Below are positions 1-33,717 of a DNA stretch of 33,717 bases, piece after piece. Location of the stretch: positions 1 to 33,717 of the forward strand of contig JAISYF010000071.1 in NCBI GenBank assembly GCA_031270065.1, in the 5' to 3' direction. The position numbers and the translations under genes are program-made. Below the pieces are notes generated by a model. That model saw nothing but the letters and a program-made list of their open reading frames with translations, made no database searches and had not been told where the DNA came from. The stretch is from Prevotellaceae bacterium. GTDB taxonomy: Bacteria; Bacteroidota; Bacteroidia; Bacteroidales; Paludibacteraceae. Every line of letters begins with the position of its first letter. Position 1 is the stretch's first letter.

Positions 1-115
1 GATTTATTATATTGACCCGAAGGGCGCAGAAAATTTGCCTAATTATGTTAATTTCATTAAAAAAGGCGCGGCGGAAGGCGTAAAAGAGTTGCAGAAAATT
101 TTGCGTGATTACTGA
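1..115 (+). CDS. 3' end of an unidentified gene (partial)
   Basis: An open frame enters from the left edge (first full codon at 2) and ends at TGA 113-115, giving about 37 C-terminal residues that finish in KELQKILRDY. The stretch has ordinary coding character, with a DPKG motif followed by a charged amphipathic helix, but I do not recognise the family. It converges on the minus-strand glycosyltransferase and the two reading frames overlap by 7 bases (109-115), so there is no room for a dedicated terminator between them. No function is proposed. Confidence 0.6.
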   Translation, partial: IYYIDPKGAENLPNYVNFIKKGAAEGVKELQKILRDY

Positions 116-1359
116 TAAAGTTCATTTAAAAGTTTATCGTTTAAATTTTCAATAATTCTAAAATTTTCGTCAAGCGTTTTTCCTGCGGAAATGTTGTAGG
201 TTTTTAGCAAATTTTCTACGGCAACGTTAATTTCCATTGGCGGAAAAATAGCAGAATTGTTGAACGAGTTTAAAAATTGCACAACAAAAAATGCGTCAAA
301 TTTTGTGTATAAACGTTTGATATATTGCTCCTTATGCTTTGAATTTGAGATAACTTCGTTAAAGATTTTTAAAAGTTTTTCCTCTGAAAAATAATTTGTG
401 ATTTCTGCGGGAATAAGCGGAAAATCAACCTTTTTTGTGTCGTAAATTTTTGTAAAACAGTCAAAAAAACGCTTTAAAACCGCAAAAAGTCCGTAATTAT
501 ACACCGTATATTTTTCTCCTGAAATGATTTTTATAACCGCCTTTCCTGTGCCAAACGGCACTCGCTCAGAAATTCGCGGTGCAGGGGAAACAATTTTTTG
601 CATAATTACATTATTTTTTGTATATTGTGCTGCTTTGTGCAGAAAATAAAAATCCTCGCCAGCCTGCAAACGCGGCATTCCGCCCACTTTCGTGTAGGCA
701 AGCGCAGTTACCGCAAAGCAGGAACCAATAGTGTGAAAACAATGAGAAAAGCCCGTTTCTTGCAATGCAATACGATAATAACGCAGGTAAATTTCGTAGA
801 GTTTGCAGGCAAAAATTTCCTGTTTAGAAAACCGTTTTTCGTCAAAATTATGCTGAAAGTTGAATGTAAATAATTGAATATCAGGATTTTGCTTGTGGGC
901 TTTTTCTATTTCCGTAAAATAATTTTCGGCAACCAAGCAGTCGCAGTCCAATCCTGCAATTAAGCCGTTGGATTTGCCGATTTGCAAAAAATGGCGCACA
1001 GCCTCATCGCTACCGACCTTTCGTGCATTGCCTACGCCAGCAAATTTTTTCGGCACATTTTCAATCAAAATCGGCGAAAGTTCAAAAAAATATTTTTTTT
1101 CAGAATAAAATTGTTGTAATTTTTCAAAGACGCTGCGGTTTTTTTGTACGATATTTTCAGGTGTATTTTCGGCAGAATTTACCACCACAATTACCTCAAC
1201 GGTGCATTTGGGGCGTTGCGCTTCTTGCAGCGAATTTAGCGTCAAAAATACGTCATCATCGTCATAACAGGGAATTACAACAATCATTTCCGTATTTTTT
1301 GCAATTTTTTTGTCAAAAAACGGCGGACAAGTCTTAAAACGCTCAAAATATATCTGCAT
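109..1359 (-). CDS. Family 2 (GT-A) glycosyltransferase
   Basis: 416 aa, probably a cytosolic or membrane-associated enzyme moving a sugar from a nucleotide donor to a glycan. A GT-A Rossmann start VVIPCYDDDD lies at residues 27-36, GNARKVGSD at 110-118, the metal/nucleotide-binding acidic motif GLDCDC at 136-141 and an AGEDFYFL motif at 233-240, which fits the catalytic acidic residue region of GT2 enzymes. No transmembrane helix is evident. The start ATG shares a base with the stop of the upstream 50-aa gene (TAATG), so translation is probably coupled. Donor and acceptor cannot be read from sequence, and no other glycan gene sits beside it. The fold is secure; the substrate is unknown. Confidence 0.85.
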   Translation of the reverse strand: MQIYFERFKTCPPFFDKKIAKNTEMIVVIPCYDDDDVFLTLNSLQEAQRPKCTVEVIVVVNSAENTPENIVQKNRSVFEKLQQFYSEKKYFFELSPILIENVPKKFAGVGNARKVGSDEAVRHFLQIGKSNGLIAGLDCDCLVAENYFTEIEKAHKQNPDIQLFTFNFQHNFDEKRFSKQEIFACKLYEIYLRYYRIALQETGFSHCFHTIGSCFAVTALAYTKVGGMPRLQAGEDFYFLHKAAQYTKNNVIMQKIVSPAPRISERVPFGTGKAVIKIISGEKYTVYNYGLFAVLKRFFDCFTKIYDTKKVDFPLIPAEITNYFSEEKLLKIFNEVISNSKHKEQYIKRLYTKFDAFFVVQFLNSFNNSAIFPPMEINVAVENLLKTYNISAGKTLDENFRIIENLNDKLLNELYQ

Positions 1360-1511
1360 TATTTTTCAAAAATCATAAAAATTATTAGCCCCGCAGCGAG
1401 CGCGATGCCGAGAATGGTTGCAAAAATTAAACTTTTGTCAAATTTTACAGCCGATTTTTTCTTTTTTGCAGGCTTTTTTTTCGATTTTTTTCTAACGGTT
1501 TTCTTTGCCAT
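1359..1511 (-). CDS. 50-aa lysine-rich single-pass membrane protein
   Basis: Short frame from ATG at 1511 to TAA at 1361-1359. Residues 1-25 are almost all lysine, arginine, serine and alanine (MAKKTVRKKSKKKPAKKKKS), residues about 28-47 form one hydrophobic helix (SLIFATILGIALAAG and on), and three residues remain after it. The positive-inside rule predicts a cytosolic N terminus. The stop overlaps the ATG of the glycosyltransferase in a TAATG arrangement, a classic coupling geometry that supports this being a real gene. I do not recognise a named family. It could be a small membrane anchor or partner for the glycosyltransferase; that is inference from position only. Confidence 0.65.
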   Translation of the reverse strand: MAKKTVRKKSKKKPAKKKKSAVKFDKSLIFATILGIALAAGLIIFMIFEK

Positions 1512-1731
1512 AAATTTTGTTTCTGTGCAAAAGTTTTGTTTAAGAAAAAGATAAAAAAGATTGCATAATTGAAAAGTTTTTGTTGCCTTTATAGTTGAAA
1601 ATCAATAAGTTAAATCAAAATTTTCAAATATGCTAACTGTTGACAAAATTACTGATTTTTTTTGTATTACAGACGATTTTTGCAAAGAATTTGCGAAAAA
1701 AATAAAAACACCCAAAATTGCCAGAAGATGC

Positions 1732-1792
1732 AAAAATTATGAATTATTTTTTTTTAATATTTTATTTAAAAAAAAAATAATTCATAATTTTT
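1732..1792. repeat. 24-bp perfect inverted repeat upstream of ispG
   Basis: The arms at 1732-1755 and 1769-1792 are exact reverse complements around a 13-base loop, made of AAAAATTATGAATTA followed by a T run. The right arm ends three bases before the ispG -7 box and covers where the -33 element should be. It could be a cruciform or operator, or the hairpin of a terminator for something read from the left. The gene-free stretch 1512-1863 otherwise holds only AT-rich sequence and the ispG promoter. Confidence 0.7.
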
Positions 1793-1795
1793 TTA

Positions 1796-1803
1796 TATCT
1801 TTG
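1796..1803 (+). promoter_or_regulatory. Bacteroidota -7 box for ispG
   Basis: TATCTTTG matches the TAnnTTTG -7 consensus and is followed by CA, as at other promoters in this window. It lies about 60 bases before the ATG at 1864 and downstream of the longer open frame that begins at 1630, which argues that the upstream part of that frame is not translated. No clear TTG is present at the -33 position; an inverted repeat occupies it. Confidence 0.65.
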
Positions 1804-1863
1804 CACTTTATTTTGTATCATGGGCGTATTGTGGTACGACTCTATCACTTACAACTAATTTTT

Positions 1864-3030
1864 ATGCGTAGAAAAACAAACGCCGTTTGGGCGGGAAATG
1901 TTGGTATCGGCAGCGATTTTCCTATCAGAGTGCAAACAATGGCGAATACCGACACAAATGATATTGAAGCCTCTGTAAATCAGGCAATTAGAATGATAGA
2001 GGCGGGTGCGGAATTAATCCGTTTCACTGCGCAGGGCGTAAATGAGGCGGAAAGTTTGGGTTTGATACACAGCGAGTTGCGCAAACGCGGCTACATAACG
2101 CCGATTGTCGCCGATATTCATTTTAATCCTGCCGCTGCTGAAATTGCTGCGCAATACGTTGAAAAAGTGCGCATTAATCCTGGAAATTTTGTAAAATCTA
2201 TTGCAGGAACAAAAAAAAAATCGTCCTCACAGAACTACACAGATACGGAATTTGAGCAGGAAAGGCTTTTGCTTAGGAAAAAATTTGTGCATTTTTTGGA
2301 AATTTGCAAAAAACACAAAACAGCGGTGCGCGTTGGTGTAAATCACGGCTCACTTTCGGAACGAATGATGAACCGCTACGGCGACACGCCGCTTGGAATG
2401 GTTGAAAGTTGCTTCGAACTGCTGCGGATTTGTCGCGAGGAAGATTTTGACCAAATCGTAATTTCGCTAAAAGCCTCAAACACAGTGCTTATGATTAATG
2501 CTGTTCGGCTTTTGGTGCAAAAAATGGACGAGGAGAACTTTCATTTTCCGCTGCATCTCGGCGTTACAGAGGCTGGAGATGGTGAAGATGGGCGTATAAA
2601 ATCGGCTGTCGGCATAGGTTCGCTGCTCGCAGACGGCATCGGCGACACAATCCGCGTTTCGCTCTCGGAAAACCCTGAAAATGAAATACCTGTGGCATTC
2701 AACATCTTGCAGGCAACGCGCACAAGAATTACAAAAACAGAATATATTTCTTGCCCTTCGTGCGGGCGAACTTTGTTTGATTTACAGAGAGTTATTGCAA
2801 AAATTAAAGCGAAAACGGCGCACCTTGCAGGCTTAAAAATCGGAATTATGGGCTGCATCGTAAATGGTCCTGGCGAGATGGCAGATGCCGACTACGGCTA
2901 TGTGGGCGCAGGGCGCGGAAAGGTGAGTTTGTACAAAGGAAAAACCTGCATTGAGCGTAATATTCCTGAAAAAAATGCCGTTGAAAAATTAATGGAAATT
3001 ATTGAAAAATATGAGAAAATTAAAAATTAA
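1864..3030 (+). CDS. ispG: 4-hydroxy-3-methylbut-2-enyl diphosphate synthase, short form without the A* domain
   Basis: 388 aa. IspG (GcpE) is the penultimate MEP-pathway enzyme: it reduces methylerythritol cyclodiphosphate to HMBPP with a [4Fe-4S] cluster in the cytosol. The N-terminal TIM barrel carries NHGSLSERMMNRYGDTP and PLHLGVTEAGDGEDGR, the signature of the plant/Chlamydia/Bacteroidota lineage. The C-terminal domain begins at TKTEYISCPSCGRTLFDLQ and has the cluster ligands C297, C300, C331 and E338 (GCIVNGPGE). Proteins of this lineage normally carry a roughly 200-270 residue A* domain between DTIRVSLSENPENEI and this domain; here the two are joined by about a dozen residues. The frame is open further upstream to 1630, but the promoter at 1796 and the family N terminus (RRKTNAVWAGNVGIG) support ATG 1864. 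Confidence 0.93.
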   Translation: MRRKTNAVWAGNVGIGSDFPIRVQTMANTDTNDIEASVNQAIRMIEAGAELIRFTAQGVNEAESLGLIHSELRKRGYITPIVADIHFNPAAAEIAAQYVEKVRINPGNFVKSIAGTKKKSSSQNYTDTEFEQERLLLRKKFVHFLEICKKHKTAVRVGVNHGSLSERMMNRYGDTPLGMVESCFELLRICREEDFDQIVISLKASNTVLMINAVRLLVQKMDEENFHFPLHLGVTEAGDGEDGRIKSAVGIGSLLADGIGDTIRVSLSENPENEIPVAFNILQATRTRITKTEYISCPSCGRTLFDLQRVIAKIKAKTAHLAGLKIGIMGCIVNGPGEMADADYGYVGAGRGKVSLYKGKTCIERNIPEKNAVEKLMEIIEKYEKIKN

Positions 3031-3046
3031 AAGTTAAAAATGCAAC

Positions 3047-3096
3047 TATAACCAGAAAGGTTATAATATGTGCAGCCTAATCGCGTCAGCGTTAGG
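3047..3096. terminator. Two adjacent hairpins between the converging ispG and luxS genes
   Basis: A perfect 7-bp stem TATAACC/GGTTATA (3047-3053 with 3059-3065, loop AGAAA) is followed by CCTAA-t-CGC/GCGTTAGG (3076-3096, one bulged base, GTCA loop). They sit in the only space between two convergent genes. Neither has a good T tail, apart from a short run on the luxS side, so termination is plausible but not strong. Confidence 0.4.
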
Positions 3097-3140
3097 AAAA
3101 ACGTATTTAAAAGTTACCTGAAATTTGCGCTTTTGCACGT

Positions 3141-3617
3141 TTATTCTGGATAACTCAAATTTTCCTCCTTTGGATTTTCGATAACTTGCAGATAATGAGC
3201 AGCCTCATATTTTGCCATATCAAGATTTTGCTCTTGATAATTGCCGCATTCCTCTGCTGTCGCTCCTGATATTTTGCCCTTAAAAGCAGCAATAAAGCGG
3301 TACATTTCTACAATCAACGGCTGAATTTCCGCAGACGAGAGTTTGCCCTCGAAAATTGCGTAAAAACCTGTACGGCAGCCCATTGGACCAAAATAGACCG
3401 TTCTCTTTGCCCAATCTTTGTACGAGCGCAAAAAAGTCGCGCCCAAGTGTTCAATTGTATGCAGCGCAGGATTGTCCAAAACAGGCTCTCGGTTGGGTGT
3501 TTTCATTCGCAAATCGAATGTTGTCAGCGTGATTTCGCCAAAGTTATCAACACGTGAAACAAAAATTCCACGCGTCATTTTTGTGTGATTAACCTGAAAA
3601 CTTGCAATTTTTTCCAT
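3141..3617 (-). CDS. luxS: S-ribosylhomocysteine lyase (AI-2 synthase)
   Basis: 158 aa, the usual LuxS length. It cleaves S-ribosylhomocysteine to homocysteine and DPD, the autoinducer-2 precursor, as part of the activated methyl cycle in the cytosol. The metal-binding HTIEHL motif near residues 53-58 and the ECGNYQEQNL segment with the catalytic/metal-ligand cysteine are intact, as is FGPMGCRTGFY. It follows the CNNM/CBS gene by 19 bases on the same strand with no promoter between, so it is most likely the last gene of a parC, CBS-protein, luxS transcript. No pfs/mtnN gene is next to it. The identification is clear. Confidence 0.96.
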   Translation of the reverse strand: MEKIASFQVNHTKMTRGIFVSRVDNFGEITLTTFDLRMKTPNREPVLDNPALHTIEHLGATFLRSYKDWAKRTVYFGPMGCRTGFYAIFEGKLSSAEIQPLIVEMYRFIAAFKGKISGATAEECGNYQEQNLDMAKYEAAHYLQVIENPKEENLSYPE

Positions 3618-3636
3618 ATTTTTATAAATTTGTGGA

Positions 3637-4893
3637 TTAATTACTACTGAATTTTACCAACTCAATTCTGTTGTTTGTTGCTTGAATGACTTTGAAAGTC
3701 CAATTTTTGATAGTGATAATATCGTTGAGTTTGGGAAATTTTTGATAGTGATAAAGCAAAAATCCTGCAAGAGTAACGTACTCGTCATTTTCGGGCAAGT
3801 CTAAATTTAGTTGCCTGTTTATTGTGTCAATTTCCAAACGTCCTGATATAAGATACTCATTATCAGACACTTGTCTTAAAATATACTCGTTTATGTCGTG
3901 TTCGTCTTCTATTTCGCCAAAAATTTCCTCAATAATATCTTCCAAAGTAACAATTCCAGCCGTTCCGCCGAACTCGTCTATTACGACAGCAATACTTTTC
4001 TTTTCCTGTAAAAGACTGTGCATCAATTTGTTAGCCGCCATAGTTTCTGGCACAACAGGAATTTTCCTAAGCAATGTCCGCCAATTTTCCGTCTGTTCAA
4101 AGAAGTCAGACGAGTGAATGTAGCCGATAATATTGTCGATATTGTCCCTGTAAATCAGTATTTTAGAGTAGCCTGTTTCCACAAAAGCGTTGCGAAGGTC
4201 ATCAAATGAGGAATTTTCGATGTCAAGCGCGGTAATTTCGGTTCTCGGCACGATGCATTCGCGCAGTTTTACGGAGGAAAAATCAAGCGCGTTGCGGAAA
4301 ATTTTGAGTTCGTTTTCAATCTCGCTCTCGCTCTTTTTTTCGATGCTTTCCTCCAGAAGATAGTTCAAATCTACTTTATTAAAGACGTTATTTCGGGATT
4401 TTGCATTGATTTTTATACCGAAAATCCGCAAAATTCCAATCGCTAAATGCGTTGAAAACCACGCAACAGGATAGAGCGTAATATAGAAAATGAAAATAAG
4501 CGGAGAGAAAACTTTTAGCCAAAGATTTGAGTTGTTGCTGAAAACGGTTTTAGGAATAAACTCGCCCGCGATAAGCACAATAATTGTGGCTAAAATGGTC
4601 TGTATCAGCGTTATAAAAAATAAATTAGGCACAAAAGAGGCTATTAGCGGTTCGAGAATTTTCGCCATTGCAATAGAATAAATTACTATTACAATATTGT
4701 TGCCGACAAGCATTGTCGAGATAAATTGCCCTGAATTTTTGTAAAAGCGTGATAAAATTTTTCCTCCGAATGAATGAGAACGGTTGTCAATTTCCGCCCT
4801 GAGCCGATTTGACGAGTTGAAGGCAATTTCCATTCCCGAAAAAAGTGCGGAAAGCCCCAGCGCAACAATTATTATGATTAATGTTGATACCAT
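3637..4893 (-). CDS. CNNM/CorC-type membrane protein (DUF21, CBS pair, CorC_HlyC)
   Basis: 418 aa inner-membrane protein. An N-terminal DUF21 region has about four hydrophobic segments in residues 1-150 (ALGLSALFSGMEIAF, a helix near 57-80, another ending GEFIPKTVF near 118, then a long one). A CBS pair follows, opening at VPRTEITALD and ending at GTAGIVTLEDIIEEIFGEI, then a C-terminal CorC_HlyC domain. The family is tied to magnesium/cobalt export or homeostasis; in Bacteroidota a relative is GldE of gliding bacteria, and the naming as hemolysin is historical. It starts 6 bases after the parC stop and precedes luxS by 19 bases, so it is surely co-transcribed. Substrate is not readable. Confidence 0.88.
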   Translation of the reverse strand: MVSTLIIIIVALGLSALFSGMEIAFNSSNRLRAEIDNRSHSFGGKILSRFYKNSGQFISTMLVGNNIVIVIYSIAMAKILEPLIASFVPNLFFITLIQTILATIIVLIAGEFIPKTVFSNNSNLWLKVFSPLIFIFYITLYPVAWFSTHLAIGILRIFGIKINAKSRNNVFNKVDLNYLLEESIEKKSESEIENELKIFRNALDFSSVKLRECIVPRTEITALDIENSSFDDLRNAFVETGYSKILIYRDNIDNIIGYIHSSDFFEQTENWRTLLRKIPVVPETMAANKLMHSLLQEKKSIAVVIDEFGGTAGIVTLEDIIEEIFGEIEDEHDINEYILRQVSDNEYLISGRLEIDTINRQLNLDLPENDEYVTLAGFLLYHYQKFPKLNDIITIKNWTFKVIQATNNRIELVKFSSN

Positions 4894-4899
4894 TTTTTT

Positions 4900-7668
4900 T
4901 TAGAATAAACTTCCCTGAGATATATCGTTCTCGTCATAAATCATTATTGATTTTGACGGCTCGTCAGGGTTTGTTTTTGATTGATTTTCAATAACTTGTG
5001 CTGTTTCCACAATTTCTGTTTCGTTTTTGTTTTCATTTTCTGCAACCTCGTTTTCCTCAAAATTTTCGTCAATTTCTTCGTCTAAAATATCAAGTTCGGG
5101 GTGCGGAACAGGCTCAACTTCGGTGATTGAGGCAATTTCGTAGGTAGAAATTCGCTTGCCTTTAGCCTTGTAACTTTTTTCGCCGATAAATTGTTCAACA
5201 TCAATGAGCAACGGCTCGCGATTGGAGTTTTTGCCGCCGAAAATTACTTGGAAACAGGGGAATGTTTCGTCAGAAAGCACCTTCAAAGTCGATTTTGGAT
5301 TGTCGCCCAAAAACGATGTGCGCTTGTTGGAAGTCTCCATCGGAAAACGCTTGATGTAGTAATTTTTCTGCTCTGCATCGTACAAAGCCGCCGACCAAAT
5401 TTTATCGCTGTCAAATTTTTCAATTTTCAAATAATCCTCTTCAAAATGGTTATTCAGGTCAAAATTTGTGGTGTAAAAATCGCCGTTTTTTGTAACGACA
5501 AGAATTAAATCCTCGTTAAAAAATTCGCCCAAAAATTCGCCGCGGTTGTCGGTATTTAGCCGCAAAATATCTTTATCGAGCCAAATATTTGTGCCTCCGA
5601 GCGTAGAACCGACACTCTCGCGAAAAGTGATTTTCGACACAGGAAATTTTGTCAGCAAATTGCCTCGCGATGCCCTGCCCTTAATCATAATTTCGCTAAA
5701 ATCACAGTCCCATTCCATTTTTTTAATCCTGCGCGAAGTCGGTTTGAGTTTCACACGGATAACCTCCGCCTCGCCGTTAGGATTTGCCGAAAAATAGATA
5801 AGTTTAGAGTCTGCCGCGCCTGCTGTGAGGTCATATTCCTTATCTCGCGTGATACCATTTACCGCAAAACGCTTGATGTAATAAACGCCGTTTTTGCCAT
5901 CTCGGTAAATAGCGTTGTAAATGGTGCGCAGGTCGTTTTTCTTGAAAACTGCAACGTGTTCGATGTCCTTTCCTACAAACTGTTTCTCGGAAATTTTAAC
6001 AATTTTATACTTTCCTTTTTTCAAAAAAACAATAATATCGTCAATGTCAGAGCAATTTTGCACAAATTCTACGTTGTCATCTCGTTTGAGATTTGTACCG
6101 ATAAAACCGTCATTTTTATTAACATACAATTTTTCATTTGCCTCAACAACTTTCGTCGCCTCAATGTTCTCAAAATTACGAATTTCTGTTAAACGCGGGT
6201 AATTTTTGCCATATTTTTCTTTTAAATATTTAAACCATTTAATTGTAAATGCAATTAAATGTTCTAAATTATAATTAACTTTTTTTATCTCATTTTCAAT
6301 GTCAATTAAGTCGTTATTCGCTTTATCAACATTAAATTTGAGAATGCGTTTCATTCTGATTTCCAATAGTTTAAGCAAATCATCTTTTCTTACTTCGCGA
6401 ATAAGTTTAAGATTTGCAGCAATAAGGCAAGTGTTAATAAAATCTAACGCCTCGTCTGTCGATTTTGAATTTTCGTATTGTTTTTCTTTATAAATTCGGT
6501 TTTCTATAAACCATTTTTCCAAAGAAAGATTTTGCCATTGGTCTTGAAGTTCCTGTTTTTGAATTTCAAGTTCGAGTTTTAAAAGTTTCACAGTATTGTC
6601 GGCACTGCGTTTTAAAACTTGTGAAACCGAGATAAACACAGGTTTGTTGTTGTCAATTACGCAGCAGTTGGGCGAATAACTTAGTTCGCACTGCGTAAAA
6701 GCGTAGAGTGCGTCAATGGTTTTGTCAGACGACACTTTATTTTCGAGCATAATCACAATTTCCACGTTTTCGGCGGTGTTGTCATCAACTTTTTTAATGC
6801 TGATTTTGCCTTTTTCGTTTGCCGAAGTAATGCTTTCAATCAAACTGCCTGTGGTAACGCTGTATGGTATCTCACTAATAATCAGGCTCTTATTGTCTGG
6901 TAATTTAGAAATTTTCGCTCTGATTTTCACTTTTCCGCCGCGCTCGCCGTCTTTGTATTGGCTCACGTCAATCATTCCGCCTGTAAAAAAGTCGGGGAAA
7001 AGTTCAAATTCTTCATTTTTCAGATATAATATAGATGCGTCTATCAGTTCGTTGAAATTGTGCGGTAAAATCTTGCTATTCAAACCGATACCGATGCCCT
7101 CGCTGCCTTGTGCAAGCAATAACGGAAATTTTACAGGCAGCGCAACAGGCTCTTCGTTTCTGCCGTCATACGAGGGTCGCCACGCGGTAGTTTTCGGGTT
7201 AAAAACTGCGTCAATGGCGAATTTCGACAGCCGCGCCTCGATATAACGCGCAGCAGCCGCGCCATCACCTGTAAGAATATTGCCCCAGTTTCCCTGACAG
7301 TCAATCAAAATCTGCTTTTGTCCAAGATTTACCAATGCCTCATAAATAGAGGCATCGCCGTGCGGGTGAAACTGCATCGTATGTCCGACAATGTTCGCAA
7401 CTTTGTTGTAACGCCCGTCTTCGAGCCGTTTCATCGAGTGCAGCACGCGCCGCTGAACAGGCTTTAAACCGTCAGTTATATGCGGAATTGCGCGGTTCAG
7501 GTTTGCATACGAGGCATAATCCAAGTACCAACGAAAATACATTCCCGGCAAATGGTGCATCGATTCTTCGTTTAACGTTTGCGGAAGATTATACGCTGAA
7601 CTCGAATTTTCATCTGTAAATTCCTCATTTTCAATGTTGTTGTCCAACTCCTCTTTATTCTCTGACAT
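4900..7668 (-). CDS. parC: DNA topoisomerase IV subunit A (type IIA, GyrA/ParC family)
   Basis: 922 aa. With ParE it unlinks daughter chromosomes by double-strand passage. The breakage-reunion domain has HITDGLKPVQRRVLH near 63-77, HPHGDASIYEAL at 101-112 (the quinolone-pocket helix) and the active pair R141-Y142 in AAARYIEARLSKF. A coiled-coil segment and a divergent beta-propeller-like C-terminal region follow, ending in about 60 very acidic residues that finish DISQGSLF. The propeller lacks an obvious canonical GyrA box, which favours ParC over GyrA. No parE is in the window. It has its own -7 box 28 bases upstream and leads the parC, CBS-protein, luxS unit. Confidence 0.92.
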   Translation of the reverse strand: MSENKEELDNNIENEEFTDENSSSAYNLPQTLNEESMHHLPGMYFRWYLDYASYANLNRAIPHITDGLKPVQRRVLHSMKRLEDGRYNKVANIVGHTMQFHPHGDASIYEALVNLGQKQILIDCQGNWGNILTGDGAAAARYIEARLSKFAIDAVFNPKTTAWRPSYDGRNEEPVALPVKFPLLLAQGSEGIGIGLNSKILPHNFNELIDASILYLKNEEFELFPDFFTGGMIDVSQYKDGERGGKVKIRAKISKLPDNKSLIISEIPYSVTTGSLIESITSANEKGKISIKKVDDNTAENVEIVIMLENKVSSDKTIDALYAFTQCELSYSPNCCVIDNNKPVFISVSQVLKRSADNTVKLLKLELEIQKQELQDQWQNLSLEKWFIENRIYKEKQYENSKSTDEALDFINTCLIAANLKLIREVRKDDLLKLLEIRMKRILKFNVDKANNDLIDIENEIKKVNYNLEHLIAFTIKWFKYLKEKYGKNYPRLTEIRNFENIEATKVVEANEKLYVNKNDGFIGTNLKRDDNVEFVQNCSDIDDIIVFLKKGKYKIVKISEKQFVGKDIEHVAVFKKNDLRTIYNAIYRDGKNGVYYIKRFAVNGITRDKEYDLTAGAADSKLIYFSANPNGEAEVIRVKLKPTSRRIKKMEWDCDFSEIMIKGRASRGNLLTKFPVSKITFRESVGSTLGGTNIWLDKDILRLNTDNRGEFLGEFFNEDLILVVTKNGDFYTTNFDLNNHFEEDYLKIEKFDSDKIWSAALYDAEQKNYYIKRFPMETSNKRTSFLGDNPKSTLKVLSDETFPCFQVIFGGKNSNREPLLIDVEQFIGEKSYKAKGKRISTYEIASITEVEPVPHPELDILDEEIDENFEENEVAENENKNETEIVETAQVIENQSKTNPDEPSKSIMIYDENDISQGSLF

Positions 7669-7695
7669 TTTTTATTGATAAAAATTTTTTACTTG

Positions 7696-7703
7696 CAAAA
7701 GTA
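7696..7703 (-). promoter_or_regulatory. -7 box for the parC unit
   Basis: On the minus strand this reads TACTTTTG followed by CA, matching TAnnTTTG, and it sits about 28 bases before the parC start at 7668. No clear -33 TTG is present at the expected distance. Confidence 0.6.
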
Positions 7704-7782
7704 CAAAAAATCAACGAAAAAAAATATTTTTTTTATTAACAAAAAAAAATTATAATTTATAAATGATTTATTAATAAAATTA

Positions 7783-7830
7783 ACAGAATTTGCAGAATTA
7801 ACAAATTTCTGTCAATTCTGCAAATTCTGT
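7783..7830. repeat. 17-bp perfect inverted repeat built from AATTCTG-type units
   Basis: The arms 7783-7799 and 7814-7830 are exact reverse complements (ACAGAATTTGCAGAATT and its partner) around a 14-base loop. Each arm is itself two 7-8 base iterations. A related, partial copy is at 28342-28390. This and the next repeat fill most of the 315-base gene-free gap 7669-7983 between glyA and parC, which also holds the parC promoter. Confidence 0.8.
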
Positions 7831-7888
7831 AATTTATAAGAATGATTTTATTTTTTCACAACTTTTTCCGCTTTTCCATTATCATATT

Positions 7889-7962
7889 AATTTGAAAATT
7901 TGAGAATTTGAAATTAAAAATCCCAAAATATTCAAATTTTCAAATCCTCAAATTTTCAAATT
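7889..7962. repeat. Inverted repeat of TTTGAAAATTTGAG motifs just after glyA
   Basis: The arms 7889-7912 and 7939-7962 pair over 24 bases with one mismatch around a 26-base loop. Both are made of alternating AATTTGA and CAAATTTT units, the same family as at 15056-15105 and 18031-18194. It lies 21 bases beyond the glyA stop and could act as a weak transcript-end hairpin, but there is no clear T tail. Confidence 0.8.
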
Positions 7963-7983
7963 GAATTTTTGTATTTTCAATTT

Positions 7984-9264
7984 TTACCACGCAAACAGCG
8001 GCATCTCTTTCATTAACGAATTAACTTTTTCACGCACTGCTGAAATTATTTTTTCGTTTTCAAAATCACTCAAAACGGTATCAATCAGTTCCACAATTTG
8101 CGGCATAAAATCCTCTTTTGCGCCGCGGGTAGTGATTGCAGGCGTGCCGAAACGCAGCCCAGAGGTTTGGAAAGGCGAACGGCTGTCGAAAGGCACCATA
8201 TTTTTGTTGGTGGTAATATCGGCTGCCACAAGCGTTTTTTCCGCCTGTTTGCCTGTCAAATCGGGGAATTTCGTGCGCAAATCCACCAACATACAATGAT
8301 TGTCGGTGCCGCCGCTGATAATTTTGTAGCCGTTGTCAATAAACGCCTGCGCCATTACGGCAGCGTTTTTCTTAACTTGCGTCTGATAATCAACGTATTC
8401 GGGTTGCAACGCCTCGTAAAACGCCACTGCTTTCGCCGCGATAACGTGTTCCAAAGGTCCGCCTTGCACGCCGGGAAAAACCGCACTGTCAAGCAACGCC
8501 GACATTGGTTTGATTTCGCCTTTCGGGGTAGTTTTTCCGAATGGGTTTGGAAAATCCTTTCCCATAAGAATAATTCCACCACGCGGTCCCCGAAGGGTTT
8601 TGTGCGTTGTAGAAGTTACAACGTGCGCGTATTTTACAGGGTTTTCGAGCAGTTTTGCAGCCACCAAACCCGCAGGGTGCGCCATATCAACCATAAAAAT
8701 CGCGCCGATTTCGTCAGCAACTTTGCGAATTCTTGCGTAATCCCATTCACGACTGTAAGCCGATGCACCACCAATAATCAGTTTCGGTTTTTCGGCTCGG
8801 GCAATCTGTTCAAGTTGGTCGTAATCAACGCGCCCGTCTGCCTCTTTCACGTTGTATTCCAACGCTTTATAGTTCAAGCCCGAAAAATTTACAGGCGAGC
8901 CATGCGAGAGGTGTCCGCCGTGCGAGAGGTTAAGTCCGAGAAATTTATCGCCTGCGTTGAGGCACGCGATAAACACAGCCATATTCGCCTGAGCACCGCT
9001 GTGAGGCTGTACATTAGCCCATTCTGCGCCGTAAAGTTCTTTCAACCTGTCTATTGCAAGTTGTTCACTCAAATCCACCACTTCGCAACCACCGTAATAG
9101 CGTTTTGCAGGGTAACCCTCGGCGTATTTGTTTGTTAAAACGCTACCCATTGCCTGCATAACTTGCTCACTGACAAAGTTTTCCGAAGCAATAAGTTCGA
9201 TGCCGTGAAGTTGGCGTTGGCGTTCTTTTTCAATAATTTCAAAGATTTTTGTGTCTTTTTGCAT
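7984..9264 (-). CDS. glyA: Serine hydroxymethyltransferase
   Basis: 426 aa, the normal bacterial length. This PLP enzyme interconverts serine and glycine while loading tetrahydrofolate with a one-carbon unit in the cytosol. Intact signatures are LIASENFVS near 24-32, [13 protein letters not shown] at 47-59, [10 protein letters not shown] at 85-94, the pyridine-ring aspartate in [10 protein letters not shown] (D193) and the Schiff-base lysine K222 in [14 protein letters not shown]. The ATG at 9264 begins [18 protein letters not shown], a typical N terminus. It has its own -7 box at 9380-9387. Downstream comes parC on the same strand, which has its own promoter, so the two are probably separate units. 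Confidence 0.97.
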
Positions 9265-9266
9265 AT

Positions 9267-9366
9267 AAAGTTAGAAATTAAGATAATTAAGAAATTAAAA
9301 GTTAGAAATTAAGAAGTTAAATATTAGATTAAAAAAATATTCTAAATTCATATTTCTAATTTCTAT
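9267..9366. repeat. Low-complexity TTAGAAATTAAG iterations in the glyA leader
   Basis: Between the glyA start and its promoter the sequence iterates AAGTTAGAAATTAAG-like units, then returns as TTCTAAATTCATATTTCTAA, so the two halves can pair as TAGAAAT/ATTTCTA. This would place an AT-rich hairpin in the 5' untranslated region of glyA. It is imperfect, with no known regulatory family. Confidence 0.5.
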
Positions 9367-9379
9367 TTTTTTTTGGCTG

Positions 9380-9387
9380 CAAAGGTA
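9380..9387 (-). promoter_or_regulatory. -7 box for glyA
   Basis: Minus-strand TACCTTTG followed by CAGCC, a full match to TAnnTTTG. It lies 116 bases before the glyA start, implying a long AT-rich leader. A TTG occurs 23 bases upstream, a few bases farther than the usual 19. Confidence 0.65.
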
Positions 9388-9491
9388 CAATTTTTTTTTA
9401 GAAAGATGCGCAAAAAAACAAACTTATCGTCAATCTGCTGATTGTCAATAAATTAGTTTTTCTCATTACATCTCAAAGAATAAAGAAAAAA

Positions 9492-9584
9492 TTATTTTTT
9501 CTTTTTGTGTCTATCCTTTCTGAGCCTTTTTTTCCGCTTGTGCGTAGACATTTTATGTCTTTTTCTTTTTTTTCCGCTTGGCAT
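9492..9584 (-). CDS. 30-aa AURKAIP1/COX24-type basic protein (bS22/mS38-like)
   Basis: A 30-residue frame, ATG at 9584 and TAA at 9494-9492. It starts MPSGKKRKRHK and continues THKRKKRLRKDRHKKKK, nearly all lysine, arginine and histidine. This is the pattern of the tiny AURKAIP1/COX24 (DUF1713) proteins of bacteria, related to mitochondrial ribosomal protein mS38 and actinobacterial bS22, which bind the small ribosomal subunit. It lies 36 bases after HU on the same strand, an arrangement I associate with Bacteroidota. Codon use cannot be judged at this length, but the sequence match to the family pattern is strong. A ribosomal role is inferred from the family. Confidence 0.85.
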   Translation of the reverse strand: MPSGKKRKRHKMSTHKRKKRLRKDRHKKKK

Positions 9585-9620
9585 AGTCGTACTTTTTTTT
9601 TAATGATTTAACAAATTGAG

Positions 9621-9893
9621 TTATTTAACCTTAGCGGCAAACTCTTTTGAGGGTTTGAATGCAGGAACGTTGTGTTTTGGGATTGTAATAGTCGTATTTT
9701 TCGAGATATTACGTGCGGTCTTTTCAGCGCGTTCTTTAACGATAAAACTGCCAAAACTTCTTAGATAAACATTTTCACCTCTTACCAAAGAATCTTTAAT
9801 GCTTTCCATAAGAGTCTCCACTGTTTTTAACACATCTTCGCGGTTAATGCCTGTGGTCCTTGCAACTTCATTTACAATGTCTGCTTTTGTCAT
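9621..9893 (-). CDS. HU-family DNA-binding protein
   Basis: 90 aa, the standard HU/IHF length. A small dimeric nucleoid protein that bends DNA. It begins MTKADIVNEVARTTGI, has the conserved core LRSFGSFIVKERAEKTARN at about 44-62, and the DNA-intercalating arm contains IPKHNVPAFKPSKEF, with the prolines expected at the arm tip region. It has its own -7/-33 promoter upstream and probably reads through into the 30-aa COX24-type gene 36 bases downstream. HU and IHF subunits cannot be told apart with certainty, but no partner gene is adjacent, which fits a homodimer. Confidence 0.95.
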   Translation of the reverse strand: MTKADIVNEVARTTGINREDVLKTVETLMESIKDSLVRGENVYLRSFGSFIVKERAEKTARNISKNTTITIPKHNVPAFKPSKEFAAKVK

Positions 9894-9965
9894 TTTAATT
9901 AAAATTTAAAAAAGGTTATACATATATTATTTTATAATTGTCTGATATTCAAAATCAAGGGACTG

Positions 9966-9994
9966 CAAAGGTAACTATTTTTTTCCAATTACAA
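9966..9994 (-). promoter_or_regulatory. Promoter for HU
   Basis: Minus-strand TACCTTTG at 9973-9966, followed by CAG, with TTG at 9994-9992 leaving an 18-base spacer. It sits 72 bases before the HU start. The 420-base gap 9894-10313 contains this promoter, the opposing M16 promoter and otherwise only T/A-rich sequence. Confidence 0.7.
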
Positions 9995-10218
9995 AATACT
10001 TTTCAACAATTTTCATTTTTTTTTTTTTCAATTCATTTTTTTGCAAAAATCCTGTTGCCGTTTTTCACGTTTTTGTCCGATTACATCAAGTTTTTGACTA
10101 TTAGACTGTTATACAAAAAAAATGCAGTCAGAAATGATTTTTTGCGGTAAAAAGCATAAAAAACTTGTTTGATAAAATTAAAATCGTCATTTTTTTGAAA
10201 AATATTACGAAAAAAACA

Positions 10219-10248
10219 TTGTAAAACAGCAAAATATGATTATCTTTG
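10219..10248 (+). promoter_or_regulatory. Promoter for the M16 peptidase gene
   Basis: TTG at 10219-10221, a spacer of exactly 19 bases, then TATCTTTG at 10241-10248 followed by CA. This is a textbook Bacteroidota -33/-7 pair, 65 bases before the ATG at 10314. Confidence 0.8.
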
Positions 10249-10313
10249 CAACGTTTTTTTTATAGAGTTTTAATTACAAAATTTAATCACTAATTTAACA
10301 ATAAAAATTAATT

Positions 10314-13271
10314 ATGAAAAAAATCTTTTCATTATTTATTGTTGTTGCAGCGTTTGCTATTATTGCAACAGCGCAGCAGGACCCAAGCAAGGGATTCCAG
10401 CAATATAAACTGCAAAACGGTTTAACGGTTTATCTTTGGGAAGACCACGATATGCCGAATGTTTATGGACAGGTTACTGTCCGCGCAGGTTCTATAGACG
10501 AGCCTGAAGATTTTACAGGTTTGGCGCACTATCTTGAACACGAACTGTTCAAAGGCACTCAAACTATTGGCGCGTTGGATTGGGAAAAAGAAAAGCCAAT
10601 CTACGAAGAGATAATCCTCCTTTATGACGAATTTGCAGCAACGCCTACCGACACAAAGGAAAATCTCGCAAAACGCGAAGAATTAACAAAAAAAATTAAC
10701 GAAAAGTCGATGGAGGCGGCAAAATACACCAAAACCGATGACTTTTCAAATCTTATTCAAGGTATTGGCGGAGAGAGTTTGAATGCCTACACCAGTTTCG
10801 ACATTACAAACTACCAAAACTATTTTCCGTCTTATCAAATGGAAAAATGGCTGACAATCTATGCAGACAGATTGATTAATCCTGTTTTCCGTTCATTTCA
10901 GGCGGAACTCGAAAACGTGTTTGAGGAGTACAATATGCGTACTCCAGACGCTGATTATCAACGTTATATGAGGATTTGGCTGGCAAATCTTTTTGAAGGA
11001 ACACCATACGCCCGAGACATTATCGGCACTGTGGAACACCTCAAAAACCCAAGTATGACCCCAATGATTAACTTCTTTAATACTTGGTATGTGCCAAATA
11101 ATATGGCTTTGGCTTTGATAGGCAATTTTAATTCTGAAGAAGTTAAGCCCATAATTGAAAAAACTTTTGGAAGATTGGAATATAAAGAACTTCCCAAAAG
11201 AATACCATCTACACCAAAACCATTTAAAAATCAGACTATTAAAGCAAAAATGGGCGACTACCCTGTTGTTGTTTGGGGTTATGACGGAGTGAAAAAAGGA
11301 CACCCTGACGAATTAAAGTTGGGATTTACTTTGTCGCTGCTCAATAACTCTTATGAAACGGGACTTTTGGATAATCTTGTGCTCGAAGGTCAGGTTTTGC
11401 AGGCTTCCGCTGAACTTATGCTGATGCGCGACTGCGGTAGAATTGTAATTGTCGGCGTTCCTTATTATGACGCAAACCAGCAGATGTTTGAATCAGACAA
11501 AGCAACTGAAAAAATGATTATGGGCGAGGTGGAAAAAATTAAGAGAGGGCAAATTCCTTCTTGGCTTTTCCAATCGGTTAAAGAGCAATATTTGCAGCAA
11601 GTAAAACTTATGCAGGAATATTCGAGCGCAAAAATTGGTATTCTTACTGATTTATTCGCATATCAAGAAGATATTAACGATTACTTTAAAATGGAACAGA
11701 CAATTAGAAATATTACCATTGACGATATTAAAGCAATCGCAGCGCAATATTTTTCTGGCAATAAAATTACAATTTCAACATCGGAGGGAGAGCCGAAAGT
11801 TGATAAAATTAAAAAGCCGAAAATTAAACCTCTTGAACCGCCTGTTGGGCAAGAAACAGAATATACCGCTTACTTCAAAAAAATGCCTACGGGTACGCTT
11901 GTTGAGAAATACAACAATTTTAATGATGTAAAAAAGCAGAAACTTTACGACAACGTAAATCTTTTTTATACAGAAAATACAAAGAACGATGTTTTTTCCG
12001 CTATTTTGGAATACGGTATAGGAACTCACAAAATGCCGAAATTGCAGTTTGCAACTTATCTCATGAACTCAGCGGGCGCAATGCCTAACAGTTCGGCGCA
12101 AGACATCAGAAAAGAACTTGCGCGTTACGGCGCGTCTTGCTCTTTTAGTGTTGATGACAATAACTTCTATATTCAAGTAAGCGGGAATGAAAAAGATTTG
12201 TCAAAAATTATGCAAACGATTTTCCGTTGGGCAAAACTTCCGAAACTTGACAACCGCCAAATTGAGGCTGTTCTCGGTAGCATTGTTCAAAGCCGTATGA
12301 TAGAAAAAAACCGCAACAGCGTGCTTTCCTCCGCTTTGATGCAATATATTCAATACGGAAAAGAATCGCCTTACATCAACCGTATTCCGTCAAAAGAATT
12401 GTTGAAATTTTCGGTTGTAGGCGAGGAACTGAAAGTTAATTACCTTTTGTCGAATACGGAATTGACTACAACAATTCAAGACGCTACTTCTTTTGGCGTA
12501 AAAATCCACTATGTAGGACAAAAATCAATAGAGGAAGTTGCAAAAGTTTTCAGTGAATTTACGCCTATGAATGAAATTCAAAAGGCAAAAGAACAGGATT
12601 TTTTCCGCGATAGAGTAAAATACGAAAAACCTCAAATTTTCTTTTTGGCAAACAGCAAACTTCCTCAGGCAGACGTTAATTTCTACTTCCCTATTGGAGA
12701 AAGTTGGAAAAACGGCGAATATGTAGATTATGCCGCTTTTGACGAATATTTCAGCGGTGGTTTCAGCGGTTTGGTTATGAACGAAATCCGCGAAAAACGC
12801 TCTTTGGCTTATGGCGCGTCTGGTGCTGCACAGTTTAATCCGCATAATAAAACTTCTTGGTTTAGAGGTTGGGTAGGTTCGCAAAACGACAAAGTTGTCG
12901 AAGTGGTAGAAACATATATGGATTTGCTTACAAATATGCCGCTTTATCCTGAGAGAATTGACAATATCAAAACTATTTTGAAAGCCTCTGAATTATCTAC
13001 AAAACCTTCTATGAGAAGTAAAAGTATGCAATTTGATATGTGGGAACAGGGCGGTTGGAACGACGACCCTGCAAAAATCAATATGCCGAGAATTGATAAT
13101 TTGACCTTTGAGGAAATTGTTAATTTCTACAACAAAAACATCAAAGGCAAACCGATTGTAATTGTTATTCAAGGCGATCCGAAATTGATTGACCTCAAAA
13201 CAATCGAAAAAAAATACGGTAAAATAACAAAACTTTCTACTTCAACGCTTTTCAAAGGCGGCGAATTTTAA
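10314..13271 (+). CDS. Secreted M16 family zinc metallopeptidase, two-lobed
   Basis: 985 aa. The start MKKIFSLFIVVAAFAIIATA is a signal peptide, so the enzyme acts in the periplasm or at the surface. The N-terminal lobe has the inverted zinc motif HYLEH at residues 72-76 within FTGLAHYLEHELFKGT, and a downstream glutamate in ENVFEEYN that fits the third ligand. The two halves each resemble an M16 lobe (insulinase/pitrilysin type); the second, with FSGGFSGLVMNEIREKRSLAYGASG, lacks HxxEH and is the inactive partner. Such proteins degrade peptides inside a clam-shell cavity. It has its own strong promoter and a good terminator, so it is monocistronic. Substrate unknown. Confidence 0.93.
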   Translation: MKKIFSLFIVVAAFAIIATAQQDPSKGFQQYKLQNGLTVYLWEDHDMPNVYGQVTVRAGSIDEPEDFTGLAHYLEHELFKGTQTIGALDWEKEKPIYEEIILLYDEFAATPTDTKENLAKREELTKKINEKSMEAAKYTKTDDFSNLIQGIGGESLNAYTSFDITNYQNYFPSYQMEKWLTIYADRLINPVFRSFQAELENVFEEYNMRTPDADYQRYMRIWLANLFEGTPYARDIIGTVEHLKNPSMTPMINFFNTWYVPNNMALALIGNFNSEEVKPIIEKTFGRLEYKELPKRIPSTPKPFKNQTIKAKMGDYPVVVWGYDGVKKGHPDELKLGFTLSLLNNSYETGLLDNLVLEGQVLQASAELMLMRDCGRIVIVGVPYYDANQQMFESDKATEKMIMGEVEKIKRGQIPSWLFQSVKEQYLQQVKLMQEYSSAKIGILTDLFAYQEDINDYFKMEQTIRNITIDDIKAIAAQYFSGNKITISTSEGEPKVDKIKKPKIKPLEPPVGQETEYTAYFKKMPTGTLVEKYNNFNDVKKQKLYDNVNLFYTENTKNDVFSAILEYGIGTHKMPKLQFATYLMNSAGAMPNSSAQDIRKELARYGASCSFSVDDNNFYIQVSGNEKDLSKIMQTIFRWAKLPKLDNRQIEAVLGSIVQSRMIEKNRNSVLSSALMQYIQYGKESPYINRIPSKELLKFSVVGEELKVNYLLSNTELTTTIQDATSFGVKIHYVGQKSIEEVAKVFSEFTPMNEIQKAKEQDFFRDRVKYEKPQIFFLANSKLPQADVNFYFPIGESWKNGEYVDYAAFDEYFSGGFSGLVMNEIREKRSLAYGASGAAQFNPHNKTSWFRGWVGSQNDKVVEVVETYMDLLTNMPLYPERIDNIKTILKASELSTKPSMRSKSMQFDMWEQGGWNDDPAKINMPRIDNLTFEEIVNFYNKNIKGKPIVIVIQGDPKLIDLKTIEKKYGKITKLSTSTLFKGGEF

Positions 13272-13292
13272 ATTTTAACTGAATTTTTACTC

Positions 13293-13328
13293 AAAAGCGC
13301 GGATTTAATAAGAAAATTCGCGCTTTTT
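13293..13328 (+). terminator. Intrinsic terminator of the M16 peptidase gene
   Basis: The arms AAAAGCGCGgATTT (13293-13306) and AAATtCGCGCTTTT (13314-13327) form a 14-bp stem with one G-T pair and a 7-base loop, ending in a T run. The hairpin starts 22 bases after the stop codon. Confidence 0.85.
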
Positions 13329-13417
13329 GTATGCAATATAGATATGGAAATTTTGCGTTAAAAATTTTTTTTATAAAATAATGCTATTAAAATATACATT
13401 ATTCCAAAAATATTTTA

Positions 13418-13425
13418 TACCTTTG
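13418..13425 (+). promoter_or_regulatory. -7 box for the OmpA-family gene
   Basis: TACCTTTG followed by CA, 77 bases before the ATG at 13502. No TTG is present 19 bases upstream, so the -33 element is weak. Confidence 0.6.
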
Positions 13426-13501
13426 CATAATTTTTAACCAAAAACAGATTTCGCTTTATAAAGAATTGATTATTAGTACTTTAACTTTTTATTTTATTAG
13501 T

Positions 13502-15052
13502 ATGAATAATAAATTTTCTTGTTTTATGATTGGTTTGCTCTTTTGTGTTGCGTCAGTGCAGGGGCAAAACTATTCAAGCGAGGTTACAGCCAATTTTGGT
13601 GGAGGATTTTCGTATTTGAAATTCAACCTTAATCAAAACGGGTGGAAAAACTCGATGTATTACGGCTATAATGCGGGATTGGGCTACACCTATTTCTTTC
13701 CAAAAAGCCATTTTGGACTTGCAGTTGGTGCGGAAGCCGCAAAATATAATAATAATGTGTTGTTTCCAAAAAATCGGCGCATAGTTTATAATGTGCCAAC
13801 GGCTGACGGCTTGTTTCACGTTATCGAAAACAATGACGGTACACAAAAATTCGGCACTTGGTTTGTGAATATTCCACTTGCGGTGCGCTATCTTGTGCCT
13901 GTGGGCAAGCACAGTGTCTATTTTTCGCTTGGCGGTCAGGCGGGAATTCCGTTTAGTCCGCTCGTAGATATTTCGGGCGCAGGCAATGCGGAAATCGGCG
14001 CGAGATTTGCATTGGCAAAACGACTCTCACTATATGTTGGCGCGTATGGCGAATATGGTTTTAATAACATAAAGAAAAGTCAGCCTGTGGCAGCCGAAAA
14101 TTTAAACGCGAAAAATATTTTGCTTGCCAGCAATGCGACAGGTAAAATCAACACTGTTTCTTTCGGATTAAAGATTAGAATAGGTTTGGGTTTCGGCAAA
14201 AAATATTTTTCTGAAGAAGAAACAGCAGAAACAAAAAAAAATAATTCAAAGAAAAAGGAAATTGCCGATAATAATAAACATTTGAACGAAGAACCAAAAA
14301 AAGATGATGACAAACAGCAAAATACTGTTGTAAATGAAGAAATCAACGACAACGATATGCCATACAGCAATCCCGAAAAAGTTGATAAAATGTCGTATTC
14401 GCATAGTAAATCCAATATTCCTGATAACAAATACCATAACGGCGATTTTACAAAGCCTATTGCAAATCCCTACGATGTGAACGGCAACGAAATACCCGAT
14501 TACCGCGAGTGGGGCGACAATGACGACATGAACGGAAACGGCATTCCAAACAGGAAAGACCCCGACATTGACGGCGACGGCATTCCAAATGAAAATGACA
14601 AAACTCCTTACGGCGCATCGTCTTACAGAGGTTTTGGCGAAAACAGTGTCCGCCCTGACGAAAGCGACCTGCCCGCCGACCCAAACAATCCACTCGGAAT
14701 AGTAAAGTTTGATACTCCGATAATTCAATTCGGAGAGCCGAGCGATGTGGTTATTACGCCGTATGCCCGCAATCAAATGGACTTGCTGGTAAAATATCTT
14801 GTACAGCACCCGAAATATTACATTGTGGTGGTGGGACATACCTGCGATTTGGGTACGAAAGCGCAAAACCTGCACGTCGGTTTGACCCGCGCAAACAACG
14901 TTGCCGCCTACCTTGTGAGCAGAGGCATAAGCCAAAACAAAATTATTACTATTTCTAAAAACGATTTAGAGCCGCGTGCACCGAATACATCTGAACAGAA
15001 CAGACGTAAAAACCGCCGCGTAGAGTTCAAAATACGTAGTGTTAAACCTTGA
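13502..15052 (+). CDS. OmpA-family outer-membrane protein with beta-barrel, TSP3-like repeats and peptidoglycan-binding domain
   Basis: 516 aa from ATG 13502, which gives a clean signal peptide (FMIGLLFCVASVQGQ); an upstream TTG at 13466 would add 12 residues before it and is less likely. Residues about 22-235 are an outer-membrane beta-barrel rich in alternating aromatic/glycine strands. A charged linker (many K, N, E, D) follows, then aspartate/asparagine-rich calcium-binding TSP3-like repeats at about 324-370 (DMNGNGIPN, DIDGDGIPN). The OmpA C-terminal domain at about 401-513 has the diaminopimelate-binding GHTCDLG and LTRANNVAAYL, closing with NRRKNRRVEFKI. It should tether the outer membrane to peptidoglycan. 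It probably forms its own transcript. Confidence 0.9.
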   Translation: MNNKFSCFMIGLLFCVASVQGQNYSSEVTANFGGGFSYLKFNLNQNGWKNSMYYGYNAGLGYTYFFPKSHFGLAVGAEAAKYNNNVLFPKNRRIVYNVPTADGLFHVIENNDGTQKFGTWFVNIPLAVRYLVPVGKHSVYFSLGGQAGIPFSPLVDISGAGNAEIGARFALAKRLSLYVGAYGEYGFNNIKKSQPVAAENLNAKNILLASNATGKINTVSFGLKIRIGLGFGKKYFSEEETAETKKNNSKKKEIADNNKHLNEEPKKDDDKQQNTVVNEEINDNDMPYSNPEKVDKMSYSHSKSNIPDNKYHNGDFTKPIANPYDVNGNEIPDYREWGDNDDMNGNGIPNRKDPDIDGDGIPNENDKTPYGASSYRGFGENSVRPDESDLPADPNNPLGIVKFDTPIIQFGEPSDVVITPYARNQMDLLVKYLVQHPKYYIVVVGHTCDLGTKAQNLHVGLTRANNVAAYLVSRGISQNKIITISKNDLEPRAPNTSEQNRRKNRRVEFKIRSVKP

Positions 15053-15055
15053 TGA

Positions 15056-15105
15056 GAATTTGAAAAAAAAATTCAAATTTGAAAATTTGAAAATTTGAAA
15101 AATTT
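15056..15105. repeat. AATTTGAAA iterations after the OmpA-family gene
   Basis: Four bases beyond the stop, AATTTGAA (15057-15064) pairs with TTCAAATT (15072-15079) across a loop of A residues, and GAAAATTTGAAAATTTG iterations continue to about 15105. Same motif family as 7889-7962 and 18031-18194. Confidence 0.7.
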
Positions 15106-15187
15106 TATATATAAAAAAAACATCAAAATTAAATACATAATAAAATGATTAATTATCAAGTTACAAACCTTACACAAATTAAAAGTA

Positions 15188-15229
15188 ATAAGGAGTTAAG
15201 GGAGTTAAGGTAATTAAGGAGTTAAGGAG
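15188..15229. repeat. Short tandem AGGAGTTA array
   Basis: Four to five imperfect 8-9 base units (AGGAGTTA, AGGGAGTTA, AGGTAATTA, AGGAGTTA) lie in the leader of the BACON-like/Fib_succ lipoprotein gene. Two chance micro-frames touch the area (15145-15213 and 15235-15276); neither has support as a gene. Confidence 0.65.
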
Positions 15230-15246
15230 AAAATATGGGAAAACCC

Positions 15247-15309
15247 AACTTTAAACTTTCAATTTTATATTCGTAGTTAGTGGTTAAAAATAAATATAAA
15301 CAGATGAAA
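15247..15309 (+). repeat. Lipoprotein-leader repeat, copy A
   Basis: The segment CCAACTTTAAACTTTCAA, then GTTAGTGGTTAAAAATAAA and TAAACAGATGAAA, matches copy C before the CotH gene (23714-23809) nearly base for base, including the start codon and the first lysine codon. A shorter form is at 27470-27500 before the Wza-like gene. The frame through the end of the leader is open in both A and C, so a longer signal peptide starting at GTG 15280 is possible. Confidence 0.7.
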
Positions 15310-16494
15310 AAACTAATATTTTCAATCATAATAATTGCAGCGTTAGTTGGCTGCAAAAAAGAAAGCGGCACATATTCGCTTTCATACAGTCCCGAAAAAA
15401 TTGCTTACCCAGGCGGTACTATAGCTGTTGATGTTAAATCCGATTTTGTTTGGGAAGTGTTGCCTTATAACGTTGCTTTATACACTATTGATAAAACAAA
15501 CGGAAAGGGCAATGACGTAATTACAGTTACCGTTATTGAAAATGACGGTTTTGAGTTGCATGATACGATTTTCGTAAAATTCAACAATAGTGAAAACGAG
15601 GTTTTGCCTATTGTAATTCAGCAGGAAAAATCGCCGTTGATTTTGCACATTGCTCCTATGCAGCAGTATGTGCCGAACACGCAAAAAGATGTAACACTGA
15701 CTGTTACGAGTAATGTTCTTTGGACTGTCGTGCCGAATGCCAATAATCCTGCTAATTTGACATTGTCGCTTACATCGGGCGGTTCCGCTATTTTGGACAA
15801 TGTTGTAGTTGAATCTGTTGTGGTTACCGTTCCGCAAAATATTGATTGGAATGAGCGTGGATTTTTGATAGACTTCACAGGTGCAGGAATATCAACAACG
15901 CGCACAGTAACAATCAGTCAGGCTGCTAACGGCGTGATAATCAACGAATTAATCTGGTCAAGTTTTAATGTAGATGATGCAGGAACTTTTGTAGAAAATC
16001 CTGGCGCCTATGGTAAATATTATCAATTTAATTCTCTTAATGATGGTTGGATTGCCAATAGAATTTATACAGATAACAGTAATTGGTTGCCTGCTAATGA
16101 CCCAAGTCCTAACGGCTGGCGTTTGCCGACAAGAGATGAATTGACAGCGTTGAGGGACTATCTTTACACAAGTGCTTATTGCAGGTGGGAGGTTGCTCCT
16201 GTTCGCGCTTGGAACGCAGTTGGTATGTGGATTGGCACAAACGCGCTTACGGCAACAAGCGACAATGTTGAAAACTGCATATTTTTGCCCGCAGCAGGCA
16301 AACTTAGATATGATAACGGCATATTAGATGACGTTGGAGTTTGGGGATATTATTGGTCAAGCACATCTGTTTCAGACAATGTAGAAGAGGGAAGTAACTT
16401 TAATTTTTTCTTTCTAACTCAACCTGAAGTTAGAACCGAAACAGGTAAAAAAACAAGGGGATGCACAATAAGACCTGTGCGGGATATACAATAA
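15304..16494 (+). CDS. Lipoprotein with BACON/Ig-like repeats and a C-terminal Fib_succ_major-type domain
   Basis: 396 aa from ATG 15304. MKKLIFSIIIIAALVGC is a lipoprotein signal with the acylated cysteine at 17, so it is anchored to a membrane and probably surface-exposed. Residues about 25-215 look like two BACON/Ig-like beta-sandwich repeats (VWEVLP and LWTVVP with ISQ/VIQQ strand ends are typical). The C-terminal part has NGWRLPTRDELTALRDYL near 268-285, IFLPAAGKLRY, WGYYWSSTSV and ends GCTIRPVRD, the pattern of the Fibrobacter succinogenes major paralogous domain. These features suggest glycan or surface binding, not catalysis. A GTG at 15280 is an alternative start. Confidence 0.8.
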   Translation: MKKLIFSIIIIAALVGCKKESGTYSLSYSPEKIAYPGGTIAVDVKSDFVWEVLPYNVALYTIDKTNGKGNDVITVTVIENDGFELHDTIFVKFNNSENEVLPIVIQQEKSPLILHIAPMQQYVPNTQKDVTLTVTSNVLWTVVPNANNPANLTLSLTSGGSAILDNVVVESVVVTVPQNIDWNERGFLIDFTGAGISTTRTVTISQAANGVIINELIWSSFNVDDAGTFVENPGAYGKYYQFNSLNDGWIANRIYTDNSNWLPANDPSPNGWRLPTRDELTALRDYLYTSAYCRWEVAPVRAWNAVGMWIGTNALTATSDNVENCIFLPAAGKLRYDNGILDDVGVWGYYWSSTSVSDNVEEGSNFNFFFLTQPEVRTETGKKTRGCTIRPVRDIQ

Positions 16495-16517
16495 TTTTTT
16501 TGCAGGAAAAAAATTTG

Positions 16518-16555
16518 CATAGGAGTGCGATTAATTGCACTCCTATGTTTATTTA
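16518..16555. terminator. Bidirectional terminator between the BACON-like lipoprotein and flippase genes
   Basis: A perfect 11-bp stem CATAGGAGTGC/GCACTCCTATG (16518-16528 with 16537-16547, 8-base loop) is flanked by TTTATTT on the right and AAAAAAATTT on the left, so it has a usable U tail on both strands. It sits between two converging genes and ends one base from the flippase stop. Confidence 0.9.
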
Positions 16556-17976
16556 CTAAATATCAATGCTTTAACCTCTCTAAAAACTTTTACTTTAAAA
16601 ATTTTTGAAATTAAAAAGGCGGAAAGTAAGGCTGCACAAAATTGCAAAATCAAAGTAATAATGTTGGAAAAATGTGTTAAACCTGCAAAAAATACAGGAA
16701 TTGCAACGCCGATTGCGAACAGGGCTGGTTTTATAAGGTCTTTGATTTGAGAGAAAAAACCGTAATCAATTAATTTTTTCGTGTAAATGGAATTTACGTA
16801 AAATCCGAGCCAATAATGTACTACAAGGCTTATAATCAGAGTTTTAAGACCAAAAATTATACCCAAAACTATTACAGGCACAAAAAGTGCAGTCTTTATA
16901 ATTTCCGTTCTTAAAAAATAGTCTGAACGTCCCATAATATTCATAACTATCTGATTTTGAGTGTGTAATACCACCGCCGAATAACCGACACAGAGCATTT
17001 GAAAATACGGCACAGCATTTTCCCATTGCCCACCCAACGCAACCAAAATCACAGGCTTTGCCATTATAACCAACACGCAAGACATTGTAAATGAGATAAT
17101 TACAAATGGCGACATAATTTTTTGCAAGTTTTCTTTTAGCAATTTCGGCGAATTGCCAAAGTTGGAAAGTGCGGAAAAAGCAACTTTATTCAACATCGTA
17201 GTCATAATTTCGGACTGAATTACCGACATCATATCGGCGTTGGAGTAGTAGCCCAAATCCTTTTTTGAGTAGTTTTTACCTATAATTGAGTCGTAGATAC
17301 TGCGCAGAATTTGAGCCATAAGGTAGATTATGAGCAATTTTGAGCCGAACCCAAAAAGTTCGCGGAAAGAGTTTGCCGAAAAGATTTTTTTCGGTTTCCA
17401 ATCATTTGCAAACCACAAAACTATAAGGTTAATTGCTTGATTTACAAGCGTTTTTGCAATCAAAGCCCACACTCCGAAACCTTTGACAACCAACATCAGC
17501 GCAACCAAAAATCCGAACAATGCGCCCGAAAACGAGGCGATTGCCTGAATTTTGAAGTCAAGTTTTTTCGTTAAAATAGTTTTTTGAATTAACGCAAGCG
17601 CATTTATCGGCAAAATCAACGTTATTACTCTGATTATCAATACTAATTGCGGCTCGTTGTAGTAACTTGCAATCAATGGCGCGGTTGCAAAAAATAGCGC
17701 GTAGAGCAGCAAACTGATTGATGTATTGATATAAAAAACGGTGTTGTAGTCCTGTTCGGTGCAGTTTTGTTTGCGGATTAGCGCGTTGCCGAAACCGCCG
17801 TCAATAAGGATTTGCGCTACTGCGGTAAAAATCACAGTCATTCGGATTAAGCCGTAGTCGGCAGGCGAAAGTATATGCGACAGCACCATTAATGCTGCAA
17901 AATTTATCAGTCGAGATGCCGCCAAGTCAATAAAATTCCAAAAAAATCCGCGTATGGTTTGCTGTTTGAGGGACAT
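16549..17976 (-). CDS. Polysaccharide flippase, MOP superfamily (Wzx-like)
   Basis: 475 aa inner-membrane protein with about 12-14 hydrophobic helices. It begins MSLKQQTIRGFFWNFIDLAA with LSHILSPADYGLIRMTVIF and GGFGNALIRKQNCTEQDYNTVF soon after, the classic opening of the WzxC/GumJ branch of polysaccharide exporters. The family flips lipid-linked oligosaccharide units across the inner membrane for capsule, exopolysaccharide or O-antigen assembly. It is alone here, 8 kb from the rmlB-wza-wzc-wecA cluster on the opposite strand, which may be its functional partner. It has a -7 box 20 bases upstream and a shared terminator at its end. Confidence 0.9.
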   Translation of the reverse strand: MSLKQQTIRGFFWNFIDLAASRLINFAALMVLSHILSPADYGLIRMTVIFTAVAQILIDGGFGNALIRKQNCTEQDYNTVFYINTSISLLLYALFFATAPLIASYYNEPQLVLIIRVITLILPINALALIQKTILTKKLDFKIQAIASFSGALFGFLVALMLVVKGFGVWALIAKTLVNQAINLIVLWFANDWKPKKIFSANSFRELFGFGSKLLIIYLMAQILRSIYDSIIGKNYSKKDLGYYSNADMMSVIQSEIMTTMLNKVAFSALSNFGNSPKLLKENLQKIMSPFVIISFTMSCVLVIMAKPVILVALGGQWENAVPYFQMLCVGYSAVVLHTQNQIVMNIMGRSDYFLRTEIIKTALFVPVIVLGIIFGLKTLIISLVVHYWLGFYVNSIYTKKLIDYGFFSQIKDLIKPALFAIGVAIPVFFAGLTHFSNIITLILQFCAALLSAFLISKIFKVKVFREVKALIFSK

Positions 17977-17995
17977 TTATTGTTTTTTTAGAATG

Positions 17996-18003
17996 CAAAG
18001 GTA
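17996..18003 (-). promoter_or_regulatory. -7 box for the flippase gene
   Basis: Minus-strand TACCTTTG followed by CA, 20 bases before the ATG at 17976, implying a very short leader of roughly a dozen bases. Confidence 0.65.
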
Positions 18004-18030
18004 ATAATTAATTATAAATTATGCAATATT

Positions 18031-18194
18031 AATTTGAAAATTTGAAAATTTGAGGATTTGAAAATACAAAAATACAATTTGAAAATTTTCAAATTGTATT
18101 TTTGTATTTTTGCATTTTCAAATCCTCAAATCCTCAAATTGCATTTTTGTCTTTTTGCATTTTCAAATTTTCAAATCCTCAAATTTTCAAATTG
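18031..18194. repeat. Palindrome-bearing TTTGAGGATTTG repeat cluster
   Basis: 164 bases built from TTTGAAAA, TTTGAGGA and TACAAAAA units and their reverse complements. The core 18061-18110 is a 50-bp perfect palindrome with no spacer, centred on GAAAATTTTC at 18085/18086. The left flank pairs further with TTTTCAAATCCTCAAA copies on the right. It fills the gap between the sensor kinase stop and the flippase promoter. Confidence 0.9.
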
Positions 18195-18208
18195 AATTAT
18201 AGGTCGCC

Positions 18209-19909
18209 TTACGCCATCGGCAACGTAAAAAGAAATTCAAGTCCGCCGTTTTTTCGGTTTTTTACGGAAATTGTGCCGTTGTGGAACGAAATCACGTTTT
18301 TTACTATTGATAAACCCAAGCCAGAACCGCCTGTGTCGCGCGTTCTGCCCTCCTCAACTCTGTAGAATCGCTCAAAAAGACGTACAAAATGTTTCTCGTC
18401 TGCAATTCCTGTGCCGTTGTCGGCAAAGGAAAAATAGGCGAGCGTTCCCTCCTGATTGTACTTTTCGAGTTCGATTGTAAGATTTTCGCCCGCGTGGTTG
18501 GCTACATTATCGGTCAAATTGCGGAACACAGAATAGAGCAGGCTTATGTTGCCGAGAACATTGAGTTTTTTGTCGATATTTGAATGAAAAACTATATTTT
18601 TTGCCTTTAAAATATCGGCGGTGTCGGACTTCACTTTTTTGATAACTTCCTGTAAATTAACGGGTTTCAACTCGAATGAGTCAGGTCTTTCGTTGATTTT
18701 GGCAAGCAAACTCATATCTCGGATTAATTCCGAAAGTGTGATAATTTGCTCGTGCGCTTTTGCGATAAATTCGCGTTCTTTGTCTTTCGGAAGTTGGTTT
18801 TCAAGTATGGTTTCGAGGTAACCGCGAATGCCTGTAACGGGAGTACGCAGTTCGTGCGCGATATTTCCTGTAAGTTCCTGCTTTAATTGCTGGTTTTTCG
18901 CCTGCGCTGTGCGGTCGTTAAGCACAATTTCAAAACTTTCGTCATCAAAAATATTCACTCTGCAAACAAAAACTTTCGCGTGCTTTTTAAACGAAGTTTC
19001 AAAATAGGCTTTTTCCTCGTTATTATTCAAAAAATTCAAAATTTTCGCAAAATTTTCGTCAATAAAAATTTCTGACGCATCAGATGTTAAGTTATCTGAA
19101 ATAACATTGAGATATTGTAAAAAAAGTCCATTATAAAACGATATTTTTCTGTCTGGTGTAAAAAAGCAAATTCCTTCGGCAGACGACTGAATGTGCATTT
19201 GCAGTTTCTCGTGTTCAAGCGTCAATTTCAGTTCGCCATCTTTTAATTTTTGATACCTTTCTGCAATTTGCCTGCCGATTTTGCCAATTTCGTCATTAGA
19301 AAAATTCGGAATTTCAACAGGAATATTTTTATTTACGGAATCCGAAAAATCACTTAACTGTTTGATAGTCAAGCCGAAATGATTTGCTGTGTAATACACA
19401 AAAATTATTCCGAGCAAAAATAAAATTAACAGATAATATAAAAATGCGCTGTCGGGGCGCAAAAGGTAGCGCAACTGAATATCATACGGCATTGCAACGC
19501 GCACAAAACGGTTGTCAATTTTTTTTGCGTAATAAAGATATTCCTTGCTTGTGGAGGCGGAAAGGCGAATATTGCTGCCTGTGCCGTTGTTTTTCGCTGC
19601 AATAATTTCGGGGCGGTCGGCGTGGTTTTCGAGTTTTTCAACAGTATCTAAACGATTGTCGTACAGCACATTGCCGTTTTGGTCAATAACGGTTAAACGC
19701 AGATTGCCCGGCAGCAGAGAAACAATGCTGTCCTCATCGTAATGCCTTGAAAGACAAGCGTTTGCCAATTCAGCATAAGCGTCTAAACGCTCTTCCATAA
19801 TTTGAGTTTTGTGCTTTTTTTCTCGTGGCATTTCAAATACCGCCAATCCAATCGAAAACAGCGCAAGCACAAAGCAAAAACTGATTAATAATTTTCTTGT
19901 AAATTTCAT
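18209..19909 (-). CDS. PhoR-like sensor histidine kinase
   Basis: 566 aa inner-membrane sensor. One helix at about 7-26, an extracytoplasmic domain about 27-156, a second helix at about 157-176 and a HAMP-like linker near 177-225 are followed by a PAS-like region (about 232-335) opening MHIQSSAEGICFFTPDRKI. The kinase core has the phospho-accepting H352 in GNIAHELRTPVTG, the N box around 464-471, the G1 box DNGTG at 497-501 and the G2 box GGSGLGLS at 527-534. All catalytic motifs are intact. It follows the PhoB-like regulator by 74 bases without a -7 box, so both share a transcript. The phosphate role is inferred from the neighbouring PhoU gene. Confidence 0.9.
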   Translation of the reverse strand: MKFTRKLLISFCFVLALFSIGLAVFEMPREKKHKTQIMEERLDAYAELANACLSRHYDEDSIVSLLPGNLRLTVIDQNGNVLYDNRLDTVEKLENHADRPEIIAAKNNGTGSNIRLSASTSKEYLYYAKKIDNRFVRVAMPYDIQLRYLLRPDSAFLYYLLILFLLGIIFVYYTANHFGLTIKQLSDFSDSVNKNIPVEIPNFSNDEIGKIGRQIAERYQKLKDGELKLTLEHEKLQMHIQSSAEGICFFTPDRKISFYNGLFLQYLNVISDNLTSDASEIFIDENFAKILNFLNNNEEKAYFETSFKKHAKVFVCRVNIFDDESFEIVLNDRTAQAKNQQLKQELTGNIAHELRTPVTGIRGYLETILENQLPKDKEREFIAKAHEQIITLSELIRDMSLLAKINERPDSFELKPVNLQEVIKKVKSDTADILKAKNIVFHSNIDKKLNVLGNISLLYSVFRNLTDNVANHAGENLTIELEKYNQEGTLAYFSFADNGTGIADEKHFVRLFERFYRVEEGRTRDTGGSGLGLSIVKNVISFHNGTISVKNRKNGGLEFLFTLPMA

Positions 19910-19983
19910 TTTAAAGAATAAAGATTAAAGATTAAAGAAAATAGATAAAAACAGAGAATTCGTATTTTTTTAACTTTTAGTTT

Positions 19984-20676
19984 TCAATATATATTAAATC
20001 GATAGCCGTACCCTGCGCGGCTGACGATAAGGCTTGAGTGTTCGCCGAGTTTTTTGCGCAACCGCCCGATATGCACATCTACCGTTCTTTCGGTTAGATA
20101 TGGATAATCTTTCCAAATTCGGTTTATAATATCCTCGCGCTCAAAAATGCGTTCAGGGTTTGATGCAAGTAGTTTTAGAACCTCAAATTCAGTTTTTGTA
20201 AGCGGAATTTTTTCGTTTTTAATAACGAGTTCTTTTGTGTCTAAATCTATTATTATATCATTGAAAACGAGTTTGTTAGATGTTTTTTTCTCGTCAATAA
20301 CCGCGTTTTTCATAGCCTCGGCGCGTTTTAGAATCGCCTTTACCCGCGCAATAACCTCTTTTATCGAAAAAGGCTTTGAAATATAGTCATCTCCGCCGAC
20401 CGAAAAGCCTGTCAGCATATCGTTTTCGGTGTCTTTGGCTGTGAGGAAAATTATCGGGACGGCGTTTTTCGCCTTGCGCAACCTTTCAGCCATTGCGTAG
20501 CCCGACATTCCGCCCATCATTACGTCAAGCAAAATCAATGAATGTTGAGGAGTAAGTTTTTTCAACGCCTCCTCAGCAGAATAGGCGCATTCTACCTCAT
20601 AACCCTCATTTGCAAGATTAAATTCAAGTATCTCGCAAATATTTTTTGTATCATCAACTATCAAAATTTTGTCCAT
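19984..20676 (-). CDS. OmpR/PhoB-family response regulator
   Basis: 230 aa. A receiver domain (1-120) carries the acidic pair D8-D9, phospho-acceptor D51 in ILLDVMMGG, T79 and K101 in YISKPFS. A winged-helix DNA-binding domain of about 135-230 follows, with LTKTEFEVLKLLASNP and the recognition region TERTVDVHIGRLRKKLG, ending AGYGYRFNIY. It lies between phoU and the sensor kinase on one strand, which supports a PhoB-like role in phosphate-responsive transcription. It has its own -7 box about 42 bases upstream, so it can be expressed apart from phoU. The target genes are not visible. Confidence 0.92.
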   Translation of the reverse strand: MDKILIVDDTKNICEILEFNLANEGYEVECAYSAEEALKKLTPQHSLILLDVMMGGMSGYAMAERLRKAKNAVPIIFLTAKDTENDMLTGFSVGGDDYISKPFSIKEVIARVKAILKRAEAMKNAVIDEKKTSNKLVFNDIIIDLDTKELVIKNEKIPLTKTEFEVLKLLASNPERIFEREDIINRIWKDYPYLTERTVDVHIGRLRKKLGEHSSLIVSRAGYGYRFNIY

Positions 20677-20717
20677 AAATTTTTTTTTGAGTTAAAAACT
20701 AAAAGTTGTATTTTTTG

Positions 20718-20725
20718 CAAAAGTA
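20718..20725 (-). promoter_or_regulatory. -7 box for the response regulator/sensor pair
   Basis: Minus-strand TACTTTTG followed by CA, 42 bases before the regulator start, in the 83-base gap after phoU. No clear -33 TTG. Confidence 0.55.
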
Positions 20726-20759
20726 TAAATTAATTGTGATTAAATGTGTTTTTTAACTT

Positions 20760-21413
20760 TTAACTATCTTGGTGTTTCAACACTTTTGCGTCAATATAAA
20801 AGACAATTTCTTCGACAATATTGCTGCAATGGTCGCCGATACGCTCAATTTTTCGGATTACAAGCATCGTTTTTAAGCCATTTTCGGCGGAAATTACGTT
20901 GTTGCGGATTGCCTCGGCAAGCACAGCAACGGCGTTTCGGTAGATTTCATCAACTTCGTTGTCCATTGCAAGAATTTTTCCTGAAAGTTTGGTATTTTCC
21001 GAGTCAAGTACAACATAGGAGTTCGACAGCATTTCGATAACGGTGTCGAACATTGTTTCCGCCCGCAAGTTTTCGATAAGTTCGCTCTGCTCGCGTTCCT
21101 CGATAACGTGCCGCGCAATTCCCTCGGCAAAGTCGGCAATTCGCTCCAGCGTACCGCAGATTTTTGAAAGCGACAACACAAGCCGCAAGTCTATTGCCAC
21201 AGGGTTGTAGAGTGCGATGTAGTTTTCGCAGTCGCTGTCGATTTTGAGTTCAAACGAATTTACGCGCTTTTCGCGGCTTACAACCTCACGCGCAAGTTCG
21301 ATGTTGTTTGCGGTAAAAGCCTGTTTTACCTTCTCCAACTGCGACAGCACCAACCGCCACATTTGGCTAACTTCATCTTTCAACGCCGTCAATTCTTTTT
21401 CTGTATGTTTCAT
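20760..21413 (-). CDS. phoU: Phosphate signalling protein PhoU
   Basis: 217 aa, all-helical, the usual PhoU size. PhoU links the Pst phosphate transporter to the PhoR sensor and damps the Pho response; it works at the inner face of the membrane. Two PhoU helical repeats are visible: the first with REVVSREKRVNSFELKID and LRLVLSLSKICGTLERIADFAEGIA, the second with MDNEVDEIYRNAVAV and KTMLVIRKIERIGDHCSNI. The metal-binding E-R-x-x-D motifs (ERIAD, ERIGD) are intact in both. It leads the phoU, regulator, kinase set, but no pstSCAB genes are in the window, so the usual partners must lie elsewhere. Confidence 0.93.
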   Translation of the reverse strand: MKHTEKELTALKDEVSQMWRLVLSQLEKVKQAFTANNIELAREVVSREKRVNSFELKIDSDCENYIALYNPVAIDLRLVLSLSKICGTLERIADFAEGIARHVIEEREQSELIENLRAETMFDTVIEMLSNSYVVLDSENTKLSGKILAMDNEVDEIYRNAVAVLAEAIRNNVISAENGLKTMLVIRKIERIGDHCSNIVEEIVFYIDAKVLKHQDS

Positions 21414-21453
21414 AAAAATTTAATTGTTTTTTTCTTTTTTATCATTGCAGACC

Positions 21454-21484
21454 TGTACCGCAAATCTTTTTCGGTACAAAAGTA
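21454..21484 (-). promoter_or_regulatory. phoU -7 box with adjoining inverted repeat
   Basis: Minus-strand TACTTTTG at 21484-21477 overlaps, by two bases, an inverted repeat TGTACCG/CGGTACA (21454-21460 and 21472-21478, 11-base spacer). The start of transcription would fall inside the repeat, so it may be an operator at the start site or a hairpin at the very 5' end of the phoU RNA. The repeat does not resemble the classical Pho box. Confidence 0.55.
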
Positions 21485-21527
21485 TATCACTCTTACAACA
21501 AATATTTAACAAAAATATTAAGAAAAT

Positions 21528-21857
21528 ATGACGAAAAAAATTGAAAAAGCAGAACAAAAAAAACACGAAGTTTCAATAGAAAAGTTATATACATTCAATT
21601 ACAAATCAAACAGCCGCATTAAATTTCCTCTTGCGTGGGAACTTGCAGAGGCGAAAAATTTTTCAACTATACCGTTATTTTATATATTCCACCGTACCGA
21701 ACTTTGTAAATTTCATTTGCGTTTCGGGTTTGTTGAATATTTCTGCGGGCAAAAATTTTGTAATGCCGAATTGTGGCATTGTGATTGTGGTTTCGGTGAG
21801 AATTTTTTCATTGTCAATCACCGAAATTTCTGCGCTGCCAACCACGTTGTAAAATAG
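21528..21857 (+). CDS. Doubtful frame divergent from phoU
   Basis: 109 codons starting ATG at 21528 behind an A-rich AAGAAAAT. The first 49 residues (MTKKIEKAEQKKHEVSIEKL and on, to FPLAWELAEAKNFSTIP) look protein-like and lie in otherwise empty sequence. The rest runs antisense through the DUF4831 gene and is rich in F, C and H, as shadow frames here usually are. It might be the 5' remnant of a gene cut off by rearrangement, or a chance frame. No clear -7 box precedes it. Confidence 0.25.
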   Translation: MTKKIEKAEQKKHEVSIEKLYTFNYKSNSRIKFPLAWELAEAKNFSTIPLFYIFHRTELCKFHLRFGFVEYFCGQKFCNAELWHCDCGFGENFFIVNHRNFCAANHVVK

Positions 21858-22736
21858 ACCAAATTGTTTAATAGTTTTTTGGGGTGGGGCTAAATTTTCC
21901 TTGTAAATAAACTTTGGCGCGATATTTACAACCACAGGGCGACCTGCAAAATTGTCCGTTTCCACCACGCCCAAAAGCGGCGAAAAACGGAACAAAACTT
22001 GGTTTTCTACTGCCGTTTTTGGGATTATGCGGAAAGTTTTTCTTTCGTAAGCAGTTGCGGTTTTGCCTGAGAAAAGCACGATAAGTTCTTTTTCAATTTT
22101 ATCTAACTCGCTGATAGCCAGTGCAAGAGCCTCGCCGTCAAATTCTTTTTCGCTCTCGCCCGAAAGGATTTCCATTTTGCTTTCGCGGATTTTGAAAATC
22201 TGTTTTGCAACCAATTCCGCCATTTTCGCCTCCGAAGTTGCAAGCAAAGCCTCCTCGCCAAGTACAGAAAAGTTGAAAATTGTGTCTAAATAATTATGAT
22301 GCGAAGCACAATCAGAGAGCATTGACGGCAAATTTATCGGCAAATCCTCTTTTTCACTCCAATTTACGCTCTCAATTACGCCGTTTTCATTCAATTTTAC
22401 TTTATAGGCAACGCTTTTCGGATTAATTTCTATTGCGTATTTTTTTGTAGAATCGGCAATAAAATTGTGTGAAATATACACGTTGTCAATTTCGTAACTC
22501 TCTTTATTTGAGGCGGCTACGTTATTTAATGCAAGCAGTCTTTTTGCATAATTGGCAAATTGTCCGCGCTTTTCAATAGTTTTTTTTACGGTAACCGAAA
22601 CAAAAATTTCGGTTTGAGGCAGAAAATATGTGATGCTGTTTTGCGGCGCATTTTCGCTGCTTACAGGTATTACATTCGTTTGCGCTGATATTCTTAACGC
22701 ACTGAGTATCAATATTATAACAACAAATTTTTTCAT
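21675..22736 (-). CDS. DUF4831-family exported protein
   Basis: 353 aa. MKKFVVIILILSALRISAQ is a signal peptide, so the mature protein is periplasmic or outer-membrane associated. The segment ITYFLPQTEIFVSVTVKKT and then GQFANYAKRLLAL at about 58-70 are the hallmarks of DUF4831, a Bacteroidota family of unknown function. Its length matches the family (about 340-360). No enzyme motif is visible. It stands alone, divergent from the beta-barrel gene at 22915 and upstream of phoU with a 261-base gap, with its own -7 box. The family call is fairly sure; no function is known. Confidence 0.8.
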   Translation of the reverse strand: MKKFVVIILILSALRISAQTNVIPVSSENAPQNSITYFLPQTEIFVSVTVKKTIEKRGQFANYAKRLLALNNVAASNKESYEIDNVYISHNFIADSTKKYAIEINPKSVAYKVKLNENGVIESVNWSEKEDLPINLPSMLSDCASHHNYLDTIFNFSVLGEEALLATSEAKMAELVAKQIFKIRESKMEILSGESEKEFDGEALALAISELDKIEKELIVLFSGKTATAYERKTFRIIPKTAVENQVLFRFSPLLGVVETDNFAGRPVVVNIAPKFIYKENLAPPQKTIKQFGLFYNVVGSAEISVIDNEKILTETTITMPQFGITKFLPAEIFNKPETQMKFTKFGTVEYIK

Positions 22737-22761
22737 ATTTTTTCAGATTAAATTAGGAGTG

Positions 22762-22769
22762 CAAAAATA
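22762..22769 (-). promoter_or_regulatory. -7 box for the DUF4831 gene
   Basis: Minus-strand TATTTTTG followed by CA, 26 bases before the ATG at 22736. No clear TTG at -33. Confidence 0.5.
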
Positions 22770-22853
22770 CGCATTTTTTTTGTAACTTTCCCCTGATAAA
22801 TTTTTTGGAAAAAATTTTTATAAATTTTGTATGTATAATTAAAAATTTTATGC

Positions 22854-22861
22854 TATCTTTG
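22854..22861 (+). promoter_or_regulatory. -7 box for the beta-barrel gene at 22915
   Basis: TATCTTTG followed by CAG, 54 bases before the ATG. The nearest upstream TTG leaves a 24-base spacer, longer than usual. Confidence 0.65.
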
Positions 22862-22914
22862 CAGCCGTTAATTTTTATTATTAATTTTATTTTTTTTAGA
22901 AATAATATTTTATT

Positions 22915-23592
22915 ATGCACAACACAAAAATCATTTTCTTTTTATCTGTAATTTATTTATTTTCAGGCGTAAATGTATTTGCGCAAGAGCGTGATTTGTC
23001 GATGATGGACAAAAATTCTGCTCGATGGTCATTGGGTGTAAAAGGTGGAATTGACTATTTTTTCGTGCAGCCTTATGCCGAAAGAGACACAAAATTCAAA
23101 ACCGCAGTGCTGCAAGCGAGTTGGATGGCACCTGTCATTTTTGCAGAAATAACGCACAACGACATTTTTTCTTACGGCTTAGAGAGCGGCTATTTTGCCT
23201 ACAACAGAGGCAACAAGAGTGCTGTGTGTCTGGGTGGCACGATTGATGCTGCGCTTTATGCCTCGTTTAACCTGTCGAACATTGCCGACAGATACCGTTA
23301 TAATTTGCGCAAGCGGATCAGTTGGTATGGGCAAATCGGATTAGGCGCGGGCTACTACCACTACAAAAATTTGTACAGCGAAAACGGCGTAAGTTATAAC
23401 CGTGAGGCAGACGGTTTTGCTCCGCTTGCCTTTCTGGGAGCAACCTGTGCAATAAACCTCTCTGATAATTGGGAACTCTTTTTTGAAGGGCAATACCGCG
23501 CCTATTTTCAAAAAAATATGGGAGGACAGAGTGTAAAAGCATTCACAAACGCATTTGCAGCCTTTGGCGGCGTAAGAGTTAAATTTTGGTAG
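22915..23592 (+). CDS. Small outer-membrane beta-barrel protein
   Basis: 225 aa. The signal peptide ends near FSGVNVFAQ. The rest alternates polar and aromatic/aliphatic residues with glycine-rich turns (WSLGVKGGIDYFF, YGQIGLGAGYYHY, WELFFEGQYRAYF) and ends AAFGGVRVKFW, with a terminal aromatic residue as recognised by the BAM machinery. The pattern fits an eight-stranded OmpW/OmpX-like or porin-family barrel. No ligand is evident. It lies upstream of the CotH lipoprotein on the same strand, but the 208-base gap is filled by a duplicated leader repeat, so co-transcription is uncertain. Confidence 0.8.
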   Translation: MHNTKIIFFLSVIYLFSGVNVFAQERDLSMMDKNSARWSLGVKGGIDYFFVQPYAERDTKFKTAVLQASWMAPVIFAEITHNDIFSYGLESGYFAYNRGNKSAVCLGGTIDAALYASFNLSNIADRYRYNLRKRISWYGQIGLGAGYYHYKNLYSENGVSYNREADGFAPLAFLGATCAINLSDNWELFFEGQYRAYFQKNMGGQSVKAFTNAFAAFGGVRVKFW

Positions 23593-23614
23593 ATTGGAGA
23601 ATTTTTTAAAAAAA

Positions 23615-23809
23615 TACGGCAACACCAACTTTTAACTAAAAGTTTTCAACTTTTGTTCGTGCTGTTCGTGCTGTTCGTGCAGTTCGTGTGGTTAGTGGTT
23701 GAAAAATACAAAGTACGGCAACACCAACTTTTAACTAAAAAAGTTTCAACTGTTGTTCGTGCAGTTCATGTGGTTAGTGGTTAAAAATAAACTTAAACAG
23801 ATGAAAAAA
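23615..23809 (+). repeat. Duplicated lipoprotein-leader repeat, copies B and C
   Basis: Two direct copies: B at 23615-23709 and C at 23714-23809. Each runs TACGGCAACACCAACTTTTA, then a GTTTCAACT-like stretch, TTCGTGC iterations, and GTTAGTGGTT followed by an A-rich end. B has extra TGTTCGTGC units; C continues into the CotH start codon with TTAAACAGATGAAAAAAA. Copy A is at 15247-15309. The 9-base TTCGTGCTG units in B are a small tandem array. Confidence 0.85.
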
Positions 23810-25228
23810 ACTTATTTTATAATATTTTTATGTTGTGGAGTTTCGCTGTTTGCTTGCAAAACGTCAAATCCACTTGATGATAATCCAGATGATAAAGATA
23901 CCACAAACACTGAAAATACTGTCTTAAATTCCGATTATCTGTTTGACATTGAGAAAGTTGCGGAAGTTCGGCTTGATGTTTCGGAACAGGAATGGAACAG
24001 ATTTTTGCATAATTTTGACCTCAATATGAGCAACGAAGAGTGCATTTTGGCAAGATTTACCTACAAAAAAGGCAATGATGTTTTCACACTTGATTCTGTT
24101 GGACTGCGTTTGCGGGGAAATACCTCGCGCCGCCGACCAGAAGGCACTTTTGGCGAAAATCACAACGCGCAAAACCCTGATTGGCATCACGCGCATTTTG
24201 TCATAAAATTTCAGGAATACAAAAAAGAACAACTTTTTTGTGAAAACGACCGCCTCACTTTGAAGTGGTTTAAAGACGATGCCGCCTATTGCCGCGAGGT
24301 TTATTGCTATGATTTGTTCCGCCGTTTCGGTGTTTATACCGCGCCGAGAGTTGCTTATACTCGCCTGATTATCAACGTGGCAGGAGATAGCAACCCCGCC
24401 TATTTTGGCGCGTATGTTTTGCTCGAAGGCGTGAATGACTCTTACCTTGAAAACAGAAAAAAAACGGGAAAATTTCTCTCTGCAAACGGCAATCTTTGGA
24501 AAGCGAATTGGGGCGCGAATTTAAGCCCAAGTTCGATGGAAAACAAAAATTTTGGCGTAGAAAAAATTGATTTAAACCCTGATAATTCGCAATATTTTGT
24601 TTATGATTTAAAAACGAACAAAAAGCAACTCGAAACGGCGAGAACGCAACTGCAAAATTTTGTTAATAATATGAACCCTCTGCCAAGCGGCAGTCAGGAA
24701 TTAAAAGAATATTTGCTGCAAAACGTTGATATTGATATTTTTTTGCGGGCGTATGCCGTAAATGTAATGGTTGGAATGTGGGACGATTATTGGATTAACA
24801 CTAACAATTTTTACTTTTATTTTGACCAGAACGGCAAATTTCTGTTTATTCCTTTTGACTACGACAATACGCTCGGAACTTCTTATATTATTGAAAATTC
24901 AGGCGCGCAAAATCCAATGCAGTGGGGCGATTTAGGCAGCGACAGAGTGCTTATGCGGAAAATTATGTCAATACCCGAATTTAAAGCACAGTACAGAAAT
25001 TACCTGCTCGAACTTGCCGAAAATCCTGAATATTTTAAGCCCGAAAGCAGCATTGCCCGTATAACTCGTTGGCAATCAATGATTTCGCCCTATGTTTCCA
25101 ACGACACCAACGAAGATATGAACATTATTGACAAGCCTGCCGATTGGGGAAATTGCCCGTTCTACCGCCTCCTGTCAGGCAACGACAATACAAATTTTTT
25201 TAAAGCGAAAGTGAAAAGTTTGGAATGA
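23801..25228 (+). CDS. CotH-kinase family lipoprotein
   Basis: 475 aa from ATG 23801; the frame is open upstream but through a repeat. MKKTYFIIFLCCGVSLFAC is a lipoprotein signal with the lipid-bearing cysteine at 19, followed by a D/N/T-rich tether. The kinase-like domain has the strand-loop RLRGNTSRRR at 103-112 (nucleotide-binding region), the catalytic-region GMWDDYWINTNNFYFYF at 325-341 and the metal-binding PFDYDNTLG at 351-359. Bacillus CotH is an atypical protein kinase that phosphorylates spore coat proteins, but many relatives are exported proteins of non-spore-formers, often tied to surface or polysaccharide attachment. This one is extracytoplasmic; its substrate and phosphate donor are unknown. 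Confidence 0.88.
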   Translation: MKKTYFIIFLCCGVSLFACKTSNPLDDNPDDKDTTNTENTVLNSDYLFDIEKVAEVRLDVSEQEWNRFLHNFDLNMSNEECILARFTYKKGNDVFTLDSVGLRLRGNTSRRRPEGTFGENHNAQNPDWHHAHFVIKFQEYKKEQLFCENDRLTLKWFKDDAAYCREVYCYDLFRRFGVYTAPRVAYTRLIINVAGDSNPAYFGAYVLLEGVNDSYLENRKKTGKFLSANGNLWKANWGANLSPSSMENKNFGVEKIDLNPDNSQYFVYDLKTNKKQLETARTQLQNFVNNMNPLPSGSQELKEYLLQNVDIDIFLRAYAVNVMVGMWDDYWINTNNFYFYFDQNGKFLFIPFDYDNTLGTSYIIENSGAQNPMQWGDLGSDRVLMRKIMSIPEFKAQYRNYLLELAENPEYFKPESSIARITRWQSMISPYVSNDTNEDMNIIDKPADWGNCPFYRLLSGNDNTNFFKAKVKSLE

Positions 25229-25265
25229 TTTCTTTGTTTTTACAAGCATCAAAACGTAAAATTTT

Positions 25266-25301
25266 GTTGGGGTTGCCTCAACTTTCAGTTTTTAACTTTT
25301 T
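25266..25301 (+). terminator. Probable terminator after the CotH gene
   Basis: A 7-bp stem GTTGGGG/CCTCAAC (25266-25272 and 25276-25282, one G-T pair, 3-base loop) is followed by interrupted T runs. It begins 38 bases after the CotH stop and lies just before the end of the convergent metallo-hydrolase gene. Confidence 0.5.
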
Positions 25302-26105
25302 TTATTTTTCACTCAAAATTACCATCTCCGTAGGCTCTGTTCTATTTAATGGAATAAGCATTTTTGGCACAATGTTTTTTGCGGAAAGGGCGTTAGAAAC
25401 GGTTTGCAGGGCGATTTCGGGTGTATTGTTGTCGCCGCTGATGTGGCAAAGAAAAACGTGAGTAAGATTTTCGTGCCAATTATCTGCGAGAAAATTTGCC
25501 GTATGTACATTGCTTAAATGCCCTGTGTGGCTGCTTACGCGCTGCTTTAAATGATATGGGTAAGGTCCATTTTTGAGCATATTTTCGTCATAATTTGCCT
25601 CAATAACAAGAAAATTAGCTTTGGCAATATGGTTGGCAGCCTCTTTGCCAATAAATCCCAAATCGGTGGCTATAACCAAAGTTTTCTCGCCGAAAGTAAT
25701 TGCATAGCCCATACAATCGCTTGCATCGTGGCTTACGGGGAAAGATTGAAAAGTGAAATCGCGTATATTTACCGCCTCGCATTTGCGGAAAATATGTCGG
25801 CTGTCGGTCAAATGCACTTTAACGCGCGAATTGCGTTTTATGCCCTCATACACCTCTTTTGTGGCGTAAATCGGAATTTTATGCACCTCGCCTAAACCCT
25901 CAACATATTGAACGTGGTCGGTGTGGTCGTGCGTGAGAAAAATGCCGAAAATCTGTTCCAAAGCAATATTATGCTCTTTAAGGGCGCGTTTTACATTGCG
26001 CACAGGTATGCCCGCATCAATGAGAAAACCGTAGTCGTCAGTTCCGACAAAGTAACAATTTCCATTGCTGCTGCTGCCAATGCTGTAAAATTTAAACTGC
26101 CCCAT
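25302..26105 (-). CDS. YycJ/WalJ-type metallo-beta-lactamase-fold hydrolase
   Basis: 267 aa cytosolic protein. It begins GQFKFYSIGSSSNGNCYFVG, typical of the YycJ/WalJ branch, and has the dinuclear metal motif HDHTDH at residues 59-64, then a histidine in SFPVSHDASD, the aspartate of IATDLG and a late histidine in VFLCHISGDNN. These cover the metal ligands of the fold. YycJ homologues are thought to act as DNA exonucleases in mismatch repair in Firmicutes; the role in Bacteroidota is less clear. It has a good promoter at 26173-26201 and stands alone, divergent from rmlB. Confidence 0.9.
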   Translation of the reverse strand: MGQFKFYSIGSSSNGNCYFVGTDDYGFLIDAGIPVRNVKRALKEHNIALEQIFGIFLTHDHTDHVQYVEGLGEVHKIPIYATKEVYEGIKRNSRVKVHLTDSRHIFRKCEAVNIRDFTFQSFPVSHDASDCMGYAITFGEKTLVIATDLGFIGKEAANHIAKANFLVIEANYDENMLKNGPYPYHLKQRVSSHTGHLSNVHTANFLADNWHENLTHVFLCHISGDNNTPEIALQTVSNALSAKNIVPKMLIPLNRTEPTEMVILSEK

Positions 26106-26172
26106 TATTTTATATATTAACAGATTATTAATGATTTAGCGTTTTTTTTTATTTAAAAAAATTTTTTGACCG

Positions 26173-26201
26173 CAAAGATACAACTTTTTTAATAAAAACA
26201 A
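26173..26201 (-). promoter_or_regulatory. Promoter for the YycJ-type gene
   Basis: Minus-strand TTG at 26201-26199, an 18-base spacer and TATCTTTG at 26180-26173. It is 68 bases upstream of the ATG and back to back with the rmlB promoter. Confidence 0.7.
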
Positions 26202-26235
26202 ACACTATAATTTTATTTTTTTTTCTAAAAAAGTT

Positions 26236-26265
26236 TTGACAATTCACAAAAAAACACTACCTTTG
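26236..26265 (+). promoter_or_regulatory. Promoter for rmlB and the export genes
   Basis: TTG at 26236-26238, a 19-base spacer and TACCTTTG at 26258-26265, a full -33/-7 match, 55 bases before the ATG at 26320. No other -7 box was found before the wza, wzc or wecA genes, so it may drive the whole cluster. Confidence 0.8.
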
Positions 26266-26319
26266 TCGCCCGAAATTGAGTAATTGTCTTTTGACATAAC
26301 TATTTTAACAAATTTATTA

Positions 26320-27378
26320 ATGGAAAAAACAATTTTTATAACAGGGGGCGCAGGATTTATTGGTTCGCACGTTGTAAGGTTATTTGTAGAAAAATACGCT
26401 GATTATCAGATTGTTAATCTTGATGCTTTGACCTACGCCGGCAACCCTGAAAATTTGAAAAACACTGAAAATAAACCGAATTATCGTTTTGAAAAAATTG
26501 ATATTACGGACTTTGAAAATTTGAATAATCTGTTCAAAAAATATACACCCAACGGCGTAATTCATCTTGCCGCCGAGAGTCACGTTGACAGGTCAATTAC
26601 AGACCCGTTTGTTTTTATCAGAACTAACGTGCTGGGAACGTGCAATTTACTTCATTGTGCAAAAGAACTTTGGAAAGGAAATTTTGACGGCAAACGTTTT
26701 TATCATGTTTCTACCGACGAAGTTTATGGCGCGTTGGAGTTTGACGGCACATTTTTTACAGAAGAAACAAAATACAATCCACATTCGCCCTATTCAGCAT
26801 CAAAAGCAGGCAGCGACCACTTTGTACGCGCCTACCACGACACTTACGGCTTGCCGATTGTACTTTCAAACTGTTCAAACAATTACGGATCGCATCATTT
26901 CCCTGAAAAACTTATTCCGTTGGCTATCAACAATATAAAGCACAAAAAACCGATACCGATTTACGGAAAAGGCGAAAATGTGCGCGACTGGCTTTTTGTA
27001 GATGACCACGCGGAAGCGATTGACGTAATTTTCCACAGCGGAAAAAACGGCGAAACTTACAACATCGGCGGAAATAATGAGTGGAAAAATATTGATTTAA
27101 TTCGCCTTTTATGCAAAATTATGGACAAAAAACTCGGCAGAGCAGACGGCGAAAGCGCACAACTGATTTCATTTGTAACCGACCGCGCAGGACACGATTT
27201 GCGCTACGCGATTGACTCGTCAAAGTTGCAGAAAGAACTCGGTTGGAAACCCTCTTTGCAGTTTGAAGAAGGGCTTGAAAAAACGGTTGATTGGTATCTC
27301 GCAAATGAAAAATGGGTGGAAAACGTTACTTCGGGAGAGTATCAGAAGTATTATGAGAAAATGTATAATTCAAAATAA
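26320..27378 (+). CDS. rmlB: dTDP-glucose 4,6-dehydratase
   Basis: 352 aa extended short-chain dehydrogenase. It converts dTDP-glucose to dTDP-4-keto-6-deoxyglucose, the precursor of dTDP-rhamnose and related sugars. It has the NAD-binding TGGAGFIGSH at 8-17, HLAAESHVDRS at 82-92, the active-site STDEVYG at 131-137 and the catalytic Y158-K162 in YSASKAG, with NCSNNYGSHHFPEKL after it. ATG 26320 gives the family N terminus MEKTIFITGG; an upstream TTG at 26284 lies just 18 bases after the -7 box and is unlikely. It opens the cluster with the Wza/Wzc/WecA-like genes; rmlA, rmlC and rmlD are absent. Alternative name rfbB. Confidence 0.95.
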   Translation: MEKTIFITGGAGFIGSHVVRLFVEKYADYQIVNLDALTYAGNPENLKNTENKPNYRFEKIDITDFENLNNLFKKYTPNGVIHLAAESHVDRSITDPFVFIRTNVLGTCNLLHCAKELWKGNFDGKRFYHVSTDEVYGALEFDGTFFTEETKYNPHSPYSASKAGSDHFVRAYHDTYGLPIVLSNCSNNYGSHHFPEKLIPLAINNIKHKKPIPIYGKGENVRDWLFVDDHAEAIDVIFHSGKNGETYNIGGNNEWKNIDLIRLLCKIMDKKLGRADGESAQLISFVTDRAGHDLRYAIDSSKLQKELGWKPSLQFEEGLEKTVDWYLANEKWVENVTSGEYQKYYEKMYNSK

Positions 27379-27469
27379 ATATTATACTAATATGAAACAT
27401 CTACGACTAAATTAAAAATTTAGACACACAAGGCAATGGTTATATTGTTTTGTAAGGTGTTGAAAATCA

Positions 27470-27500
27470 AACAAATAAAAAATATAAACAGATGAAATAA
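27470..27500 (+). repeat. Lipoprotein-leader repeat, degenerate copy D
   Basis: AAATATAAACAGATGAAA matches the 3' end of copies A and C, but here the ATG is followed by one lysine codon and TAA (27492-27500), a two-codon frame. The real start of the next lipoprotein lies 20 bases on at 27520. It may be a relic start site or an upstream mini-frame. Confidence 0.55.
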
Positions 27501-27519
27501 CAACTTAAATTATATTAAT

Positions 27520-28314
27520 ATGAAATTTTTAAAACTTACAGTAGTATTATTTATCGCAATTTCGATGTTTTCGTGCAGAGTTGCATATTTTAAGGAAGGT
27601 GTAGAAAAATTGCCTGAGCAAATAACACAGAGCGCAGAGCCGATTATTAAAAACGGCGACTTGCTGTCTATTGTAGTGGCGGCAGACGACCCTACGCTTG
27701 CAAATCAATTTAATTTACAGGCGAGCAAAACGGCAAATTACGGCGAATTGAGTTCGCAAACAGGCGGCAGCGGGCAGGGGGTTTTAGTGCCGTATATGGT
27801 GGAAACTGACGGCGCAATCAATATGCCTGTGCTTGGCAAAGTGGTGGTAAGCGGGCTGACGCGCGTGCAAGTAATGGAATTGTTGCAAAACAAACTTTCA
27901 GCCTACGTCAATAAGCCGATTGTAACGATACAATTCTTGAATTATAAGATTTCGGTGCTTGGCGAAGTGCAAAATCCGGGAACGTTTGTAATCACAGACG
28001 AAAAAATTACTATTCCGCAGGCTCTCGGATTGGCGGGCGACTTGACAATTAACGGAAAACGCGGAAACGTGCTTTTGGTGCGCGAAAAAAACGATGGACA
28101 AAAGGAATTTGTGCGTGTGGATTTGCATAACAAAGACTTTTTGTTTTCGGAATATTATTATCTGAAACAGAACGACATTATTTATGTAGAACCAAGCGGA
28201 ACAAAGGTACTTTCCTCTAATATTGCTATTGTAACCATTCCTTTGAGCTTAGTTTCAACGGCAATTTCGATTACGACAATGGTAATGGTTGCAACAAATA
28301 CACCAAAAAAATAA
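27520..28314 (+). CDS. Polysaccharide export lipoprotein (Wza-like, SLBB)
   Basis: 264 aa. MKFLKLTVVLFIAISMFSC is a lipoprotein signal with the acylated cysteine at 19, placing it in the outer membrane. The Poly_export domain follows (IKNGDLLSIVVAADDP, then MVETDGAINMPVLGKVVVSGLT), then a SLBB domain with YKISVLGEVQNPGTF and ITIPQALGLAGDLTINGKR. A hydrophobic segment near the C terminus (SSNIAIVTIPLSLVSTAISI) fits the outer-membrane-spanning helix of Wza. It is the outer-membrane channel for capsule or exopolysaccharide, working with the Wzc-like protein encoded 162 bases downstream. Confidence 0.93.
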   Translation: MKFLKLTVVLFIAISMFSCRVAYFKEGVEKLPEQITQSAEPIIKNGDLLSIVVAADDPTLANQFNLQASKTANYGELSSQTGGSGQGVLVPYMVETDGAINMPVLGKVVVSGLTRVQVMELLQNKLSAYVNKPIVTIQFLNYKISVLGEVQNPGTFVITDEKITIPQALGLAGDLTINGKRGNVLLVREKNDGQKEFVRVDLHNKDFLFSEYYYLKQNDIIYVEPSGTKVLSSNIAIVTIPLSLVSTAISITTMVMVATNTPKK

Positions 28315-28321
28315 ACATTTA

Positions 28322-28434
28322 ACCACAAAGAACACGTTTTTTTAATAAAATTAACAAATTTTTATTATATATAAATTCTGCAAATTTTGTAAAAAAATAA
28401 ATCTTTGAGAAAATCTTGTGAAAAACTTTGTGGT
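28322..28434. repeat. Inverted repeat and AATTCTG-family copy between the wza-like and wzc-like genes
   Basis: ACCACAAAG at 28322-28330 and CTTTGTGGT at 28426-28434 are exact reverse complements enclosing about 95 bases. Inside are TTAATAAAATTAACA (28342-28356) and AATTCTGCAAATTTTGT (28374-28390), both related to the inverted repeat at 7771-7830. Confidence 0.65.
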
Positions 28435-28476
28435 AAAATCATCAAAATCATTAAAAATATTAAAAAAATAAATAAA

Positions 28477-30810
28477 ATGGACAACAACAACAATCAACAA
28501 CTGCCTCAACAGGAGGAGTTTGACATCAAAAATATTTTTAAAATTGTGAGAAAATATTTGTGGCTTTTTATCACACTGCCTGTTATCGCGGTAATAATCG
28601 GCGTGGTATACGCAAAACTGCAAGTGCCTGAATATACTACTTCGGCGCAACTTTTAATCAAATCAGACGGCTCAAACAATCCGTTGAATATTCTGAATAT
28701 GATGACAGGTTCGTCAAATATGTTTGGCTCAAACGGAGAACTTGAAGACGAAATTTTGGTTGTCAAGTCGAAAAAACTGCTTACGCAACTTATTATTGAC
28801 CTTGATTTGCGCACCGACACTTACATTAAAAAAGGATTGACTTACCGCATCGCGTACCAAAACGAGCCGTTGATAGCAATTTATCCGCAAAATTTTTGGA
28901 AAGAACTCAAAGGAGGTTTGATAATTGATGTTAAGAAAAAATCAAACGGCACTTTTACGTTTAATTTTGTGTTGGTGGAAAATAAAACCAAACAAAAATT
29001 CAAACATATCACAACTTCGCTTGATGAGCCGATAAAAACTCCTTGGGGCGAATTTTCGTTTGTAGAGCAACCCAATTTTGCACCGAAAGGCGAGGGTTAC
29101 AAACTGCGCATCGCTACGGCTAACATAAAAGGCAGGATTGCAGCGTTGGACAGAGCGATAAATATTTCGCGGTTAAACAAATACTCCAACATCTTGGTTT
29201 TCAGCACCGTATCGCAAAGCATTCCGCGCAACGAAGCCATTATCAACAAGTTGATTGAAATTTACAATCAGGACAAAGTTGCCGACCAAAACCAAGCGTC
29301 AAAGCAGATGTCCGATTTTATTACCGAAAGACTTGCGTTGATTACAGACGAGTTGAAAGACGTTGAAAAACAGGTGGAAAATTACCGCAAGCAACACAAA
29401 TTGGCGAATATTCCTGCTCAGGCGAATATTTTTATTCAAAGTGCAGGCGAATACGAAAAGCAGATTGCAAGCACCGACATTCAGTTGAGCATTGTAAATT
29501 TTGTAGAAAATTATTTAAAAAAAGCCTCCAATACCGATTTAATTCCTACAACTTCGGAAGTCAGCAATCCCGCATTTGTGCAAGCAATTTCGGAATATAA
29601 TGAGTTGGTACTCAACTATTTAAAAGCCGCAAGAGGAGGAACTGAAAATAATCCGCAAATTATTCAAATTAAAGAAAAAATTGAAACTATGCGCGGAAAT
29701 ATTCTCAATTCAATTGACAATATTAAGCGCACAATGGAAATTACAAAGAACGATTTGACTAAAAAAAGCAATGAATATTCGTCAAAAATAAAAGATGTGC
29801 CGACCTATGAGCGCGAATATGTAGAAATTTCGCGCCAACAGCAAATTAAGGAGCAACTTTTCCTGTTTTTGCTGCAAAAACGCGAGGAGGCGCAACTGTC
29901 GCTCGCAATGAGTACCTCTTCTGCAAAGGTGATTGATAGCGCATATACGCAAATGCAGCCAGTGTCGATAGGAACGAGAAAAATAGCAGCTTTGGCACTG
30001 TTAATCGGACTTATTCTTGCTGCGGGAATTGTATATTTAATCGGATTTTTTAAAGATACGATAGAAAATGAAGCGGATTTGAAACGCTTTACAACACTGC
30101 CCATTATCGGAACTTTGCCGTTTGAAAAAGACGTTCCGCAAATTGTTATGACATCGCAAAAACACGATATTTTAAAAGAAAAAATCCGTATGCTGCGTAC
30201 CTATTTGCCCTTTGTTTTGGCAAACAGCGAAAGCGGAAAAACGGTAATAATCACTTCTTCTATTTCTGGCGAAGGAAAATCTTTTACCGCGCTCAACCTC
30301 GCAATTTCTTTGGCTATGATTAATAAAAAAGTTGCGCTTGTTGGGCTTGACATTCGTAAACCAATGTTGTCTAAATATTTGAATATCAGCAACAAATACG
30401 GTATTACGAACTTTATTTCAGACGAAAGTTTGACCGTTGCCGACATTCAAAACCTTTCGGAACTCAACAAAAATCTGACAGTGTTTTTGGGTGGCACAAT
30501 TCCGCCAAATCCATCGGAACTCCTGTACAACACACGCCTTGACGACTTATTTGAATTTTTGAAAAAGAATTTTGACTATGTGATTGTTGATACCGCACCC
30601 ACAAGAATGTTGCCCGACACATATATTATTAACCGTTTTGCCGATGCAGTTATTTATGTTGTCCGCAAAGGTTTTGCAAAATACGAGGACATCAAACACA
30701 TTAATACCGAACAGGAGGGACATACGCTCAACAATATAAATCTGCTGCTCAATGGCACAGACTTAACAAATTCAAAGTATGGGTATAATTATTATGCGTA
30801 TAAACAATAA
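28477..30810 (+). CDS. Wzc-like bacterial tyrosine kinase and chain-length regulator
   Basis: 777 aa from ATG 28477; a TTG at 28405 in the same frame would add 24 lysine-rich residues from repeat sequence and is less likely. It has an N-terminal Wzz domain with membrane helix 28-46, a long periplasmic part with coiled-coil character (residues about 280-470), a second helix near 503-525, and a cytosolic BY-kinase domain. The kinase has Walker A SGEGKS at 597-602, Walker A' VGLDIRKP at 622-629 and Walker B YVIVDTAP at 701-708. The last eleven residues KYGYNYYAYKQ form a five-tyrosine cluster, the autophosphorylation tail. It controls polymer length and export with the Wza-like protein. Confidence 0.95.
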   Translation: MDNNNNQQLPQQEEFDIKNIFKIVRKYLWLFITLPVIAVIIGVVYAKLQVPEYTTSAQLLIKSDGSNNPLNILNMMTGSSNMFGSNGELEDEILVVKSKKLLTQLIIDLDLRTDTYIKKGLTYRIAYQNEPLIAIYPQNFWKELKGGLIIDVKKKSNGTFTFNFVLVENKTKQKFKHITTSLDEPIKTPWGEFSFVEQPNFAPKGEGYKLRIATANIKGRIAALDRAINISRLNKYSNILVFSTVSQSIPRNEAIINKLIEIYNQDKVADQNQASKQMSDFITERLALITDELKDVEKQVENYRKQHKLANIPAQANIFIQSAGEYEKQIASTDIQLSIVNFVENYLKKASNTDLIPTTSEVSNPAFVQAISEYNELVLNYLKAARGGTENNPQIIQIKEKIETMRGNILNSIDNIKRTMEITKNDLTKKSNEYSSKIKDVPTYEREYVEISRQQQIKEQLFLFLLQKREEAQLSLAMSTSSAKVIDSAYTQMQPVSIGTRKIAALALLIGLILAAGIVYLIGFFKDTIENEADLKRFTTLPIIGTLPFEKDVPQIVMTSQKHDILKEKIRMLRTYLPFVLANSESGKTVIITSSISGEGKSFTALNLAISLAMINKKVALVGLDIRKPMLSKYLNISNKYGITNFISDESLTVADIQNLSELNKNLTVFLGGTIPPNPSELLYNTRLDDLFEFLKKNFDYVIVDTAPTRMLPDTYIINRFADAVIYVVRKGFAKYEDIKHINTEQEGHTLNNINLLLNGTDLTNSKYGYNYYAYKQ

Positions 30811-30814
30811 TATT

Positions 30815-30895
30815 GTCATAAGTTGTAAGTCATAAGTTGTTGAACTTACGGCTTATACTTTTATAACTTACAACTTATGACTTACAATTTATGAC
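30815..30895 (+). promoter_or_regulatory. 26-bp stem-loop burying the wecA start codon
   Basis: The arms 30815-30840 and 30870-30895 are complementary with one G-U pair in RNA, around a 29-base loop. The units are alternating CATAAGTTGT and AAGTCATAAG. The right arm contains the ribosome-binding region and the ATG (30891-30893) of the next gene. The hairpin starts four bases after the wzc stop. It could limit wecA translation, protect the mRNA end or act as a mobile repeat; the pairing is seen, the function is inferred. Confidence 0.7.
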
Positions 30896-31967
30896 TGAAC
30901 TTTTAAATATTGCAAGCAAATATCCGTTTATTGGCACTCTCGTAACATTTATTACGGGGTTATTGTTGATGCCGTTTGTGATAAAATTTGCAAAGAAAAA
31001 CAATCTGGTAGTGCGTCCCAATAAGCGCACTGCACATAACGGCATAGTGCCGAACATCGGCGGACTTGATATTTTTCTCTCGCTGATGCTTGTTTTTGTA
31101 ATTCTAATCATATTCAATCGGCTTGATTTCGCGTTGCTTATCGGCTTTTGCCTGCTGTTTATAATCGGCTTTATTGATGATATGCTTGTGTTGTCGGCAT
31201 TTTGGAAACTTGCAGGCGAAACTCTCGCGGCGTTTTTTCTGATTTATCTCGCAAATATCCGCATAACTTCGTTCTACGGCATTTTTGGAATAGAGGAATT
31301 GCCGTTGATATGGAGTTACGCATTGTCGTATCTGCTTTATATTATAATAGTTAATGCGCTGAATTTGATTGACGGCATCGATGGTTTGGCATCGGGCTTG
31401 GGCGTGATTTACTGTCTCTTTTTCGGGTTTTGGTTTTACTTAATCGGTTACGAATACAACGCGCTTTTCTGCTTTTCGGCGGTCGGCTCGCTGATAGTTT
31501 TCTTTTTATATAATGTGTTTGGTGGCAGTAAAAAGAAAATTTTTATGGGCGACTCAGGCTCGTTGATTTTGGGTTATCTGCTCACGTTTTTCGTGTTTAA
31601 TTTTTGGGAAATCAACGCAAAACAGCCAATCGCCGCGATTTTCTACTTTCCCGCCGCACCTGCCACAATTCTTTGCGTGCTTTTTATACCGCTTTTCGAC
31701 ATTGTGAGGGTTGCGCTTACGCGGATTAGACACCAGATTTCGCCTTTTTCGCCCGACAGAAACCACATACACCACCTGCTACTAAAACTCGGTTTGAAAC
31801 ACTATCAGGTAACGATAATTTTAATGGCAATTTCGCTGCTTTTTATTGCTTTGGCAATTTTCTGCAAAGATGTAAATATTTGGGTACAATTTATAATGTC
31901 CTTATTATCAGGCGGATTGCTAATATTTGTGCTTTGGCGGATTGTTGATAAAAGAGAGAATATTTAA
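30891..31967 (+). CDS. WecA/TagO-type undecaprenyl-phosphate sugar-1-phosphate transferase
   Basis: 358 aa with about ten or eleven membrane helices. It belongs to the MraY/WecA/WbpL superfamily, which loads a HexNAc-1-phosphate from UDP-sugar onto undecaprenyl phosphate to start glycan assembly on the inner membrane. Visible motifs are VRPNKRTAHNGIVPNIGG at 41-58, FIDDM at 94-98 (the metal-binding aspartate pair), NALNLIDGIDGLASG at 155-169, FMGDSGSL at 218-225 and the cytosolic DRNHIHHLLLKLG with HIHH at 292-295, which is typical of the WecA branch as opposed to MraY. It closes the rmlB, wza, wzc set. The start codon lies in an inverted repeat. Exact sugar unknown. Confidence 0.92.
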   Translation: MTELLNIASKYPFIGTLVTFITGLLLMPFVIKFAKKNNLVVRPNKRTAHNGIVPNIGGLDIFLSLMLVFVILIIFNRLDFALLIGFCLLFIIGFIDDMLVLSAFWKLAGETLAAFFLIYLANIRITSFYGIFGIEELPLIWSYALSYLLYIIIVNALNLIDGIDGLASGLGVIYCLFFGFWFYLIGYEYNALFCFSAVGSLIVFFLYNVFGGSKKKIFMGDSGSLILGYLLTFFVFNFWEINAKQPIAAIFYFPAAPATILCVLFIPLFDIVRVALTRIRHQISPFSPDRNHIHHLLLKLGLKHYQVTIILMAISLLFIALAIFCKDVNIWVQFIMSLLSGGLLIFVLWRIVDKRENI

Positions 31968-31991
31968 GCATAAAGAATATTTGTTTTTATT

Positions 31992-32015
31992 ATTGTCCAC
32001 TAAACAATTTTTTTT
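31992..32015 (+). terminator. Weak terminator after wecA
   Basis: ATTGT/ACAAT (31992-31996 and 32004-32008, 7-base loop) is followed by a run of eight T. The stem is only 5 bp, so efficiency is doubtful. Confidence 0.4.
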
Positions 32016-32082
32016 ACTCAAAAAAAATCAGCCCTTTTTTTGTTAATTTTGTGTCGTAAAACTAAAAAATTAAACCAATGGG

Positions 32083-32090
32083 CAAAGATA
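32083..32090 (-). promoter_or_regulatory. Orphan minus-strand -7 box
   Basis: Reads TATCTTTG followed by CCC on the minus strand. It points towards the end of wecA, with no gene downstream on that strand. It may be the relic promoter of a lost gene or start an antisense RNA. Confidence 0.35.
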
Positions 32091-32122
32091 CAAATTTTTT
32101 TTAAAAAAATCACAAAAATATT

Positions 32123-32152
32123 TTGTAGTTTCAAAATAATGTTGTAATTTTG
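32123..32152 (+). promoter_or_regulatory. Promoter of the 32.2-32.5 kb non-coding segment
   Basis: TTG at 32123-32125, exactly 19 bases, then TAATTTTG at 32145-32152. It is among the best -33/-7 matches in the window, yet no convincing coding frame starts within the next several hundred bases. Confidence 0.7.
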
Positions 32153-32415
32153 TGGCGTGGAGAGATAATATAACCACTGAAAGCAGCCTGCGTATGGTTG
32201 CAGAACTTCATACATGTGCTTTGTGCAGTTTTTAAGTTTAGCAGACAGCAAAGATTTGTAATAACGTTTCTTTTTCAGTTATCACTATTTTCTCAAAATA
32301 AAGTGCACTTTCAAAAAATAAAAAATTTATTACATAGTTAAAATAAGATTTCTGATAACTATCGGAACTGATAGTTATAAAAATGCTGTATAGCAAAAAA
32401 TAAAATGCATTCTTA

Positions 32416-32511
32416 GTCCTCGAAACTACCACTTTCGGACATACAAAGAATAAGCATACCACAAAAGTGGGCTTGTTCATTTGTATGTTGGTTGTGGTAG
32501 ACCTTGAGGAC
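32416..32511 (+). ncRNA. Long interrupted hairpin (five stacked stems)
   Basis: The stems, from the outside in, are GTCCTC/GAGGAC (32416-32421 with 32506-32511), CTACCAC/GTGGTAG (32426-32432 with 32494-32500), ACATACAAA/TTTGTATGT (32439-32447 with 32480-32488), GAA-t-AAGC/GCTT-g-TTC (32448-32455 with 32471-32478) and CCAC/GTGG (32459-32462 with 32467-32470) capped by AAAA. Internal loops are GAAA opposite ACCTT and TTTCGG opposite TGGTT. About 33 pairs in 96 bases is far beyond chance in this AT-rich sequence. The overall shape recalls 6S-like RNAs but it is shorter than the well-known ones; identity is unproven. Confidence 0.6.
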
Positions 32512-32538
32512 GGATAATAAGTCCGTTTTTTTTATTTT
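32506..32538 (+). terminator. Intrinsic terminator overlapping the long hairpin
   Basis: ACGGA/TCCGT (32510-32514 with 32522-32526, 7-base loop) can be extended outward by G-U and A-U pairs and is followed by eight T. The 5' arm shares bases with the outermost stem of the long hairpin (GAGGAC, 32506-32511), so the two structures compete in part, as in an attenuator. Confidence 0.65.
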
Positions 32539-32783
32539 CAAAAATTCAACAACAGCCAGACTGTTACTATTATATAAACAGAATTGCAACTGTTTCCCCA
32601 AAAATAGCAATGTGAAACTGCAAAAACACATAAATCATTGTGCAGAAAGAGCGGAGACTTTTAAAAACGGGCGGATTTTTATCGAAAAGCCAAATGAGTA
32701 GAGAAAAAAACTTATTCAAAATCTTATAAACTAAAAATAATAAACAACAAGATTCTGAATAAAATTATAGGAGGAACTATAAA

Positions 32784-33086
32784 ATGAAAAAATCATTAAT
32801 GATTTTAATAGCAGTTATCTGCTTTGGTTTAATGTTGTCTTGCGAAAAAGATGAATTGACAGGTACAACTTGGAAATATAGCGAGAATTTTGGCGATGAG
32901 TTTTCCATTATGGTAACTTTTTTGACGAAGAGTACTTTTATTTTGACGGAAGATTACGACACAACTTACGGTACTTATACTTATGAAAAACCCAATGTGA
33001 TTTTTGAATCAGGTGGAGTAACTTGGGTAGGCACAATCTCTGGCAATATAATGATAATGGAAGGAATCGCACTTATGAAGCAGTAA
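32784..33086 (+). CDS. Small lipoprotein, lipocalin-like beta-rich domain
   Basis: 100 aa. MKKSLMILIAVICFGLMLSC gives a lipoprotein signal with the acylated cysteine at 20. The mature part opens DELTGTTWKYSENFGDEFS and continues in short strands (FLTKSTFILTEDY, TTYGTYTYEKPNVIF, VTWVGTISGNIM), a layout common in small Bacteroidota lipoproteins with a lipocalin/META-like half-barrel. It has AGGAGG nine bases before the ATG, a strong Shine-Dalgarno sequence that no other gene in this window shows. It has a good terminator. No -7 box was found close upstream. Its position between a structured non-coding stretch and Rpn gene pieces suggests an accessory, possibly acquired, gene. Function unknown. 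Confidence 0.75.
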   Translation: MKKSLMILIAVICFGLMLSCEKDELTGTTWKYSENFGDEFSIMVTFLTKSTFILTEDYDTTYGTYTYEKPNVIFESGGVTWVGTISGNIMIMEGIALMKQ

Positions 33087-33104
33087 AAATTGAGCAAAAA
33101 TGCA

Positions 33105-33143
33105 CAGCACAGAACTTCAAAAATCTGTGCTGTTTTCTCTTTT
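33105..33143 (+). terminator. Intrinsic terminator of the small lipoprotein gene
   Basis: A perfect 9-bp stem CAGCACAGA/TCTGTGCTG (33105-33113 with 33124-33132, 10-base loop) is followed by TTTTCTCTTTT, 18 bases after the stop codon. Confidence 0.85.
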
Positions 33144-33166
33144 AATTACTAATTTTTAATTCGTAA

Positions 33167-33372
33167 TCACCTTCCAGACTGCTTCACATAATTCCTCAAT
33201 TCTGCATAAAAATATTCGCATTCCATTAATTTTTCGAGGGTTATGTGTATTCTATAACGCTATTGTCCTCAAATCTTAATTGAGAATTTAGGAAACTTAT
33301 AAGCAAATGCGGATTCTGTCCAAAAATTTTTTTGAACACCACATCGTTCTTGGGGTCTAAATAGCGTGTCAT
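33167..33372 (-). pseudogene. 5' fragment of an Rpn/PDDEXK_2 family nuclease-transposase gene
   Basis: From ATG 33372 the minus strand encodes MTRYLDPKNDVVFKKIFGQN, then PHLLISFLNSQLRFEDNSVI and a stop at 33243-33241, 43 residues in all. This is the highly recognisable N terminus of the Rpn (recombination-promoting nuclease)/PD-(D/E)XK transposase family, whose full proteins run to about 290-330 aa. The catalytic core is missing. Just beyond, another frame reads TLEKLMECEYFYAELRNYVK and stops at 33169-33167; it looks like the tail of a different, unidentified gene joined by deletion. The fragment keeps its own -7 box at 33405-33412. Confidence 0.8.
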
Positions 33373-33404
33373 AGTTGTAAAATTTTTAGAGATTTATTTT
33401 TCTG

Positions 33405-33412
33405 CAAAATTA
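33405..33412 (-). promoter_or_regulatory. -7 box of the Rpn fragment
   Basis: Minus-strand TAATTTTG followed by CAG, 33 bases before the ATG of the truncated gene, so the fragment retains an intact-looking 5' end. No clear -33. Confidence 0.5.
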
Positions 33413-33428
33413 CAAAATATTTTCAATA

Positions 33429-33717
33429 TTATTTTAGAGTTTGGAGTTCTGATATAGATAAACCTGTGAATTTAGAAATTGTTTCAACAGGTATATTTTC
33501 GTTCAACATATTTATTGCAACTTTTTCAATGCCTTTTTCAATGCCTTTTTCAAAACCTTTTTCAATGCCTTTTTCAATGCCTTTTTCAAAACCTTTTTCA
33601 ACTCCTTCTGCAAATTTTCCTTCAACAAGCATATTTTCACGGCGAACTTCGTCCCAATATTTGTCGTAAGCGATGCGTTCAGCATCGGTGTATGCAGCCT
33701 CTTCGCAAAGATTTAAT
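33429..33717 (-). CDS. C-terminal part of an Rpn/PDDEXK_2 family nuclease-transposase (runs off the window)
   Basis: The frame is open from the right edge to TAA at 33431-33429, about 95 residues visible. It opens LNLCEEAAYTDAERIAYDKY, the typical region after the nuclease core, then has an EKG-rich tract (GFEKGIEKGIEK twice) and ends NENIPVETISKFTGLSISEL, the usual C-terminal helix-turn-helix-like tail. An ATG at 33632 lies inside the frame and is not the true start. Rpn proteins are PD-(D/E)XK DNA endonucleases linked to RecA-independent recombination and, more recently, phage defence. Whether this copy is complete cannot be told from here. Confidence 0.85.
   Translation of the reverse strand, partial: LNLCEEAAYTDAERIAYDKYWDEVRRENMLVEGKFAEGVEKGFEKGIEKGIEKGFEKGIEKGIEKVAINMLNENIPVETISKFTGLSISELQTLK
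33520..33603. repeat. Seven 12-bp tandem units inside the Rpn gene
   Basis: Units of CCTTTTTCAATG or CCTTTTTCAAAA on the plus strand are arranged as a 36-bp higher-order repeat present twice, plus one further unit, encoding (F/I)EKG-type repeats. The 12-bp period keeps the frame when copies are gained or lost. Confidence 0.9.

Follow-up and report, generated by a model that had tools for sequence, protein, structure and literature searches.

A folded segment upstream of a lipoprotein gene

The locus studied here raises the question of what a long, strongly folded non-coding segment does upstream of a lipoprotein gene that starts at 32784. The segment lies in a contig of 33,717 nt (JAISYF010000071.1), which was analysed over its whole length and is called the window below. 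The initial annotation read it as a promoter-to-terminator unit of about 380 bases without a credible gene, ending in an interrupted hairpin of 96 bases (32416-32511) and a T8 terminator, and proposed that it could be a 6S-like RNA, a novel small RNA or an attenuating leader for the lipoprotein gene. Indeed, no credible gene was found in 32160-32535, the T8 tract is present 3' of the hairpin, and the hairpin itself is well founded: 32405-32535 has a fold energy of -54 kcal/mol compared with -25.5 kcal/mol for shuffled sequences (z -8.0), and none of 200 shuffles was equally stable.

The remainder of the proposed unit was confirmed only in part. The promoter, which had been called near-perfect (32123-32152), does match TTTG-N-TAnnTTTG, but six matches of this kind occur in the window where chance predicts 2.85, and a count of six is reached in 6 of 100 shuffles. 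The match is therefore at chance level and is a possible promoter only. In most relatives a promoter box lies 58-110 nt before the hairpin, and the box of the window is about 264 nt away. Moreover, although the hairpin and the T8 tract are real, the 380-base unit is composite, because 32211-32263 is a degenerate half-copy of a palindromic repeat that is dispersed through the window's genome and has a full copy at G000:C1:8252-8372; the conserved part of the unit begins near 32400. The repeat consists of TCGGACAGGTGTTTTGTGCAGTTTGTATGTTTAGCGGACAGC and its complement, and more partial copies were seen on contigs C105 and C7.

The outer stem of the hairpin had also been thought to compete with the terminator arm. 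The two folds do compete, but the outer stem and the local terminator arm ACGGAT have just 2 nt in common. As judged from base pairing, the true competition is located at the hairpin tip, where the strand 32467-32477 can give up its own 5' partner and instead form 11 pairs with the tail (32516-32526). The features of the region are listed in Table 1.

Table 1 Features of the candidate switch and its surroundings in the window
Feature	Position	Strand	Remark
Bacteroidota-type promoter match, TTTG / TAATTTTG	32122-32152	+	Possible; 6 window matches vs 2.85 by chance
ATTACATAG, apparently what is left of a mini-ORF (AUG-ACA-UAG in relatives) after loss of the AUG	32329-32337	+	Relatives have ATGACATAG/ATGACTTAA/ATGAAATAA here
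Upstream hairpin P0 (ATAACTATC/GATAGTTAT)	32355-32378	+	Relatives have hairpins of different sequence in the same place
Mini hairpin GCTGTATAGC	32385-32394	+	Counterpart of AGCGTT..GCT in relatives
Strand 1 (AUGCAUUCUU), partner of strand 2	32405-32414	+	Arm-swap test; 12 pairs when the 5' half of the window is folded
P1 5' strand	32416-32423	+	Helix 1: compensatory change in 9/9 pairs across the family
HP-A 5' arm (UCGAAA)	32420-32425	+	
P2 5' strand = HP-A loop (CUACCAC)	32426-32432	+	P2 100% paired, 7/7 pairs compensatory
HP-A 3' arm (UUUCGG)	32433-32438	+	
P3 5' strand	32439-32447	+	Covariation, helices 3 and 4
Strand 2 (P3b + P4 5' strand), partner of strand 1 or strand 3	32446-32462	+	Helix 5 covariation, swap and fold tests
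Strand 3 (P4' + P3b': GUGGGCUUGUUC), partner of strand 2 or strand 4	32467-32478	+	
P3 3' strand	32480-32488	+	Covariation
HP-B, GGU (UGUGGUAG) ACC, 8-nt loop including the P2 3' strand (32494-32500)	32490-32503	+	95% paired
P1 3' strand	32504-32511	+	Covariation
Local terminator stem ACGGAU..GUCCGU	32510-32526	+	Present in only part of the family
Strand 4 (AAUAAGUCCGU) = terminator 3' arm, partner of strand 3	32516-32526	+	At least 6 bp in 130/135 members
U-tract of intrinsic terminator	32526-32533	+	
Element resembling DUF805 RNA (RF03081), a second leader element 3' of the switch and 5' of the gene	32641-32708	+	40.6 bits, sub-threshold
Lipoprotein gene (MKKSLMILIAVICFGLMLSCEKDE..), presumed target	32784-33086	+	No Pfam family

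The hairpin belongs to an RNA family absent from Rfam

A scan with Rfam 15 gave no match above cut-off at the hairpin, and no family reached its cut-off anywhere in the window. Even at E 10 the hairpin matched no family, including 6S, 6S-Flavo and Bacteroidales-1, and no Rfam match was found at the hairpin in 27 checked loci, relatives included. A 6S RNA is not supported, in view of this result together with the many copies per genome and the missing central open bubble: the fold consists of stacked helices and small loops instead of a large central bubble, and occurs in up to 24 copies per genome rather than one or two.

DNA similarity searches in relatives recovered terminator-like fragments only, except in one genome (G025), which contains several hairpins with the same type of terminator; their sequences diverge, and each of them alone folds into the same architecture. 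A covariance model (R1) built from three G025 copies, with the window excluded, recovered the window at 65 bits (E 2.9e-12) as well as the other copies. It matched 18 of 61 relative genomes, the highest number per genome being the 24 copies in G025. With a second model of 67 members, the RNA was detected in 141 of 200 sampled Paludibacteraceae genomes (28 of 33 genera) and, more widely, in 76 of 247 genomes sampled from the order and 13 of 198 from the phylum. Among the named carriers are Alistipes senegalensis and genomes of Bacteroides, Prevotella, Odoribacter, Rikenella and Muribaculaceae. Some copies are clustered on one contig, and none of the 26 viral contigs that share a 17-mer has the RNA. 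These data place the hairpin and T8 tract of the window in a family of structured RNAs that Rfam lacks. No description of the family was found in the main texts of the openly available literature, and the family may already be listed as an anonymous candidate.

Covariation of the nested fold and its complementary loops

According to the initial annotation, homologues without compensatory changes in the stems would speak against the RNA. In the 67 aligned members, compensatory change was instead found in 34 of the 35 pairs of helices P1-P4. These helices are paired in 96% of the alignment cells, compared with 64.5% after shuffling and at most 43% after sliding, and their covariation score is 0.744 against 0.194; the alignment was fitted to the model, but the margin over both controls is large. 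The conserved features are mostly the helices and the GGU/ACC and GAAA/UUUC arms.

P2 is crossed by two further hairpins, HP-A and HP-B. HP-A encloses the P2 5' strand and has a loop of 9 nt; its stem is 85% paired, whereas sliding gives at most 59%, and it shows 32 two-sided changes where shuffles give 11.4. HP-B encloses the P2 3' strand and has a loop of 8 nt; its short GGU/ACC stem is 95% paired (sliding gives at most 52%) and shows 9 two-sided changes where shuffles give 0.8. P2 itself comprises 7-8 bp, is 100% paired and has 99 two-sided changes. Since the P2 strands are the loops of HP-A and HP-B and pair fully, the two loops are complementary. HP-A and HP-B may kiss with both stems standing or may stand in alternative states.

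Three mutually exclusive helices precede the U-tract

In 130 of 135 members, strand 4, the arm just before the U-tract, can form at least six contiguous pairs with strand 3, which is the 3' side of the apical stem. Swapping arms between members, a control that contains no phylogeny model, lowers the mean 3:4 score from 20.8 to 16.5 (sd 0.29). The excess over the swaps is also seen within Paludibacteraceae alone and within other Bacteroidales alone, and is weaker in the 16 distant members (20.25 versus 18.86, largest swap 20.5). When folded by itself, the 3' half forms the 3:4 terminator in 119 of 136 members, including the window. The 3:4 helix abuts the U-tract, and the U fraction over the last 7 nt is 0.76.

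Strand 1, located just 5' of P1, is complementary to strand 2, the 5' side of that apical stem, with a score of 16.07 compared with 14.11 (sd 0.24) for swaps made likewise without phylogeny, and beats every swap in all three taxon groups. Clear 1:2 exchanges include AUCUCGU/ACGAGAU, AUCCUG/CAGGAU, UUCUUGA/UCAAGAA and CAAUUUAGA/UCUAAAUUG. The 5' half folded by itself gives 1:2 in 130 of 136 members, which is supportive but modest evidence because shuffled upstream strands still give 89-102. By these pairing tests, 1:2, 2:3 and 3:4 are three mutually exclusive helices, as in a classical attenuator.

The long hairpin has a mean energy of -58 kcal/mol compared with -42 kcal/mol for the two separate halves. 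Because the long hairpin is therefore favoured at equilibrium, an off state has to depend on kinetics or on a factor. Many, if not most, Paludibacteraceae copies, including that of the window, have the extra local terminator stem, which could halt transcription in either state; the attenuator model explains this stem incompletely.

The RNA is mostly followed by genes for putative secreted proteins

The gene context was determined with a simple ORF caller and a heuristic signal-peptide test. The next ORF is co-oriented at 101 of 109 loci (Paludibacteraceae 52/58, other named genomes 34/35, distant genomes 15/16), with a median gap of about 80 nt. By the crude signal-peptide test, 71 of the 101 co-oriented ORFs look secreted, compared with 22% of background ORFs. 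Several copies have a start codon as close as 0-25 nt behind the U-tract, so that transcription of the gene has to come through from the leader. In L083, L097, L095 and L101 the AUG follows at 0-14 nt, which leaves no room for another promoter.

This arrangement bears on whether the RNA acts as a leader or as a free molecule. A stand-alone trans-acting sRNA, 6S-like or base-pairing, would be released as a transcript of about 120-200 nt with the gene merely as its neighbour. Although the strong structure, and in many copies the upstream promoter box and terminal U-tract, would suit such an RNA, we consider it unlikely in view of the close, co-oriented next gene, the start codons right behind the U-tract, the divergence among the up to 24 copies and the 6S comparison above. 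Thus, the novel small RNA of the initial annotation is new as an RNA, but the evidence favours a cis leader over a free sRNA.

Within the cis readings, there is also a small probability that the leader acts mainly on translation or mRNA stability, with the sequence past the U-tract pairing back to the 5' leader and gating the start codon. In eight copies (L079, L116-L120, L122 and L125), 9-11 bp with compensatory changes can form between the P0 3' arm and the bases that follow the U-tract, and in some copies the start codon is no more than 25 nt from the U-tract. The RNA structure may thus extend beyond the terminator in these eight copies. Over all loci, however, the P0-to-post-U-tract closing helix shows no excess (15.5 versus 15.0 for swaps, sd 0.33), whereas almost every member has the U-tract and the terminator arm.

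Several other features of the neighbourhoods were observed. In distant genomes (f29, f27), SusC/SusD pairs lie downstream, and the opposite flank often carries a divergent HTH gene. At L138, L139, L140, L142, L147 and L151, this HTH gene, where present, is followed by methylase- or ATPase-like genes, as in an exchange hotspot. An ECF sigma gene and then a gene for a Cas12f-like protein of about 365 aa (recognised by eye; no Pfam family) lie behind the switch at L145 (8261-10130) and L148 (5947-7859). The window gene at 32784 and the genes at L070, L072, L082, L086, L091 and L125 have a near-identical signal peptide (MKKYLMILVAVIGFGLSANA) but differ in their mature parts, a pattern reminiscent of a module of leader and signal peptide. 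At the end of the window contig, a minus-strand ORF (33429-33716) carries tandem TTTTTCAATGCC/TTTTTCAAAACC repeats that give a short amino-acid repeat; it belongs to no Pfam family.

Between the hairpin and the gene, the DUF805 RNA model (RF03081) matched 32641-32708 with 40.6 bits (E 8.5e-6), below its gathering score of 51.1, and a second search gave E 6.6e-6. The model did not match 32416-32533; the sole significant match under relaxed filters is this separate element. The match falls within a second conserved element of about 150 nt between switch and gene (GACGACGG..CCGCCAC..ACAGAATTGCAACTGTT..), present in the window (32553-32708) and at L070, L077, L081, L082, L086, L091 and L107, with DUF805 RNA as its 3' part. 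The Rfam DUF805 model thus seems to cover only the 3' part of this element, which may be a second leader element in tandem.

A mini-ORF lies upstream of many Bacteroidales copies

An AUG-NNN-stop mini-ORF is found about 65 nt upstream in many Bacteroidales copies. Of 108 upstream regions, 47 contain a G(C/A)(C/T)NAUG motif, in most cases at a distance of 54-74 nt from P1. An in-frame stop within three codons follows 39 of 49 motif AUGs, whereas the other frames give 2 and 7. Such a bias towards one frame speaks in favour of translation. Its codons and stops vary (AAA-UAA, GUA-UAG, GCA-UAA, ACA-UAA, AAC-UAC-UAG). The AUG is gone in the window, and no mini-ORF was seen in the distant copies that were read; therefore, the mini-ORF is not a universal sensor. 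It is a lineage feature and a likely, though not general, input of the switch, and a conserved ORF of one to three codons suggests a link between the switch and ribosomes in Bacteroidales.

A proposed transcription attenuator

Based on the homologues, the covariation, the mutually exclusive helices and the gene context, the RNA is probably a four-strand transcription attenuator, off by default, that forms part of the lipoprotein gene's leader; this is the third of the roles suggested in the initial annotation. We infer its folding order during transcription, its direction of control and its read-through as follows. The 5' half would emerge first and pair strand 1 with strand 2, capped by HP-A. 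Strand 3 would then be free for strand 4, and the 3:4 helix, capped by HP-B, would form the terminator and keep the gene off. Occupation of strand 1, or opening of the 5' hairpin, would let 2:3 form and the 5' half zip onto the 3' half as P1-P4, leaving strand 4 without its distal partner and allowing RNA polymerase to read through. This strand exchange probably starts with a kissing contact between the complementary loops of HP-A and HP-B.

Beyond this locus, it is possible, and we suggest it tentatively, that the family constitutes an unrecognised class of RNA switch that is ancient and Bacteroidota-wide. In such a class, hairpins with complementary loops would zip into a long antiterminator, one shared signal would govern much of a variable surface and secreted set (lipoproteins, SusC/SusD, small HTH regulators and ECF sigma operons), and an AUG-NNN-stop ORF would report ribosome status in Bacteroidales. 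If this is true, dozens of surface and secreted genes per gut, rumen or environmental Bacteroidota genome share one Rfam-unlisted switch, which would explain the silencing or co-regulation of variable surface genes, supply a ready regulon list for any genome and offer a bistable RNA for folding studies. Moreover, ribosome signalling from a two-codon ORF would become a directly testable question.

Two further readings carry very little weight. The RNA could be the guide of a Cas12f/TnpB-like regulator, such as dCas12f with an ECF sigma factor, as two copies (L145 and L148) lie 230-270 nt upstream of sigma and Cas12f-like genes. We judge this highly improbable: the protein occurs in G326, G318 and G303 (working query) but was not found in the searched Paludibacteraceae genomes, so the RNA is most probably not its guide; nor was the protein found in five f29 genomes that have the RNA beside SusC/SusD genes, no variable 3'-end guide was seen, and the Cas12f identity was assigned by eye, with Pfam giving no family. 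A DNA-level element that merely resembles an RNA, namely an attC-like recombination site or an inserted palindromic repeat, is equally far-fetched, since the multi-copy hairpins of variable sequence, the palindrome remnant and the clustering of copies on one contig would accord with it, but G-U pairs, the U-tract, the fixed orientation to the gene, the alternative helices, the promoter box and the mini-ORF fit an RNA, and attC core sites were not seen by eye.

Comparison with known regulatory RNAs

Among structured RNAs of Bacteroidota, 6S-Flavo (RF01685) and Bacteroidales-1 (RF01693) differ from the attenuator proposed here in copy number and architecture, in line with the Rfam search. The DUF805 RNA, a motif that reportedly derives from a 2017 survey, is likewise a multi-copy Bacteroidota leader element and lies 3' of the switch in the window, but it is a separate 68-nt element with no sequence or structure in common. 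Purine and lysine riboswitches also have a compact conserved domain before a terminator and loop-loop complementarity. In contrast, the complementary loops here are located in two halves that refold, and the interior loops are variable. The resistance gene tetQ of CTnDOT is controlled by translational attenuation with a three-codon leader peptide. A very short leader ORF before a structured leader is thus common to tetQ and the Bacteroidales copies, whereas the RNA described here has a U-tract terminator and precedes many unrelated genes.

The closest parallels are the trp/his/leu-type attenuators and the Bacteroid-trp motif (RF01692). In contrast to them, the upstream ORF here has one to three codons and no run of regulatory codons, and is missing from the window; the targets are surface and secreted proteins rather than amino-acid biosynthesis; and a large P1-P3 domain with complementary loops occurs in many copies per genome with no Rfam match. 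No leader peptide was found that would place regulatory codons over strand 1; the ORF lies about 65 nt before P1 and has varied codons, and because of this the RNA is not assigned to the trp type. In common with these attenuators, however, a short ORF lies upstream in many copies, 1:2 and 3:4 exclude 2:3 among three exclusive helices, and 3:4 is a predicted intrinsic terminator, followed by its U-tract, in the leader of the gene.
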